Positions 1 through 64,000 of a stretch of 64,000 bases of DNA are shown piece after piece (position 1 is the first letter of the stretch; each line of letters opens with the position of its first letter). Made by a program: the position numbers and the translations under genes. The stretch spans positions 372,001 to 436,000 of the forward strand of contig NZ_CP047025.1 of NCBI RefSeq assembly GCF_009796845.1, read 5' to 3'. This DNA comes from Cobetia sp. L2A1 (GTDB taxonomy: Bacteria; Pseudomonadota; Gammaproteobacteria; Pseudomonadales; Halomonadaceae). The notes below the pieces were generated by a model. That model was given only the letters and a program-made list of their open reading frames with translations. It did not search any database and was not told where the DNA came from.

Positions 1-2293
1 TGTTGGAGATCGTCGCGGTCGGCGCGATCGCCATCACGTTGGAGTTACGCATGCCCTGGCTGCGAACCTTCTCACGGATGTAGTTCCAGTCCTGCGTCTG
101 GCTCTCGTCCATCTCGATGTAGGCTTCGCCACGCTCCTGCTTGAGCTTCTCGATGGAATCGATCGGCAGAATGCCCTGGCTCCACAGTGAACCCTCGAAG
201 CTCTCGTAACGACCACGTTCCGCTGCCAGATCACTGGAAGCTTCGATGGCGTGATAGCTGACCAGTTCCATCGATTCATCAGCGAAGGTCACGGCCGCTT
301 CAGAGGCATAGGCGATCGACTGTGCGTAGAGCGCATCCTGGAAGCCCATGATGCCCAGGCCCACCGGGCGGTGACGCATGTTGGAACGACGCGCCTGCGG
401 CACGGCGTAGTAGTTGATGTCGATGACGTTATCGAGCATGCGCACTGCCGTTCGAATCGACTTCTTCAGCTTGTCGCCGTCCAGCTTGCCGTCAATGACG
501 TGCTGGGCCAGGTTGATTGAACCCAGGTTGCAGACCGCGATCTCTTCCTCAGACGTGTTGAGGGTGATCTCGGTGCACAGGTTGGACGAGTGAACGACAC
601 CGGCGTGCTGTTGCGGGCTACGGATGTTGCACGGATCCTTGAATGTGATCCACGGATGGCCGGTCTCGAACAGCATGGAGAGCATCTTGCGCCACAGATC
701 ACGTGCCTTGACGCGCTTGAACAGCTTCATCTGACCGACGCGGGTCATCTCCTCGTACTGCTCATAGCGGGTCTGGAAGGCCGCGCCGTAGAGGTCGTGG
801 AGGTCTGGGCAGTCGGAGGGAGAGAACAGCGTCCAGTCGGTGTCATCGAAGACACGCTTCATGAACAGATCCGGCACCCAGTTGGCCGTGTTCATGTCAT
901 GGGTACGACGGCGGTCATCGCCGGTGTTCTTGCGCAGGTCGAGGAATTCCTCGACGTCCATGTGCCAGGTTTCCAGATAGGCACAGACGGCGCCCTTGCG
1001 CTTGCCACCCTGATTGACGGCCACGGCAGTGTCGTTGACCACTTTCAGGAAGGGAACGACGCCCTGAGACTTGCCGTTGGTGCCCTTGATGTAAGAGCCC
1101 AGCGCACGCACCGGTGTCCAGTCATTGCCGAGGCCGCCGGCCCATTTGGAGAGCATGGCGTTGTCGCGGATGGCGCCGTAGATGCCATCGAGAGCATCCG
1201 GCACGGTGGTCAGGTAGCAGCTGGACAGCTGGCTACGACGCGTCCCGGCGTTGAACAGTGTCGGGGTAGAAGCCATGTAGTCGAAGCTGGAGAGCAGCTC
1301 GTAGAACTCGATGGCACGGCCTTCGCGGTCTTCCTCGTTCAGGGACAGGCCCATCGCGACACGCATGAACATGACCTGCGGCAGTTCATAGCGCACGTCG
1401 TTCTGGTGCAGGAAGTAACGGTCATACAGGGTCTGCAGGCCGAGATAGGTGAACTGATTGTCACGCGAATGATCAATGGCCGCGCCGAGGCGCTCCAGAT
1501 CATAGTCGGCCAGACGCACGTCCAGCTGATCGAAGGCGATGCCGCTCTCGATGTAGGCCTTGAAGGCGACCGGGTAGTGCTCTTTCATCTCACCGAAGGT
1601 TGCCTCGTCAGCCACCTTGAGGAAGCTAAGTGCTTCACGGCGCAGGTTGTCCTGCAGCAGGCGGGCGGTGACGTAGGTGTAGTTCGGATCCTTCTCGACC
1701 AGCGTACGCGCGGTCATCATCAGCGCAGTGGACACACCATCAATCGGCACGCCGTCGTACAGATTCTTCAGAGAGTCATCAACGATCTTCTGGGCATCGA
1801 CGTTGGACAGCTCAGCACAGGCATCAAAGACCAGCGTCTCGATACGGCCGAGGTCCAACGGACGCACGGTGCCGTCGAGATGGGTGACATTGATGGTCGG
1901 ATGCGGCTTGGCGATGCCGTCGTTCTGCGCGCTGCGGGCCCGAGCGTGCTCATCGCGATACAGGACGTAGGCACGGGCTGCCTTGTGCTCGCCAGAACGC
2001 ATCAATGCCAGCTCAACCTGGTCTTGAATGTCTTCGATGTGCAGTGTGCCACCATCAGGCATGCGGCGCTGGAAGGCGTCAGTGATCTGGCTGGTCAGCT
2101 GCTGGATCATGTCGCGAATGCGCGAGCTGGACTCGACTTGATCGCCTTCCACGGCGATGAATGCCTTGGAGAGCGCGACGGAGATCTTGCTGGCGTCAAA
2201 GGCCGCAACATCGCCGGTGCGCTTGATGACGCGCAGGCGCTGGGGTGCAGTTAGATCGACTGCTGCCTGATCGGTGCTGGTAGTGGTGTCCAT
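1..2293 (-). CDS. nrdA: Ribonucleoside-diphosphate reductase, alpha subunit (partial, C terminus off the left edge)
   Basis: Class Ia ribonucleotide reductase large subunit; with the NrdB radical subunit it reduces ribonucleoside diphosphates to deoxyribonucleotides in the cytoplasm. The frame starts at an ATG at 2293 (MDTTTSTDQAAVDL) and is still open at position 1, giving 764 codons; the C-terminal redox cysteines and nrdB should lie outside. The N terminus shows an ATP-cone (RVIKRTGDVAAFD, then HIEDIQDQVELALM), probably followed by a second cone-like segment (TVRPLDLGRIETLVFDA), as in the long Pseudomonas-type NrdA. Catalytic-core motifs are clear: STPTLFNAG, SQLSSC, SSNLCTEI and AVCNLGS. 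Its upstream region carries NrdR-box and DnaA-box matches. A long open frame on the opposite strand is a shadow of this gene. Confidence 0.97.
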   Translation of the reverse strand, partial: MDTTTSTDQAAVDLTAPQRLRVIKRTGDVAAFDASKISVALSKAFIAVEGDQVESSSRIRDMIQQLTSQITDAFQRRMPDGGTLHIEDIQDQVELALMRSGEHKAARAYVLYRDEHARARSAQNDGIAKPHPTINVTHLDGTVRPLDLGRIETLVFDACAELSNVDAQKIVDDSLKNLYDGVPIDGVSTALMMTARTLVEKDPNYTYVTARLLQDNLRREALSFLKVADEATFGEMKEHYPVAFKAYIESGIAFDQLDVRLADYDLERLGAAIDHSRDNQFTYLGLQTLYDRYFLHQNDVRYELPQVMFMRVAMGLSLNEEDREGRAIEFYELLSSFDYMASTPTLFNAGTRRSQLSSCYLTTVPDALDGIYGAIRDNAMLSKWAGGLGNDWTPVRALGSYIKGTNGKSQGVVPFLKVVNDTAVAVNQGGKRKGAVCAYLETWHMDVEEFLDLRKNTGDDRRRTHDMNTANWVPDLFMKRVFDDTDWTLFSPSDCPDLHDLYGAAFQTRYEQYEEMTRVGQMKLFKRVKARDLWRKMLSMLFETGHPWITFKDPCNIRSPQQHAGVVHSSNLCTEITLNTSEEEIAVCNLGSINLAQHVIDGKLDGDKLKKSIRTAVRMLDNVIDINYYAVPQARRSNMRHRPVGLGIMGFQDALYAQSIAYASEAAVTFADESMELVSYHAIEASSDLAAERGRYESFEGSLWSQGILPIDSIEKLKQERGEAYIEMDESQTQDWNYIREKVRSQGMRNSNVMAIAPTATISN

Positions 2294-2516
2294 GACGCCT
2301 TCCTGTCGTATTAGGCTTTGCGAGGCGAAAATATCATCGTGCCTCGCAAACGGCCAAGTAGTGTGTTGTCTCTGCCCTGAATCGACCGCTTGGGCCTGGG
2401 ACTTACCGCTGATAGTGGACCCGGAGGCACATTGCTCGGCGATATTTCATGCGCTGTTTAGTGCTTTCGGGTCTTGACAATTGTCGGCGTAGCCTGTGGG
2501 CGCTGACGTCGCCAAA

Positions 2517-2563
2517 ACCCTACATATGGGGTGTTATCTGAATTTGGACACAAGATAGTGTTG
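2517..2563 (-). promoter_or_regulatory. Pair of NrdR-box-like operators upstream of nrdA
   Basis: Two 16-mers, ACCCTACATATGGGGT (2517-2532) and ACACAAGATAGTGTTG (2548-2563), each match 12 of 16 positions of the NrdR box consensus ACACWATATATWGTGT. Their starts are 31 bp apart, the three-helical-turn spacing typical of NrdR box pairs. They lie about 220 bp before the nrdA start. NrdR would repress nrdA when (d)ATP is ample. Inference from motif and spacing only. Confidence 0.65.
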
Positions 2564-2579
2564 TTTGTGGGGACGTGCA

Positions 2580-2599
2580 AGTGGATAACTTGTGGGTAA
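2580..2599. promoter_or_regulatory. Two near-consensus DnaA boxes upstream of nrdA
   Basis: AGTGGATAA (2580-2588) and TGTGGGTAA (2591-2599) each differ at one position from the DnaA box TGTGGATAA and lie in the same orientation 11 bp apart, directly beside the NrdR-box pair. In E. coli the nrdAB promoter is also bound by DnaA, which links dNTP supply to replication initiation. Confidence 0.5.
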
Positions 2600-2817
2600 C
2601 ATGTGGTTGAAAATCCGGTCCCGTGGACAGGCGATGTCAAGACATTGAGTGTTAAATTTTATGCGCTTCATCAATCCACCTAGCGTCTGCTCCGCTGGCG
2701 CGTAAACGCGCAAATTGGCGTATCATTCGTGACAAATCACCCTGAAAAGGTTACGACGTGGCACAGGACAGTAACTGCTTGTGAGTTCCTGCCACGCGAC
2801 CCAACGATGCGGATGGA

Positions 2818-3528
2818 ATGCCCTTGGATACCAATGCGCAAGAACACGTACTGATTGTCGAAGATGACGAGCGTCTAGCAACACTGACGCGTGAGTATCT
2901 CGAAGCGAATAATTTTCGTGTCAGTGTTGAACATGACGGCGGACGGGCAGTCGACCTGATCATCAGTCTGCGCCCTGACCTCGTGATTCTCGACCTGATG
3001 CTGCCGGGCGAGGATGGGCTCTCCATCTGTCGCCGTGTTCGTCCGCAGTTCTCGGGTCCGATCCTGATGCTGACCGCGCGTACTGATGATATGGATCAGG
3101 TACTGGGGCTTGAGATGGGTGCTGATGATTATGTGCCCAAGCCCGTTCAGCCTCGTGTGCTGCTGGCGCGCATGCGCGCACTGCTGCGTCGTGCCGATGG
3201 TCCGGAAGCATCAGCAGGCGAGACCCGTCTGGTGTTCAATGATCTGGAAATCGACAACGCGACGCGTGAGGCGTGGCTGTCACGTGAGCGTATCGAGCTG
3301 ACCAGCGCCGAATTCGATCTGCTGTGGCTGCTGTCATCCAATGCGGGTCGTGTACTGACGCGAGAAGAAATCTTCTCAGCGCTACGCGGCATCAAGTATG
3401 ACGGCCAGGATCGCTCCATCGACGTGCGAGTCTCGCGTATTCGGCCGAAGATTGGCGATGACCCCAATCATCCTGTGCGGATCAAGACGGTGCGTAGCAA
3501 GGGATACCTGTTCGTCAAGGATCTCTGA
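2818..3528 (+). CDS. rstA: OmpR-family response regulator, RstA-like
   Basis: Cytoplasmic DNA-binding response regulator of 236 residues. The receiver domain (about residues 10-122) has the acidic pair VEDD, phospho-acceptor Asp59 in VILDLMLPG, Thr in LTAR and a Lys in YVPKP. A winged-helix OmpR-type domain follows (about 135-235, with RSIDVRVSRIRPKIGDD and TVRSKGYLF). The stretch GADDYVPKPVQPRVLLARMR resembles E. coli RstA closely. It lies 3 bp before the sensor kinase gene, so the two form one operon. No strong ribosome binding site is visible; the ATG at 2818 is chosen because it just precedes the conserved receiver domain. The signal sensed is unknown; the RstA name rests on similarity. 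Confidence 0.9.
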   Translation: MPLDTNAQEHVLIVEDDERLATLTREYLEANNFRVSVEHDGGRAVDLIISLRPDLVILDLMLPGEDGLSICRRVRPQFSGPILMLTARTDDMDQVLGLEMGADDYVPKPVQPRVLLARMRALLRRADGPEASAGETRLVFNDLEIDNATREAWLSRERIELTSAEFDLLWLLSSNAGRVLTREEIFSALRGIKYDGQDRSIDVRVSRIRPKIGDDPNHPVRIKTVRSKGYLFVKDL

Positions 3529-3531
3529 GTT

Positions 3532-5193
3532 ATGCGGCGTGCCCTGTCCGACAGCATTTTCCTGCGCGTCTACATGGCGTTGCTCCTGGCGCTGGTATTG
3601 ACGTTAGGGGTTGCACTGGGTGGCTTCCAGCTGACCAACATGGTTCGGCTAGAGGCCTACCAGACTCATCTGGGTGCAGCACCGATGACGCTGCTGACTC
3701 AGCAGGTATCTACTACGCCTGAGGCGGAGCGGGGTGAGTTTCTCGCTCGTCTCTCCGGCGTGTTGGACGCGCGTCTTTTACTGGCACCTGCCGAGGTCTT
3801 TGATCTTGGCTGGTGGGAGCAACGACGCCTTGACGCTGGGCGGCCACTGGTCAGAGCGCATGCTGATACGGGCTGGCAGTTGTTGATGCAGGTGCCGGGC
3901 GAGCATCAAGTGCTGGAGCTTCGGCTGCTACATCTGGCCGAGCGTCAGTTGCGCGGCCTGATGGACTTGCTCCGCGATGCGTTACTCCCGCTAGCGCCTG
4001 AGCAACGTGCCGATATGCTGGCGGAGTTGCAGCAGGTCTCTGGCCTATCGTTTGCGCAGCTTCCGGATGTGCCAGACACCCTTGATGCCCAGCAGACCAG
4101 TCGTATCAATGCTGGTCGGGTAGTGCTCAATGTCGCCAACCATGGCCGGGCGATGGCACTTTATGCACGGCTGGGGAGCCAGACGCTGATTAAGGTCGGG
4201 CCGCTGCGTGGTTTCGAGACCACGCCTCCCGCGCTGATCGCGGCGATGGTGCTGGCCGTCATTACCTTGTTGGGGGGCGTCATCTATCTCGTCGTGAGAT
4301 CGCTTGAAGCGCGTCTGACACGTTTGGAGAAGGCAGCGACACGCATCGCCGGGGGGTATCTCGATACGCGGGTACGTATTGAGTCCAATGACTTCCTGGG
4401 CCGACTTGGCATGGCCTTCAATGGCATGGCAGAGCGTGTGCAGGGGCTGTTGGGGGCTCAGCAAGACATGATTCGCGCTGTCTCTCATGAGTTGCGTACG
4501 CCGGTGGCGCGCATCCGCTTTGCGCTGCAGATGATCGAAGACATGGTCGACGACGACTTCGTGCTTCGACAGATAAAGGGTGCCGACGGTGACATCGAGG
4601 AGCTCGACAAGCTGATCGACGAGATTCTGACCTATGCGCGTCTCAACAATGCGGCAGGCATTCAGCTCAACATGACCCTGGTGGATTGCCGTGAGGTGGC
4701 AGAGCAGGTATGCGAGACACTGGCTCCACTGCATCCAGAGCTCTTGTTGAGTATTGAAGGTGAGTCATTCGAGGTAGAGGCGGAGGCACGCTATTTACAG
4801 CGAGCATTACAGAACCTTGTCTCCAATGCCTGCCGCCATGCTGATTCTCGTGTATTGGTGCGCATCACGAGTGACCCGCAAGTGATACGTCTCGATGTTG
4901 AAGATGACGGACCAGGTGTGGCCGAAGATGATCGCAAGAAGGTCTTCAAGCCCTTTGCGCGTTTGGATGATTCACGTACACGTGCCTCGGGTGGCTACGG
5001 CCTTGGGCTATCCATCGTTCAGAAAATCATGCACTCACACGGCGGCAGTGTCGTGGTAGATCACGGCAAGACGCTCAAGGGCGCGTGCTTCAGCCTGTTG
5101 TTGCCGCGCAAGTCGGGTAAGTTGGGGCGCGAGATGCCAGTAGTGCTCCCGCCGGTTCTACCCACCTTGGCTGATATAAAGGAGGACGCATGA
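3532..5193 (+). CDS. rstB: Sensor histidine kinase, RstB-like
   Basis: Inner-membrane histidine kinase of 553 residues, partner of the preceding regulator. First membrane segment about residues 9-31, a periplasmic region of roughly 200 residues, second segment about 232-254, then a HAMP linker (ARLTRLEKAATRIAGGYLD). The H-box VSHELRTPVARIRF places the phosphorylated histidine at residue 319. The ATPase part shows an N-box (LQNLVSNACRHAD), G1 (VEDDGPGV) and G2 (GGYGLGLSIV). It is longer than E. coli RstB (433 residues), mostly in the periplasmic part and the C-terminal tail. The stop overlaps the next gene's start by 4 bp, indicating coupled translation. Confidence 0.92.
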   Translation: MRRALSDSIFLRVYMALLLALVLTLGVALGGFQLTNMVRLEAYQTHLGAAPMTLLTQQVSTTPEAERGEFLARLSGVLDARLLLAPAEVFDLGWWEQRRLDAGRPLVRAHADTGWQLLMQVPGEHQVLELRLLHLAERQLRGLMDLLRDALLPLAPEQRADMLAELQQVSGLSFAQLPDVPDTLDAQQTSRINAGRVVLNVANHGRAMALYARLGSQTLIKVGPLRGFETTPPALIAAMVLAVITLLGGVIYLVVRSLEARLTRLEKAATRIAGGYLDTRVRIESNDFLGRLGMAFNGMAERVQGLLGAQQDMIRAVSHELRTPVARIRFALQMIEDMVDDDFVLRQIKGADGDIEELDKLIDEILTYARLNNAAGIQLNMTLVDCREVAEQVCETLAPLHPELLLSIEGESFEVEAEARYLQRALQNLVSNACRHADSRVLVRITSDPQVIRLDVEDDGPGVAEDDRKKVFKPFARLDDSRTRASGGYGLGLSIVQKIMHSHGGSVVVDHGKTLKGACFSLLLPRKSGKLGREMPVVLPPVLPTLADIKEDA

Positions 5194-5648
5194 TGGACGC
5201 CTCAGTCCCGACGGCACGTTTGCATCCCGAGTTGATCGGTTCATGGCAGCTGCAACGTTTCTGGTATGCCTGGCCGGATGGCAAGGAACTTGAGCCCCTC
5301 GGCGCCTGCAAGGGGCAGCTGCATTACCTTGCCAATGGTTACATGAGCGTGCAGTTGGTGTCCTGTGAACGTCAGTCACTGGGTACCGCGCCGTCCGATG
5401 ATCAGTTGGTAACAGCGTTCCGCAAGGGGTTTGCCTACTGCGGCCGTTGGCACTGGGATGCCGAAAGGGAAGAGGTTTGCCATCAGTTGTCGCTGGCGAC
5501 TATCGCGGATTGGGATGATGTGACGCTCAATCGACGTGTCAGCTTCAAGGACGGCAGCCTGTTCCTGGGTACCGATGCCCCGAACCTTCAGCTGCCTGAA
5601 GGCGGCTTCCTGACCCGGTTGCAGTGGCAGCGATTACCGGGTCATTGA
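5190..5648 (+). CDS. Lipocalin-like domain protein
   Basis: 152-residue protein resembling the bacterial lipocalin-like domain family (LIGSWQLQRFWYAWPDGK near the N terminus, then a glycine-rich turn and LANGYMSVQL, the usual family opening). No signal peptide or membrane segment is visible, so it is probably cytoplasmic. Its function is unknown; the family fold suggests binding of a small ligand. It overlaps the end of the kinase gene by 4 bp (ATGATGGAC), so it is the third gene of the rstAB-like operon, and a ribosome binding site (AAGGAGG) lies just upstream. This coupling suggests a role tied to the signal or output of the two-component system, but that is inference. Confidence 0.75.
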   Translation: MMDASVPTARLHPELIGSWQLQRFWYAWPDGKELEPLGACKGQLHYLANGYMSVQLVSCERQSLGTAPSDDQLVTAFRKGFAYCGRWHWDAEREEVCHQLSLATIADWDDVTLNRRVSFKDGSLFLGTDAPNLQLPEGGFLTRLQWQRLPGH

Positions 5649-5864
5649 ATTCATTCACAAGAAGGCTTGACGTCAGGGTAGGTTGAGGTGCATAGTAGCG
5701 TCTGTTGGATAGCAAGACGCACCACTCAGTCGCCTGCGCAGTTCGGTTTCACGCCTTGAGCGCGCCGAAATGCCTCGCTGATTTGATGCATGGTTTTGCT
5801 TTGCCCACGCTCTTCGGGTAACGCCCGTTTAAATTAAACATGCTCATCAGAGAGGATATTTCTC

Positions 5865-6071
5865 ATGGCTACCGGTACAGTTAAGTGGTTCAACGACGCT
5901 AAAGGTTTTGGTTTCATCGCTCCGGCTGACGGCGGTGACGACCTGTTCGTTCACTTCTCCGAAGTTCAAGCAGATGGCTTCAAGACTTTGCAGGACGGCC
6001 AACAGGTCTCCTTCGACGTCACCCAAGGCCAGAAAGGCCTGCAGGCAGCCAACGTCAAGGCTGTCGACTGA
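5865..6071 (+). CDS. Cold-shock protein, CspA family
   Basis: 68-residue single-domain cold-shock protein that binds single-stranded RNA and DNA. RNP1 (KGFGFI) and RNP2 (LFVHF) are intact, and the whole length is typical of the family ([18 protein letters not shown] at the start). The ATG at 5865 follows an AGAGGATA ribosome binding site and a leader of up to 216 bp containing no other gene, which may act as an RNA thermosensor as in other csp genes; I see no specific cold-box match. A strong terminator follows at 6115. Which csp paralogue it is, and whether it is cold-induced, cannot be told. Confidence 0.96.
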
Positions 6072-6114
6072 TTATCACTCAATGCGGAGTTCTCTCCGTG
6101 TGAGATGATAGATG

Positions 6115-6151
6115 TCAAAACCGCCCCAGCTTATGCTGGGGCGGTTTTTTT
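6115..6151 (+). terminator. Rho-independent terminator of the cold-shock gene
   Basis: Perfect 10-bp stem CCGCCCCAGC (6121-6130) / GCTGGGGCGG (6135-6144) with a TTAT loop, followed by seven T residues and preceded by AAAA. Confidence 0.95.
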
Positions 6152-6215
6152 GTGTCTATTGAAAAAGACTCCTGGTAAATGGGTTGGAGTAGCATCATGC
6201 CGTCTAGCGGACATC

Positions 6216-6263
6216 AAAAAGCCCGCCATGCCACGTAGTCATTACGGGCATGGCGGGCTTTTT
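6216..6263. terminator. Bidirectional terminator between csp and metR
   Basis: 12-bp stem GCCCGCCATGCC (6221-6232) / GGCATGGCGGGC (6247-6258), flanked by AAAAA on the left and TTTTT on the right. It can end metR transcripts on the minus strand and read-through from csp on the plus strand. Confidence 0.9.
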
Positions 6264-6298
6264 CAGAACGGTTGATTTTGATCTCGACCTGCAAGGTA

Positions 6299-7210
6299 TC
6301 AGGCAGGCTTCACGCCGTTAAGCACCTCGAAGGAGGTCTCGCGGGCAGTACGCAGAAAGTCATCCATCCACGGGGTACCTAGTAGATCTTCTCTGACAGC
6401 GGCATAGAGCGTTGCCCAGATACCATCACCCAGCGATAGCCCTCGTACGTAGTCACGCGACAGATATTCGGTCAGTGCCCAGTTGGGCAGCGCCGTGACA
6501 CCACGACCGCTGGCGACGAGTTGCATCATCATTACGGTCATCTCGGCGGTGCGTATCTCGCGCGGAGAAACGTTGGCGGGTTCCAGGAACTGGGTGAAGA
6601 CGTCGAGTCGGTCGTGCTCGACCGGGTAGATGATCAACACTTCATCGCGCAGGTCTTCAGGTGCAACATGCCCCTTGACCGCCAACGCATGCTGTCGGGC
6701 GACGGCCAGCATGACCTCGTAGCGGAATAGCGGGATGTAGCGAATGCCGGTCATTTCCACTGGGTCTGCAGTGATGACCAGGTCCAGCTGTTCGCGGCCC
6801 AGCGCATTCAGTGGTGCAAAGCTGTGGCCCGAAGGAATGTCGACTTCAATTTCTGGCCAATGGTCTCGAAAGCGATCCACAGTCGGCATCAGCCACTGGA
6901 AGCAGCTATGACATTCGATGGCCATATGCAGGCGGCCTTGCTCACTGCCGACCATGCGTGCGATATCACGCTCCGCCATGCGAAATTGCGGCAGAACTTG
7001 CTCTGCCAGTGATAGCAGTCGTTGACCTGCACGAGTGAATTCTACCGGCCGCGTCTTGCGTACGAACAGTAGTGTGCCGAGCCGTTCCTCAAGATCTTTC
7101 AGCTGATGCGAGAGAGCAGACTGGGTGAGGTGGATGCGCTCGGCAGCCTCGACCAGCGAGCCGGCGTCGCGTAAAGCCAGCAGAGTACGGAGATGGCGCA
7201 ATTCAAGCAT
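6299..7210 (-). CDS. metR: LysR-family transcriptional regulator MetR
   Basis: 303-residue LysR-type regulator. N-terminal winged helix-turn-helix at about residues 4-62 (GSLVEAAERIHLTQSALSHQ), then an effector-binding domain (about 90-295). The opening MLELRHLRTLLALRDAGS and overall length match MetR, which with homocysteine as co-effector activates metE and other methionine genes. The identification is supported by context: immediately divergent lies a recognisable but broken metE. The product looks intact even though its classic target is not, so it presumably still controls other methionine or one-carbon genes. A MetR-type palindrome overlaps its start region. Confidence 0.88.
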   Translation of the reverse strand: MLELRHLRTLLALRDAGSLVEAAERIHLTQSALSHQLKDLEERLGTLLFVRKTRPVEFTRAGQRLLSLAEQVLPQFRMAERDIARMVGSEQGRLHMAIECHSCFQWLMPTVDRFRDHWPEIEVDIPSGHSFAPLNALGREQLDLVITADPVEMTGIRYIPLFRYEVMLAVARQHALAVKGHVAPEDLRDEVLIIYPVEHDRLDVFTQFLEPANVSPREIRTAEMTVMMMQLVASGRGVTALPNWALTEYLSRDYVRGLSLGDGIWATLYAAVREDLLGTPWMDDFLRTARETSFEVLNGVKPA

Positions 7211-7212
7211 GA

Positions 7213-7225
7213 TGAGTGCAGCTCA
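7213..7225. promoter_or_regulatory. Putative MetR operator
   Basis: TGAGTGCAGCTCA is a near-perfect palindrome matching the MetR site TGAANNNNNTTCA except for one symmetrical change in each arm. It lies 3 bp upstream of the metR start and about 155 bp before the metE remnant, so autoregulation is the most likely role. Confidence 0.45.
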
Positions 7226-7378
7226 TGTTTATGATTGGATTAGTTAGTTTTATTCAATTTTTGGCGGAAGCGCGACTGAGGTCAATCGCTTAAGTGCATT
7301 AGTGCTGAAAAGGCGGACAAGGAAGCCATTCTGGACATGGATGATGCCGCCCAAGGCCGCTGCTGCTGGAGCACACCC

Positions 7379-7860
7379 ATGACACTGTCTCACACTCTTG
7401 GCTATCCGCGTATCGGTGCTGACCCTGAGCTCAAGAAAGCCGTCGAAGCTTATTGGAGAGGTGGTGCTGATCGCGACTTCGTTACCGTCGGCGACTTTGC
7501 TTGCTACGAACAGGTAGTGAATGTCACTACGCCAGGTCTGCTTCACGCTGTTGGAGCTTCTTGCTACGCGGGATGTCGAGTGGATATAGCTGGTTGAACC
7601 AGCTCTGGCGCAGGGCTTGCCAACCGAATGGCAGCAAGCCTATGAGCCTGCATGTCACCGGCTGCAATCTACCAGGGTGAAGCTGATGAGGGTGATGTAG
7701 GGAAGGTCTCTACAACGATATCGTGCACGACTAACGTGGTCCCGTGAGTGCCCTGTCTGCCTCTCTTGTAAGGCTAACTCGCAATTGTCTGATTCGGCAG
7801 GCCCACAAGGCGTGCGGGTCTTGGTAGACTTTCTACAAGACGCGCCAGGACGGTGTCGTC
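7379..7860 (+). pseudogene. metE: Decayed metE (cobalamin-independent methionine synthase)
   Basis: Remnant of a gene that normally encodes about 760 residues. From the ATG at 7379 it reads [20 protein letters not shown], the MetE N terminus, then jumps to [10 protein letters not shown] (normally about residue 55-65), then, in a shifted frame at about 7565-7690, to DVEWI*LVEPAL and LPTEWQQAYEPA, matching the MetE segment GVEWVQLDEPAL and what follows, with CAG apparently mutated to TAG. Degenerate matches to the C-terminal motifs YDIHS..NVP and GLKTR may persist to about 7860. Large internal deletions, a frameshift and a stop show it is non-functional. It lies divergent to metR, as intact metE usually does. 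Confidence 0.88.
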
Positions 7861-7948
7861 ATCTCCGCCTTCGAGTCCAGGCGTGGCGTACTCCGTTTCA
7901 AGGAGTCATGCGCTTCATTCTGCACTCAGGTACGCCCAGGGAGGGCTC

Positions 7949-9151
7949 ATGTCCCGTCAGCGCTATCATTTTTTTGTTGCTGCACCTGTTTCCCGTAGCG
8001 TTGCTGCGCATGCTCGCTCTCAGCTGAGTGCGACAGCACCTTTTGCGCTAGCGGGTATTGCCTTGATACTGACGGGCTGTACCTCGTTACCTTGGAGTCA
8101 CGATACTGCAAATATCTCAGGTGACAGCACGATGCCACTTGAGGTGCCAGCACCGACGAAAGAGCCACAGCCGGTCGTCCGCAAGTCAGCTGGATCATCT
8201 GTGCCGCCGGCCCCCAGTGCCGAAGATCTCGGGCGAGCACCTGCAGTTACGTTGCCCTCAACCTTTCTGCCACCCGTAAACGCACAGGAATATCAGGTCT
8301 GGCGCTGCACTCCCGCGCAGGATCTGCTGATGGCGTTCAGTCAAGAGAAGGCTGCGCAGGAGGGGGCCAAAGTGTCCCATGACTGGTTGCGTCTGTGGTC
8401 TCGGCAGCATGCCTACACGCTGGGGCGGGTCGTCAGTGCCTCGGGTGCGCGCTATCAAGCCGGTGCTGTGGCAGGAAGCGTGGCGAAAGACAGCACTGCC
8501 AGCGTAAGTGCTGCCGCAGAGAATGCCGGGAAAGTACCAGCGGCAGCAGCAGAGCATGTAGTGGAGAGCGACGCAGGGAAGGGCGGAGAAGAGGGGCTTG
8601 AAGTCTGGTTCAAGGGTATGCAAGCCACGCTGCTTAATGCTCGCGGTAGGCTGGAGTGCATACGGGATGATCGTCGTGTGATCAGTCCGATGGCCAGTGA
8701 ACCGTTGTTGGTGACGCAGGGCAATGAGCCCGGTTGGCAGGTCAGTCTGGATGACGCGCACAATCTACTGACGTTGACGGCTTCTGCTGGTCTACTGACA
8801 TTGTCAGATGATGGCAGCTCAGTGGCTCCATCCGCAGATACCTCAGGGAAGGTTTCCGTCGTACATTCCAATGCGCTTGTGGATGACTCAGTCGCGGATG
8901 CAATCCCTGATGTCATCGCTCCGGCGGCGACAGTGGTGACGTTACCTTATCGTGTAGAAAAAGATGGCAATGGTGGGCGAGTGTTCAAGGCCGTATTGCC
9001 AAAGTCAGCAGGTAATGTGAAGCGCCTGCAGCTTTCGGTTGCACCGGGTGCTTGCTTTGATTCCATGCAGGGCGCGCCTTACCCTCTCACGGCAAGTCTG
9101 GCGCTGGATGGCCGTACACTGGATGGATGTGGCGAGGCGTTTCGTTATTGA
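7949..9151 (+). CDS. Putative outer-membrane lipoprotein with C-terminal Cys-rich YP/GC motif domain
   Basis: 400 residues from the ATG at 7949, chosen because GGGAGG lies just upstream; a longer frame runs into the metE remnant. A long signal region ends in a lipobox LTGC with Cys44. A proline-rich linker follows, then a region beginning EYQVWRCTPAQDLLMAFSQ. The C terminus (GNEPGWQVSLDD, then APGACFDSMQGAPYPLTASL and GCGEAFRY) resembles the conserved lipoprotein domain with a GNEPGW start and a C-D-M-YP-GC end found in proteobacterial envelope proteins of unknown function. An alanine-rich insertion at about 165-215 looks low in complexity. No partner is evident; it stands alone. Confidence 0.7.
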   Translation: MSRQRYHFFVAAPVSRSVAAHARSQLSATAPFALAGIALILTGCTSLPWSHDTANISGDSTMPLEVPAPTKEPQPVVRKSAGSSVPPAPSAEDLGRAPAVTLPSTFLPPVNAQEYQVWRCTPAQDLLMAFSQEKAAQEGAKVSHDWLRLWSRQHAYTLGRVVSASGARYQAGAVAGSVAKDSTASVSAAAENAGKVPAAAAEHVVESDAGKGGEEGLEVWFKGMQATLLNARGRLECIRDDRRVISPMASEPLLVTQGNEPGWQVSLDDAHNLLTLTASAGLLTLSDDGSSVAPSADTSGKVSVVHSNALVDDSVADAIPDVIAPAATVVTLPYRVEKDGNGGRVFKAVLPKSAGNVKRLQLSVAPGACFDSMQGAPYPLTASLALDGRTLDGCGEAFRY

Positions 9152-9403
9152 GTTAGTGGCCGGTTCATTCGTTTTTATCATGTTATGTACGCAATAATTT
9201 TCGCTTTTCGTACGAATTAATTCTTTTATGATGATCGCATCATTCGTGCGAGTGTTAGAAGACTCTGGTCGCTCGCATTCACTGGCGCATCATGATTTGA
9301 TCGCGTGCTACGTGCAGGCGAGACCTTTAGCTACATGCCGCAAGGGCCGGTTGGTCTGCTTCGTGGATACGCTGTAAATACTGTAATTACTCCTGAGCCA
9401 CAT

Positions 9404-9455
9404 CTGCTACACACAACAACGCCGCCCTCTGGGGCGGCGTTGTTGTGTGTAGCAG
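9404..9455. repeat. 24-bp perfect inverted repeat (long hairpin)
   Basis: Arms 9404-9427 and 9432-9455 are exact reverse complements over 24 bp around a TCTG loop; the GC-rich inner part (CGCCGCCC/GGGCGGCG) could act as a terminator for either flanking gene, but there is no T-run on either side. It lies in the 349-bp gap (9152-9500) between the convergent lipoprotein and yigZ genes; nothing else recognisable is in that gap. Confidence 0.85.
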
Positions 9456-9500
9456 CGATGTATATGGCAGGCAGGCATCGGTGTGATGGCAGGTAGGTGT

Positions 9501-10127
9501 TCACGTCGTCTCGTCGATGACCTCCAGCGCCCCCTTGAGGCGAGCACGCAATTCCTCCAGCGGTGGCGGAGTATCACTGGTAGGCCAGCCCGCCGTCAGT
9601 ATCACGCCATCGGCAACATAATCACTGCCTTCCACCGGTACCTCGTAACCAGTCAGCCAGTGACGTACGTCGGCCTCAAGAGCAAAGCCGATCTTGAGGC
9701 GGCGTGGGGTGCGTGGTGTAAAGGTAGCGGTTGGCAGTTGCTCAAGTCCCTCGAGTACCGCGCGGCTATAGGCGCGTGCCAAGCCGCCGGTGCCGAGCTT
9801 GATGCCGCCAAAGTAGCGAATTACCACACACGCCACCTGCCCAACCCCACTGCCTTCAAGCACCTGATACATCGGTCGGCCTGCCGTACCGCCAGGCTCA
9901 CCATCATCGGAAAAGCCGATCGCATTCTGTTCATTCGGTGCACCGGCAATGAAGGCAGTACAGTGATGGCGCGCATTGGGATGTACGAGACGCGCCTGTG
10001 CCAACAATCGGGCCATGCCGTCAGGAGTGGGGGCAAGCGCGAGCCAGGCGATGAAGCGGCTCTTCTCGATTTCGATGCTATGTTCGTGATGCGCCTCGGG
10101 CGCCAATGCAGGTATCAGATAGCTCAT
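9501..10127 (-). CDS. yigZ: YigZ/IMPACT family protein
   Basis: 208-residue member of the UPF0029/IMPACT family. The conserved block runs from about residue 55 to 125: HHCTAFIAG, then GFSDDGEPGGTAGRPM and VVIRYFGGIKLGTGGLARAY, the family signature. A C-terminal domain with a ferredoxin-like fold follows. The biochemical role in bacteria is not settled; eukaryotic IMPACT proteins act in translation control. It is cytoplasmic (no signal peptide or membrane segment). It ends 40 bp from the long inverted repeat and is followed by no co-directional gene, so it is likely monocistronic or the distal gene after the S24 peptidase gene 85 bp upstream. Confidence 0.92.
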   Translation of the reverse strand: MSYLIPALAPEAHHEHSIEIEKSRFIAWLALAPTPDGMARLLAQARLVHPNARHHCTAFIAGAPNEQNAIGFSDDGEPGGTAGRPMYQVLEGSGVGQVACVVIRYFGGIKLGTGGLARAYSRAVLEGLEQLPTATFTPRTPRRLKIGFALEADVRHWLTGYEVPVEGSDYVADGVILTAGWPTSDTPPPLEELRARLKGALEVIDETT

Positions 10128-10212
10128 CGCGCCATCTTACCTCAGCCAGCCGTGGGCTGGGCGGCGTTCGCTGTCCGAGCGGCACTTGTGGCTGCGCTCT
10201 TGATGCATGACA

Positions 10213-10692
10213 TCAATGGGTGACGGCAGCATTGCCGCGCACGACGCCCATCACCATGCCGAGCACTTCAATATCCGCATTCTTGAGATAGATGGGGGCC
10301 ATGCTGTCGTTGGCCGGTTGCAGGCGGACACCGGTTTTCTCGATATACAGCTTTTTCAGCGTAACTTCCTGCTGGTTGATCATGACCACGGCCGTTTCGC
10401 CATTCTCGGCACTTTCACTGCGCTCGATGATGATGATGTCGCCATCATGGATGTTGCAATTGATCATCGAATGACCACGCACGCGCAGGGCGTAGGTGTT
10501 ACGGCGCACCATGCGTGATGGTACGGAAACAGTGCCACAATCGGCGATAGCTTCAATGGGTACACCGGCAGTGATGTTGCCCAGTAGCGGAATCTCCATC
10601 AGCTGGCAGGCGTCGATTTCTTCCCAGGCTGCATCATTGAGCGGCAGATTATGAAGACGCTGAAGGTAGTGCGGAGCATGAAGTGGTGACAT
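10213..10692 (-). CDS. LexA/UmuD-like S24 self-cleaving protein without a DNA-binding domain
   Basis: 159 residues almost entirely made of the LexA/UmuD C-terminal peptidase domain: predicted self-cleavage site Ala42-Gly43 (GNITAGVP), catalytic Ser75 (VRGHSMIN) and Lys113 (VTLKKLY). The roughly 30 residues before the cleavage site are too short for LexA's helix-turn-helix, and a stop codon lies two codons before the ATG, so the domain is not merely missed. The catalytic part resembles LexA more than UmuD, and no umuC is adjacent. A ribosome binding site (AGGGGA) precedes the ATG, and a full LexA box lies about 190 bp upstream, so it is probably SOS-induced. A role as a UmuD-like accessory or a LexA modulator is inference. 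Confidence 0.82.
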   Translation of the reverse strand: MSPLHAPHYLQRLHNLPLNDAAWEEIDACQLMEIPLLGNITAGVPIEAIADCGTVSVPSRMVRRNTYALRVRGHSMINCNIHDGDIIIIERSESAENGETAVVMINQQEVTLKKLYIEKTGVRLQPANDSMAPIYLKNADIEVLGMVMGVVRGNAAVTH

Positions 10693-11228
10693 GAGCTATC
10701 CCCTGGTGCCATGCGGTCGGTGCGGTATGCGCGTCGACCTGAGGTGCAGCGTGGAGGGTCGTCAGGCTAAGTTCATCTGTGGCCTGCTAGGCTCTGCGAG
10801 CATGATGACAGCGCGATGGAGCCGACCCGATCAGTCTGCTGCCTGCGACCTGGCAGGCATGCGATGCAAACACTGTATGGATACTGTTTTTGTATACAGT
10901 GATTGCATCATAGCAAGCTCTCGCGGTGAGGCAATAGGGAAGAATGTCGGGGGTGATATTTAGCCAAGGGTGTGTCGTGTGAACTTTCATCAGTTTTAAC
11001 TAATGTTTTAGGCAGATCATTGACGCCATCCTGAGCGAGCACTGCTGTCAACTCTTGCGGTACGTGGTGAGAAAAAGTGTAGTGTGCTCATGCTGAAGAA
11101 GCACATCGGTGGTCAGCACTGATCTCAGCTCGTAGAATGGCGGCCGGTGATCGACATGCGTTCATCACCTTCGCTGTACTCCGTCACTGTCGTCGTGCTC
11201 CGCGACTGGCCAGCATCGGGATTCCGAG
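10693..11228. other. Intergenic region between S24 gene and ccmA
   Basis: 536 bp. It contains the LexA box. A small minus-strand open frame (10787-10990) has no recognisable features and no clear ribosome binding site, so I do not call it. The promoter of the ccm operon should be in the right half, but no specific motif was recognised. Confidence 0.55.
10884..10899. promoter_or_regulatory. LexA (SOS) box
   Basis: CTGTTTTTGTATACAG fits the gammaproteobacterial LexA consensus CTGT-N8-ACAG exactly, with the usual flanking TA on the left. The nearest gene reading away from it is the S24 peptidase gene on the minus strand. Confidence 0.75.
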
Positions 11229-11936
11229 ATGTCCGTTCAGCCTGCTACTGATGCAATGCCTGTTACGCCGCCCCTGTTGGCGGTGGAGGCGTTGAGCTGT
11301 GAGCGTGATGAGCGCTGGTTGTTTCGGGAACTTGATTTCATGCTGGCCAGCGGGGATATCCTGCAGATCGAGGGGCCTAACGGCAGTGGCAAGACCACGT
11401 TGCTCAAGATTCTGTCGGGTCAGTTCAGCGACCATGAGGGCGAGGTGTACTGGCGAGGGCAGCGTCTGTCTCGCGTACGTAGCGATTTTTTGGGTTCACT
11501 GCTTTATCTGGGCCATCAGCCCGGCATCAAAGGGGCGCTGACGGCACTTGAGAACCTGGCCTGGTATCAGGCGTTAGGGGGAGTCGTCAGCGGTGACCCG
11601 CAGGAGGATTCGTGGTCAGCACTGGCGGCAGTCGGTCTTGAAGGCTTTGAGGATGTACCGGCCCAGCAGCTTTCCGCTGGTCAGCAGCGGCGCATCGCGC
11701 TCGCGCGCTTACACCTCACGCCACGGCGCTTGTGGGTGCTCGATGAACCCTTTACGGCGATAGATACGCAAGGCGTCGAAGCATTGGAGCAGTTACTGCT
11801 GGCGCATGCTGAACGTGGCGGCAGCGTGGTGATGACTACCCACCACCGCTTCTCGGATCCGTCGCGATTGCGGCGGGTACAGCTCGGTACCCAAGGCGAT
11901 GGCAACGGGCAAGCGCTTGATGAGGGGGCTGCATGA
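11229..11936 (+). CDS. ccmA: Heme exporter ATP-binding protein CcmA
   Basis: ABC-type ATPase of 235 residues, part of the CcmABCDE complex that releases holo-CcmE during cytochrome c maturation; it acts on the cytoplasmic face of the inner membrane. Walker A GPNGSGKTT at residues 49-57, signature LSAGQQRR and Walker B LWVLDEPF are intact. It is the first gene of a nine-gene ccm operon and overlaps ccmB by 4 bp (ATGA). No strong ribosome binding site is seen at the ATG at 11229; an in-frame ATG ten codons later (MPVTPPLL) is an alternative start. Confidence 0.95.
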   Translation: MSVQPATDAMPVTPPLLAVEALSCERDERWLFRELDFMLASGDILQIEGPNGSGKTTLLKILSGQFSDHEGEVYWRGQRLSRVRSDFLGSLLYLGHQPGIKGALTALENLAWYQALGGVVSGDPQEDSWSALAAVGLEGFEDVPAQQLSAGQQRRIALARLHLTPRRLWVLDEPFTAIDTQGVEALEQLLLAHAERGGSVVMTTHHRFSDPSRLRRVQLGTQGDGNGQALDEGAA

Positions 11937-12658
11937 AGCGCGAGCTACTGACACCGCTGACGGACAGTGCGCCTGTCTCAGCCTCATTGGGTGCGGCATT
12001 GGCGGCGACGCTCAAGCGCGACCTCCGCCAGGCATTACGCCGGCGCAGTGAACTGATCAACCCGCTGGCTTTCTTTGCGTTGGTCATCACGCTGTTTCCG
12101 CTGGGTATTTCGCCGGACAAGGCATTGCTGGCGACGTTGGCGCCGGGATTGGTATGGGTGGCGGCGTTGTTGGCCACCTTGCTGTCTCTCGACGGGATGT
12201 TCCGGCAGGACCTCGATGACGGCAGTCTTGAGCAGTTATTGTTGACGCCACAGCCGCTGGCGCTGCTGGTGCTGGCCAAGGTGGCTGGACACTGGTTGCT
12301 GACCGGGCTGCCGTTGGCCCTGATGGCGCCGTTGCTAGGTGTGATGCTGGGGCTGCCGAGTGCCGCTTTCGGCGTGCTGATGGCGTCACTGGCGCTGGGG
12401 AGCCTGAGCCTGTCGTTGATCGGTGCGATCGGTGCAGCGTTGACGGTGGGATTGCGTCGCGGAGGTGTGTTGCTGTCACTAATCATCCTGCCGCTGTATA
12501 TCCCGGTACTGATCTTTGGTGCGGGGGCGGTACAAAGCGCCGCCGCAGGTATGCCCAGTCTTCCACATCTGGCCATTCTGGGCGCCATGTTGGCATTAGC
12601 TCTAACACTTGCGCCGCTGGCGATTGCTGCTGGTCTGCGCTTGAGCATCAATGGGTGA
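11933..12658 (+). CDS. ccmB: Heme exporter membrane protein CcmB
   Basis: 241-residue inner-membrane protein with about six hydrophobic segments; the membrane partner of CcmA in the ATP-driven step that frees heme-loaded CcmE. The conserved cytoplasmic stretch RDLRQALRRRSELINPLAFF near residues 25-45 and GMFRQDLDDGSLEQLLLTP are typical of CcmB. It starts inside the ccmA stop codon. An unusual 78-bp interval separates it from ccmC (see the mini-ORF). Confidence 0.95.
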   Translation: MKRELLTPLTDSAPVSASLGAALAATLKRDLRQALRRRSELINPLAFFALVITLFPLGISPDKALLATLAPGLVWVAALLATLLSLDGMFRQDLDDGSLEQLLLTPQPLALLVLAKVAGHWLLTGLPLALMAPLLGVMLGLPSAAFGVLMASLALGSLSLSLIGAIGAALTVGLRRGGVLLSLIILPLYIPVLIFGAGAVQSAAAGMPSLPHLAILGAMLALALTLAPLAIAAGLRLSING

Positions 12659-12662
12659 ACTG

Positions 12663-12740
12663 ATGCGATCACTCGATTTCAATGCGACACGTGACCTTGC
12701 GTCACGTATCGGCAAGAACCCTGACATGAGGTCCGCGTGA
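12663..12740 (+). CDS. Possible 25-residue mini-ORF between ccmB and ccmC
   Basis: Reads MRSLDFNATRDLASRIGKNP and ends MRSA. It begins 4 bp after the ccmB stop and its TGA overlaps the GTG start of ccmC, so it would be translationally coupled at both ends. No ribosome binding site of its own is visible and no family is recognised. It may be a leader that carries ribosomes into ccmC, or chance. Confidence 0.25.
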   Translation: MRSLDFNATRDLASRIGKNPDMRSA

Positions 12741-13576
12741 ACGTCGAATCCGACTCTCATCAATCCCCGCGCGCTGCGCCTTCGCGCCCAGTGCGCCCCC
12801 GCAAGGGCGGCTTGTGGCCGTGGCTGCACCGCATGAGCACGCCCGCGATCTTCTACACGATGAGTGCACGGTGGTTGCCGTGGCTGTGGGCGCTGGCGAT
12901 CATCCTGCTGTTCATCGGCAGTGTCTGGGGGCTGGCCTTCGCTCCCGCGGACTACCAGCAGGGCAACAGCTTCCGCATCATCTATGTGCATGTGCCGGCG
13001 GCCATTCTCGCCCAGTCGTGCTTCATGTTGCTGGCGGCCTGCGCGGTGATCTTTCTGGTCTGGAAGATCAAGCTGGCGGATATGGTCGCCACTGCCGCCG
13101 CGCCTATCGGTGCGTTGATGACCGCGTTGGCGTTGTTCTCCGGCTCAGTGTGGGGGATTCCTACCTGGGGTACCTGGTGGATCTGGGATGCCCGTCTGAC
13201 CTCGATGCTGATCCAGCTCTTTCTCTATCTGGGCGTGATCGTATTGCGCGGTGCCTTCGCCAGTCGTGACAGCGGCTCACGCGCCGCTTCGATTCTGGCG
13301 CTGGTGGGCATGGTCAATATTCCCATCATCAAGTATTCGGTGGACTGGTGGAGCACACTGCATCAGCCTGCCACCTTCTCGTTGAGCGAAGCGCCGCCGA
13401 TGCCAGCCAGCATGTGGATCCCCTTGTTGATGATGGTCATCGGCTTCTATGTCTGCTTTACGGCACTGGTAGTGATGCGCGCGCGGGTCGAGATCCTGAG
13501 GCGTGAAAACGGCAAGCAATGGGTGCGTACACTGTTGGGTGTCGTGACGACACCAGCCAATGACGGGAGACGTTGA
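12737..13576 (+). CDS. ccmC: Heme transporter protein CcmC
   Basis: 279-residue inner-membrane protein of the heme-handling family that loads heme onto CcmE at the periplasmic face. The tryptophan-rich signature WGTWWIWDARLTS, the FAPADYQQG and IIYVHVPAAI motifs (one heme-ligand histidine) and HYS/WW-type histidine loop KYSVDWWSTLHQ are all present; note Lys where many family members have His in the HYSVEWW motif, while the His of TLHQ is kept. The N terminus is about 30 residues longer than in E. coli and is basic. GTG at 12737 is the likely start; a later ATG (MSTPAIFY, residue 33) is the alternative and corresponds to the E. coli start. Confidence 0.95.
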   Translation: MNVESDSHQSPRAAPSRPVRPRKGGLWPWLHRMSTPAIFYTMSARWLPWLWALAIILLFIGSVWGLAFAPADYQQGNSFRIIYVHVPAAILAQSCFMLLAACAVIFLVWKIKLADMVATAAAPIGALMTALALFSGSVWGIPTWGTWWIWDARLTSMLIQLFLYLGVIVLRGAFASRDSGSRAASILALVGMVNIPIIKYSVDWWSTLHQPATFSLSEAPPMPASMWIPLLMMVIGFYVCFTALVVMRARVEILRRENGKQWVRTLLGVVTTPANDGRR

Positions 13577-13579
13577 ACG

Positions 13580-13759
13580 ATGGCCTTTGCGAGTGTTGCC
13601 GATTTCTTCGCCATGGGTGGTCATGCGGTGTATGTGTGGTCGGCCTGGGGGATGACTGCCGCAGGTCTGATCGGTCTGGTGATCTCCACACGACTGTCCC
13701 GTCGTGGTGTAGAAGCTGATATTCGTCGTCGCATGCGTCGTGAGACTGCCCACCGCTGA
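13580..13759 (+). CDS. ccmD: Heme exporter protein CcmD
   Basis: 59-residue small membrane protein starting MAFASVADFFAMGGHAVYVW with one membrane segment (about 18-40) and a basic tail (RRRMRRETAHR), the usual CcmD layout. It sits 3 bp after the ccmC stop and before ccmE, where ccmD is expected. CcmD helps release holo-CcmE from CcmC. It is short and easily missed by gene callers. Confidence 0.93.
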   Translation: MAFASVADFFAMGGHAVYVWSAWGMTAAGLIGLVISTRLSRRGVEADIRRRMRRETAHR

Positions 13760-13852
13760 TGCCTTTTCGCCCTCCCGCTGACGGTCAGTTGGCGGGAGGT
13801 GTCTACCTCCTGTTTTCCTTGCCTGTCCCTTGCCCTGATTGAGCCCTGACCC

Positions 13853-14326
13853 ATGAATCCCAAACGCAAGCAGCGCCTGTATATCGTGACTGCCGTCGTG
13901 CTGCTAGCCGCTCTCGCGGTGGGCCTGACGCTTTATGCCCTGCGCGCCAATATCAATGCGTTCTACACGCCAACCCAGATTGCGAGTGGCGAAGCGCCCG
14001 AGGGGCGCCAGATTCGTGCCGGCGGTATGGTGCGCGAAGGTAGCGTGAGCCGCGACAACGAGACGCTGGATGTCATCTTTACCGTCACCGATTTCCATCG
14101 TGATGTGACGGTGCACTATCAAGGCATTCTGCCGGACCTGTTCCGTGAAGGGCAGGGCGTGGTGGTGATGGGCACCTTCGATGGTGAGCATCTCGAGGCC
14201 AGCGAAGTGTTGGCCAAGCATGATGAGAAGTACATGCCCCCCGAGGTCTCGGATGCCCTCAAGGCCTCTGGGCGTAACATGCTTGGCGAGAAGGCCGAGG
14301 AAAAGACACTGCAGGAGACGCCGTGA
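13853..14326 (+). CDS. ccmE: Periplasmic heme chaperone CcmE
   Basis: 157-residue heme chaperone anchored by one N-terminal membrane segment (about residues 9-30) with a periplasmic beta-barrel domain. The covalent heme-binding His123 and the axial Tyr127 lie in [13 protein letters not shown]. It receives heme from CcmC and passes it to CcmF/H for attachment to apocytochromes. The C-terminal extension after the heme site is charged. Its stop overlaps the ccmF start (TGATG). Confidence 0.97.
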
Positions 14327-16317
14327 TGCTGACGAAGCTATTGCCGGAAATCGGGCACTTCGCGCTGATTCTGGCGGCCTGCCTGTCCTGTGTGCAGGCG
14401 GTAGTACCACTGGCCGGCGCTGCCACACGACGCCCGCTATGGATGAGCTACGCCCAGCCGATGGCGTGGGGGCAGTTCCTGTTCGTGATGATTGCGTACG
14501 CCTGCCTGACCGCGGGGTTCATGCTCGATGATTTCAGCGTCGCCTACATTGCCAATAACTCGAACAGTCAGCTGCCGTGGTACTTCAAGTTCAGTGCGGT
14601 GTGGGGCAGTCATGAGGGGTCGGTGCTGCTATGGAGCCTGATTCTGGCTGGCTGGGGCTTCGCCGTCTCATTGGGGGCGCGCCACCTACCGCGTGACATG
14701 CTGGCCCGCGTGCTGGGCATCATGGGGCTGATCTCGACAGGTTTCCTGGCGTTCATTCTGCTGACCTCCAATCCTTTTGCGCGCCTGCTGCCGGACATGC
14801 CCACCGATGGCGCGGATTTGAATCCGCTGTTGCAGGACATCGGACTGATCATCCATCCGCCGATGCTCTACATGGGTTATGTCGGTTTCTCTGTCGCATT
14901 CTCCTTCGCGATGGCGGCCTTGCTGGGTGGGCGCCTTGATGCCGCCTGGGCGCGCTGGGCGCGGCCCTGGACCAACATCGCCTGGGCGTTCCTGACAGTC
15001 GGGATCGCACTGGGTAGCTGGTGGGCCTATTACGAGCTTGGCTGGGGCGGTTGGTGGTTCTGGGACCCGGTCGAGAATGCCTCCTTGATGCCGTGGTTGG
15101 CCGGTACTGCACTGATTCACTCGTTGGCGGTCACCGAGAAGCGTGGCGCGTTCAAGAGCTGGACGGTGCTGCTGTCGATCTTCGCTTTCTCACTGTCACT
15201 GCTGGGCACCTTCCTGGTGCGTTCCGGCGTGTTGACCTCGGTGCATGCCTTTGCCAGTGATCCGGATCGCGGGCTGTTCATCCTCGTGCTGCTTGGCATC
15301 ACCGTCGGTGGTTCGTTGCTGCTGTTTGCGCTACGTGCGCCACGCGTGCGCTCGACGCTAGGGTTCCATTGGCTGTCGCGGGATGCCTTCTTGCTGGTCA
15401 ACAACCTGATCCTGTTGGTGATGATGGTGACCGTACTGCTCGGCACTCTCTATCCGCTGGTATTGGACTCGATGAATCTGGGCAAGATCTCGGTGGGCCC
15501 GCCGTACTTCAATGCGCTGTTCGTCCCGCTGACCACGCTATTGTGTGCCTTCATGGGCCTTGGACCTTCTTCGCGCTGGAAGCAGATGCAGGGCCGCGAG
15601 ATCTTCCGTCGCCTGGCACTGTCAGGGGTTGCCGCGCTGTTGATTGGCGGTTTGCTGCCGCTCACGCTGGATATCGCATGGAGTGCCTCGGTCGCGCTGG
15701 GCCTGGTGATCGCGCTGTGGGTCGTGCTGCCACTGCTGCGTGATCTGTGGGACAAGAGTGACTCGAAGGCCGGTCGTCTGGCAGGCCTCAAACGGCTCAC
15801 ACCCAGCTATTGGGGGATGCAGCTGGCGCACCTGGGGATAGCGGTGACTATCGTCGGCGTGACGCTGGTCTCCAATACCGAGGTCGCTGAAAACGTTCGC
15901 ATGACGCAGGGCAAGGTGGTCACGGTGGGCGGCTATGAGTTCAACATGACGGCGCTGGGGGAATATCGTGGCCCCAATTACCTGGCCAATCGTGCCACGG
16001 TAGAGGTAAGTCGTGAGGGCGAACTTGTCACTGTGTTGCACCCCGAGAAGCGTCTGTTTCTGGCGAGTGGCATGCCGATGACCGAAACCGCGTTGGATGC
16101 CGGCTTCACGCGTGACCTTTACGTCGCCATGGGCGAGAAGCTTGACGATGGCAGTTGGGCGGTGCGGATTCAGGTCAAGCCTTTCGTGCGCTGGCTGTGG
16201 CTGGGGGCGTTGCTGATGGGCGCGGGTGGTGTGATTGCGGTGCTGGATCGCCGCTACCGCCGTCGAGTTGATCCGCGGCCGACATCGCTCACGATCGATC
16301 GGGAGGTGTCCGCATGA
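14326..16317 (+). CDS. ccmF: Heme lyase CcmF
   Basis: 663-residue polytopic inner-membrane protein that attaches heme to apocytochrome c with CcmH. The WWD signature WGGWWFWDPVENASLMPWL and histidine-bearing periplasmic loops (for example IIHPPMLYMGYVG) are present, and the large C-terminal periplasmic domain with a last membrane helix (residues about 620-640) is complete. Start taken at the ATG at 14326, eight bases after AGGAG; a GTG three bases earlier is also possible. It overlaps ccmE at TGATG and ccmG at its 3' end by 4 bp. Confidence 0.97.
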   Translation: MLTKLLPEIGHFALILAACLSCVQAVVPLAGAATRRPLWMSYAQPMAWGQFLFVMIAYACLTAGFMLDDFSVAYIANNSNSQLPWYFKFSAVWGSHEGSVLLWSLILAGWGFAVSLGARHLPRDMLARVLGIMGLISTGFLAFILLTSNPFARLLPDMPTDGADLNPLLQDIGLIIHPPMLYMGYVGFSVAFSFAMAALLGGRLDAAWARWARPWTNIAWAFLTVGIALGSWWAYYELGWGGWWFWDPVENASLMPWLAGTALIHSLAVTEKRGAFKSWTVLLSIFAFSLSLLGTFLVRSGVLTSVHAFASDPDRGLFILVLLGITVGGSLLLFALRAPRVRSTLGFHWLSRDAFLLVNNLILLVMMVTVLLGTLYPLVLDSMNLGKISVGPPYFNALFVPLTTLLCAFMGLGPSSRWKQMQGREIFRRLALSGVAALLIGGLLPLTLDIAWSASVALGLVIALWVVLPLLRDLWDKSDSKAGRLAGLKRLTPSYWGMQLAHLGIAVTIVGVTLVSNTEVAENVRMTQGKVVTVGGYEFNMTALGEYRGPNYLANRATVEVSREGELVTVLHPEKRLFLASGMPMTETALDAGFTRDLYVAMGEKLDDGSWAVRIQVKPFVRWLWLGALLMGAGGVIAVLDRRYRRRVDPRPTSLTIDREVSA

Positions 16318-16889
16318 GCGTGCGTCGTCTAGTGCTCTTCGTGCCGCTACTGATTGTGGTGGGATTGGGTGCCTTTCTTTATCAGCGCCTCGATGATGAC
16401 CCCTATGCGCGTGATTCCGCCTTGTTGTCGCGTGACTTCCCAGCCTTCACGCTGAGTACGTTGAGTGATCCCGAGGCGCGTGTCAGCGAGTCATTGCTCA
16501 AGGGGCAGGTCAGTCTCATCAACGTGTGGGGCGAGTGGTGCCCAACCTGCAAGCATGAGATGCCGCAGCTGCTGGATCTGGCGGATCGCGGCGTGCGCAT
16601 GATCGGCGTGGACTACAAGGACACGCGCGACAAGGGCCATGCCTTCCTTGAGGAATTCGGCAATCCCTTCGAGGTCAACGTATTCGACCCCGATGGCACG
16701 CTGGGCTTTGATCTGGGTGTTTACGGCGCCCCCGAAACCTTTCTTGTCGATGCAGAGGGCGTGATTCGCTATCACCACACCGGCTATATCCGTCCAGAAG
16801 ATGTGCGCGATGTCATTATGCCGACGCTGGCGCGAATCGGGACACCGCAGGCAGCCGGTGACAGCTCTGGCAAGGGAGAGGGGGAATGA
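16314..16889 (+). CDS. ccmG: Thiol:disulfide interchange protein CcmG (DsbE)
   Basis: 191-residue membrane-anchored thioredoxin-like protein. N-terminal anchor at about residues 5-24; active site WCPTC with Cys76 and Cys79 in the acidic-motif context VWGEWCPTC typical of CcmG; cis-proline region GVYGAPETFLVD. It reduces the apocytochrome CXXCH cysteines or CcmH in the periplasm, fed by DsbD or CcdA. A good ribosome binding site (GGGAGG) lies upstream and the gene overlaps both neighbours by 4 bp. Confidence 0.97.
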   Translation: MSVRRLVLFVPLLIVVGLGAFLYQRLDDDPYARDSALLSRDFPAFTLSTLSDPEARVSESLLKGQVSLINVWGEWCPTCKHEMPQLLDLADRGVRMIGVDYKDTRDKGHAFLEEFGNPFEVNVFDPDGTLGFDLGVYGAPETFLVDAEGVIRYHHTGYIRPEDVRDVIMPTLARIGTPQAAGDSSGKGEGE

Positions 16890-17416
16890 ATCCCATGAGA
16901 CGCATGTGCGCGACCTTCGGTATACCGTTTGTTCAGACGCTGATTGTACTGCTGTTTCTATCATGGCTGGCGGCCGGGAAGGCACAGGCCGCCATCGAGA
17001 TGCATCAGTTCAACAATCCGGTGCTGCAGAAGCGCTACGACAGTCTGACGGCGGCACTGCGCTGCCCCAAATGTCAGAACCAGGCAATCGGCGACTCAGA
17101 TTCGCCCATCGCTGGCGACATGCGTCAGAACGTGGCGGACTTGCTCAATGATGGGCGCAGCGACAGTGAGATCCAGAATTTCATGGTCGATCGCTTCGGC
17201 GAGTACGTGCTGTATAACCCGCGCCTCGATGGCCGAACCTGGCTGTTGTGGGGCGGGCCGGCCGTATTGATCCTGCTCGGGCTTGGCTGCGTGGCACTGA
17301 TCGTACGTGCCAGGCGCCGTGCAAGTGTGCGTGCGCTTGACCCTGACGAACAGGCCAGAATCTCTGCACTGCTGAAGGCCCATGGTCGCCCTCGAAACGG
17401 TAAGGAATCTTCATGA
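16886..17416 (+). CDS. ccmH: Cytochrome c biogenesis protein CcmH
   Basis: 176-residue membrane-anchored thiol-redox protein with an N-terminal signal or anchor (about residues 13-35), the family motif LRCPKCQNQ (redox Cys60 and Cys63), and a C-terminal membrane helix (about 111-132). It works with CcmF and CcmI in presenting reduced apocytochrome for heme ligation. The C-terminal CcmI-like part present in E. coli CcmH is absent here and is encoded by the separate next gene, as in Pseudomonas. Overlaps ccmG and ccmI by 4 bp. Confidence 0.96.
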   Translation: MNPMRRMCATFGIPFVQTLIVLLFLSWLAAGKAQAAIEMHQFNNPVLQKRYDSLTAALRCPKCQNQAIGDSDSPIAGDMRQNVADLLNDGRSDSEIQNFMVDRFGEYVLYNPRLDGRTWLLWGGPAVLILLGLGCVALIVRARRRASVRALDPDEQARISALLKAHGRPRNGKESS

Positions 17417-18753
17417 CGCTGCTATGGCTGGCGATTGGCCTTTTATTGATCCCTGCCGCCTGGTTACTGCTGTTACCACTACGGCGCGCGCGCAGTACCT
17501 ACGAGGCTCAGCAGGCGTTTGAGAGCAACGACGGCCTCGAAGCCGAAAACGTACGCGTCTATCAGAGCCGCGTCGCGTCGTTGGAGCGGGGTCACGCACG
17601 CGGTGATCTGGATGATGTCGCGTTAGCTGATGGACGTGTCGAGCTGGAGCGCAGCCTGCTGGAAGATGCCGCCGCCGCTCGACGTTCACCGCTAAGGAGC
17701 TCGGCAAGTGGTCGCGTGTTGGTGCCGCTGATGCTGGTAGTGATGGTGATTGGCTCGCTGCTCTGGTATCAGCGAGAGGGCGCCAGTGGTGATCTGGCGC
17801 TGACGGCCGCCATTGAAGCGACACCGATTCACAATGCTGCCAGCTTCAAGGCACGCATCAGCCGTCTGCATGCTGAAGCCGCGGCACAGCCAGACAACGC
17901 CAAGGTCTGGATGGCGCTATTTCCGCTCTACCGTGATGCCGGTCAGCTTGACGAGGCCATGCAGGCGCTTGATGAGCTGATTCGCCTTGAGGGGCGTGCA
18001 CCGGCGCTTTTGGCGCAGATGGCACAGCTCAAGTTCTTTGCCGCTCAGCGTACGCTGACGGACGAGGTACAGGCGCTGGTGGATGAGGTGTTGGCCACTG
18101 ACTCGCGTCAGCCGACAGTGTTGGGGTTGCTCGGTATCGATGCATTCGATCATTCCCGCTATGAGCAGGCCATCGATTACTGGCGCAAGGCGATCGCAGG
18201 CATGGAGAATCCAGGGGCTGCCAAGGCGCTTCGTGAGGGGATCAGTGCGGCACGCGCCCGCATGGCGAAGGCTGGCGAGGTGGATGCCTCGGTCGCCTTG
18301 AGTGAGTCGGTATCAGGCGAGGCGAGTGCCAACGACAGCACCAATGACAGTGCCAAGACCGTTGATGCCGCGCAGCTGACACTGACCGTTACCCTGGCAC
18401 CTGCACTCAAGGCATCATTGGCAGGAAATCTCGGGGCGACGCTGTTCATCGTCGCGCGGGACAGTGCCGGCAAGTTGCCGCCACTGGCGGTCGTGCGTAC
18501 CACGGCGGATCAGTTGCCACTCACCGTCACGCTGTCAGATGATAATGCCATGGCGCCGATGGCACGTCTGTCGATGGCTGACGAGGTGAATCTCGTCGCC
18601 CGTATCTCTGCCTCTGGCGCACCAGCCGCTCAGGCGGGTGACCTCGAGGGTCGGCTGTCCGATGTGACGGTCACGCGTGGCGATGCGGCTGCCGAAACGC
18701 CATTGGCTCTGCATATCGATCATGTGGTGGGTGCCTCGGCTGCCACTCCGTAG
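17413..18753 (+). CDS. ccmI: Cytochrome c biogenesis protein CcmI (CycH)
   Basis: 446-residue apocytochrome chaperone, last gene of the ccm operon. Two membrane segments (about residues 3-22 and 97-116) flank a cytoplasmic loop with the family motif NVRVYQSRVASLERG. A TPR region follows (about 130-285, e.g. NAKVWMALFPLYRDAGQLDEAMQ), which binds the C-terminal helix of apocytochrome c. The last 130 residues form a beta-rich periplasmic domain (QLTLTVTLAPALKASL onward) seen in many CycH proteins. The stop lies at 18753. Confidence 0.94.
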   Translation: MTLLWLAIGLLLIPAAWLLLLPLRRARSTYEAQQAFESNDGLEAENVRVYQSRVASLERGHARGDLDDVALADGRVELERSLLEDAAAARRSPLRSSASGRVLVPLMLVVMVIGSLLWYQREGASGDLALTAAIEATPIHNAASFKARISRLHAEAAAQPDNAKVWMALFPLYRDAGQLDEAMQALDELIRLEGRAPALLAQMAQLKFFAAQRTLTDEVQALVDEVLATDSRQPTVLGLLGIDAFDHSRYEQAIDYWRKAIAGMENPGAAKALREGISAARARMAKAGEVDASVALSESVSGEASANDSTNDSAKTVDAAQLTLTVTLAPALKASLAGNLGATLFIVARDSAGKLPPLAVVRTTADQLPLTVTLSDDNAMAPMARLSMADEVNLVARISASGAPAAQAGDLEGRLSDVTVTRGDAAAETPLALHIDHVVGASAATP

Positions 18754-18822
18754 GTGATAGGCTGGGCGGCGCGCAGTGTATTGTCTTGCTGCAGCTTATT
18801 GTTCGCGTCTTGAATCACGCCT

Positions 18823-18855
18823 CGGCCCGCCGTGTGGATGACACGCTGCGGGCCG
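18823..18855 (+). terminator. Hairpin after the ccm operon
   Basis: CGGCCCGC-CGTGT (18823-18835) pairs with ACACG-GCGGGCCG (18841-18855, two-base bulge). There is no following T-run, so termination is possible but not certain. It lies in the 212-bp gap between ccmI and smc. Confidence 0.45.
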
Positions 18856-18965
18856 TCGTGGTTGGGGCCACCGCCGCTTTTGGGTAGACTGCGCGCTGGT
18901 TTTTCAAAATTACCTTCGTCAGACCCTTTTTTCATGCTTTAGACCTCAAGGACGCGCCAGGCGCA

Positions 18966-21900
18966 ATGCGGCTCAAATCGATCAAGCTGGTCGGCTTCAA
19001 ATCTTTTGTCGATCCAGTCACCGTGCCCTTCGACAGCAACATGACGGCGATACTCGGCCCCAACGGCTGCGGTAAATCGAACGTCATCGATGCCGTGCGC
19101 TGGGTCATGGGTGAGTCCAGTGCCAAGAACCTGCGCGGTGAGTCGATGACGGATGTCATCTTCAATGGCTCTACCGGTCGCAAACCGGTCGGTCAGGCCT
19201 CCGTCGAGCTGACCTTCGACAACGCTGACGGTAGTCTCGGTGGCGCCTGGTCCGAGTACGCCGAGATATCCGTCAAGCGTCTGGTGACGCGTGACTCTCA
19301 ATCCGGCTACTTCCTCAATGGCCAGAAGTGCCGTCGCCGTGATATCGCCGATGTTTTCCTCGGTACCGGACTTGGCCCGCGTTCCTACTCCATTATAGGG
19401 CAGGGCATGATCTCGCAGCTGATCGAGGCCCGCCCCGATGACTTGCGCGGTACCCTTGAGGAAGCGGCCGGCATCTCCAAGTACAAGGAGCGCCGCCGCG
19501 AGACCGAAAGTCGCATGAAGCGCACCCAGGAAAACATGGAGCGCCTCGATGACCTGCGTGAGGAACTCGACAAGCAGCTCGAACGTCTCAAGCGTCAGGC
19601 GGAAGCGGCGCGGCGCTATCAGACCCTCAAGCAGGACGAATACCGTCTCAAGGGCGAACTGGCCGTGCTGCGTCGCCGTGGGTTGCGGGCACAGCAGCGC
19701 GATCAGCAATCTCGCGTTACCGAGCTTGAAACCGGCGTCGAGCGCGAGATTCTCGGTCAGCGCCAGAGCGAGAGCCAGCTGGAAGAGCAACGCTACCAGC
19801 ACGATGAGCTGGCCGGTGAGTTGGAAACGCATCAGACCGCCTTCTACGAGACGGGCGCCAAGATCGCGCGTCTTGAGCAAAGCCTGGAACACGCCCGCAC
19901 GCGTGAGCAGCAATTGGCGGCTGATCTTGAGGTGGCGCGTCGCGAGCTCAGCGATGTGCAACGTATCGAGGGTGAGGACGGTGAGCGTCTGGAGATGATC
20001 GACGCACGCCTCGAAGACATTGCGCCCGAGCTTGAGATGGCGCGTGAGACGCTTGAAGGGCTCGAACTGTCACTGGAAGAGGCCGAAGAGCGGCGTCAGG
20101 ACAGCCAGAGCGAGTGGGAGCGTTTCAGTCAGGTTGATAATGAAGCCCAACGTGGTGCCGAGCGTGCGCAGAGTGAGATCCAGCAACTCGAGAGCGCTAT
20201 TGCCGAGGCTGAACGTCAACGCGAACGTCGTCGTCAGCAACTTGGCGAGCTGCCTGACGTGGCTGAATTACGTGAGACGCGCGAAGAATTGCGCGAGCAG
20301 CTCGACGAATTGATGCTCATGGGTGAGTCGCTTGAGTCCCGCCGTGAACAGGCCAGCGACACGCGTGAGCAGGCACAGGCCAATCGCCTCGCGCTAGATG
20401 CCGAGCGCGACCAGCTACGTCAGCGCCGTAACGTACTGCAGGGTGAGAAGGCATCGCTTGAAGCGCTGATAGAGGCCGCGCTACGTGATGATGATGATTC
20501 GCTGGCCACGCACCTGCACACACATGGCCTGTCTCAGGCGCCAGCGCTGGCCGAAGGGCTGGAGGTCGATGCTGGCTGGGAGTCTGCCAGTGCCTGGGTA
20601 TTGGGGCCCTTCCTGCGTGCCCGTATGGCTGATGCTGATCGGCCGCTGATGGCAGAGCTGTTGTCAGGGTTACCTGGCGGCGAGCTGTTGATGATCGACA
20701 CGTCCAGCAGCGACACTGCCCCCGCGGGCACACTCGCCGCACGTATCAAGGGCGCTGATGCGCTGAATGGCTGGCTCGCTAGCATCCAGTGTGTCGAGAC
20801 GCAGGCGGCTGCCTGGCAGTGTCGTGACGCGCTGGCCGTGCATGAAAGTGTACTGACACCGGATGGCCTGTGGTTGGGCCGTGGTTGGAGTCGTCGTCAG
20901 GTAGCTGGTGAACGTGCCGATAGCGTGATTGCCCAGCGTGCGCGTCTTGAGCAGGTCACGCTTGAGCTGGAATCGCTGGATGCTCGTCTTGATGATATCG
21001 ACGTGCGGCTGGCAACTGCTGCCGAGCAGATCGGGGCCGCCGAAGGTGCGCTCGAAAATCTGCGCGTCGAGGAGCGTGAGCTGAGTGAACGTCAGCGTGA
21101 ATTGAGCCTCAAGGAAGCAGGGCTCGCCAGCCGTCTCGAACATGTCGATGGTCGTGCGCGTGAGCTCGATGAAGAGCTCGCACAACTGGCTGAAACACGC
21201 GAAAACCACGCACTGACGCTGGAAGAAGCCCGTGAACGCTGGCAGCAAGCGCTGGAGTCGGTCGAGAGCAACGCGCAATCGCGTGAGACGCTGGAGCAGT
21301 CGCGGCGTGATCATCAGGGCGCACTGGCGGGGCTCCGTGCACAGCAGGCGCCGGCGCGAGAGCAGGTCAGCCGTCTCGACATGGAACGCCAGCGTCTGGT
21401 GACTGAGCGTGACGGTATGCAAGGTCAGCGAGCGCGAGCGAGTGAGCAGCGCGAAAAGCTGGCAGAACGCATCGAATTGCTTGAAGCCAGTCGTGAAGAA
21501 ACGGCATTGCCGCAGGAAGAAGAGCGTGAACAGCTGGAAATGTTGCTCGAAACGCGGCTTTATCAAGAAACCAAGCTAAACGCCTGTCGTGATAAGACTC
21601 ATGAATTAGTCGAACAGATGCGGCAGGCTGAGCAAGCCCGCCAGAACCACGAACGTAATCTGGAAGGCATTCGTCAACGGCTTGAAGAAGGGCGCATGCA
21701 GGTGCAGGCGCTCACACTCAAGGCCGATGCACAGGACGAGCAGTTGGTAGAGCTGGGCTACGACGAGGCCGCAACAGGGCTTCTCGAAGAAGGGTTGGAC
21801 TCCAATGCTACCGAGTCTGCCTGGACTCACAATCTTGAGCAGATTGGTGAGCGCATCAAGCGTCTCGGCGCTATCAACCTGGCGGCCATTGAGGAGTATG

Positions 21901-22478
21901 ACCAGCAGGCTGAGCGCCGTAACTACCTTGAGGCTCAGCATGCTGAGCTTACCGAGGCGCTGGAAACGCTCGCACGTGCCATTCGCAAGATTGATCAGGA
22001 AACACGGGTGCGATTCAAGGATACCTTCGACAAGGTCAATGCGGGAATCCAGCTTCTTTTCCCGAAGATCTTCGGTGGTGGAGCGGCGTGGTTGACGCTG
22101 ACAGGTGATGATTTGCTTGAGACAGGCGTGGCGATCATGGCGCGTCCTCCCGGCAAGAAAAACTCTACCATTCATCTGTTGTCAGGGGGCGAGAAAGCAC
22201 TGACAGCACTTGCGTTGGTATTCGCTATCTTCCAGCTCAATCCGGCGCCATTCTGTATGCTTGATGAAGTGGATGCACCGCTGGATGATGCGAACGTCGG
22301 TCGTTATGCCAGACTGGTGAAAGAGATGTCAGAAAGCGTACAGTTCATCTATATCACGCATAACAAGATAGCGATGGAAGCGGCTGATCGCCTTATGGGG
22401 GTTACCATGCAGGAACCTGGTGTCTCGCGGCTGGTCTCTGTAGGGATAGAAGAAGCTGCGATACTCGCCGAAGCTTGA
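18966..22478 (+). CDS. smc: Chromosome partition protein SMC
   Basis: 1170-residue SMC ATPase that organises and segregates the chromosome with ScpA and ScpB. N-terminal head with Walker A GPNGCGKSN (residues 31-39), long coiled coil, a hinge of about 160 residues around 510-670 breaking the heptads (rich in Gly, Ala, Pro), a second coiled coil, and a C-terminal head with signature LSGGEKALTALAL (from about 1071) and Walker B FCMLDEVDAPLDD. Full length for the family. It uses the canonical SMC rather than the enteric MukBEF. A strong 12-bp stem follows the stop. Confidence 0.98.
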   Translation: MRLKSIKLVGFKSFVDPVTVPFDSNMTAILGPNGCGKSNVIDAVRWVMGESSAKNLRGESMTDVIFNGSTGRKPVGQASVELTFDNADGSLGGAWSEYAEISVKRLVTRDSQSGYFLNGQKCRRRDIADVFLGTGLGPRSYSIIGQGMISQLIEARPDDLRGTLEEAAGISKYKERRRETESRMKRTQENMERLDDLREELDKQLERLKRQAEAARRYQTLKQDEYRLKGELAVLRRRGLRAQQRDQQSRVTELETGVEREILGQRQSESQLEEQRYQHDELAGELETHQTAFYETGAKIARLEQSLEHARTREQQLAADLEVARRELSDVQRIEGEDGERLEMIDARLEDIAPELEMARETLEGLELSLEEAEERRQDSQSEWERFSQVDNEAQRGAERAQSEIQQLESAIAEAERQRERRRQQLGELPDVAELRETREELREQLDELMLMGESLESRREQASDTREQAQANRLALDAERDQLRQRRNVLQGEKASLEALIEAALRDDDDSLATHLHTHGLSQAPALAEGLEVDAGWESASAWVLGPFLRARMADADRPLMAELLSGLPGGELLMIDTSSSDTAPAGTLAARIKGADALNGWLASIQCVETQAAAWQCRDALAVHESVLTPDGLWLGRGWSRRQVAGERADSVIAQRARLEQVTLELESLDARLDDIDVRLATAAEQIGAAEGALENLRVEERELSERQRELSLKEAGLASRLEHVDGRARELDEELAQLAETRENHALTLEEARERWQQALESVESNAQSRETLEQSRRDHQGALAGLRAQQAPAREQVSRLDMERQRLVTERDGMQGQRARASEQREKLAERIELLEASREETALPQEEEREQLEMLLETRLYQETKLNACRDKTHELVEQMRQAEQARQNHERNLEGIRQRLEEGRMQVQALTLKADAQDEQLVELGYDEAATGLLEEGLDSNATESAWTHNLEQIGERIKRLGAINLAAIEEYDQQAERRNYLEAQHAELTEALETLARAIRKIDQETRVRFKDTFDKVNAGIQLLFPKIFGGGAAWLTLTGDDLLETGVAIMARPPGKKNSTIHLLSGGEKALTALALVFAIFQLNPAPFCMLDEVDAPLDDANVGRYARLVKEMSESVQFIYITHNKIAMEAADRLMGVTMQEPGVSRLVSVGIEEAAILAEA

Positions 22479-22486
22479 GATAAAAG

Positions 22487-22520
22487 CTGCGCAAGAGGGC
22501 AAGGTCATCCTCTTGCGCAG
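22487..22520 (+). terminator. Strong stem-loop after smc
   Basis: Perfect 12-bp stem CTGCGCAAGAGG (22487-22498) / CCTCTTGCGCAG (22509-22520) with a 10-base loop, 9 bp after the smc stop. No T-run follows, so it may be a weak terminator or a transcript-stabilising end. Confidence 0.55.
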
Positions 22521-22738
22521 TAGCCGGTGGCCGGACTTGCGGCCTAGTTGGCAAAATCTTGTTGCACGGAGTGATCGAAAGCACTACGACTTTGCGTCAT
22601 AGTGTCAGTCAGGGATAATTGAAGGGCGATTGCGTAGGTCACCACCACAGGATTGACATTCGAAAAAATGTCCCCTTTTTCTGCAATCGCGCTATGCTGT
22701 TCACGTGCATGGTGCCCAAGCAAACAGGCTAATGACCC

Positions 22739-24001
22739 ATGGAATTGAGAGAGTGGCTCATCTTGTTGGGGTTGGTGCTCGTCGCAATCATCGTCGTTGA
22801 TGGTGTGCGCCGGCTTCAGCGTCAACGTCGAGTACCCCGTCTAGATAGAGTGGGTACAACGGAGTCTACCGATGCTGCCAATGCGGCAGCGGCAGAAGAG
22901 GTAGATGACGAGATAGTAGAAAAGCGCGACAACTGGGAGCTGCCAAACGGCGGTTACCGAGTGATTGGTGATGCTGAGCAGCATGACGAGGCAGAGGATG
23001 ACGACTCTGTACTCGACAATGCGCATGGTATCAAGGCATCGCGGGTGACTCAGCCGAGTCGTCCCGCGGAGCGCATGGAGAGACGCGAAGCACCGGAGCG
23101 CAAGGGCCTTGGCCAACGTGCTGCGGCGTTTGGCGCACGTGCGAGCCAGTCGATGCGCGACGTTACGGCCAGTCTGGGTTCACGCCGTGAAGACGAGGAT
23201 GCCGGCGATAACGTTCATCGTGAGCCAGCACTGCATGATGAGAAAAGCAAAGCTGCCGATCATGATGCTGTCTCTCATGACCATGAAGACGGTCCGAGCA
23301 TCTCTGCTTCACGTGCTGATAATCTCGAACCGATGGCAGAGACGCCGGCGACAGAAGCTTCTACAGCATCGTCGTCTGATACATCTGGTGTCAGAGCGAC
23401 CTCTGCCCGTAAAGAGCCGGTGCTTGAAGGGCAGTCTGCCTCTAGCGCTGCAGCAACAGCAGACGTTGAATCAGAGGCGGTTGATGAGCGTCACCCGCTG
23501 GTGATTCGTGCCGAGCGCAACAAGGTCGATGATGCGCTAGCCCGCGATATGCTGGCGGATGCCAGTGAGGTGATCATCATATCCGTGATGGCACGTGGCG
23601 ATTCAGGGTTTAGCGGTGAAGACGTACTGGGCGTATCATTGGCCTGTGGTCTGCGTCACTCCAACATGGGGCTGTTCATGCGCCATGAAGAAGATGATGA
23701 CGGTAGCCCGCTGCAATTTGCGATGGCCAATGTGGTCAAGCCGGGTATCTTTGATCCGGCGGAGATGGTCGATAGTCAGCTGGATGGTGTGACCTTCCTG
23801 ATGCCGCTGCCGGGCGCAGACGATACTTCAGCCGCGTTCGAGACCATGGTCGAGATCGCCATGCTGCTGGTCCGTCGTCTGGGCGGTGAACTGAAAGACG
23901 AGAACCACAGCGTGATGACTGCACAGACGATCGAATTCAAACGCCAGCAGGTGCACGAGTTCGAGCGTCGTAACCGTCTGCATCGTTATCAAGCCAATTG
24001 A
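22739..24001 (+). CDS. zipA: Cell division protein ZipA
   Basis: 420-residue inner-membrane anchor for FtsZ at the division ring. The N terminus is a single membrane segment (residues 4-21, WLILLGLVLVAIIVVDGV) followed by a basic patch RRLQRQRR, the typical ZipA layout. A long acidic, proline-poor linker (about 30-255, rich in Asp, Glu and Ala) precedes the C-terminal FtsZ-binding domain (about 270-415: DASEVIIISVMARGDSGFSG, ACGLRHSNMGLFMRHE, VTFLMPLPG). Lies between smc and ligA, the order seen in Pseudomonas. A UUCG-loop terminator follows. Confidence 0.95.
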   Translation: MELREWLILLGLVLVAIIVVDGVRRLQRQRRVPRLDRVGTTESTDAANAAAAEEVDDEIVEKRDNWELPNGGYRVIGDAEQHDEAEDDDSVLDNAHGIKASRVTQPSRPAERMERREAPERKGLGQRAAAFGARASQSMRDVTASLGSRREDEDAGDNVHREPALHDEKSKAADHDAVSHDHEDGPSISASRADNLEPMAETPATEASTASSSDTSGVRATSARKEPVLEGQSASSAAATADVESEAVDERHPLVIRAERNKVDDALARDMLADASEVIIISVMARGDSGFSGEDVLGVSLACGLRHSNMGLFMRHEEDDDGSPLQFAMANVVKPGIFDPAEMVDSQLDGVTFLMPLPGADDTSAAFETMVEIAMLLVRRLGGELKDENHSVMTAQTIEFKRQQVHEFERRNRLHRYQAN

Positions 24002-24043
24002 GACAGGCCAATTGAGTGTCTGAGTCAGCAAGTCTGTCATGAT

Positions 24044-24077
24044 GCCAACGGCGACCTTCGGGTCGCCGTTGGCGTTT
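24044..24077 (+). terminator. Terminator after zipA
   Basis: Perfect 13-bp stem GCCAACGGCGACC (24044-24056) / GGTCGCCGTTGGC (24061-24073) closed by a stable TTCG tetraloop, followed by a short T-run (GTTTC). Confidence 0.8.
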
Positions 24078-24173
24078 CTGGCATCTCAAAAGGTGCTCCA
24101 TGGCGCTTGAGTATTCGGTCTGCCAGTCGCATTGAGTACAATGGCAACATCATGGCGACTGGTTGGCATTTAG

Positions 24174-26764
<2,591 letters not shown>

Positions 26765-26840
26765 GCCTGAGCTTGAGTTTGAGCTTGAGTCTGTGGTGAT
26801 CGGAGCAGATGTTGCCTGAACAGGGTGTATCAATCTGTAT

Positions 26841-26882
26841 AAAAAAAGATGCCCTTGGCTTGCGCCAGGGGCATCTTTTTTC
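26841..26882. terminator. Bidirectional terminator between yheU and mnmC
   Basis: Stem GATGCCCTTGGC / GCCAGGGGCATC (one G-T pair, TTGC loop) flanked by seven A residues on the left and six T residues on the right, between two convergent genes. Confidence 0.93.
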
Positions 26883-26911
26883 AGTCTCACGTGACGTCAG
26901 GTCGTTTCATG

Positions 26912-29128
26912 TCAGCGGCGCTGAATGATGTCGCGAATCAGGCGGCGGCCGGGGTGCAGGTGGTCGGCTAGCTCACGCTCCAGTGGTAATGGCTCACCAC
27001 ACATCTGAGCGGCGATCAGCTCAGCGCACAGTGGCGCCGTCGTGAACCCACGTGAGCCGTGAGCGGTAGAGAGCCACAATCCCGGTAGATGAGCGCCGCT
27101 GAGCTGGGGGACGCGTCTCTTGGCATCAAAGGCCAGCGCTGCGTAGTCAGTACGCCATGCGTCAGCATCGGGGGCCGGGCCGGCAAGCGGGCTCTTGTCG
27201 GGGCTGGCGGCGCGCCAGGCGACGCGTCCTTGCCACTCGTCCGCTTCCAGCGATGTTCCCCGTGCATGCTCCCAGTCACTGACGAAGGCGGGCAGGGCGC
27301 TTCTCAATTCCGCGACGTTCGCGTCATGATCGCTCTGGCGCACGGCATCATCCGTATCCTTGGGTGCAAATGTCGCGCCGAAGCTAAGCGTCAGGCTGCC
27401 ATCAGCATGCTGCCGGCAAGGCGAGATGTAGCCACCAGCACACACCACGCTATTGAGCGCGGGGAGCTGACTGACTTGCTCGGCAGGGACCATAATCTCG
27501 CTGACCTGACCACGAATGGGTTGAAGTGGTAAATGTGCCAATGGTGCCAGCAGCGAAGTCTGTTCGCCTAGCGCGACGATCAGTTGGTCAACGTGTAGCT
27601 GATGCCCTTCGCTGTCTTCCAGTTCCCACACCGTACCTTGCGTATCACTTCGTTGGCGGAGGGTGTGAATGCGCGCCTGATGGAAGTGGATACCACTGAC
27701 GGCGGCGAGATGCTGGCACAGGGCAGCAGGACGTACCCAGCCCGCGACCGGATAGAAGAGGCCAGCATGGGCGATATCACTGCCGGCCAGCTGGCTGGCT
27801 TCTGAGGCGCTCACACCCTTCACCAGTGCATCGGGCAGCGAGTGCTGTTCCAGAAAGCGCTGTTGACGCTTTAGCTCGCGTGGACTGGTGGCAAGCTGCA
27901 GCACACCACTGGCTGACCACAGGGCCTGCTCGGGGTCGAGCTGTTCCAGCCAACGACGGCTGTATTGCAGCGCAGCCAGCTGGAAACGGCTGGCGTGGTT
28001 GGTCTCCGCGGCCAGTTTGACGTAGAGCGCACCCTGAGAATTACCGGACGCGCGAGCGCCCGGCGCCTCTGCATCAATCAACGTGACCGTGAAGCCGCGA
28101 CGCGCGAGTGCTTCAGCGCAGCTGGTGCCTGCAATGCCAGCGCCAAGCACCGCAATGCGTGTATTGGCATCAATTGGCGCAGGCTGTGGAGGTTGGGTCC
28201 ACGGCTGTTCGGTCCGCAGCGGATGCAGAGCGCCGCGAATGGCGCATGCGTTATTCGGGACTTCATCCTGCACATCATCCGATTGCAGCCCCATCAGTTC
28301 GGCGCGTGCCGTGGCGGTTACCTCGTCCAGTTCTCCGCAGATCATCTCGCGCTTCATGCCGTGGCCGGCCACCTTGCGCCAGACGAAGCCAGCGGCACGC
28401 AGGCCACGACGTACGAAGCCTGCTGCAGTGAAGGTGGCGAAGGTGGCGCTGGGACGTGAGACGCCTGCCATCGCTGCAAATAGCTCGGGCGACCACATCT
28501 CGGGATTCTTCGATGGTGAAAATCCATCAAGGAACCAGGCATCGACGCCTCCCTCCAGCCGCGAGAGCCGCTCGACCGCATCACCGAAATGCAGATCCAG
28601 CGTGATGCGCGCATCCAGCTGCAGGCGATGCACGCCCACTATTGAGGCTGGCCATTGCGCTGTCAGTGTTTCAGCCAATGACGCGAGGTCGGGCCATGCT
28701 GACAGCGCGCGGCGCAGATCATCGGCACGCATTGGATGCTTTTCCACCGAGACGACATGCAGACGTGCCTCAGACGGTGCCGTTGCCAGGAAGCGCTGTG
28801 CAGCACATAGGATATTGAGGCCGGTGCCGAATCCCGTTTCACCAATCACGAACGGGCGGGATTCCTGCCAGCTGGCAAAGCGCTCGCTGAGGTGATTGCT
28901 GTCGAGAAAGACATGCACTGTCTCGGCGCGACCATCGTGGATCGAGAAGTAGACATCGCCGTACTCCGTTGCCTGTGGTGAAGTTTCATCCCATTCAAGT
29001 TTGGCCTCTTCCAGTGCTGCCAGCGGTGCCAGTACTGTTTTCGGCACGACGCCGGGTGCCGTCACTGAAGGAATGGCATCGGGAGCCTTGAGAGCAGGTG
29101 CAGGCGAGGGAGTAGGACGATCGTTCAC
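26912..29128 (-). CDS. mnmC: Bifunctional tRNA modification enzyme MnmC
   Basis: 738 residues. The N-terminal methyltransferase domain (about 45-290: DVYFSIHDG, FVIGETGFGTGLNIL as SAM-binding loop, AWFLDGFSPSKNPEMWS) and the C-terminal FAD domain (about 330-715: IAVLGAGIAGTSCAEALA, the FAD dinucleotide-binding loop) together convert cmnm5s2U34 to mnm5s2U34 in tRNA. Both domains look intact. The N terminus is about 35 residues longer than in E. coli and proline-rich (MNDRPTPSPAPALKAP), so a later start cannot be excluded, but no better start is visible. The gene is convergent with yheU and shares its terminator. Confidence 0.96.
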   Translation of the reverse strand: MNDRPTPSPAPALKAPDAIPSVTAPGVVPKTVLAPLAALEEAKLEWDETSPQATEYGDVYFSIHDGRAETVHVFLDSNHLSERFASWQESRPFVIGETGFGTGLNILCAAQRFLATAPSEARLHVVSVEKHPMRADDLRRALSAWPDLASLAETLTAQWPASIVGVHRLQLDARITLDLHFGDAVERLSRLEGGVDAWFLDGFSPSKNPEMWSPELFAAMAGVSRPSATFATFTAAGFVRRGLRAAGFVWRKVAGHGMKREMICGELDEVTATARAELMGLQSDDVQDEVPNNACAIRGALHPLRTEQPWTQPPQPAPIDANTRIAVLGAGIAGTSCAEALARRGFTVTLIDAEAPGARASGNSQGALYVKLAAETNHASRFQLAALQYSRRWLEQLDPEQALWSASGVLQLATSPRELKRQQRFLEQHSLPDALVKGVSASEASQLAGSDIAHAGLFYPVAGWVRPAALCQHLAAVSGIHFHQARIHTLRQRSDTQGTVWELEDSEGHQLHVDQLIVALGEQTSLLAPLAHLPLQPIRGQVSEIMVPAEQVSQLPALNSVVCAGGYISPCRQHADGSLTLSFGATFAPKDTDDAVRQSDHDANVAELRSALPAFVSDWEHARGTSLEADEWQGRVAWRAASPDKSPLAGPAPDADAWRTDYAALAFDAKRRVPQLSGAHLPGLWLSTAHGSRGFTTAPLCAELIAAQMCGEPLPLERELADHLHPGRRLIRDIIQRR

Positions 29129-29298
29129 GGGCGTTCCTGACTAAGGGAAAGGCGGGGGAGAGGCTGCATGACGGGCAGTGCTGGCGGTTCGCTGTCATCA
29201 GCTACATGTCATGGGCTACAACGCAGACGACGGACAGCAAGGCCGTCCGTCGTCTATGAGATCAGTTGCCACAAGATCTCGGGTTTGGCACACAAAGG

Positions 29299-29598
29299 CT
29301 AGGGTAGCGTTTGCTTGAAAGGCTTCACTTCGGCGCTGGCGTAAACACCGGCGATGACGAAGGGGTCGGCATCGGCCCATTTCTGTGCATCTTCCAGCGA
29401 ATCGAATTCAGCAATGATGACGCTACCACTGAAGCCGGCTTCACCCGGTGCTTCGCTGTCGATGGCCGGATTGGGGCCCGCGATAACCAGGCGACCGGCA
29501 TCCAGCAGTGCTTCCAGACGTGCCAGATGCGGCGGGCGAGATGCCATGCGCGCTTCCAGGCTACCTTCAACGTCCTGACAAACAATGGAATACAGCAT
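29299..29598 (-). CDS. yciI: YciI family protein
   Basis: 99 residues, ferredoxin-like alpha/beta fold. The block [37 protein letters not shown] and [18 protein letters not shown] is almost identical to E. coli YciI, including the His-Asp pair proposed as catalytic. Function is unknown, possibly a small hydrolase or dehydrochlorinase-like activity. The ATG at 29598 is preferred over the GTG one codon earlier because AAGGA sits nine bases upstream. It overlaps the yciB stop (TGATG) and is cotranscribed with it, as in E. coli. Confidence 0.93.
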
Positions 29599-30182
29599 CA
29601 CGAATCATCCTTTTGGCGGGGAGAATTAGAGTTTGAAGCATCGTCCTGTGGCGCTTGTACCATGTGGCGAGACAGATAGACGCCCTGAATGAGTACAAAT
29701 AGCAGGGTCAGACCGAGCATGCCAAACAGCTTGAAATCGACCCAGACGTCTTCGGAGTAGTGGCTGAAGACGTAGATATTCAGTCCGCCCATGGCTAGGA
29801 AGAAGACCACCCATGCCAGATTGAGCCGGTGCCAGATGGCACGCGGCAGCTGGATGGCCTTCTCCATCATGCGCTCCACCAGCGGCTTGCCACCGAAGAG
29901 CGGCGAGAGCAGGAAAGCGACCGCAAACAGCCAGTTCACTACGGTTGGCTTCCACTGAATGAAGGAGCTGTTACCGAACAGCACGGTAGCACCGCCCAGC
30001 ACTACGACCAGAGCGAGCGTCACCAGCTGCATTTTCTCAACCCGTTTGTGACGCCAGTAGATATAGAGCACCTGGGCGAGCGTCGCGGGTATCAGTACTG
30101 CGGTTGCCATGATCATGTCGCCGGTCATCTTGTAGACGACGAAGAAGATCACGATCGGCAGAAAGTCGAGCAACATCTTCAT
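29598..30182 (-). CDS. yciB: Inner membrane-spanning protein YciB (septation protein A)
   Basis: 194 residues from the ATG at 30182 ([20 protein letters not shown]), which matches the family's N terminus; a longer frame would add 16 polar residues that no homologue has. AGGAG lies 12 bases upstream. Five to six membrane segments; motifs [31 protein letters not shown], and [15 protein letters not shown] (last helix region) are typical. It is thought to support cell-envelope integrity and septation. Operon with yciI. Confidence 0.95.
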
Positions 30183-30395
30183 GGGGGTCACACACTCCTG
30201 AACACAACGGCACAGCCGTCGGGAAGGCAAGGGCTTGCGCGAGTGGTATCCTGTGGGTACCGGTGGCGAGCTCTTGCCTGCATGTGCTCATTCTGCCGCC
30301 ATTGCTGCCTGCTGACAAAGCCCGTGTGGCCAAGAAAGGTCATGCGGCAGTCAACACTGCCCCTGACGCCTGCCTTGGATGCCTGTTTCTGAAGC

Positions 30396-31508
30396 ATGAG
30401 CCCCAAGGCGAAATGCGTTTATTTCGAGAGGTTCCCCGTGTCCGACGACGTGTCTGCTGTTTCACCGACGTCCCCGTCATCCGATACCCGTGATATCGAT
30501 GTCGCAGCTGTGCAGCCGCCCGAGCTGTCACAAGCTCCCGCGCAAGAACTGTCATCAACATCGGCACAGGAGATACCCAAGGTACAGCCGCGGCCTCTGC
30601 CGAAGCGCTTCGAGTCCGATATCGAAGTTCCGGATATCGATTTGCACATGCACTCGACAGCTTCTGATGGTGGCATGGCGCCTGCGGATCTGGTCGCGCT
30701 GGTCGCACGTCGTGGCCTGTCGCGCATGTCGTTGACCGATCACGACAGCATGGAAGGCATCTTCGAAGCACAGCAAGCTGCTGCCGAGTGGGGTATTTCC
30801 TTGTTGCCGGGTTGTGAGCTGTCGGTACGTTGGCGCAATCAGACCATTCATATCGTGGCGCTGATGCCGGACGGTGCAGGTGATGCCCTGAGCGCTGGCC
30901 TTGTGCAGCAGCATGAGGCGCGTGAGCGGCGCAGTCATGAGATCGCGACGCGCATGGAGAAGATTGGCCTCGACAATGCCATGGAGCGTGCCCGTGAGCA
31001 GGCCACATTGAATGGCTCTGGTGATCGCCCGTTATCGCGTCCTGACTTTGCGCGCGCGCTGGTGGAAGCGGGTATCGCGCGTAACCTGCAGGACGCTTTC
31101 AAGCGCCACCTTGGCTCCGGCCAGAAGGGAGACGTCAAGGCGCATTGGCCCGAGATGGAGGAAGCGGTGGGCTGGGTGCGGGCTGATGGCGGTGTTGCAG
31201 TAATGGCGCACCCGATGCGCTACAAGCTGACCCGTACCAAGCGGGGTGAGCTGTTGCGAGACTTCATTGCTGCCGGTGGCGAAGCTGCGGAGCTGGTCAG
31301 TGGCTTCCAGAACATTGATCGCGCACGTGATCTGGCGCGTCAGCTTGATGAGCTGGGCATGTATGCCTCTGTCGGCAGCGATTTTCACTTCCCAGGTGGA
31401 CCACTGGCACCAGGTAGCATGAGCCCGCCGCCGCGTACCAAGGTACCGCCAGTATGGTGTCATCCACGGCTGGCGCCCTTTTTTGATGCTCCCATCGCCA
31501 CCATATGA
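30396..31508 (+). CDS. yciV: PHP-domain phosphoesterase, RNase AM (YciV) family
   Basis: 370 residues. The PHP metal-binding motifs are clear: DLHMHSTASDG (His84, His86), SLTDHDSMEGI, GCELSV, AHPMRYKLTR and GSDFHFPGG. E. coli YciV (RNase AM) is a 5'-3' exonuclease that trims 5S rRNA and acts on pAp. An N-terminal extension of about 75 residues (rich in Ser, Ala, Pro) is absent in E. coli; a GTG at 30438 (VSDDVSAV) within it is an alternative start. Divergent from yciB and followed 66 bp later by yciO, matching the enteric yciB/yciV/yciO neighbourhood. Confidence 0.88.
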   Translation: MSPKAKCVYFERFPVSDDVSAVSPTSPSSDTRDIDVAAVQPPELSQAPAQELSSTSAQEIPKVQPRPLPKRFESDIEVPDIDLHMHSTASDGGMAPADLVALVARRGLSRMSLTDHDSMEGIFEAQQAAAEWGISLLPGCELSVRWRNQTIHIVALMPDGAGDALSAGLVQQHEARERRSHEIATRMEKIGLDNAMERAREQATLNGSGDRPLSRPDFARALVEAGIARNLQDAFKRHLGSGQKGDVKAHWPEMEEAVGWVRADGGVAVMAHPMRYKLTRTKRGELLRDFIAAGGEAAELVSGFQNIDRARDLARQLDELGMYASVGSDFHFPGGPLAPGSMSPPPRTKVPPVWCHPRLAPFFDAPIATI

Positions 31509-31574
31509 TATCGAGAACCTTCTGAGACCTGCATGTTACCGTCAGACATGCAGTCCTGACGCAAGGAGCGCCAT

Positions 31575-32198
31575 ATGAGCCAATTTTTCCAGATTCATCC
31601 TGACAATCCGCAGAAGCGCTTGATCGATCAAGCCGTTGCCATCATCCAGCAAGGCGGTGTCATCGCCTATCCGACCGATTCCGGCTACGCGCTGGGCTGT
31701 CACCTGGGTGAGAAAAAGGCCATCGAGCGTATCAAGCGTCTGCGTCAGCTCGACGATAAGCACAACTTCACGCTGATGTGCTCTGATCTTTCCGAAATCG
31801 GCACCTACGCCAAGGTTGATAATGCAGTCTTCCGGCTGCTCAAGAGTCACACGCCGGGTGCCTATACCTTCATCCTGCAGGCCACGACTGAAGTGCCGCG
31901 TCTGCTGCTTCACCCCAAGCGTCGCTCCATTGGGGTACGCGTGCCGGACCATGCCATCACGCATTCACTACTGGAAACGCATGGTTCAGCGCTGATGAGT
32001 GTGACGCTGATCCCACCGGGTGAAGCCTTGCCGATGACCGACCCGGAAGTGATTCGGGAGCGTTTCGGTCACGCACTGGACCTGATCATCGATGGTGGTG
32101 CCTGTCGTCTGGAAGCCACCAGCGTGATTGATCTGCGCGAGCTTCCGCCAGTCATCGTGCGCGAAGGGCGAGGTGATATCTCGAATTTCGTCGAGTGA
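31575..32198 (+). CDS. yciO: YciO, Sua5/TsaC-fold protein
   Basis: 207 residues, full length for YciO. The Sua5/YciO/YrdC fold is shown by GGVIAYPTDSGYALGC, KRLRQLDDKHNFTLMC, GAYTFILQAT and RRSIGVRVPDH. It is related to the threonylcarbamoyl-AMP synthases of the tRNA t6A pathway, but YciO proteins cannot replace TsaC efficiently and their true role is open. A ribosome binding site (AAGGAG) lies 8 bases before the ATG. Cytoplasmic. Confidence 0.93.
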   Translation: MSQFFQIHPDNPQKRLIDQAVAIIQQGGVIAYPTDSGYALGCHLGEKKAIERIKRLRQLDDKHNFTLMCSDLSEIGTYAKVDNAVFRLLKSHTPGAYTFILQATTEVPRLLLHPKRRSIGVRVPDHAITHSLLETHGSALMSVTLIPPGEALPMTDPEVIRERFGHALDLIIDGGACRLEATSVIDLRELPPVIVREGRGDISNFVE

Positions 32199-32385
32199 TA
32201 CTTCATGCGTCAGCAGCATGAGGAGTTGCGAGGCATGCTAGAAGGGCAAGTCGGTGCGCGCATGGCGCAGGACGAGCGCAGATGGCCGGATATCGCACGT
32301 GGCGAGAGAGGCATGAAGATTAATGATAGCATTCGCATGTTTTCATAATTTTATGGAATGAAGCTTGCGCCGCGGAGGGCTATCC

Positions 32386-33177
32386 ATGTTGAACACTGTC
32401 TCACGTCAATTGAGTGTCTTGTTTGTTGCTGGAATGGGCGTTGCGGGGCTGAGTCTATCGGCTGCTAGCCAAGCGGATACGACGATGGATGCCACGGCTG
32501 AACACTGCGCCCCGGCAGCTTATGCCATGGCGCTGCGTTATCAGCAGCAATCTGCTGAGGTGGCTGCTCTGCAGCGTCAGAGCTATGCCCTGGCGACGCG
32601 TCAGTTGGAGCAGCTACTGGCCGCGCGTGATAGCAGCAAGCCTGCCGCGATCATGACGGATCTTGACGAGACGGTGATCGATAATTCGGCGCTGCTGGTG
32701 CGTGACCTCAAGGCCTGCCATGACTTTACTGGCTGGGATACCTGGAAAGCGTGGGAGCGTGAGGGCACGCCGAGCCTGATTCCCGGCGCCAAGGATTTCC
32801 TTGAATATGCTGCCTCAAAGGATGTGGCGATCTATTACGTGTCTGATCGCTATGAGGAGAACAAGGACGCTACGCTGGCCACTTTGAGTGCGTTGGACCT
32901 GCCTGAAGTCGATGATGAGCATGTTCGCCTGCTGGGTCCGAGCAAATCGGTACGCCGTCAGAGCATCGCAGAAGACCACGATATCGTGATGCAGTTGGGC
33001 GACAGCCTGCACGATTTCTCTGATGCATTCTCTTCCAAAGAACAGGATCAGCAAAAATCACTGGTAGAAGAACAGGCAGCGCATTTCGGCAAGGATTGGA
33101 TCATGTTGCCGAATGCTTCCTACGGTAGCTGGAGCAAGGCCTCGTTGACGTCTTGGGACAAGCCATTTACCCAGTAA
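32386..33177 (+). CDS. Secreted HAD-superfamily acid phosphatase, e(P4)/class C-like
   Basis: 263 residues from the ATG at 32386, preceded by GGAGGG. A signal peptide covers residues 1-30 (LSVLFVAGMGVAGLSLSAASQA); there is no lipobox, unlike the Haemophilus lipoprotein e(P4). The HAD motif I MTDLDETVIDNS carries the nucleophile Asp92 and Asp94; motif II YYVSDR and a C-terminal acidic motif LGDSLHDFSDAF follow. Expected to be a periplasmic phosphomonoesterase or 5'-nucleotidase, scavenging phosphate or nucleosides. A strong terminator follows. Confidence 0.9.
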   Translation: MLNTVSRQLSVLFVAGMGVAGLSLSAASQADTTMDATAEHCAPAAYAMALRYQQQSAEVAALQRQSYALATRQLEQLLAARDSSKPAAIMTDLDETVIDNSALLVRDLKACHDFTGWDTWKAWEREGTPSLIPGAKDFLEYAASKDVAIYYVSDRYEENKDATLATLSALDLPEVDDEHVRLLGPSKSVRRQSIAEDHDIVMQLGDSLHDFSDAFSSKEQDQQKSLVEEQAAHFGKDWIMLPNASYGSWSKASLTSWDKPFTQ

Positions 33178-33246
33178 GCCGTCTCTCAGCAGAAGCCTTT
33201 CGGTATCTGCTTTGCTGTCACTGTCTTTCAGTACCAGCTTGTGACG

Positions 33247-33286
33247 TAAAACGCCCCGCGACCTTTCGGTCGCGGGGCGTTTTCAT
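33247..33286. terminator. Bidirectional terminator between phosphatase and potassium channel genes
   Basis: 12-bp stem ACGCCCCGCGACC / GGTCGCGGGGCGT with TTTC loop, AAA on the left and TTTT on the right, between convergent genes. Confidence 0.93.
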
Positions 33287-33309
33287 ATCTGGCGGACCAT
33301 CTGGCCTGC

Positions 33310-34320
33310 TCAGCTGCGGTCCAGATTGGGCGGTTCTGCTGCAGGTGGCTCGGTTTCATCGGTTGATTGAAGCTCGGGCCCGGGCTCCGGTTCTGGCTCA
33401 CGTGGGTCACGCGTATCTTCATCCAGCCAGGTACCGCAGTGCTTGCAGTACTTGGCATTGCGATCATGGCCTTCACGGCCACAGCCCGGGCAGGCTTCAT
33501 CGCTGGTCTGCTGCATGCGCAGGCCATTGATGACCTCTGCCGAGAAGACGCCAGTGGGTACAGCCAGAATCGAGTAACCGAGGATCATCATCATCGCCGA
33601 GATGAACTGTCCCAGCGGTGTGATCGGCGCAATATCGCCGTAGCCGACGGTCGTCAGTGTCACCACTGCCCAGTAAAGCGCCTTGGGGATGGAGGTGAAG
33701 CCGGCTTCCGGTGGCTCGATCAGATAGATGAGCGCACCAAACACCGTGATGATGCTGAGCACGGTGATGAAGAACAGCAGGATCTTGCGGCGGCTGCGCG
33801 CCAGTGCCTCGACCAGCATGCGTCCCTCGCCGACAAAGGCCATCAGGCGTAATACGCGGAACAATCGCAGTACCCGCAACACGCGTACGACCAGCAGCGC
33901 CTGCGCACCGGGAATCAACAGCGATAGCCATGTCGGCGCGATGGAGAGCAGGTCGAGCACACCGTAGAAGCCTTTCGCCCAGGTACCGGGATGCTTGAGG
34001 CAGTAAAGGCGAACGGCGTACTCCAGCGTGAAGATGATCGTGAAGGACCATTCCAGAATACTGAACAATTCGCCGTACTGCGCGTTGAGCGACGGCACGC
34101 TGTCGAGCATGACCACCGCGACGCTGGCGAAGATCATCACGATCAGGCCAATATCAAATGCCTTGGCCGCCGGTGTGTCAGATTCAAAGATCCAGTGGAA
34201 TAGTCGGGCGCGAAAGCGGCCAGTGGCAGGCTCGAAACCGCTGGCGCGTGTCGGTGACGACTCGACATGCGAGGTGCCGCCATACTGGTTGGCCGGACCT
34301 TGACGCTCTGGCATGGGCAA
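33310..34320 (-). CDS. Voltage-gated potassium channel with C-terminal zinc-ribbon-like tail
   Basis: 336 residues with six membrane segments. S4 is rich in arginines at three-residue spacing (VRVLRVLRLFRVLRLM, about 145-160); the selectivity filter TTVGYGD is at 223-229, between S5 and S6. This marks a Kv-type inner-membrane channel. After S6 the cytoplasmic tail holds CPGCGREGHDRNAKYCKHCG, two CxxC pairs that form a zinc-ribbon-like motif, then a proline/glutamate-rich end. Such channels set potassium or membrane-potential responses, plausible in a halophile. Monocistronic. The ligand or redox role of the ribbon is unknown. Confidence 0.92.
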   Translation of the reverse strand: MPMPERQGPANQYGGTSHVESSPTRASGFEPATGRFRARLFHWIFESDTPAAKAFDIGLIVMIFASVAVVMLDSVPSLNAQYGELFSILEWSFTIIFTLEYAVRLYCLKHPGTWAKGFYGVLDLLSIAPTWLSLLIPGAQALLVVRVLRVLRLFRVLRLMAFVGEGRMLVEALARSRRKILLFFITVLSIITVFGALIYLIEPPEAGFTSIPKALYWAVVTLTTVGYGDIAPITPLGQFISAMMMILGYSILAVPTGVFSAEVINGLRMQQTSDEACPGCGREGHDRNAKYCKHCGTWLDEDTRDPREPEPEPGPELQSTDETEPPAAEPPNLDRS

Positions 34321-34421
34321 AATCCTTCAGTCACCGCCGTGCTGTCTGCACGGCGGAAGAATAAGAGAGGCGTACCTCCCCGAGTGAGTGGAAAGGAGCG
34401 CGAGAGGCTGGCTCAGCGAGA

Positions 34422-35420
34422 TCAGTCGCGCAAGGCGGCGAGCAGCGACAGGCTGTGCTGACCGAAAGCCAAGGTGGCCCAGGCGGTCTCTGTGCCGAGG
34501 CTTTGCTCTAGCGCTTCGACGAGTGCTACAGCATGAATGTGTCCACGGTGCTGGCTGGCGGCCAATCGTGACGCCAGTGCCGAGACGGCCGCTAGCGCAT
34601 GGGTCAGCCAGCGCTCGCCATCCTGAGATTGGCGATCGGCATGCGCATCGAGAGCATCTATGGCGACGGCAAGCAGGGCGCGTGGATCTGTCGTGTCCAG
34701 AGTACGTTCATGCCAGTCGTTGTCCCGCAATGCAGCGCCGCGTCGAGCCTTGCTGGCGTCTGCCGGACGCAGTGCCAGTCGACTGGCCAGTGCGTCAGCC
34801 AGTGTCCACAGCACTGCCTCACGCGTCTCGGCGGACAACGGCTTGTCGGGAGAGAGAGAGTCGCCACCGGTCAGCTCCAACTCGAGCTCCTGAATCGAGA
34901 CCGCGCGTCCTTCAACCTTGACGGTGCCAAGGTCGAGCGCCAACTCGACCCCGACACATCCCCCCGCGACGTCGATCTCGATCTGCCATGCATGGCGTTC
35001 GAAATCAGTGCTGAAGGTCGGTGAGAGTGCGGTGAGCAGCTGTTCGCGCGAGGCCTCATTCAGCGCTTGCAGCGGCGGTAGTGCGCGTAGGCCATCGAGA
35101 TCAAGCGTGGTATTGCCTTCAGGTAGCGTCCATTCCCACTCACCACGTGAATGCAGTCCGCCGTGGCTTTCGCCGCTGGTCTTCAGGGTTTGTCGTAGCA
35201 GCGTAGGGCTATCGGCATCCTTGCCACTGCGCCGCAACCGCAGCGCCATGCGCGCACGCTCCATGGCATGTTCGGGCGTATCGAAGTAGGTATTGGCCAG
35301 CCAGTGACGCTTGGGCGTGATGCCAGTGAGTTCGGGAATACTGGATAAGGTCTCCAGCAGAGACTGGCGATCGACAACCGGCTGCGATAGCGCAAGCTTG
35401 AGTTCAATTTCCTGGGCCAT
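34422..35420 (-). CDS. CYTH-domain protein, inorganic triphosphatase-like
   Basis: 332 residues. The N-terminal CYTH domain opens with the signature EIELKL (residues 4-9), followed by YFDTPEHAMERARMALRLRR and a run of alternating charged beta strands (EWEWTL, VELALDLGTVKV, ELELELTGG). The family (E. coli YgiF) hydrolyses inorganic triphosphate using a metal cluster of acidic residues. The C-terminal part (about 210-332) is helical and resembles a shortened CHAD domain, which in full length binds polyphosphate. A Pho-box-like array lies about 220 bp upstream in the correct orientation, suggesting phosphate-starvation control. Confidence 0.85.
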   Translation of the reverse strand: MAQEIELKLALSQPVVDRQSLLETLSSIPELTGITPKRHWLANTYFDTPEHAMERARMALRLRRSGKDADSPTLLRQTLKTSGESHGGLHSRGEWEWTLPEGNTTLDLDGLRALPPLQALNEASREQLLTALSPTFSTDFERHAWQIEIDVAGGCVGVELALDLGTVKVEGRAVSIQELELELTGGDSLSPDKPLSAETREAVLWTLADALASRLALRPADASKARRGAALRDNDWHERTLDTTDPRALLAVAIDALDAHADRQSQDGERWLTHALAAVSALASRLAASQHRGHIHAVALVEALEQSLGTETAWATLAFGQHSLSLLAALRD

Positions 35421-35908
35421 GATGGAACTCCGCGAACAGACAATAAAAAGAAGACAGGGGAGGCTGACGTGGTCTCGGCTCGAGAAGCCGCGCGCGATGA
35501 CTGCGCTGGTGTAAATGCCGAGATAGCGTCAGGAGGTGCCCATGGCGCTCATGCTCGCGCCTGACCGATGGCAAGGCAAGCACGGCGACCGTTCTCTACC
35601 AAGGTGGCTGTGCAAGGAAGCGTCATAAACCATGATTTGATGACAATATGATGACAGGTAAATGACATGGACTGCCTGTGAACAAGGCCTTGGCCATACT
35701 GGATAAAGATGCGATATGCGAGTGATTGAGGGTCCCGCCGATGTACGACAATTTTTTCTCAGAGTCATCCTTACGCCTCTCTGACTGCTGCTGATGTTGC
35801 GGAAATCACAACAGCAAGACGGTGTTGTGACGCCATGATGAAAGTGATGTGATCACTTCACAGCCTTTGCTACACTCCGCGCGTCAATCCTTAACGCCGA
35901 CGGCCACT
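35421..35908. other. Intergenic region between CYTH gene and PhoU-like gene
   Basis: 488 bp without a supportable gene. It holds the Pho-box-like array and, at 35842-35858, a small palindrome AAGTGATGTGATCACTT of unknown role just before the phosphate genes. Confidence 0.5.
35640..35668 (-). promoter_or_regulatory. Triple Pho-box half-site array
   Basis: Read on the minus strand: ATGTCAT, CTGTCAT and TTGTCAT at 35668-35662, 35657-35651 and 35646-35640, each exactly 11 bp apart. PhoB boxes are 11-bp-spaced CTGTCAT-type direct repeats. Orientation and position favour control of the CYTH triphosphatase gene (start 35420); the phosphate uptake genes start 240 bp away on the other side. Confidence 0.65.
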
Positions 35909-36589
35909 ATGGTAACGACCAACCCTTTTTCTTCGATGTTCGGGCGCTCGCCTTTCAAGGCGCTGCACACCCACATCATCAAGACCGATGACTGCGCCAA
36001 GCACTTGCTGACATTCTTTGACGCCTGTGAAAAGGGCGACTGGGATCAGGCGGCTAGCATTCGTCAGACCATCAGCAAGCTTGAGCGTGAAGCCGATGAG
36101 CTGAAAACACAGCTACGTCTCAATCTGCCCAACTCGCTGTTTCTTCCGGTGTCGCGTTCCGACCTTCTCGAGCTGATCCATGTCCAGGATTCCATCGCGA
36201 ATGTCACCAAGGACATCGCCGGTATCATGCTGGGCCGCCGCATGCAGATTCCTGAAACGCTGGTGCCCGCCATGCGTATCTATCTGCGGACTGCGGTTGA
36301 GTCGGTTTGCCAGGCGCGACGTGCGCTGGGTGAGCTTGAAGATCTGGTTGAGTCTGGTTTCGGACGCAACATGAGCGTGCTGGTCGAAAAGCTGATCAAC
36401 GAGCTGCATGAGCTCGAGAAGCAGTCTGACGAACAGCAGATAGAGATTCGACAGACGTTGTTTTCTCTGGAAGCCAACCTCCCTCCGGTCGACGTGATCT
36501 TCCTCTACAAGATTATCGACTGGGTTGGTGATGTCTCCGACCAGGCTGAAAAAGTCGGTACCCGACTGCAGATCCTGATGGCGCGCTAA
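35909..36589 (+). CDS. PhoU-like DUF47 protein, Pit accessory regulator
   Basis: 226 residues from the ATG at 35909 (MVTTNPFSSMFGRSPF), chosen because this opening is conserved in the TIGR00153 family; an earlier in-frame GTG adds 20 unlike residues. All-helical PhoU-like protein with motifs IRQTISKLEREADELK, HVQDSIANVTKDIAG and WVGDVSDQAEKVGTRL. It is thought to bind metals and modulate the Pit transporter encoded 40 bp downstream; the two genes form an operon found widely in bacteria. Cytoplasmic. Confidence 0.92.
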   Translation: MVTTNPFSSMFGRSPFKALHTHIIKTDDCAKHLLTFFDACEKGDWDQAASIRQTISKLEREADELKTQLRLNLPNSLFLPVSRSDLLELIHVQDSIANVTKDIAGIMLGRRMQIPETLVPAMRIYLRTAVESVCQARRALGELEDLVESGFGRNMSVLVEKLINELHELEKQSDEQQIEIRQTLFSLEANLPPVDVIFLYKIIDWVGDVSDQAEKVGTRLQILMAR

Positions 36590-36629
36590 GCGCTTTTGGG
36601 ACGTCCTGCCATCTGCTCAAGAGTTCCCT

Positions 36630-37913
36630 ATGTCCATCATTGCTCAATACGGCGATGTCCTCGTCATCCTTGCCTGTGTGTTTGGTTTCTTCATGGCATG
36701 GGGTGTCGGTGCGAATGATGTTGCCAATGCCATGGGTACATCGGTCGGTTCCAAGGCCATTACCATCAAGCAGGCGATTCTTATCGCCGTCGTGTTCGAA
36801 TTTCTAGGCGCCTGGCTGGCCGGTGGCGAAGTCACCGAAACCATCCGCAAGGGCATCATTGATCCCTCTCTGTTGGTCGAAAACCCGCAATACTTGGTCT
36901 ATGGCATGTTGGCCTCGTTGCTGTCGGCGGGTATCTGGCTGATGATCGCTTCCATGAAAGGTTGGCCGGTCTCCACCACCCATTCCATCGTCGGCGCCAT
37001 CGTGGGTTTTGCCGCGGCAGGTTTGGGTGTGGATGCAGTGCAGTGGGACAAGGTTGGGCAGATTGCCGCTTCCTGGCTGGTATCACCACTGCTGGCAGGT
37101 TCCATTGCCTTCGTGCTGTTCAAGTCCGTGCAGACGCTGATCTTCGATAACGAAGATCCGTTTGCGGCTGCCAAGCGCTATGTGCCGATGTACATGTTCC
37201 TGGTCGGCTTCATCATTGCGATGGTGACGCTGGTCAAGGGCCTCAAGCACGTTGGGCTGAACCTGAACTTCGAGTCCAGTCTGCTGCTCTCCATCATGAT
37301 CGGTGCCATCGTCATGGGTATCGGTGTGTTGATGGAACGCAAGGTCGCGCGTTCACGCCTCAAGGAGAAGAACCGCGCCACGGGTGACGACTTCGACTTC
37401 AGCGGCGTAGAGAAGATCTTCGGGCTGTTGATGATGTTCACGGCCTGTGCGATGGCCTTCGCACATGGTTCCAACGATGTGGCCAATGCGGTTGGTCCGT
37501 TGGCAGCCATCATCAGCGTGGTGGACTCCGCCGGTCAGATTGACGCCAAGGCCAGCATGCCGTGGTGGGTACTGGTGCTGGGCGGCGGCGGTATCGTCTT
37601 CGGTCTGGTTACCTATGGTCGTCGTGTCATCGCTACCGTCGGTTCTGGTATCACTGAGTTGACACCATCCCGTGGTTTTGCCGCCACACTGGCCGCCGCC
37701 TCGACCGTGGTACTGGCATCGGGCACCGGGCTGCCTATCTCTACCACTCACACCCTCGTCGGTGCAGTGCTGGGTGTAGGCCTGGCACGTGGCATGGCAG
37801 CCCTCAACCTGCGCGTGATCGGCACCATCGTCATGTCGTGGCTGATCACCCTGCCGGCAGGCGCGATTCTGTCGATTCTGTTCTTCTTCATGTTCAAGGG
37901 CATGTTCGGCTGA
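36630..37913 (+). CDS. pitA: Inorganic phosphate transporter, Pit family
   Basis: 427 residues, polytopic inner-membrane carrier that imports metal-phosphate complexes using the proton gradient. The two family repeats are visible: WGVGANDVANAMGTSVGSK (about residues 22-45) and AFAHGSNDVANAVGPLA (about 275-291), with STTHSIVGAIVG and STTHTLVGAVLG as paired GX..TTH motifs. Last helices end at residue 427. Operon with the upstream PhoU-like gene; a strong terminator follows. Confidence 0.96.
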   Translation: MSIIAQYGDVLVILACVFGFFMAWGVGANDVANAMGTSVGSKAITIKQAILIAVVFEFLGAWLAGGEVTETIRKGIIDPSLLVENPQYLVYGMLASLLSAGIWLMIASMKGWPVSTTHSIVGAIVGFAAAGLGVDAVQWDKVGQIAASWLVSPLLAGSIAFVLFKSVQTLIFDNEDPFAAAKRYVPMYMFLVGFIIAMVTLVKGLKHVGLNLNFESSLLLSIMIGAIVMGIGVLMERKVARSRLKEKNRATGDDFDFSGVEKIFGLLMMFTACAMAFAHGSNDVANAVGPLAAIISVVDSAGQIDAKASMPWWVLVLGGGGIVFGLVTYGRRVIATVGSGITELTPSRGFAATLAAASTVVLASGTGLPISTTHTLVGAVLGVGLARGMAALNLRVIGTIVMSWLITLPAGAILSILFFFMFKGMFG

Positions 37914-37956
37914 GCCGACGTCCGCGAGTGAAGTCAGACAGCACGCAGTGAGCAAG

Positions 37957-37990
37957 ACAAGAAAGGCGACCCAAAGGTCGCCTTTCTTGT
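37957..37990 (+). terminator. Terminator after pitA
   Basis: Perfect 15-bp stem ACAAGAAAGGCGACC (37957-37971) / GGTCGCCTTTCTTGT (37976-37990) with a CAAA loop; the lower stem supplies a partial T-run. Confidence 0.88.
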
Positions 37991-38113
37991 CTCTGGCTCT
38001 CGCTGCTCGCCGTGCGGCCCGCGGCGCTGATATGATGCGATGAGGTCGATGGCCATGATGGATGCTTCATCGGCATGTTCTTTTTCATTCTCCCTCCTGC
38101 CCGGAGCTGGCTC

Positions 38114-39424
38114 TTGAACACGCGTTTCCCCTTCGCGGACTGGTTTCGCAATTCCTCGCCCTATATCAACGCTCATCGTGGGCGCACCTTCGTCATTTTG
38201 ATCGAGGGTGACGCCCTGTCTTCCTCACGACGAGCACAGCTGATTCAGGATCTGGCGCTACTACACACGCTTGGCGTTCGCCTGGTGGTGGTATTCGGCG
38301 TTCGGCCACAGGTGAAGGATGCACTGGATGCCGCAGGGATTGAGGCTGAGCGTCACAAGGGTCGCTGGGTCGTCACACGGGAAATTCTGGGGCACCTGGA
38401 GCAGCAGGTGGCTACGTTGCGCCTGCGCCTGGAGGCCAGTCTATCGCTGGGTCTGCCTAATACACCGCTGCATGGCGTCGAGCTCACTGCTATCTCGGGC
38501 AACCTGGTGATGGCCAAGCCGCTGGGTGTACGTGATGGTATCGACTTCCTGCACGGGGGTGAGGTGCGACGTGTGCGCAGTGAAGCCATTCAAGGGTTGC
38601 TCTCTCAGCAGGCGATCGTCGTGCTGCCCCCATTGGGGTTCTCCAGTACGGGTGAGGTGTTTGATCTGGATGCCGCCGAGGTTGCGGAGCATGCGGCTAT
38701 CGCGCTGGCGGCAGACAAGCTCATCCTGTTGGGTGAAGGCGAGGGGCTATTGGGTGACGATGGTGAACTGTTGCGTCAGCTCAATCCTGATGAAGCTGCT
38801 GCGCTGGCACCGCCGCGTGAGGATGATAGCGAGCTATCACGCCACTTGGCAGCCGCCTGTGGCGCCGCACGGCATGGTGTTGGGCGCACTCACTTGCTGA
38901 GTTGGCGTGATCGAGATGCCCTGTTGGGTGAGCTATTCACCCGCGATGGTATTGGCACGATGATCACGCGTCAGGGCTATGAGCAGCTGCGCAAGGCGCG
39001 TCTCGAGGATGTGGGTGGTTTGCTTGCGCTGCTCGGGCCGCTGGAACAGCGTGGCATCCTGGTTGCCCGTTCTCGCGAACGTCTTGAACATGAAATTGAC
39101 GATTACGTAGTGCTGGCGCGCGATGGCATGATCATCGGCTGTGCCGCACTGCATGTCAGTCGTGATGCCCAGATGGGTGAGCTTGCGTGTGTGGCCGTGC
39201 ACGATGATTATCGACGCGGTCAGCGCGGCGAGCAATTGCTGACGGATATCGAGCTACGTGCGCGCCGTGCGGGGCTGACTCGGCTATACGCACTGACGAC
39301 GCATACTGTTCACTGGTTCATTGAGCATGGTTTCGCGTCTGCTGCGCTTGAGGATCTACCGCCCATGCGACGTGAAGCCTATAACTCGGCGCGTCAGTCC
39401 AAGGTGTTGCTCAAGACACTTTAA
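38114..39424 (+). CDS. argA: Amino-acid N-acetyltransferase ArgA (N-acetylglutamate synthase)
   Basis: 436 residues from a TTG at 38114 (LNTRFPFADWFRNSSPYIN), preceded eight bases by GGAG and matching the E. coli N terminus (FRHSVPYINTHRG); an upstream ATG at 38075 would add 13 hydrophobic residues. First step of arginine biosynthesis: acetylation of glutamate. The N-terminal amino-acid-kinase-like domain (about 15-290: VFGVRPQVKDAL, SGNLVMAKPLGVRDGIDF) binds arginine as inhibitor; the C-terminal GNAT domain (about 295-436: GTMITRQGYEQLRKA, ELACVAVHDDYR, RGEQLLTDIE) is catalytic. Full length. Confidence 0.93.
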   Translation: MNTRFPFADWFRNSSPYINAHRGRTFVILIEGDALSSSRRAQLIQDLALLHTLGVRLVVVFGVRPQVKDALDAAGIEAERHKGRWVVTREILGHLEQQVATLRLRLEASLSLGLPNTPLHGVELTAISGNLVMAKPLGVRDGIDFLHGGEVRRVRSEAIQGLLSQQAIVVLPPLGFSSTGEVFDLDAAEVAEHAAIALAADKLILLGEGEGLLGDDGELLRQLNPDEAAALAPPREDDSELSRHLAAACGAARHGVGRTHLLSWRDRDALLGELFTRDGIGTMITRQGYEQLRKARLEDVGGLLALLGPLEQRGILVARSRERLEHEIDDYVVLARDGMIIGCAALHVSRDAQMGELACVAVHDDYRRGQRGEQLLTDIELRARRAGLTRLYALTTHTVHWFIEHGFASAALEDLPPMRREAYNSARQSKVLLKTL

Positions 39425-39442
39425 CGAATCGCGTATTTCCGG

Positions 39443-39500
39443 CACCCGATGTGTGTTTGTCCTTCTGTCTTCTGGAGGGTGAGCCGGCATCGGGTGTTTT
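39443..39500 (+). terminator. Possible terminator after argA
   Basis: 9-bp stem CACCCGATG (39443-39451) / CATCGGGTG (39488-39496) followed by TTTT. The loop is long (36 bases), so confidence is modest. Confidence 0.45.
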
Positions 39501-39540
39501 GCATAGTAACGTTGCACTTTCACTACAGCGCTTCATTTTA

Positions 39541-39558
39541 TGTCTTGCAAGAGAGACG
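39541..39558 (+). promoter_or_regulatory. GlrR-like upstream activating site
   Basis: TGTCTTGCAAGAGAGACG fits TGTC-N10-GACA, the known GlrR (QseF) site upstream of enteric glmY, except for the last base. It lies about 190 bp before a sigma54-type promoter, within the usual range for an enhancer. A further palindrome, TTGTCAATTTGCGACAA (39608-39624), has the same half-sites with a 7-bp centre. Confidence 0.45.
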
Positions 39559-39729
39559 TTATAAGGTGTTGATATATATCTATAAAATGGGATGCTACGG
39601 ATTCGTGTTGTCAATTTGCGACAAATGAGAGGCAAAAACAGACCAATATCTCGGCTAGAGGCCACTTTACCAGTTTCGCAATCATTGTATTTTTTTAAGT
39701 TATTGATTTTTAAAGCATTTTGTAATTTA

Positions 39730-39745
39730 TGGCACGTTGCTAGCT
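39730..39745 (+). promoter_or_regulatory. Sigma54-type promoter upstream of glrK
   Basis: TGGCACGTTGCTAGCT matches TGGCACGNNNNTTGCW with one mismatch; the -24 GG and -12 GC are at the required spacing. Predicted transcription start near 39756. The next protein start is 740 bp away, so the first transcript is probably non-coding. Confidence 0.6.
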
Positions 39746-39755
39746 ATGTATATCG

Positions 39756-40020
39756 TGAGCCAGAGTTAGCGGCCGTATGACTCGCCCTATCTCTGGCCTG
39801 ACAGCGATGACGGTACTCACTACCCTGTGCGCCCCGTGATCGCTGTCAGGCCAAGCGTCTGCTCCACGCGTTGTGTGACTTCAGGTTGCGATGAGACAGG
39901 TACGGCCCTTCGTGGGCAAGGAAAGTATCTTGAGGGCAAGGATGCCCGGGCATGGATGCCCGATACCGGATGCGGTGGTTGTCTGATTGTGCCGCCGTCA
40001 TCTCAAGATTGACTGTTGAT
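39756..40020 (+). ncRNA. Candidate sigma54/GlrR-dependent small RNA (GlmY-like position)
   Basis: From the predicted sigma54 start the RNA would fold immediately: a 7-bp stem GCCAGAG (39759-39765) / CTCTGGC (39791-39797), then a 14-bp perfect stem GGCCTGACAGCGAT (39795-39808) / ATCGCTGTCAGGCC (39839-39852), then a GTATC/GATAC stem enclosing GGCA..TGCC repeats (about 39925-39965). No start-codon frame of note is present. In enterobacteria this spot, upstream of glrK, carries the small RNA GlmY, which is driven by GlrR and sigma54. Primary sequence is not obviously GlmY. The 3' end is not defined; transcription could run to the terminator at 40296. Confidence 0.45.
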
Positions 40021-40295
40021 GCTTTCTGTTTGGTTCAAGCGTGAGTCATGAAAGCGCTTTGCTAAACAAAGGTTTCAACGTGTGGCATTGCGATGTGTTG
40101 CCCCCTGCTTCACATCCGATAGGGAGCGCGGACCTCGTCCGTAGTGAATGTCGGCTAACCTGGAACGACCACCAGGTGATGTTCTTTTCTCCCGGACCTG
40201 ACAGGCAGACCACCTGACAGGCCCACCAATCACAATGTGTCTCCAGGTATTAGAGGCATGTTGTGATGACTGACCCTTCAGTTCCCTGCGTACTT

Positions 40296-40323
40296 GGGCC
40301 GGCTCTGCCGGCCCTCTTTTTTT
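40296..40323 (+). terminator. Strong terminator in the non-coding region before glrK
   Basis: Perfect 8-bp GC stem GGGCCGGC (40296-40303) / GCCGGCCC (40307-40314) with a TCT loop and a run of seven T. No protein gene ends nearby; the previous gene stops 870 bp upstream. It therefore marks the 3' end of a non-coding transcript. Confidence 0.9.
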
Positions 40324-40418
40324 GTGCATCACACTGTACGTCTAACGATGATGGGTCATCGACTTCATCATAAATACCGGCCAAGAGGCTGTCTGTCTCG
40401 TGGCGGGGTAATGGTTTA

Positions 40419-40437
40419 AATAAGAATCATCTTTATT
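40419..40437. promoter_or_regulatory. Possible Fur box before glrK
   Basis: AATAAGAATCATCTTTATT agrees with the 19-bp Fur consensus GATAATGATAATCATTATC at 13 positions and lies 62 bp before the glrK start. Motif-only evidence. Confidence 0.3.
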
Positions 40438-40498
40438 AACGAACTGGCAACCGCGATGGACGCTGGCGAACTCTGGTATTCTTGGAAGACGTGATTCG

Positions 40499-42028
40499 AT
40501 GATGACCACCCCTTTCCTGCATAGAGTTTTCTCAATGGCCTCCACGGTGTCACGACGCTGGCGTCCCCGCTCCCTGCCTCAGTTAGTGCTGATGGCCTTC
40601 TTTGTGGTGATGCTGCCGATCGCAGTGCTCATGTTCCAGGCGGGACAGGCGTTGTCAGAATTGTCGGAACTTGCCGACGTCAGCGCCCGTCAGGCAGTTG
40701 ATCAGACCCGACGTGCCCGCACGCTGACCAATCTCGCTGTCGAGATGGAGCGTAGCGCTCGTCAGTACGCGGTACTGGAAAACCCCGATCTGATGAAGAT
40801 CTATGCCGACAAGGCCAGCGCTTTTCGAGAGCTGCTGGATGCACAGGCGCGCCTGCTCGGTGAAGGAGACCCGCGTGTCAGAGAGCTGAAAAGCACGCTG
40901 TCAGAGCTGGAGCGCATGCCCGAAATGAGTGTGGCGCAGGTCAGCAGCCATCTAGAGAACTTCGGCCCCTTCTCGATACAAGCCAGCGGTTTGCTCAACT
41001 CTACCCGTGAACTCGTCGATGCCCGTATCGAGGGTATCCGTGCGCGTGCGACTCAGGTGAAGAATCAGTTGTGGTGGCAGACGGCAGCACTGGTCTCTAT
41101 CAGTCTGCTGCTGATGCTGTTCTTTACCTGGCTGATCATTCGCCCCATTCGTCAGCTGGAACGTCGTATCAATGGCCTTGGCAGTGGTGATGACAGCGCG
41201 CGGCCAATCGTGATCAAGGGGCCGGCCGAATTGGTGCAGCTGGGTGAGCGTCTCAACTGGCTGTCGATGCGTCTTGATGAGCTGGAAGAGCAGAAGCAGC
41301 AGTTCCTGCGCCACATGTCCCATGAACTCAAGACCCCGTTATCCAGCATCCGCGAGGGTACCGGGCTTTTGATTGACGAAGTGGCAGGGCCGCTGAGCCC
41401 TCATCAGGCCGAAATTCTTGGCTTGCTGGACGATTCCAGCAAGGAATTGCAGAAGCTTATCGAGCAGCTCCTCGACTACAATCTGTTGCAGCATAATCAA
41501 GGGCTTGAGAGAAGCCGCTTTGATGTCCATGAAGTCTTCAAGGAAGTACTGGCCAAGCACCGGCTAGCACTGGAAAAGAAAGGCATGAAAGTGCATCTTC
41601 CGCCTGCCAGTCTGAACTGGGAGGCCGACCGGCCGCGAACAGGGCGCATTCTCGATAATCTGATTTCCAATGCCATTGCTTATGGCGAAGATGGCGGAGA
41701 TCTATGGCTGAGGGCGCGCAAGGAGCGCCGTCAGCTGGTCATCGAGGTCGCTAACAGCGGCGAGCCAATTGCCGCTCAAGATCGCGATCACCTGTTCAAA
41801 CCCTTCTATCAGGGTGCGGTGAAACGCAAGGGGCCACTCAAGGGCTCTGGTATTGGCCTCTCAGTGGCGGCTGACAGCGCCCGCGCCCAATTTGGTCAAT
41901 TGGTGCTGGTGGACGATGCCAGGGCGGATGTCTGTTTCCGACTGACATTGCCCACAATGACTCGTGCGCTGTCGCTGTCGCCAGGGGAAGGCAGCGAGTC
42001 TGATCTGCAGGCAGGGAATGCATACTGA
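40499..42028 (+). CDS. glrK: Sensor histidine kinase GlrK (QseE)
   Basis: 509-residue inner-membrane kinase. Membrane segments at about residues 29-52 and 185-207 frame a periplasmic helical domain; a HAMP region follows (IIRPIRQLERRINGLGSGD). H-box HMSHELKTPLSSIREG places His275; the ATPase domain shows LDNLISNAIAYGEDGG and KGSGIGLSVAADSARA. Gene order with a lipoprotein gene and an NtrC-type regulator downstream matches enteric glrK-qseG-glrR (qseEGF), which controls small-RNA and envelope responses through sigma54. Start at ATG 40499; a second ATG follows immediately. Confidence 0.92.
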   Translation: MMTTPFLHRVFSMASTVSRRWRPRSLPQLVLMAFFVVMLPIAVLMFQAGQALSELSELADVSARQAVDQTRRARTLTNLAVEMERSARQYAVLENPDLMKIYADKASAFRELLDAQARLLGEGDPRVRELKSTLSELERMPEMSVAQVSSHLENFGPFSIQASGLLNSTRELVDARIEGIRARATQVKNQLWWQTAALVSISLLLMLFFTWLIIRPIRQLERRINGLGSGDDSARPIVIKGPAELVQLGERLNWLSMRLDELEEQKQQFLRHMSHELKTPLSSIREGTGLLIDEVAGPLSPHQAEILGLLDDSSKELQKLIEQLLDYNLLQHNQGLERSRFDVHEVFKEVLAKHRLALEKKGMKVHLPPASLNWEADRPRTGRILDNLISNAIAYGEDGGDLWLRARKERRQLVIEVANSGEPIAAQDRDHLFKPFYQGAVKRKGPLKGSGIGLSVAADSARAQFGQLVLVDDARADVCFRLTLPTMTRALSLSPGEGSESDLQAGNAY

Positions 42029-42115
42029 CAGCGCGGATCATCAGCCTTTACTGCCAGTACATACCACATAAAATGGCACCAATGAGTGCCATCAAACACG
42101 CAAGGAACTGAAGTG

Positions 42116-42682
42116 ATGAAGGGTCAACGACTACTGCTGAGCCTTACTGCCTGCGTGCTGCTCAGTACCCTCAGTGCCTGTGGGGTCCTGTCAAGCATGA
42201 CCTTGCCGGGCACTGAATCTGCAGCCATGAGTCCTGGTGTCGAAACCAGCTGTCTTGGGGCCGGTGATCTACCGGACTTCGCGGGGGAAGATTGCCTGCT
42301 GGATGAATGGGTCGCCTTCGCCCTGCAAGCGCAACGCGGTAATGGTGACTGGCGCAGAAGTACGCTGGTACAGCTGGAAGGGACCCGTCATGATCGTCGC
42401 CTCGCCCGCGCTATATTGTTGAGCTGGGGTGATGAGTCAGACTGGGAGCACGCTTCCGATTTGTTCAAGGCCGATCTGCCGACGGCGCCGAGTCGCCTGC
42501 AGCCGTTGCTACGTCAGTGGCTCAATGGGCTCGAGGAACGCCGCGATCTGATTGATGAGCGTGACAAGAGCGAGAGTGCTCGTCGCAAGCTGAGTGCCGA
42601 TAATGCTCAGCTCAGCAAGAAGCTCGAAGCATTGACTGCCATCGAGGAATCCATCAATTCTCGCCGCCAGAGCACGCCCTGA
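42116..42682 (+). CDS. qseG: QseG-like outer-membrane lipoprotein
   Basis: 188 residues from the ATG at 42116 (MKGQRLLLSLTACVLLSTLSACG), with AAGGAACTGA as ribosome binding site. Signal peptide and lipobox LSAC at about residues 20-23 mark a lipoprotein. The C-terminal third is a coiled coil (RRKLSADNAQLSKKLEALTA). Its place between glrK and glrR matches QseG, which in enterics contacts the GlrK periplasmic domain and is needed for its signalling. Sequence similarity alone would be weak; position decides the call. Confidence 0.8.
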   Translation: MKGQRLLLSLTACVLLSTLSACGVLSSMTLPGTESAAMSPGVETSCLGAGDLPDFAGEDCLLDEWVAFALQAQRGNGDWRRSTLVQLEGTRHDRRLARAILLSWGDESDWEHASDLFKADLPTAPSRLQPLLRQWLNGLEERRDLIDERDKSESARRKLSADNAQLSKKLEALTAIEESINSRRQSTP

Positions 42683-42803
42683 AGTCTCGGCGACTGCCTC
42701 TGGCCACGATCTGTCACCGGCCCATCTGGCTAGGTGACGCAAGACTGTGCGGGCCTGGCGGCCGGTTGTCCCCACGCCGCCGAGTGACGCAAGGAGAGTT
42801 AGT

Positions 42804-44171
42804 GTGAAATACGCTCAAGCGCATATTCTGCTCGTTGATGATGATGCGAGCCTGCTCAAGCTGCTCGGCATGCGTCTCGAAAGTCGTGGCTTCAAGGTCA
42901 CGACTGCTGGGAGTGGCCGTGAGGCGCTTAACCGTCTCGAAACTGCACGTCCTGATCTGGTCTTGTCAGACCTGCGCATGGACGAAATGGATGGCATGGC
43001 ACTGTTTGGTGAGCTACAAAAGCGCCAGCCAGGCATGCCGGTCATCCTGTTGACGGCGCATGGCTCGATTCCGGATGCCGTCAGCGCCACGCGTCAGGGG
43101 GTGTTCAGCTTCCTGACCAAGCCGGTCGACAAGGATGAGCTGTTCGCGGCCATCGATGAAGCGCTGGCACAGGCGCCGCCGGTAAAGGAAGGCGATGATG
43201 CCTGGCGGGCGGGTATCATCACGCGCTCTCCGCAGATGGAGCAGATTCTCGAACAGGCTCGCATGGTAGCAGCCTCGGATGTCAGCGTGCTGGTCACTGG
43301 CCCGTCCGGTTCCGGCAAGGAGCTGATGGCCAAGGCGATCCACAATGCCAGCCCGCGTGCTTCCAAGCCCTTTGTCGCCATCAACTGTGGCGCGCTACCG
43401 GAGCAGCTGCTGGAAAGTGAGCTGTTCGGCCACGCCAAGGGCTCCTTCACTGGTGCGATCAGTGCGCATCAGGGCCTGTTCCAGGCCGCGGATGGCGGCA
43501 CACTGTTCCTGGATGAAATCGGCGACATGCCGTTGGCATTGCAGGTCAAGTTGCTGCGTGCGCTGCAAGAGCGTCAGATTCGTCCACTGGGATCGACCAC
43601 CTCGATCGCCATCGACGTGCGCATCATCTCTGCCACGCACCGTAATCTCGACAAGGCGATGCATGACGGCGACTTCCGTGAAGATCTCTACTACCGCCTC
43701 AATGTGGTCAATCTCAAGCTGCCGGCCCTGCGTGAGCGGGCCGAGGATGTGCCGCTGCTGGCCAAGTATCTGATCAGTCAGGCTGCTGCGCGCCACAAGC
43801 CTTTCGTGAAGGGCTTCTCACCGGAAGCGCTGAATCTGCTGGCCTCCAGTGCCTGGCCGGGCAACGTGCGTCAGCTGGTCAACGTGGTCGAGCAGTGTGT
43901 CGCACTGACCAGCTCCTCGATGATTCCTGAAGCCTTGGTCTCTCAGGCACTGGCCGCAGAAGAGAACGCACTGCCGTCCTTCTCCGAGGCGCGTGCCGGC
44001 TTTGAGCGCAGCTATCTGATCAAGGTGCTGAAGATAACCGAAGGCAACGTGACGCAGGCCGCCCGAATCGCGGGGCGTAACCGTACCGACTTCTACAAGC
44101 TGTTGGGGCGTCATGATCTTGAACCGGGCGTCTTCAAGCCGGGTGCCGAGCAAGGGCCGCCTGATTTCTAG
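42804..44171 (+). CDS. glrR: Sigma54-dependent response regulator GlrR (QseF)
   Basis: 455 residues from a GTG at 42804 ([18 protein letters not shown]), 7 bases after AAGGAGAG. Receiver domain with VDDD, Asp56 ([10 protein letters not shown]) and Lys in TKPVDK; AAA+ domain with Walker A GPSGSGKE (about 167-174), the sigma54-contacting loop SFTGAIS in place of GAFTGA, and Walker [12 protein letters not shown]-terminal Fis-type helix-turn-helix ([20 protein letters not shown]). Activates sigma54 promoters; the predicted target is the sigma54 promoter upstream of glrK. The first loop residue change (S for A/G) is known in GlrR-type activators. Confidence 0.93.
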
Positions 44172-44275
44172 ATTCAGCGCGTCCGATGCCACGCGAAGGG
44201 CGTTCAGGTTCAGCGCGTCCGATGCCACGCGTAGGGCGTTCAGGTTCAGCGCGTCCGATGCCACGCGAAGGGCGT
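44172..44275. repeat. Three 36-bp tandem direct repeats
   Basis: Copies at 44172-44207, 44208-44243 and 44244-44275 (last one truncated). The unit begins TTCAGCGCGTCCGATGCCAC and continues to GGGCGTTCAG; copies differ only at the first base and one internal A/T. The array begins directly after the glrR stop and precedes the terminator. Confidence 0.95.
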
Positions 44276-44335
44276 AAGGCCAAAACCCGAGCTGCTGTTC
44301 GCGAGAGCATTCTTTATCGTGTGTGAAGCGCCATG

Positions 44336-44375
44336 AAAAAGCCCCGCTACCTTCATCAGGTAGCGGGGCTTTTTT
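44336..44375. terminator. Bidirectional terminator between glrR and xseA
   Basis: 12-bp stem GCCCCGCTACCT / AGGTAGCGGGGC with a 5-base loop, AAAAA on the left and TTTTTT on the right. Confidence 0.94.
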
Positions 44376-44441
44376 CGCTCTCGTTTCGCCAGGCTCGTTA
44401 CAGTACCGGGAGCTGAGATTCTGCTGAATAAAGAGAGTGAT

Positions 44442-45860
44442 TCAGGGCCTGGGTTTGTAGCGGCGCTTGACCTCGACGGCCAGGCGACCTTCGCCGAGAC
44501 GGATCGACAGCATCTCGCCGGGCTGGGTCTGATGCGCGGCGCGAATGACCTGTGGCGAGCCTGACGATCCGCTGCGCTCGACAATCGCATAGCCGCGATT
44601 GATCACGTTGAGCGGGCTGACCGCATTCAGCGCCCGCATCGCACCCTCAAGACGCTCTCGGTCAGAGGCCAGACGACGCGGCAATGCCGCCATCAAGCGT
44701 GGTGTCAGCATGCTGATTTGCTGGCGATGGCGTGCGATATCGCGTGCTGGGCTGGCCTGCTTCAAGCGCCGCTCCAGCTGGGCGGCGTTCTCCTGTTCAC
44801 TCTGCAAGCGCTGGCGCAGCGCGGTGTGCAGTCGGCGCTCCAGCTCATTGGCGCGCTCGCGTTGTAGTCCCAGGTCACGTGCCGGATGGCGCAGGCGTGA
44901 TCGAGCATGGTCAAGGCGCTGCGCGGCCTGATCGAGCACGGCGCGCTGGGTGCGCCATAGCCGTCGGGAGAGGGCGTCCAGCTGATGCGCCAGCGCGCGC
45001 TGATCGGGGAATAGCGCCTCCGCGGCGGCAGAGGGCGTCGGCGCACGCAGGTCTGCTGCCAACTCAGCCAACGTGGTGTCGGTCTCGTGGCCGATGGCCG
45101 CGACCACCGGCAGGCGCGAATGGTAGATGGCGCGTGCCAGGTGCTGGTCATTGAAGGCCCACAAGTCCTCGAGGCTACCGCCGCCGCGCGTGATCAGCAG
45201 CGCATCGCAGTCACTGTCACGGTTGGCCATCGCCACGGCTCGAATGAGTTGGGGTACGGCCTGTGGCCCCTGTACTGCAACGGATAGAACGCTCAAGCGA
45301 GCCTGCGGCCAGCGCTTGCGCGTGACGGCAATGACATCTTGCAGCGCCGCACCGGTCGCCGAGGTGATCACACCCAGATGCTGCGGCGGATGCGGTAGCG
45401 CCCGCTGATTGGCAAACACCCCTTCTGCGGCCAGCTGCTCCCTGAGGCGTGCCAGCCGCGCCAGCCATTCTCCCAGTCCCGCCTGCTGCAGCGCCTCGAC
45501 GATCAGCTGATAGTCGCCACGTGCCTCGAACAACGACACCTTGGCCCGCACTCGAACACGGTCGCCATCCTTGGGTTTTTCGCGCAGAAACTGGGCGCGA
45601 CTCTTGAACAGCGCACAGCGCACCTGGGCACTGTCATCTTTCAGCGTGAAGTAGCAGTGGCCGGAGCGCGGCTGCGAGAAGCCCGAGATCTCCCCCTCGA
45701 TCCATAGCTCGCCCAGTCCGCGCTCCAGCAGACGTTTTGCCTCGCGGTTGAGCTGAGTCACGCTGATGGCGTCGGCGGCAGAGGTAGACGGTTCGAACAC
45801 GCGCGAATCCTTGAGTGTGGAGGACTGGACGGAAGGTGAGCTGATGCGAGAGCGAATCAT
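44442..45860 (-). CDS. xseA: Exodeoxyribonuclease VII large subunit
   Basis: 472 residues. N-terminal OB-fold (about 30-125: ISVTQLNREAKRLLER, LWIEGEISGFSQPRSGHCYF) binds single-stranded DNA; the catalytic domain follows (about 150-340: VITSATGAALQDVI, LLITRGGGSLEDLWAFND, VVAAIGHETDTTLAELAAD), then a long coiled coil and a C-terminal strand (NRGYAIVERSG). With XseB it degrades single-stranded DNA in mismatch and recombination repair. The N terminus is about 30 residues longer than in E. coli. Standing alone; xseB is not nearby. Confidence 0.96.
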   Translation of the reverse strand: MIRSRISSPSVQSSTLKDSRVFEPSTSAADAISVTQLNREAKRLLERGLGELWIEGEISGFSQPRSGHCYFTLKDDSAQVRCALFKSRAQFLREKPKDGDRVRVRAKVSLFEARGDYQLIVEALQQAGLGEWLARLARLREQLAAEGVFANQRALPHPPQHLGVITSATGAALQDVIAVTRKRWPQARLSVLSVAVQGPQAVPQLIRAVAMANRDSDCDALLITRGGGSLEDLWAFNDQHLARAIYHSRLPVVAAIGHETDTTLAELAADLRAPTPSAAAEALFPDQRALAHQLDALSRRLWRTQRAVLDQAAQRLDHARSRLRHPARDLGLQRERANELERRLHTALRQRLQSEQENAAQLERRLKQASPARDIARHRQQISMLTPRLMAALPRRLASDRERLEGAMRALNAVSPLNVINRGYAIVERSGSSGSPQVIRAAHQTQPGEMLSIRLGEGRLAVEVKRRYKPRP

Positions 45861-45916
45861 GATGCCACAGCCGCGTGTTTTTCGCCGAGCGTTGCCATGA
45901 CACGCCGCGCATCAAT

Positions 45917-45960
45917 GAAAACACCCCCACTCTCCGATAGGACAGAGAGTGGGGGCGTTG
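45917..45960. terminator. Terminator between tctA and xseA
   Basis: 11-bp stem CCCCCACTCTC / GAGAGTGGGGG (about 45923-45954) with AAAA on the left, which reads as a T-run for the minus-strand tct operon. Confidence 0.75.
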
Positions 45961-46002
45961 GCGTCATGGTGAGAATGCTGGTGTTCGGACCGCCTGGGCA
46001 GC

Positions 46003-47505
46003 TTACGCGGCTTTGGCGCTGCGCTTTGACAAGAATGTCAGCAGCATCGGCACGAGCATCAACAGCAACGAGGCGGCCCATAGTCCTTGCGAGATACCGG
46101 ATTGCCACAGGATGTTGGTATCACCGCCACTGATGGCCAGGGCGCGACGCAGGTTCTCTTCCATCAGCCCGCCGAGCACGAAGCCCAGCACGATGGTGGC
46201 CAGCGAGAAGTTGAGCTTGCGCAGCAGGTAGCCAAGGATGCCGATGCCCAGCATCAGGTAGATGGCACCCATGTCCGAGTGCAGCTGATACACGCCGACG
46301 AAGGACAGGATGACGATGCCGGGCACCAGTGCCCAACGCGGGATAGTCAGTACGCGCGCGAAGAAACCCGCCAGCGGCAGATTGAGCAGCAGCAGCACGA
46401 TGTTGCCGATATAGAGTGATGCGATAAGGCCACCGGCCACTTTCGGATGTTCGCTGAACATCATCGGGCCTGGCGTGATGTTGTAGAGCATCAGTGCGCC
46501 CAGCAGCACGGCAGTGGTGCCAGAACCGGGAATGCCGAGTGTCAGCATCGGCACGAAGGAACCTGCTGCCGAAGCATTGTTGGCCGCCTCCGGGGCGGAA
46601 AGTCCGCGCATGTCACCGGTGCCGAAGGTGTTGTCCTTGTCACTGATGCGTTTTTCGGTGGTATAGGCCACGGCTCCTGCGACCGAAGCGCCGGTGCCCG
46701 GCAACACGCCGATCAGAAAACCGATCAGGCTGGAGCGCAGCATGGCGCCCTTGCAGTAGAGAATTTCCTTCATGGTCACGAATACGCGGCCTATGACGGG
46801 CAGCTCGCCTGTCTTGCCGTGTTGCAGTCGGCTTTCCAGCATCAGCAGAATCTCGCTGATCGCGAACATGCCGATGATCAATACCACGAAGTCGATGCCA
46901 TCGTAGAGGTCCGGAATGTCAAAGGTGAAGCGCTGGATACCGGTACCTGAGTCGACGCCGATCGTCCCGATCAGCACACCCAGAATGGCGCCCAGGGCGG
47001 TCTTGACCGGATCATTGCCCATCATCACGGACATGGAGGCAAACGCGAACACCATCATGGTGAACAGCTCTGCCGGGCCGAACAGGACCGCGACCTTGGC
47101 CAGCAGCGGCGCGAACAGCGTCAAGCCGAGAATCGCGATGCTAGCGCCCACGAAAGAGCTGATCGCCGAGATGCCCAGCGCAGGCCCCGCCAGGCCCTTC
47201 TTGGCCAGCGGGTAGCCATCCAGGGTGGTCATGACGGCGCCGGCGTCCCCCGGCACATTGAGCAGAATGCTGGACATCCGACCGCCGTATTCCGCGCCGG
47301 TATAGATACCTGCCAGCAGGATCAGCGCAGATTCGGCAGGCAGGCCGAGGGTATAGGCAAGCGGCATCAGAATGGCGATGCCGTTGATGGGCCCGATGCC
47401 CGGAAGGGCACCGAACAGTGTGCCGAGCAGGGCGCCGGTAAAGGCCAGGCCAAGATTGAGGGGCGTCAACGCCACTCCGAAGCCCTGAATGATGAAATCA
47501 AACAT
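46003..47505 (-). CDS. tctA: Tripartite tricarboxylate transporter, large membrane subunit TctA
   Basis: 500 residues, about twelve membrane segments. Family motifs LGTLFGALPGIGPINGIAIL, LLAGIYTGAEYGG and FLIGVLPGTGASVA occur at the expected places in the two inverted halves. It imports tricarboxylates such as citrate across the inner membrane by proton- or sodium-coupled transport, with TctB and the periplasmic binder TctC. Last gene of tctCBA; separated from tctB by 18 bp. Confidence 0.96.
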   Translation of the reverse strand: MFDFIIQGFGVALTPLNLGLAFTGALLGTLFGALPGIGPINGIAILMPLAYTLGLPAESALILLAGIYTGAEYGGRMSSILLNVPGDAGAVMTTLDGYPLAKKGLAGPALGISAISSFVGASIAILGLTLFAPLLAKVAVLFGPAELFTMMVFAFASMSVMMGNDPVKTALGAILGVLIGTIGVDSGTGIQRFTFDIPDLYDGIDFVVLIIGMFAISEILLMLESRLQHGKTGELPVIGRVFVTMKEILYCKGAMLRSSLIGFLIGVLPGTGASVAGAVAYTTEKRISDKDNTFGTGDMRGLSAPEAANNASAAGSFVPMLTLGIPGSGTTAVLLGALMLYNITPGPMMFSEHPKVAGGLIASLYIGNIVLLLLNLPLAGFFARVLTIPRWALVPGIVILSFVGVYQLHSDMGAIYLMLGIGILGYLLRKLNFSLATIVLGFVLGGLMEENLRRALAISGGDTNILWQSGISQGLWAASLLLMLVPMLLTFLSKRSAKAA

Positions 47506-47523
47506 GCAACACCTCTCTCGGTA

Positions 47524-47964
47524 TCAGGAAAACCACAGGCCTGTGGGCAGGGATATTTCCAATACCGCGGTAAACAGCAGATAACTCAGGCCGGCCATCA
47601 GTACACCGGTCAAGCAGGCCGCACGCCAGTTAGCGCCGAATAGCCGTGCAATCGCGGTAATCGCGGCCACCGCGGTGAGGGGATAGCCAAGACGCACGAA
47701 GAAGAAGGCGAAAACGATGAGGACCAGCAGCACCAGTCCCAGCTGCACGAAAATCGCGGCAGAGGGCCAGTTTCCTTCGGGGCCAGGACGTACGATCAGC
47801 ACCAGAGAGAAGGCGGCCATCATGATGGAAAGCCCGATGGGGAAGGCCTTGGGTCCTACCGGGTCGTAGGCGAAGGGCACATGGATACTGAGGGCCTGGG
47901 CGACGATGAACGCCGCCAGCCCCATCAGGGCAATGCCCAGGATGCGGTCGGCGGCGATTTTCAT
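47524..47964 (-). CDS. tctB: Tripartite tricarboxylate transporter, small membrane subunit TctB
   Basis: 146 residues with four to five membrane segments; opening MKIAADRILGIALMGLAAFI and the mid motif DPVGPKAFPIGLSIMM are typical of TctB. Required partner of TctA. Overlaps the tctC stop by 4 bp, so translation is coupled. Confidence 0.93.
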   Translation of the reverse strand: MKIAADRILGIALMGLAAFIVAQALSIHVPFAYDPVGPKAFPIGLSIMMAAFSLVLIVRPGPEGNWPSAAIFVQLGLVLLVLIVFAFFFVRLGYPLTAVAAITAIARLFGANWRAACLTGVLMAGLSYLLFTAVLEISLPTGLWFS

Positions 47965-48950
47965 TGGGTCAGACCTACTTCTTGGGCGAGGGTCTTGAAG
48001 TCGGTGATCTGCGCTTTCACGTACTGATCGAAGTCAGGGCCGAATTTCTGGATCGGGAACAGACCGCGAGCTTCACGAATCTTGGCGAATTCAGGCTTCT
48101 CGCTCAGCAGCTTGAGGCGCTCGACCCAGGCGTTGTAATCAGCATCGCTGACATCCTTGCCCATGTAGTACCCGCGCCAGATTGGCCAGGTCACGTCGTA
48201 GCCCTGTTCAGTGGCGGTGGGAATATCAGCGAAGGCCCCTGGCACGCGTTCTTCCGACAGCGCAGCCAGCACCCGAATCTTGCCGCTGGACAGCTGTGAC
48301 TGAAGCTCGGAAAGGTCGCCGGTATACACCTTGATGTGATTGCCCAGCAGGGCTGCCAGCGCTTCACCGCCACCCTCGAAGGACACATAGCGCAGCTTGC
48401 GCGGCGAGACATCGATCGACTTGGCGATCAGTGCCGCCTTCATCCAGTCCTGGCTACCGATGGTACCGCCGGCGCCGAAGGGGATTTCGCTCGGATGTTT
48501 CTTGAGGTCGTCCATCAGCTCATCCAGTGTCTGCCACGGAGAGTCGGCATTCACGACCACGGCGCCATAGTCGACGCCCAGCGCACCGACCCAACGCACG
48601 TCATCGGCGGTGAACTTGCCGAATTTACCCAGCGCCAGATTGACGGCGGCGCCAGTGCTGGCGGCCACGATCAGGTTTGGATCGTCGCTGCGTACTCCGA
48701 TGACATGGTTGTAGGCAACAGCGCCGATACCGCCCGGCATGTAGGTCACCATCATCGGGGAATCGATGACGCCGGTTTCCAGCAGGCCATTGGCGGCCAG
48801 GCGGCAGGTCAGATCATAACCACCCCCCGGTTTGGCGGGGGCGATGCACTCGCTTCTGTCAGCGGCCATGACTGGCAATGACAACAGGCTGACGGTGGCG
48901 ATGGCCAGCGGTGCGACGAGGGCGGCGGCGAGACGTTTTGTGGATGGCAT
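47961..48950 (-). CDS. tctC: Tripartite tricarboxylate transporter, periplasmic binding protein TctC
   Basis: 329 residues from the ATG at 48950, six bases after GGAG; a longer frame would add 16 polar residues. Signal peptide (AALVAPLAIATVSLLSLPVMAA) ends near residue 30. The mature protein has the family's CIAPAKPGGGYDLTCR substrate-loop motif and GAGGTIGSQDW. It captures the tricarboxylate and delivers it to TctAB. The gene is first in the operon and diverges from tctD, whose product presumably controls it from the 193-bp shared promoter region. Confidence 0.94.
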   Translation of the reverse strand: MPSTKRLAAALVAPLAIATVSLLSLPVMAADRSECIAPAKPGGGYDLTCRLAANGLLETGVIDSPMMVTYMPGGIGAVAYNHVIGVRSDDPNLIVAASTGAAVNLALGKFGKFTADDVRWVGALGVDYGAVVVNADSPWQTLDELMDDLKKHPSEIPFGAGGTIGSQDWMKAALIAKSIDVSPRKLRYVSFEGGGEALAALLGNHIKVYTGDLSELQSQLSSGKIRVLAALSEERVPGAFADIPTATEQGYDVTWPIWRGYYMGKDVSDADYNAWVERLKLLSEKPEFAKIREARGLFPIQKFGPDFDQYVKAQITDFKTLAQEVGLTQ

Positions 48951-49143
48951 GGTGTGCTCCTGATGCGTCTTGTTGTTGTCCAGATTGTTTTTGTCCACAG
49001 AGCGCCTTTTGCTTTATGTTCAAGGCGAAGGCTGGCGCTCTTGTGGTGATGCATCGCGAATGCTGAGGCGATGAAGGCATGGTAGGAGCGCGACCTTTCA
49101 TCAACCTGTCAGATTTCCCTAACCCTCATGAGACATTCGACGC

Positions 49144-49818
49144 ATGCGCCTGCTAGTGATTGAGGACGATCCCCTCATTTCCAGCGCCCTGGAGCGCAGT
49201 CTTTCTGCGTCGGGATTCGCGGTGGACACCTTCTCAAGCCTGGCCTCTGCCCGCGATGCTGCGCGTCAGGGTGGCTTCGATCTCGTGCTGCTCGATCTGG
49301 GCTTGCCGGACGGGCAGGGCATGGAATTGCTGGCGGAGCTACGCCAACGCGGTGATCTCACGCCGGTGCTGATCATCACTGCCCGCGATGGAGTGGATGA
49401 CCGCGTGCGCGGGCTGGATCTCGGCGCTGATGATTATCTGGCCAAGCCGTTCTCGCTGGTGGAGATGGAAGCGCGCGTGCGTGCCCTGCTGCGGCGCAGT
49501 CAGGGGCGTAGCGACAACAGCATCCGCTTCGGGTCACTGACGATGTCCTCTGCCGGTAGTGGCACCTTGACCCTGCAGGACGCGGTGCTGGACCTGCCCC
49601 CGCGTGAGCGCCGCCTGCTGGAAAGCCTGATGCTGCATGCCGGCAAGGTGGTGTCGCGAGAAGTCATCGAGGGCAAGGTGTTCGGCTATGGGGAGGTCGG
49701 CTCCAATGCGCTGGAGGTGTATATCAGCCGCCTGCGCAAGCGGTTGGCAGGCAGCGATGTCCAGATTCGCACCCTGCGCGGGCTGGGCTATCGCCTCGAG
49801 ATGACAGGCGCCGGATGA
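49144..49818 (+). CDS. tctD: Response regulator TctD
   Basis: 224-residue OmpR-type regulator. Receiver with IEDDP, Asp51 (LVLLDLGLPDG), Thr in ITARDG and Lys in LAKPF; C-terminal winged helix with SNALEVYISRLRKRL and TLRGLGYRLE. Divergent from the tct transporter operon and coupled to the kinase gene by a 4-bp overlap, the standard tctDE arrangement for tricarboxylate-induced uptake. Confidence 0.93.
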   Translation: MRLLVIEDDPLISSALERSLSASGFAVDTFSSLASARDAARQGGFDLVLLDLGLPDGQGMELLAELRQRGDLTPVLIITARDGVDDRVRGLDLGADDYLAKPFSLVEMEARVRALLRRSQGRSDNSIRFGSLTMSSAGSGTLTLQDAVLDLPPRERRLLESLMLHAGKVVSREVIEGKVFGYGEVGSNALEVYISRLRKRLAGSDVQIRTLRGLGYRLEMTGAG

Positions 49819-51218
49819 TCATCCAGGGCAAGCTGCGCAATCGTCTGCTGGGCTGGCTGATGAGCATGATGCTCATCGTCGGCGGCCTGCTGTTGATCGA
49901 CGCCTGGGTGACCAGCCAGCGCTCGGCGCAGCGCGCCTTTGACAGCCAACTGGAAGATGCCCTGCTGGCGATGTCAGAGGCCATCCAGTGGCAGGACGAC
50001 ATGCCGCGCATCATGATGCCGCCCGCCGCGCTCAGCATTCTGTCGACCCGCCATCAGGAGCGCGTCTTCTATCGCTTGATTGATGACCAGGGGCGGGTGC
50101 TGGCCAACAATCTCGACATTCCCCTGCCGGGCAAGCTCAAGCGCGAAGCCAGAGAGGGGGATGTCTGGCTGGATACCGACTACCAGGGCGTGAAGTGGCG
50201 ACTGCATGCGCGCAGCGTGCGCTCTGCCGGTTGGGAGCGTCAGTTTCGCGTGCAGATCTGGGTCGGCCACACCACGGAGGGGCGCGAGATGCTGGCGCGC
50301 GATCTCTTGGTCCGTGCGGTAGGGCGAATACTGGTGATGGGGCTGTTGGCGGTCGTGATGATCTTCATCACGCTGCGACTGGCGCTCACGCCACTCAAGC
50401 GGCTGCGGGATCAGCTGCGTCGCCGACAGTCGCAGGATGCCAGTCCGCTCTCCGGTAGCATGCCTGAGGAGATGCGCGAACTCGTCGATACGCTTGAGCA
50501 ACTCTTCCATCGTCAGGGGGCGTCGCGTGATGCCTTGCTGCGCTTCACGGCGGATGCCAGCCATCAGTTGCGCACGCCCTTGGCGGGGGTGCAGAACGTG
50601 GCGGAATTTGCCCTGCAGAGCCGCTCTCCCGATGAGTGGCATCAAGCCTTGAGTGACATCCATGCCAGTGCCGCGCGTACCAGTCGTCTGGCGGGCCAGC
50701 TCTTGAATCTCACCCGTCTTCGCCATCTGGCATTGCCCGCCGAACACGAGGTGGTGGAGCTGAGCGCGCTGCTGCGAGACGTCGTGCTGGAGTGGGCAGA
50801 ACGCGACATGGCGCTTCAGCATGACCTGGGGCTGGCGTCGCTCCCCGATAGCCCGATCAGCGTGCTGGGCGAGGAGTGGGCGCTGCGGGAATTGATCGGC
50901 AACCTGATCGAGAACGCGCTGCGCTATACGCCCGCCGGCAGTGAAATCACGCTGGGACTGACGCTGACGGCTGACAAGGTCGTGCTGTATAGCGAAGACA
51001 ATGGACCGGGTGTTGCCCCCGAAATGCTGGAACGGCTGTGTCAGCCCTTCGAGCGCGGCGGGCGTCAGGACACCGAAGGCTCAGGGCTTGGGCTTGCCAT
51101 CGTCGAGACCATCGCTCAGCGTCATCAAGGCACGCTACAGGTGAGCAATCGTCTTGAGGGCGGCTTGCACATCAGCCTGACGCTACGGCAATTGCCGACA
51201 GGAGAGGCAGATGCATAA
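49815..51218 (+). CDS. tctE: Sensor histidine kinase TctE
   Basis: 467-residue inner-membrane kinase. First membrane segment about residues 13-33, an extracytoplasmic domain of about 130 residues, second segment about 168-190, then HAMP. H-box ADASHQLRTPLAGVQN gives His250; the ATPase domain shows LIGNLIENALRYTPAGSE, SEDNGPGVAPE and GSGLGLAIVETIA. It overlaps the next gene, a periplasmic binding protein, by 8 bp, so a sensor-plus-binder unit is likely. Confidence 0.93.
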   Translation: MIIQGKLRNRLLGWLMSMMLIVGGLLLIDAWVTSQRSAQRAFDSQLEDALLAMSEAIQWQDDMPRIMMPPAALSILSTRHQERVFYRLIDDQGRVLANNLDIPLPGKLKREAREGDVWLDTDYQGVKWRLHARSVRSAGWERQFRVQIWVGHTTEGREMLARDLLVRAVGRILVMGLLAVVMIFITLRLALTPLKRLRDQLRRRQSQDASPLSGSMPEEMRELVDTLEQLFHRQGASRDALLRFTADASHQLRTPLAGVQNVAEFALQSRSPDEWHQALSDIHASAARTSRLAGQLLNLTRLRHLALPAEHEVVELSALLRDVVLEWAERDMALQHDLGLASLPDSPISVLGEEWALRELIGNLIENALRYTPAGSEITLGLTLTADKVVLYSEDNGPGVAPEMLERLCQPFERGGRQDTEGSGLGLAIVETIAQRHQGTLQVSNRLEGGLHISLTLRQLPTGEADA

Positions 51219-52308
51219 GCGCAAGCCGGGACAGCGACTGACCGTTCAGCTGGTGCTGAATCTGTTGCCGAGGTTATTGATGAGTCTGTTGATAAGCCTG
51301 CTGGTGGGGGGCATGGGGATATCGACAGCCTCGGCAGCCTCGCGACTGGTGATTGAAGCAGCACTCGATCAACAGGTCGCGACGCCGCTGCTGACGGCCT
51401 TCTCGCAGCAACATCCCGAGTTAGAGATCGACTATCGTGACCGCACCTCGATGGGCGTCCATGCCCTTGCCGAGCAGACTGCCCCCGGTGCCGACATCAT
51501 CATCAGCTCCGCCATGCCGTGGCAGGTGGCGCTGGTGAATCAAGGGCTGGCGCAGCGACTCGACAGCGACGTCGCTCGGCGATGGCCGGCATGGGCCAAG
51601 TGGCGCGATGAAGTCTTCGCCTTCACTTTTGAGCCCATCGTGATGGCCTATCGGCTGGATCTGGCGGGCAAGATGCTGCCGCCGTCTTCGCATGCCGATG
51701 TGCTGCGGTTGTTGACCGAACACGCAGACACCCTGTCAGGACGCGTTGCCGCCTATTCGCCCTCCCGGAGTGCGCTGGGCTATGTGCTCTATCTGCAGGA
51801 CTCGCGCTACTCCGGCCGCTTCTGGTCGCTGGTCGAGGCACTGGGGCGCGTCAATGCCACGCTTGAGACCAGTACGCAGCGCATCCTGGAAGGGCTCTCC
51901 GAGGGGCGTTATTGGCTGGGCTATAACCTGCTGGGGTCGTATGCGTTGCAATGGGCGCAGTCACATCCTGAAGTCATCGTGCAGATGCCCTCTGACTACG
52001 CGCTGATTTCGATGCGTACCGCGTTCATTCATCGCGATGCACCGCATCCGCAAGCGGCACGTACCTTTCTGAATTTCCTGCTCAGCCGCGCAGGCCAGCA
52101 TGTGCTGGCGGGCGAAACACCGCTTTTCAGCATTCGCAGCGATGTTCTAGGCCCCTTCACCGCGCAATCACTGCGCGATCAGGTCGGTCAGCGCCTCTAT
52201 CCGCAGCCGTTGGATGCCTCCTCGCTGAGCATGCTGGATGGCTCGCGCCGGGCGGACTTTCTTGCCCGCTGGTTCAATGCCTACTCGGGAGGCGCACCAA
52301 CCCCTTGA
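51211..52308 (+). CDS. Periplasmic ABC-type substrate-binding protein coupled to TctDE
   Basis: 365 residues with a signal peptide (membrane-like stretch at about 20-43 ending ASAAS). The mature part is a Fe3+/FbpA-like or phosphoglycerate-type binding protein fold: LVIEAALDQQVATPLLTAF, ADIIISSAMPWQVALVNQGL, AYSPSRSALGYVLYLQ and FLNFLLSRAGQHVLA. There is no ABC permease or ATPase gene nearby. Because it is read in the tctDE operon, it probably serves as a ligand-presenting sensor subunit, like PgtC with PgtB, rather than as part of a transporter. Ligand unknown; tricarboxylate or metal-citrate are candidates. Confidence 0.82.
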   Translation: MHKRKPGQRLTVQLVLNLLPRLLMSLLISLLVGGMGISTASAASRLVIEAALDQQVATPLLTAFSQQHPELEIDYRDRTSMGVHALAEQTAPGADIIISSAMPWQVALVNQGLAQRLDSDVARRWPAWAKWRDEVFAFTFEPIVMAYRLDLAGKMLPPSSHADVLRLLTEHADTLSGRVAAYSPSRSALGYVLYLQDSRYSGRFWSLVEALGRVNATLETSTQRILEGLSEGRYWLGYNLLGSYALQWAQSHPEVIVQMPSDYALISMRTAFIHRDAPHPQAARTFLNFLLSRAGQHVLAGETPLFSIRSDVLGPFTAQSLRDQVGQRLYPQPLDASSLSMLDGSRRADFLARWFNAYSGGAPTP

Positions 52309-54146
<1,838 letters not shown>

Positions 54147-54283
54147 AGCACAGCGAAGCGCGACGTGAAGCGGGAGCCCTAGACGGGTTCCCGCTTTGCT
54201 TAGGGTTCCGGAAGTCTCGGCCCCTCTCGTGCTCCCTCGCAGCTCCGAAGCGGGTCTCACGACTCCCCAATGAGAGACTGAAG

Positions 54284-55858
54284 ATGCAAGACATCCATTC
54301 CCACAAGATCCTGATCCTCGATTTCGGTTCTCAGTACACTCAGCTGATCGCACGTCGCGTGCGTGAGCTGGGCGTGTTCTCCGAAGTGCGTGCCTTCGAC
54401 ATCACTGAAGAAGAGATTCGCGAGTACAACCCCAACGGCATCATCCTTGCCGGTGGTCCGGAATCCGTGACCGAACTGGACTCGCCGCGTGCACCGCAGT
54501 GCGTGTTCGAGATGGGTCTGCCGGTATTCGGTATCTGCTACGGCATGCAGACCATGGCCGAGCAGCTGGGCGGCAAGGTCGAAGGCTCCAACGTGCGTGA
54601 ATTCGGCTATGCCCAGATTCGTGTCGATGGTGAGTCCGCGCTGTTCAAGGACATCAAGGACCACCTGGATGACGAAGGCCGTCCGCTGCTTGACGTCTGG
54701 ATGAGCCACGGCGACAAGGTCGCCCAGGTGCCGGAGACCTTCACGGTCACCGCTTCCACCCCGAGCTGCCCGATTGCCGCCATGGCGTGGGAAGAGAAGC
54801 AGTTCTACGGCGTGCAGTTCCACCCGGAAGTCACTCACACCCTGCAGGGCCAGCGCATTCTCGAACACTTCGTGATCGAGATCTGCCAGGCAGAGCGTCT
54901 GTGGACACCGGCCAAGATCATCGAAGACCTCACCGATCGCGTTCGCGCGCAGGTGGGTGATCGCAAGGTACTGCTTGGCCTGTCCGGCGGCGTCGATTCC
55001 TCCGTGGTCGCGGCGCTGCTGCACAAGGCCATCGGTGATCAGCTGACCTGCGTCTTCGTCGACAACGGCCTGCTGCGCAAGAAGGAAGGCGATCAAGTCA
55101 TGGAAACCTTCGCACGCCACATGGGCGTCAAGGTCATCCGTGTCGATGCTGAAGACCTCTTCCTCGGCAAGCTCAAGGGTGTCAGTGACCCGGAAGCCAA
55201 GCGCAAGGCCATCGGCAACACCTTCATCGAAGTGTTCGATGCCGAAGCCACCAAGCTCAAGGATGTCGACTTCCTCGCCCAGGGCACCATCTACCCTGAC
55301 GTGATCGAGTCCGCGGCCAGCAAGACCGGCAAGTCCCACGTCATCAAGTCCCACCACAATGTCGGCGGCCTGCCGGACGACATGAAGATGGAACTGGTCG
55401 AGCCGCTGCGTGAGCTGTTCAAGGACGAAGTGCGCAAGATTGGCCTGGAACTCGGCCTGCCGTACGACATGGTCTACCGTCACCCCTTCCCGGGGCCGGG
55501 TCTGGGCGTGCGTATCCTCGGTGAAGTGAAGAAGGAATACGCAGACATCCTGCGTGAAGCCGACGCCATCTTCATCGAAGAACTGCACAACTTCGACTGG
55601 TACCACAAGACCAGCCAGGCGTTTGCCGTCTTCCTGCCGGTCAAGTCCGTCGGCGTCGTCGGCGATGGCCGTCGTTACGAGTGGGTCATCGCCATTCGTG
55701 CCGTCGAGACTGTCGACTTCATGACCGCCCGCTGGGCGCACCTGCCGTATGAGCTGCTGGAGAAGGTCTCCAACCGCATCATCAACGAGCTGGAGCACGT
55801 CTCGCGCGTCACCTATGACGTCAGCAGCAAGCCGCCGGCCACCATTGAGTGGGAATGA
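54284..55858 (+). CDS. guaA: GMP synthase (glutamine-hydrolysing)
   Basis: 524 residues. N-terminal class I glutaminase (about 8-200) with nucleophile Cys85 in VFGICYGMQ and the His-Glu of [12 protein letters not shown]-pyrophosphatase domain with P-loop [10 protein letters not shown] (from about 232); C-terminal dimerisation domain ending PPATIEWE, the canonical family terminus. Amidates XMP to GMP, completing the pathway begun by guaB just upstream. A long open frame on the opposite strand is a shadow. Confidence 0.98.
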
Positions 55859-55943
55859 TCGTCTGACGATCACCCCTCGCTGAGCTGACGCAGCGTTCTG
55901 TCTAGACGGTCTCTTGAACTGATCGAGACGAGAACGTAGCAAT

Positions 55944-55983
55944 AAAAAAGCCCTTCTGGCCATTGGCCGGAAGGGCTTTTTTT
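55944..55983 (+). terminator. Terminator after guaA
   Basis: 12-bp stem GCCCTTCTGGCC / GGCCGGAAGGGC (one T-G pair, ATT loop) with six A before and seven T after. Nearly identical to the terminator at 57648. Confidence 0.94.
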
Positions 55984-56373
55984 GTGGACGTGATTCAGGA
56001 AACGCTAGCCGCTTGCTCACTCCTGTTCGACTGGTTCCTGCCTGGCCTTGCGCAGGTCGGGCCGTACGCCGTGGGCGGAGTGGAAGAAGCCAAACTCGGC
56101 CATCCTCCACGCTTCACACCCCATTGAGTGACGGTCTGAACGTTGTCATCGAGTTGTGTCGAAGCATGGGATTGCGATGCACTTCGGAGCGCATCAACAT
56201 CCTTGCCTCACAGCCGGACAGTCGTCTTTTAGCGAAAGATTGTGGAGCTTTCGTCAGTATAAGGAGAGTCGTGGCAGAGTCGGGGAGGAGGGTGCATCGC
56301 GGTGATACCATCTTGCGTGGTGCCGAATCTGGTGTCGTGACCAGTGACGGAGTCCCCCGAATCTGAAGGAAAG
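55984..56373. other. Intergenic region between guaA and the efflux gene
   Basis: About 390 bp with no gene I can support on either strand; a 117-codon plus-strand frame and a 28-35 codon minus-strand frame (MAEFGFFHSAHGVRPDLRK near 56103) show no recognisable family. Confidence 0.5.
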
Positions 56374-57603
56374 ATGATGACGACTGAACAACCACGGCTG
56401 GGCCGACGCGGGATGCTGTTATTGCTGATCGTCCTTGGGGCCTTCCCTCCACTGACGATGGATATTTATCTGCCAGCGCTGCCGCAGATAGCAGAGACCT
56501 TCGGTGTCCCGCGTGACGCCGTGAATCTGACGCTGGGTGGCTACATGGTCGCCTATGCCTGCGGTATGCTGTTCTGGGGGCCGTTGAGCGAGAAGTTCGG
56601 GCGCAAGCCGATCCTGATGATCGGGCTCGTGCTCTACGTTCTGGCCAGTCTGGGCTGCGTGTTCACCCACAGCATCGAGCCGTTGATCCTGTTCCGGATT
56701 CTGCAGGGCTTCGGCGGTGGCGCCATCACGGTGGTGGAAACCTCCATTGTGAAGGACCTCTACAAGGGGCGTGAGCGCGAGCGAATTCTGGCCACCGTCA
56801 TGTCGCTGGTGGTGATCGCGCCGCTGGTCGCCCCCGTGCTGGGGGCAGCGCTGCTGAAGATAGCCTCCTGGCACGCGATCTTCGTGACACTTGCCGTGTT
56901 TGGCGCCCTCGCGTTTGCCCTCGTGCTGCTGTTCCGGGAATCGCTCCAGCATCGCTATGAAGGGCCGGTGCTCAAATCCTGGAGCCGACTCGGCACGGTG
57001 CTGCGCAATCCGCACTTCGCCTATCTGGTGCTGCTGTTCGGCATGGCGCCGATGTGCCTGATGGCGTTCATCGGCAGTGCCGCGTACATCTATATCGATG
57101 GGTTCGGCATGTCGGAGCAGGCCTTCAGTCTGATTTTCGCCATGAATGCCCTGTGCGCACTCTTCGGCCCGATGCTGTATCTGCGCCTGTCGCGGGTGAT
57201 GTCCGTCCAGACCATCATCCGGGTGGGCTTCGCGGTACTGGTCGTGAGTGGCGTGATACTGGTGCTGTTCGGTGATCGCTCCCCGTGGCTGTTCGCCGCC
57301 TGTGCTGCTTGCGCGACGCTCGCCGTGGTTGGCCTGCGCGTGCCCGGCACCAACCTCATTCTGGAGCAGCAGCAGCGCGACACCGGCTCCGCGGTGGCCC
57401 TCATCCACTTCCTCACCAGCATGCTAGGTGCCATCGCCGTGCAATTGGTCGCCGCACACTCCGGTGATCTGACCCCCACCCTGGGAGGTCTCTTCATCGT
57501 GGTCGGCGTGCTGTGTGGTCTCATGTGGTTGGCGGTACAAGGCCGCTCCTTCGTGACCGACAACCTGTCGAAACGCGATGATCCAGAAGCCGTGGCGTCC
57601 TGA
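56374..57603 (+). CDS. Bcr/CflA-family drug efflux transporter (MFS)
   Basis: 409 residues from the ATG at 56374, directly after GAAGGAAAG; a GTG at 56344 would add ten residues. Twelve membrane segments; the opening PPLTMDIYLPALPQIAETFG and the loop 2-3 motif GPLSEKFGRKPILMIG are typical of Bcr/CflA drug:proton antiporters of the inner membrane. Substrates are unknown. A MarR regulator gene follows 144 bp downstream in the same direction, beyond a terminator, so its regulator may be that protein. Confidence 0.9.
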   Translation: MMTTEQPRLGRRGMLLLLIVLGAFPPLTMDIYLPALPQIAETFGVPRDAVNLTLGGYMVAYACGMLFWGPLSEKFGRKPILMIGLVLYVLASLGCVFTHSIEPLILFRILQGFGGGAITVVETSIVKDLYKGRERERILATVMSLVVIAPLVAPVLGAALLKIASWHAIFVTLAVFGALAFALVLLFRESLQHRYEGPVLKSWSRLGTVLRNPHFAYLVLLFGMAPMCLMAFIGSAAYIYIDGFGMSEQAFSLIFAMNALCALFGPMLYLRLSRVMSVQTIIRVGFAVLVVSGVILVLFGDRSPWLFAACAACATLAVVGLRVPGTNLILEQQQRDTGSAVALIHFLTSMLGAIAVQLVAAHSGDLTPTLGGLFIVVGVLCGLMWLAVQGRSFVTDNLSKRDDPEAVAS

Positions 57604-57647
57604 GACGTGCATCTTGCTTGAGGATGTCAGGTGAGAGAGCGGTGTAA

Positions 57648-57683
57648 AAAAGCCCTTCCGGCCATTGGCCGGAAGGGCTTTTT
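57648..57683 (+). terminator. Terminator after the efflux gene
   Basis: Perfect 12-bp stem GCCCTTCCGGCC / GGCCGGAAGGGC with ATT loop, six A before and five T after. Confidence 0.93.
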
Positions 57684-57708
57684 GTTTTCATGCCAGACGG
57701 TCTATATC

Positions 57709-57723
57709 ATTGTCACTGACAAC
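57709..57723. promoter_or_regulatory. Putative MarR operator, marR copy
   Basis: ATTGTCACTGACAAC, an imperfect palindrome 24 bp upstream of the marR-family start. Its reverse complement GTTGTCAGTGACAAT differs at two positions from the element at 59311-59325 before the flavoprotein gene. Confidence 0.6.
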
Positions 57724-57747
57724 TAATCATTCAGGATCGCCGCACTC

Positions 57748-58194
57748 ATGGACTCCAGCTCGCAGCAGGCCGAAGCGCTGTACGAAGCCGTCAATCAGCT
57801 CATCCGTGTTCATCAGTTTCGTGATCGCGAGAGCATCTGCCACCACAACGTCTCGGTGGCGCAGTGCTACGCACTGGAAACCCTCGTCAAGCATGGGCCG
57901 CTGAGATTGCAGGCGTTGGCGGATGAGATGTATCTCGACAAGAGCACCACCAGCCGTATGGTCGACTCTCTGCTGCGCAAGCAGTATGTACTCAAGGTGC
58001 TGGACCCGAACGACAAGCGGGCGGTGCAGCTGTCACTGACACCCGAAGGCGAGGCGTTGTACGCGACGATTAGGGGTGAACTCGTCGCAGAAGAAGCCTC
58101 GCTGATAGAAGGGTTGCCCCCCGAAGTGGTGGAGGGGGCGCTGACGCTGCTGAACAAGCTGACCATTGCGGCGCGAGAGCGGCTGGGTAACTAG
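57748..58194 (+). CDS. MarR-family transcriptional regulator
   Basis: 148 residues, dimeric winged-helix regulator. The DNA-binding part is LRLQALADEMYLDKSTTSRM (recognition helix) followed by the wing VLDPNDKRAVQLSLTPEG, both typical of MarR. N- and C-terminal helices form the dimer interface. Two cysteines (ESICHHN, SVAQCYA) near the N terminus could sense oxidants or electrophiles, but this is inference. A palindrome upstream of its start recurs before the flavoprotein gene, so autoregulation plus control of that gene is likely. Confidence 0.92.
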   Translation: MDSSSQQAEALYEAVNQLIRVHQFRDRESICHHNVSVAQCYALETLVKHGPLRLQALADEMYLDKSTTSRMVDSLLRKQYVLKVLDPNDKRAVQLSLTPEGEALYATIRGELVAEEASLIEGLPPEVVEGALTLLNKLTIAARERLGN

Positions 58195-58268
58195 CATCGC
58201 CGCTAGCCAGGGCTGTTCGAACGATGCCAGCTCGCTGAGGCTGTCCCAGTCAGACCAGCCCAGTGGCG

Positions 58269-59159
58269 CTAGTCTAGTGACAGATTTCCGTCGTATTCAA
58301 AGCGTCTCGGCGCCTGCGTTACCGGGTCAATGAACTCGAGTCCCTTGGAGAGCAGCTGCAACGGGCTAGCATAATCATCCGGCGAGAGCGGCTGCAGCAC
58401 GGGGTAATAGCGATCATTCAGGATCGGCCAGCCGAGGGTCTGCATGTGTACGCGCAGCTGGTGGGTTCTGCCGGTGACGGGGTGCAACTCGAACAACGCC
58501 TGGCTGTCAGTCTGCTGCACGCAGCAAATCACCGAGTGACTGTTGGCGGCGCCTGCGGTGACGTGAATGCGAAAGCGCTGCTCGCTCTGCTCGAGGCGAT
58601 TCTTCACCTCCCACTGCTGGCCGACAATGGACTCATCAGTGTGGGTCTCGGCGATGGCCTGATAGGTCTTGTGGATATTCCGCGATTTGAACAGCTCATG
58701 GTAGAGGTGGCGTGTGTCGGGATTGATGGAGCACATCACCAGCCCTGCGGTGACTCTATCCAGGCGATGCACGGCCTGTAACGCCTCTATCCCGGTGCGC
58801 TTGCGCAGGCGTTGCTGCAGGCACTCGTTCACGTACAGGCCACCGGGCGTGACGGGCAGAAAGTGCGGCTTGTAGGCCACCAGAATGTGCTCATCCTGAT
58901 AGAGGATTCGTTCCGCGAAGGGGATGCTCGGCTCGCTTGCCACCTCGCGGTAATAGAAGACCCGCAGCTGCGGCTTGAAAGGGCACTCCGACGTGATCAG
59001 CGAGCCATCATCGCGATGCACCTTGCCCTCGGCCATGCGCGCTCGCCATGCCGCTTCATCAATCGCCGGAAACTTGAGCAGCAGATACTCCAGCACCGTG
59101 GTCACACCGGGATTGGTCTGAGGCAGGCTCAGCTTGGAAGGGCGCGCGGAAATTGCCAT
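58269..59159 (-). CDS. RluA-family pseudouridine synthase
   Basis: 296 residues from the ATG at 59159 (MAISARPSKLSLPQ); in-frame ATG at 59189 is an alternative and the frame extends further to 59324 without homology. The catalytic motif VHRLDRVTAGLVM carries the essential aspartate; other family motifs are ILYQDEHILVAYKP, HKTYQAI and HPVTGRTHQLRVHMQTLG. An N-terminal region similar to an S4 domain (VLEYLLLKFPAIDEAAWRAR) precedes it. Modifies uridines in rRNA or tRNA; the target base cannot be told. Divergent from the flavoprotein gene. Confidence 0.93.
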   Translation of the reverse strand: MAISARPSKLSLPQTNPGVTTVLEYLLLKFPAIDEAAWRARMAEGKVHRDDGSLITSECPFKPQLRVFYYREVASEPSIPFAERILYQDEHILVAYKPHFLPVTPGGLYVNECLQQRLRKRTGIEALQAVHRLDRVTAGLVMCSINPDTRHLYHELFKSRNIHKTYQAIAETHTDESIVGQQWEVKNRLEQSEQRFRIHVTAGAANSHSVICCVQQTDSQALFELHPVTGRTHQLRVHMQTLGWPILNDRYYPVLQPLSPDDYASPLQLLSKGLEFIDPVTQAPRRFEYDGNLSLD

Positions 59160-59310
59160 GGAGAGATCCAGAGGTAGGTAGAGAGGCATGAGCGGCGAAT
59201 GTCGACTGGCCGCTAGTGTAACCGAGTGAGAAATGCTGCGGAGGGGTGCGCTCTGATGGCTTATCAGGAAAGTAACATGGACAATTCGCTGAGAGAGTCT
59301 TACGCTAATT

Positions 59311-59325
59311 GTTGTCAGTAACAAC
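59311..59325. promoter_or_regulatory. Putative MarR operator, flavoprotein copy
   Basis: GTTGTCAGTAACAAC, a palindrome with perfect 5-bp arms, 22 bp upstream of the flavoprotein start at 59348. Related to the element upstream of the MarR gene, at almost the same distance from the start codon. Confidence 0.6.
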
Positions 59326-59347
59326 CTTTATGCAGGTGGAGGACTCT

Positions 59348-60655
59348 ATGCAACATGCGACGCACCATGCTTCAAAAGATGGTATCACCCAGCTACCGGT
59401 CGCCATCATCGGCGCAGGGCCGATAGGGCTGAGCGCAGCAGTGCATCTGCTGGCAGCGGGCATTGAGCCCATCATCTTCGAGTCCGGTGAGCAGGCGGGA
59501 GCCCACCTGGCGAGCTGGGGACATGTGCGCATGTTCTCGCCCTGGTCCTACAACATCGATCCCGCCGCTGCAGCCATGCTCAAGCAGACGGACTGGGAGG
59601 CGCCGGAGCCGACGGCGTTTCCCACCGGCGCGGAGCTGCTGTCGCAGTATCTGCAGCCGCTGGCAGCACTCCCGGCGATTGCCTCGCGCTTGCAGACTGA
59701 CTCACGCGTCACGCATGTCAGCCGTCAGCAGCATGATGTGCTGCGCTCCACGGGGCGTGACGAGGCGCCTTTCGTGCTGCGCGTGAGTGATGCGAGCGGC
59801 AACCCGACGGGCGAGCGCGATGTGCTTGCCCGCGCCGTGATCGATGCCTCCGGCACCTATCAGTCTCCCAACGGCATTGGCGCGCACGGCATTCCCGCGC
59901 TGGGCGAAATCGCGGCGGCCGACAGCATCGCCTATGGCGTACCGGATATCACCGGCAAGGCGCGCGCGCAGTATGCGGGCAAGACCGTCCTCGTCGTCGG
60001 TGGCGGGCATTCTGCCTTCAATGCGTTGCAGGACTTGATCGCTCTGGCGGATGAGCACCCTGATACGCGCATTCTGTGGGGCGTGCGCGGCGCGAGCATG
60101 GATAACGTCATCCGCTCGCCCGAGGACGATGAGTTGCAGGAGCGCAGGGCACTCGAGGTACGTATCCAGCAATGGCTGGACGCCGGCAGGTTTGAAGTAG
60201 TGACGACGCTTGCCATCGAGGCGATCCATCAGGAGGGCGGGCAACTCGTGGTGCACAGTGGTGCACAACGCCTACCAGCGGTGGATCGCATCATTGCCGC
60301 CACCGGTTTTCGGCCGGAGCTCGGCCTGCTGTCGGAGCTGCGCGTCTCGCTGGACCCCGCCACGCAAAGCCCTGTGCGGCTTGCACCGCTGATCGACCCC
60401 AATCAGCACAGTTGCGGCTCCGTGCCGCCGCATGGTGCCGCAGAGCTGGCCCACGAAGAAAGCGGCCTGTATATCGTCGGTATCAAGAGTTATGGGCGCG
60501 CGCCGACCTTCTTGATACGCACCGGTTATCAGCAGGTGACATCCGTCGTCGCTGCCCTGGTGGACCCCGCATCAGTGACGCCTGCGCCGGTGTGCGGGGC
60601 AGCCAGCAAGGCCGCCGCGAAAGACACCACCACATGTGAGCCGTCCTGCGGGTAA
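59348..60655 (+). CDS. FAD/NAD(P)-dependent flavoprotein (monooxygenase-like) with Cys-rich tail
   Basis: 435 residues from the ATG at 59348, preceded by GGAGG. Two dinucleotide-binding loops: FAD site VAIIGAGPIGLSAAVHLL near residue 18 and NAD(P) site VLVVGGGHSAFNALQDL near 215. A later motif, IIAATGFRPELGLL, is typical of flavin monooxygenase and thioredoxin-reductase-like proteins. The C terminus ends with cysteines (VCGAASK, TTCEPSCG), possibly redox or metal ligands. Resembles ArsO/CzcO-type flavoproteins, but the substrate is unknown. Predicted to be under MarR control through the shared palindrome. Confidence 0.82.
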   Translation: MQHATHHASKDGITQLPVAIIGAGPIGLSAAVHLLAAGIEPIIFESGEQAGAHLASWGHVRMFSPWSYNIDPAAAAMLKQTDWEAPEPTAFPTGAELLSQYLQPLAALPAIASRLQTDSRVTHVSRQQHDVLRSTGRDEAPFVLRVSDASGNPTGERDVLARAVIDASGTYQSPNGIGAHGIPALGEIAAADSIAYGVPDITGKARAQYAGKTVLVVGGGHSAFNALQDLIALADEHPDTRILWGVRGASMDNVIRSPEDDELQERRALEVRIQQWLDAGRFEVVTTLAIEAIHQEGGQLVVHSGAQRLPAVDRIIAATGFRPELGLLSELRVSLDPATQSPVRLAPLIDPNQHSCGSVPPHGAAELAHEESGLYIVGIKSYGRAPTFLIRTGYQQVTSVVAALVDPASVTPAPVCGAASKAAAKDTTTCEPSCG

Positions 60656-60774
60656 CGTCTCACTCACGTAAAAGCGCCGTGATTCTAGCGTCACGGCGCT
60701 TTTCTTGCGCCAGAGCGCTAATCGGGTCAGGTTGCCAAACGCGCTTTCAAGCCGACAGCAGGAGGAGAGACAGG

Positions 60775-61194
60775 ATGAGCGATCTGACAGGGCGATGTGC
60801 CTGTGGGGCAGTCCAGTACCGCGCAGCGCCGGAGATTCTGTGGGCCGGTTTCTGTCATTGTGAAGACTGCCGACGCGCTGCCTCGACAGATTACGCAAGC
60901 TGGCTCGGAGTCAAGCGAGCCACGGTCGAATGGACAGGCCCACGCAAGGTCTACCGCTCCTCTTCACAGGTGGAACGCAGCCACTGTGGTGAATGTGGCT
61001 CGCCCCTGTCATTCGAGACGCAAGCGTTCGCCGACGAAACGCATCTGTATGCAACGACCCTGGATACGCCAAGCCTCTATCAACCCACTGCGCATATCTA
61101 CTGGTCAGAACGCCTTCCCTGGATAGACTCGTTCGGCAGCCTGCCGACCTACGAAAAAGGCATTGATGCCAGTACCGTCGCGAATCGTCAGTAA
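60775..61194 (+). CDS. GFA-family (Mss4-like zinc) protein
   Basis: 139 residues from the ATG at 60775, preceded by AGGAGG; a longer frame adds 32 residues with no homology. Zinc ligands of the glutathione-dependent formaldehyde-activating enzyme family are visible: CACGAVQY, CHCEDCRR and CGECGSPLSF. The fold binds one or two zincs; true formaldehyde activity is doubtful for most members. Ends with YEKGIDAS. Located 119 bp after the flavoprotein gene in the same direction. Confidence 0.9.
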   Translation: MSDLTGRCACGAVQYRAAPEILWAGFCHCEDCRRAASTDYASWLGVKRATVEWTGPRKVYRSSSQVERSHCGECGSPLSFETQAFADETHLYATTLDTPSLYQPTAHIYWSERLPWIDSFGSLPTYEKGIDASTVANRQ

Positions 61195-61243
61195 CGACGA
61201 ACGCTGTGAAATGGCCTTGAGGCTCACGCGATACCTGAACGAC

Positions 61244-61281
61244 AAAAGCCCTTCTCGCCATGGTGGCGGGAAGGGCTTTTT
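61244..61281. terminator. Bidirectional terminator after the GFA gene
   Basis: 12-bp stem GCCCTTCTCGCC / GGCGGGAAGGGC (one T-G pair) with AAAA on the left and TTTTT on the right. Related in sequence to the terminators at 55944 and 57648. Confidence 0.9.
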
Positions 61282-61338
61282 CGTGCGTCTTGCTGATCGC
61301 TTTCTTCCGCGAGTAGATCTGCCATTTTCTACTGAGAT

Positions 61339-61653
61339 CTACAGCGGGTGCTGCTCTTCTGCGTAAAGCTCTGCCTTGGCGTAACGTAGCACGTCTTCAC
61401 ATGCGCCGTGGTTGGCCAGTTGCATCATCAAATTCTGGCTAAGGGCGAAGCCCTTGCCCAGGCAGGTGTCTATCTCATCACTACTGAGTGCAGGGGTAAC
61501 GTTACAGTCAATCTTCATTGTACGACTGCCGCCATCAACGCGGTCTGCCAGAGCACGTAGCTTCCAGGCAAACTTCGTCAACCAGCGGTCGGTAGAGTCG
61601 GGGCCTTCGGTCACGTCGAGCGTGCACTGCCATTCAGGTTTGTAGACCTTCAT
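61339..61653 (-). CDS. Unrecognised 104-residue protein
   Basis: Opens MKVYKPEWQCTLDVTEGPDS and ends AELYAEEQHPL. An excellent ribosome binding site (GAGGAGG, 7 bases before the ATG) supports that it is real. I do not recognise a family. Four cysteines and a mix of charged residues, no signal peptide or membrane segment, so it should be cytoplasmic. It stands alone after a bidirectional terminator. Confidence 0.65.
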   Translation of the reverse strand: MKVYKPEWQCTLDVTEGPDSTDRWLTKFAWKLRALADRVDGGSRTMKIDCNVTPALSSDEIDTCLGKGFALSQNLMMQLANHGACEDVLRYAKAELYAEEQHPL

Positions 61654-62145
61654 GTAAACCTCCTCGGCTGGTCGTTTTCAATGATCGATCGTGATGTCTG
61701 CTCCGCGTGCTGTACTGGTGTCATGCGATAACTGATGCATTTCGTGCTTTCTGACGCGCCTGACAGGATGACTCGCACCCTATGGCGTCACTTCAGAATA
61801 CGAGTTTTGCGGCTGAGATACACCCACCGGCCAGTAAACGTCTGATCAGCGCAGCGAATATCGATCATTTTGAGGCGATGGTGAGGCATCCCGACGCGTC
61901 GCCTTGCGTCATTCATCAGCATTTAATGGCGAAAACAGCGTGGTTTTCGGATTTTTATAGCGATTTTTGTGCCGTAGGCGGCGATAGATGGTGACGGATG
62001 AACGATGGGATATTTCAGAAGGTTGAGCAATATGCCGCGTTATCCACAGCCGGTTGATGGCATTTCTGGTGCCGCGCCAGGCTGTGATGCCTTGGATACG
62101 CTGATAAAAAGTCGTGTTCCATCATGCTGACCCCCCACATGTTGC
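61654..62145. other. Intergenic region with a possible small ORF
   Basis: About 490 bp. A 70-codon plus-strand frame (61782-61994, MASLQNTSFAAEIHPPASK) has no ribosome binding site and no recognisable family, so I do not call it a gene. A perfect DnaA-box sequence TTATCCACA lies at 62040-62048; alone it is not meaningful. Confidence 0.45.
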
Positions 62146-62568
62146 TCAGTCGGCTGCTGTGCCATTCACCAGATATTCCAGCGCAATGTGTAGCCAATCG
62201 AACGTATCAGGGCAATGCGACGAGGGCATGCCGTCAGGGAGTGGCAGGGCATGTAGTTGCTTGCCGAGCACCTCCTCAACACTGTTCAGCGTGATGCCAT
62301 GACGCAACGCGAAGGCTTCCAGTTCACCACTGGCCAGCCAGATTTCCTGTGTCACCGTCGGCACTGCACTCATGGCGCAGGCATACGCGACGATATCGCC
62401 ATTGTCTCGCTCCGCGATGATGCGTGTGGCGTGCGCCAGCAATTGCTCGCTCAGTGGTGAATGACGTGGATCGATGGCGTCATCGGTGATGTTGGCGCGC
62501 GCATCAGACGCTGGTGTGTGCCCGGGGCGATAGCGTATCAGCGCCTTTGGCGGTGTATTTCCAGGCAT
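62146..62568 (-). CDS. Unrecognised 140-residue protein
   Basis: Starts at the ATG at 62568 (MPGNTPPKALIRYRPGHTPA) with GGAG eight bases upstream; the frame extends upstream by 35 codons but without a start that has a binding site. It contains LLAHATRIIAERDNGDIVAYA and ends DWLHIALEYLVNGTAAD. No family recognised, no signal peptide. Cytoplasmic if real. The even amino-acid usage and the binding site favour a true gene. Confidence 0.6.
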   Translation of the reverse strand: MPGNTPPKALIRYRPGHTPASDARANITDDAIDPRHSPLSEQLLAHATRIIAERDNGDIVAYACAMSAVPTVTQEIWLASGELEAFALRHGITLNSVEEVLGKQLHALPLPDGMPSSHCPDTFDWLHIALEYLVNGTAAD

Positions 62569-62894
62569 GAGATGTCTCCAGAGATGATGGCCGTGGAAGA
62601 TGTCCGTGGAAGATGGAACATCGCTGATACCGCCTGATATTGAGATGACTGCGGCAGCCGCTAGCGCAGACACTGCAATGGCAACGCAGCAGGCGGTGAA
62701 GAGACGTGCTTTTCACTAGCCACTTGCGCCAACCTCTCAGGATGCGCAAGGGCTCTCTAAAATCGTTATTTTGACAAGAAATCTGCACGACAGTGAAACC
62801 AAGGTTGCGCGCTCTGCGTAGGTAAAAGGAAGTGCTATACCGGATGACTCTCTGTTGTCTGAAACACACCATTTTTCTACTGGAGATAAACCTC
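62569..62894. other. Intergenic region before the DoxX-like gene
   Basis: 326 bp between divergent genes; nothing recognisable beyond the expected promoters. Confidence 0.4.
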
Positions 62895-63326
62895 ATGAAT
62901 CAGTACGCCACAAAAATTCGACTATCCCTGTTGCTGCTGCGTCTGGGCGTGTTCCTGGTCATCATGATGTGGACGTTGGACAAGTTCGTCGATCCCGGCC
63001 ATGCCGTCGGCATCTTTGAAAAGTTCTATTCCGTGCCTGGCGTGGGCCATGGTCTCGTCTATGCGCTTGCCATCATCGAGATGGTGCTGCTGGTGCTGTT
63101 CGTCGCAGGCGTGAAGAAAACCATCACCTATGGTCTGGTGCTGTTGATTCATGCCGGTTCCACGTTCTCCGCCTTCAGCCTGTACTTTTCTCCCTGGGAC
63201 CACCTGCTGTTCTTCGCTGCCTGGCCGATGCTGGCCGCCTGTGTTGCGCTCTTCCTGCTGCGCGACATTGATACCTGCTACACGGTGGGTGGCAAGCAGG
63301 CCCGTCTGGCAGAGAATAACGCCTGA
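62895..63326 (+). CDS. DoxX-like small membrane protein
   Basis: 143 residues from the ATG at 62895 (MNQYATKIRLSLLLLRLG); an upstream frame adds 21 residues. Four membrane segments (about 9-27, 47-67, 73-93, 99-120). The opening LLRLGVFLVIMMWTLDKFVDP and the second segment with GLVYALAIIEMVLLVLF resemble the DoxX/DoxD family, whose members associate with quinone or thiol redox systems in the inner membrane. The family assignment is tentative. Followed by a strong terminator. Confidence 0.7.
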   Translation: MNQYATKIRLSLLLLRLGVFLVIMMWTLDKFVDPGHAVGIFEKFYSVPGVGHGLVYALAIIEMVLLVLFVAGVKKTITYGLVLLIHAGSTFSAFSLYFSPWDHLLFFAAWPMLAACVALFLLRDIDTCYTVGGKQARLAENNA

Positions 63327-63395
63327 ATCGTTGCTGTTTGGGTGTCATGAGTCAAATTCGACCATGATTAGCTGAAAGCATCACGATTCTTGAAA

Positions 63396-63444
63396 AGAAA
63401 AACGCCACCTGTCATGGATATCATGTCAGGTGGCGTTTTTTTGG
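63396..63444 (+). terminator. Terminator after the DoxX-like gene
   Basis: Stem ACGCCACCTG-CATG / CATG-CAGGTGGCGT with one mismatch, AAAA before and seven T after. Confidence 0.93.
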
Positions 63445-63612
63445 TTCAGTAAAAAGATGAGCTAGCGATGTTATTCTATTATCGTTTAGCTTTTAGCTAA
63501 AAAATTAGTATTGATGAAGGCACAATTCGGTGTGTTTTTCAGGCACATGTCGCGTAGACGTAAAATCCTGACAGGCATTACGTAACATGCCTTTGTGTGC
63601 GTCACACCGTCA

Positions 63613-64000
63613 TTACATCGCCAAGCCAGGTTCGCGTAGGGTGTCGCCCAATGCAGTGAGGGTCGCGGTGATGCTGTTGCCATCGGCCACGTCCTTGCTC
63701 GCGGTACCTTCCTGCCGTTGTGTCTGCGCGGTGTAGCGTTTCTCTGGCTCTGCGATGCGCTCCATGATGGTACTCAGTGCATGCAGGCTGGCGTGGTGAT
63801 GGAACTGCCAGACGCCGTAGATGCGACCATCGAAAGCCGTTTCGCTACCCAGGGTCGGGTTTACTGCCAGCCCAGCGCCCAGCCCGAACAGATAGAGGCC
63901 TTTAAGGCGTTCACCCTCAAGCGTCCGCGGGTTGCCGTTGGCATTGGAATCCAGCCCACCTTTGACTTCACTCAGCGCCATCGGGCGACGCTCGGCGTCC
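63613..64000 (-). CDS. Unrecognised protein, C-terminal fragment (N terminus off the right edge)
   Basis: Stops at 63613; the frame is open through the right edge (reading ...DAERRPMALSEVKGGLDS), so the start is outside. The visible 129 codons include LKGLYLFGLGAGLAVNP, TLGSETAFDGRIYGVWQF and HHHASLHALSTIMERIAEP. The glycine-rich GLGAGLAVNP stretch followed by a conserved-looking WQFHHHAS recalls the C-terminal part of some FAD-dependent oxidoreductases, but I cannot name a family with confidence. An ATG at 63981 lies inside the fragment and is unlikely to be the true start. Confidence 0.6.
   Translation of the reverse strand, partial: DAERRPMALSEVKGGLDSNANGNPRTLEGERLKGLYLFGLGAGLAVNPTLGSETAFDGRIYGVWQFHHHASLHALSTIMERIAEPEKRYTAQTQRQEGTASKDVADGNSITATLTALGDTLREPGLAM

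Follow-up and report, generated by a model that had tools for sequence, protein, structure and literature searches.

Does the stretch without a protein gene that precedes glrK, qseG and glrR in Cobetia sp. L2A1 encode a small RNA and, if so, is this a diverged form of the enterobacterial GlmY or something different? The window analysed here is a 64,000 nt stretch of the genome, to which all coordinates refer. A preliminary description had noted approximately 1.07 kb lacking a protein gene directly before the three genes, and this proves accurate: 1074 nt (39425–40498) lie between the end of argA at 39424 and the start of glrK at 40499, overlapped in the open reading frame list only by mechanical frames of 61–85 aa. 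Across the relatives compared, single-base, frame-breaking insertions and deletions are tolerated within the conserved core of the RNA. The elements of the locus are as follows.

39541..39558, + strand: distal GlrR/QseF-type site, TGTC-N10-GACG, 189 nt before the promoter start
39606..39623, + strand: proximal GlrR/QseF-type site, TGTT-N10-GACA, one mismatch, 124 nt before the promoter start
39696..39708, + strand: IHF-type site TAAGTTATTGATT, between the GlrR-type sites and the promoter, matching YAAN4TTGATW, which we take to be the IHF consensus
39730..39745, + strand: putative sigma54 promoter (−24/−12) TGGCACGTTGCTAGCT, one mismatch, with a counterpart in relatives
39756..40322, + strand: predicted RNA gene, from a start at about 39756 (by promoter spacing) to the end of the terminator T-run, drawn from conservation and fold
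39795..39852, + strand: long 5′ hairpin with a 14-bp perfect stem, kept at its place in relatives with changed sequence
39851..39962, + strand: most conserved core, modelled as R1, from conservation and the covariance model
39917..39923, + strand: CAAGGAA, first ANGGA element, lacking a perfect stem in the window species
39934..39947, + strand: CsrA/RsmA-type hairpin GGGC-AAGGAT-GCCC, from the hairpin scan and core structure
39948..39961, + strand: CsrA/RsmA-type hairpin GGGC-ATGGAT-GCCC, from the hairpin scan
40274..40292, + strand: near-invariant 19-nt box CCCTTCAGTTCCCTGCGTA, a candidate antisense seed with complementarity to flhD
40296..40322, + strand: intrinsic terminator GGGCCGGC-TCT-GCCGGCCC plus T-run
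40499..42028, + strand: glrK (qseE), histidine kinase by Pfam, 94 % identical to that of Cobetia crustatorum and 93 % to that of C. amphilecti
42097..42115, + strand: qseG leader and ribosome-binding site (RBS) CACGCAAGGAACTGAAGTG, complementary to the box at 16 of 19 positions, a candidate target within the organism itself
42116..42682, + strand: qseG, lipoprotein-like, starting at the ATG after the RBS (the open reading frame list has a longer GTG start at 42086)
42747..44171, + strand: glrR (qseF), sigma54 activator response regulator by Pfam (Response_reg, Sigma54_activat), the true start of which may lie further in

The box, the terminator, the GGA hairpins and the proximal GlrR-type site went unnamed in the preliminary description. 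We take 42116..42682 to be qseG from its position, its product having matched no Pfam family. Immediately upstream of glrK, at 40471–40482, there is furthermore a CTCTGGTAT[TC]CT-like sequence, present in the named relatives too, which resembles an extended −10 element, as if glrK had a sigma70 promoter of its own after the terminator.

A putative sigma54 promoter with GlrR-type sites

Both the one-mismatch sigma54 promoter at 39730–39745 and the TGTC-N10-GACG site at 39541–39558 proposed in the preliminary description are present. Counted within the window alone, each occurs at chance level (4 such promoters against 3.9 expected, and 24 one-mismatch activator sites against 28.8 expected), and the case for both therefore rests on comparison. 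Eleven named relatives were considered, two Cobetia and nine Halomonas, with a twelfth locus, L014, being left out as it displayed only a 26 % match over part of the kinase. In all 11 a sigma54-type site stands at the corresponding place, matching TGGCA[CT]-N5-T[CG]GC[AT] 513–760 nt upstream of glrK, and is followed by a conserved RNA-like segment and then a terminator. Comparison across the Halomonadaceae had been suggested in the preliminary description, and its outcome is that promoter and stems are conserved, the former in 11 of 11 named relatives and the latter with paired changes.

A wider scan covered 99 members of the RNA family, with the core locus L061 being left out as its box pattern was unmatched. 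Taking the best-scoring site up to 620 nt before the box, without a shuffle control, a sigma54-type site was picked in 98 members, 96 of them canonical; for L139, where the script picked none, and L053, where it mis-picked, CGGC-type sites were located by eye. The 98 include 94 distinct RNAs, with 4 counted twice, and counts across related genomes are not independent. The GlrR/QseF consensus is given as TGTCN10GACA in an excerpt of PMC8745638, and near-consensus sites number 127 in the 260 nt upstream of the 98 promoters, compared with 6.1 in dinucleotide shuffles. A site within one mismatch is found at 82 of these promoters and at none of the other 16. The position of the distal site is conserved among relatives, the commonest bin being 180–199 nt from the promoter (49 sites), with 41 sites at 100–139 nt and 31 at 200–239 nt. 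Relaxed IHF sites occur in 49 of the 98 promoters (strict ones in 38) within 220 nt, versus 3.6 expected in shuffles, with 30 IHF-type matches lying 30–39 nt and 26 lying 140–179 nt before the promoter. For E. coli, an excerpt of PMC6075780 describes a sigma54 promoter of glmY that is activated by QseF with the help of IHF. On this comparative evidence, a sigma54/GlrR-driven small RNA upstream of glrK is strongly supported.

The RNA body and its distribution

The strong stems reported in the preliminary description both exist, as a 7-bp pair (39759–39765 with 39791–39797) and a 14-bp perfect pair (39795–39808 with 39839–39852), and are mutually exclusive in full, because bases 39795–39797 are common to both. 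The first 145 nt are predicted to fold at −66.1 kcal/mol (z −4.5), and the whole 570-nt RNA displays a z of −5.9. Within the 5′ domain, 11 of 16 consensus pairs carry changes on both sides amongst 12 sequences. For the core structure this holds for 10 of 22 pairs, compared with 1.9 in shuffled alignments, a count in which the modelled structure is favoured by the fitting of the alignment to the covariance model.

The most striking feature of the body is its ANGGA hairpins. A hairpin with an ANGGAN hexaloop is bound by RsmE, as set out in an excerpt of PMC7652899, in which sequestration via GGA hairpins is also recorded as published for relatives. Across the 98 RNAs, a search for ANGGAN hexaloops closed by a stem of three or more pairs returned 189, where shuffles give 10.2, whilst seven control motifs yielded 4–15 each, near their own expectation. 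At least one such hairpin is found in 94 of the 98, and the window RNA has two perfect examples. The stems vary (GGGC/GCCC, GGGA/TCCC, TCCC/GGGA) and the loop is constant. Four RNAs lack the hairpins and keep the box, namely L128 and the glrK-linked L141, together with L133b and L134b, and it is because of these that promoter, box and terminator are to be seen as the constant parts of the family. The CsrA of Halomonas hydrothermalis is 86.44 % identical to that of E. coli according to an excerpt of PMC12889724, and we infer that the ANGGA hairpins would bind and sequester CsrA.

A covariance model built on a 108-position core matches 76 of 121 genomes of the family, six of them twice, and the box (up to one mismatch) occurs in 83 of the 121, compared with none for a reversed-box control; this threshold misses diverged boxes, such as those of G096, G013 and L061. 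Both argA and glrK lie alongside 75 of the 81 core matches in the fetched loci and the window, the remaining six being second copies, all in one genus. The number of box copies varies from one to three per genome. Twelve copies have neither argA nor glrK nearby (L052–L057, L126 and L128–L132), and at L133 and L134 a second, tandem RNA is located upstream of glrK. Each extra copy comprises a sigma54-type site, then a middle part that varies from 52 to approximately 280 nt, the box or a variant thereof, and a terminator, with a GlrR-type site scored in 7 of the 12 copies that have neither argA nor glrK nearby. Since further copies occur at other loci, the RNA genes are, as far as sequence can tell, a family sharing one seed. 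In the genome of the window species itself, two further model matches (E 0.67 and 4.8) were inspected as possible second core copies and set aside, as both lie, by eye, inside coding sequence.

Beyond the family, an order-level sample of 293 genomes, a dozen of them from the Halomonadaceae, yielded no convincing core or box match. The core model matched six of these genomes, five within the family and one, L096, outside it, where the match is weak, lies beside an IS-like stretch with a transposase-like reading frame and is probably due to chance. A 16-nt part of the box was found in eight, all in the family. Amongst genera without the RNA, no GlrK orthologue was found in g10 (4 genomes sampled), g5 (3) or g24 (1), and in g16 (2), g17 (1), g18 (1) and two g3 genomes the gap between argA and glrK is, by eye, approximately 155 nt or less. 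The loci with the short gap (L367, L368, L369, L371, L372 and L373) lack the RNA naturally while GlrK-like kinases are present, and the main genus without the RNA is g10.

The box is also carried by viral contigs, five of which possess it exactly and 12 of which contain a 17-mer of it. In seven of the 12 (L015–L019, L357 and L359) the box is followed by a terminator with a stem unlike that of the host; the other five were dropped (one coding-like stretch, no terminator). Up to 400 nt upstream of the box in these seven, no TGGC-type sigma54 site was found. Several of them have a long GGCCATCGGG.../...CCCGATG stem upstream. Over the 2000 nt compared, the copy at L127, in genome G014, does not differ from viral contig L015 and is therefore a resident prophage. 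The viral copies can be read as RNAs of the phages that have their seed in common with the host.

The box and its candidate targets

The reverse complement of the box is TACGCAGGGAACTGAAGGG. The box itself may also be complementary to 23S rRNA. Its exact sequence occurs once in the organism's own genome, where the only other match, at 3 mismatches, is the qseG leader. A search of 19 genomes for ACGCARGGAA before ATG returned qseG in the same species and in relatives, thrS, and, in G003, flhD. At qseG, one A–C mismatch is kept in most species in which the site is recognisable, and this gene is the best RBS match and candidate target in the organism's own genome. The thrS RBS (L173), in the same genome and in relatives of the genus, reads ACGCAAGGAA, one mismatch from the box complement. 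Searching this genome with the short CAGGGAA gave 107 sites, too many to use, and an 11-nt box match at L297 has no clear gene downstream.

Complementarity to the flhD RBS was then examined across the family. FlhD was found in 96 of the 121 genomes, and 90 of these 96 loci were read. GCAGGGA lies within 30 nt before flhD at 43 of 74 loci from box-bearing genera, versus none of 16 from genera without the RNA, and ACGCAGGGAA precedes flhD at 23 of the 74 versus none of the 16. GCAGGGA is confined to six of the 15 box-bearing genera (g2, g4, g6, g12, g19 and g20), at 43 of their 45 loci; the other nine have it at none of 29, although most of these nine genera display shorter matches of the CAGGG- or AGGGAAC- type. 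When averaged by genus, the longest exact flhD match is 7.71 for the 15 box-bearing genera versus 4.0 for the three without the RNA, with g13 counted as box-bearing on a diverged box; if grouped as box-lacking, the values become 7.97 (14 genera) and 4.0 (four). Shuffled boxes average 4.39 and shuffles preserving the Shine–Dalgarno (SD)-like core 5.23; in 200 shuffles of each kind, the observed 7.71 was never attained. For the duplex between box and flhD, predicted energies fall mostly between −14 and −26 kcal/mol where the genus bears the box, compared with −7 to −16 in others. An RBS-pairing sRNA would be expected to have a conserved seed that is complementary to the RBS of an mRNA, this RBS being conserved as well; for flhD such a match is found, and strongly so in six of the 15 box-bearing genera.

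It is apparent, however, that flhD alone cannot explain the box, because g7 and g22 have conserved the box as well. In g7 (three of three loci, at −6 to −10 kcal/mol) and g13 (one locus) there is a box or diverged box and no flhD match worth naming, and in g22 flhD was not found. Nor did the search of 121 genomes find flhD in the genome of the window species, in G006 or in G068, and a ACGCAGGGAA-ATG site was likewise not found in the former. The 5′ half of the box is unpaired with flhD. Generic ACGCAGGGAA-ATG sites are present in 85 of the 121 genomes, including genera without the RNA, and besides flhD they precede pilC (G005, G097), pilQ (G005, G029) and flgG (G021), as well as many unrelated genes and non-gene sites. 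The RBSs of pilC, pilQ and flgG match the box over 10–11 nt in a few genomes (L303, L305, L339, L347 and L312). Pfam identifies one pilC (T2SSF) and the flgG piece (Flg_bb_rod), and for one pilQ gives GspD N0 and STN below cut-off; the remaining pilC and pilQ identities were assigned by eye. As targets, the pil and flg genes are suggestive only.

Mechanism and competing explanations

What has been computed comprises conservation, the sites for promoter and activator, the hairpins and their compensatory changes, the box, the terminator, the copies and RBS complementarity. The explanation that we favour, with modest confidence, is a sigma54/GlrR-controlled sRNA that joins a CsrA-sequestering body to an RBS-pairing box, the latter repressing flhD, with qseG as the candidate in the organism itself. 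GlrR, encoded just downstream, would act at the sigma54 promoter to switch on the RNA, helped by a bend that IHF introduces into the DNA separating GlrR from polymerase. The body, with usually two and sometimes three ANGGA hairpins, would sequester CsrA, whilst the box would block translation by pairing with RBSs, chiefly the RBS of flhD, master gene for flagellar synthesis. In the window species, pairing of the box with the qseG RBS would constitute feedback on the GlrK-QseG-GlrR system. Transcription, dependence on GlrR, CsrA binding, repression and physiological output are all inferred from the computed features. In E. coli, flhDC mRNA is stabilised by CsrA (excerpt of PMC7652899); if this holds here, CsrA titration and flhD pairing would therefore both lower motility. 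A broader proposal is that the Halomonadaceae possess a GlrR/sigma54 sRNA family, encoded at between one and three loci in each genome, in which CsrA titration is coupled to an almost invariant antisense seed against flhD and other motility-related RBSs, and that temperate phages of these hosts independently acquired this seed before their own terminators, plugging into or mimicking the circuit. Taken whole, this is possible, although we hold it only tentatively.

An unlikely, if still serious, alternative is that the RNA is mainly a CsrA sponge of the CsrB/RsmZ kind under GlrR, with the box being a 3′-end element (a site of protein binding or of processing, for instance) and the flhD match secondary. 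The ANGGA hairpins are indeed the strongest structural signature, the box is kept where flhD is unmatched or not found (g7 and g22), and viral copies retain box and terminator with no ANGGA-type hairpin in a GCANGGANGC pattern search, which is consistent with a 3′-end function. The four members that keep the box without an ANGGA hairpin argue the other way, as does the flhD complementarity, which exceeds that of SD-preserving shuffles and is missing from genera that lack the RNA. CsrB/CsrC and RsmX/Y/Z, which are controlled by GacA/UvrY, likewise present ANGGA hexaloop hairpins, several to an RNA, but the present RNA differs in usually having only two perfect ones, in its added antisense box and in control of the GlrR/sigma54 type; none of the Csr/Rsm families of Rfam matched. 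As to the favoured combination of body and box, E. coli McaS is a single RNA that both titrates CsrA and base-pairs with motility mRNAs, that of flhD among them. McaS is not, to our knowledge, sigma54/GlrR-driven, and the effect predicted here is repression at the flhD RBS, such that the two are likened by role and not by sequence. The Vibrio Qrr sRNAs are sigma54-driven, LuxO-controlled and share a seed. Likened by description rather than sequence, they resemble the present RNA in their sigma54 control, in a seed that some genomes carry more than once and in possible feedback on their own regulatory locus; they are unlike it in that GlrR-type sites are found here and the copies differ greatly outside of box and promoter.

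That the RNA is a functional counterpart of GlmY/GlmZ, bound by RapZ, controlling glmS or envelope precursors and drifted beyond recognition in sequence, is improbable. Judged from sequence, it shares with GlmY/GlmZ of the Enterobacteriaceae its place before glrK/qseE-qseG-glrR/qseF, a sigma54 promoter, TGTCN10GACA-type sites and IHF, and one genus has paired core copies, one at glrK and the other elsewhere. The preliminary description had entertained a GlmY diverged beyond recognition, but no GlmY/GlmZ covariance match was obtained up to E 10 in 39200–40800, nor at gathering threshold in the window, and the RNA differs in its ANGGA hairpins, its RBS-complementary box and its length of approximately 570 nt. 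We take hairpins of this kind and a 19-nt box before the terminator not to be GlmY features. The conserved parts point to CsrA and RBS pairing, and the number of box copies per genome is not fixed. No Rfam family reached threshold in 39425–40498, with matches to suhB/mmgR (21.4 of 41 gathering bits) and SorY (19.3 of 111) over the terminator region being set aside as terminator resemblance; the sole Rfam match at gathering threshold in the window is the cspA thermoregulator RNA at 5704–6149. The other option in the preliminary description, an unrelated RNA under GlrR, fits the evidence, as the RNA occupies the GlmY position with different conserved parts. Given the likeness in position, activator-site type, IHF and sigma54 control, both may still derive from a common ancestral RNA at this position. 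The present RNA is apparently undescribed, no account of it having been found amongst the papers listed in searches of open-access PMC text, as judged from titles and abstract openings.

Even less probable is that the transcript belongs to glrK as a long 5′ leader and is no RNA in its own right. It does lie directly upstream of glrK on the same strand, and an excerpt of PMC8745638 reports glmY and qseEGF of P. mirabilis as an operon; however, a strong terminator ends 176 nt before glrK, all 98 members have a T-run after the box, and copies with no glrK nearby share the layout. A conserved non-functional or DNA-level element, such as an attachment or replication site, can hardly be credited, for although the box recurs in viral contigs, the RNA stems carry compensatory base changes, and the stem of the terminator that follows is not the same in host and phage, so that the box is no copied DNA core.

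Should the favoured explanation of a CsrA-sequestering, RBS-pairing RNA hold, the GlrK-QseG-GlrR/sigma54 module would, outside of the enterobacteria, drive a different RNA, serving motility and CsrA rather than amino-sugar supply, and a sigma54 input would be added to the Csr network. The box and the RBSs that it matches would offer a clear seed–target pair, and the viral boxes suggest that the seed of a host sRNA is carried by phages.
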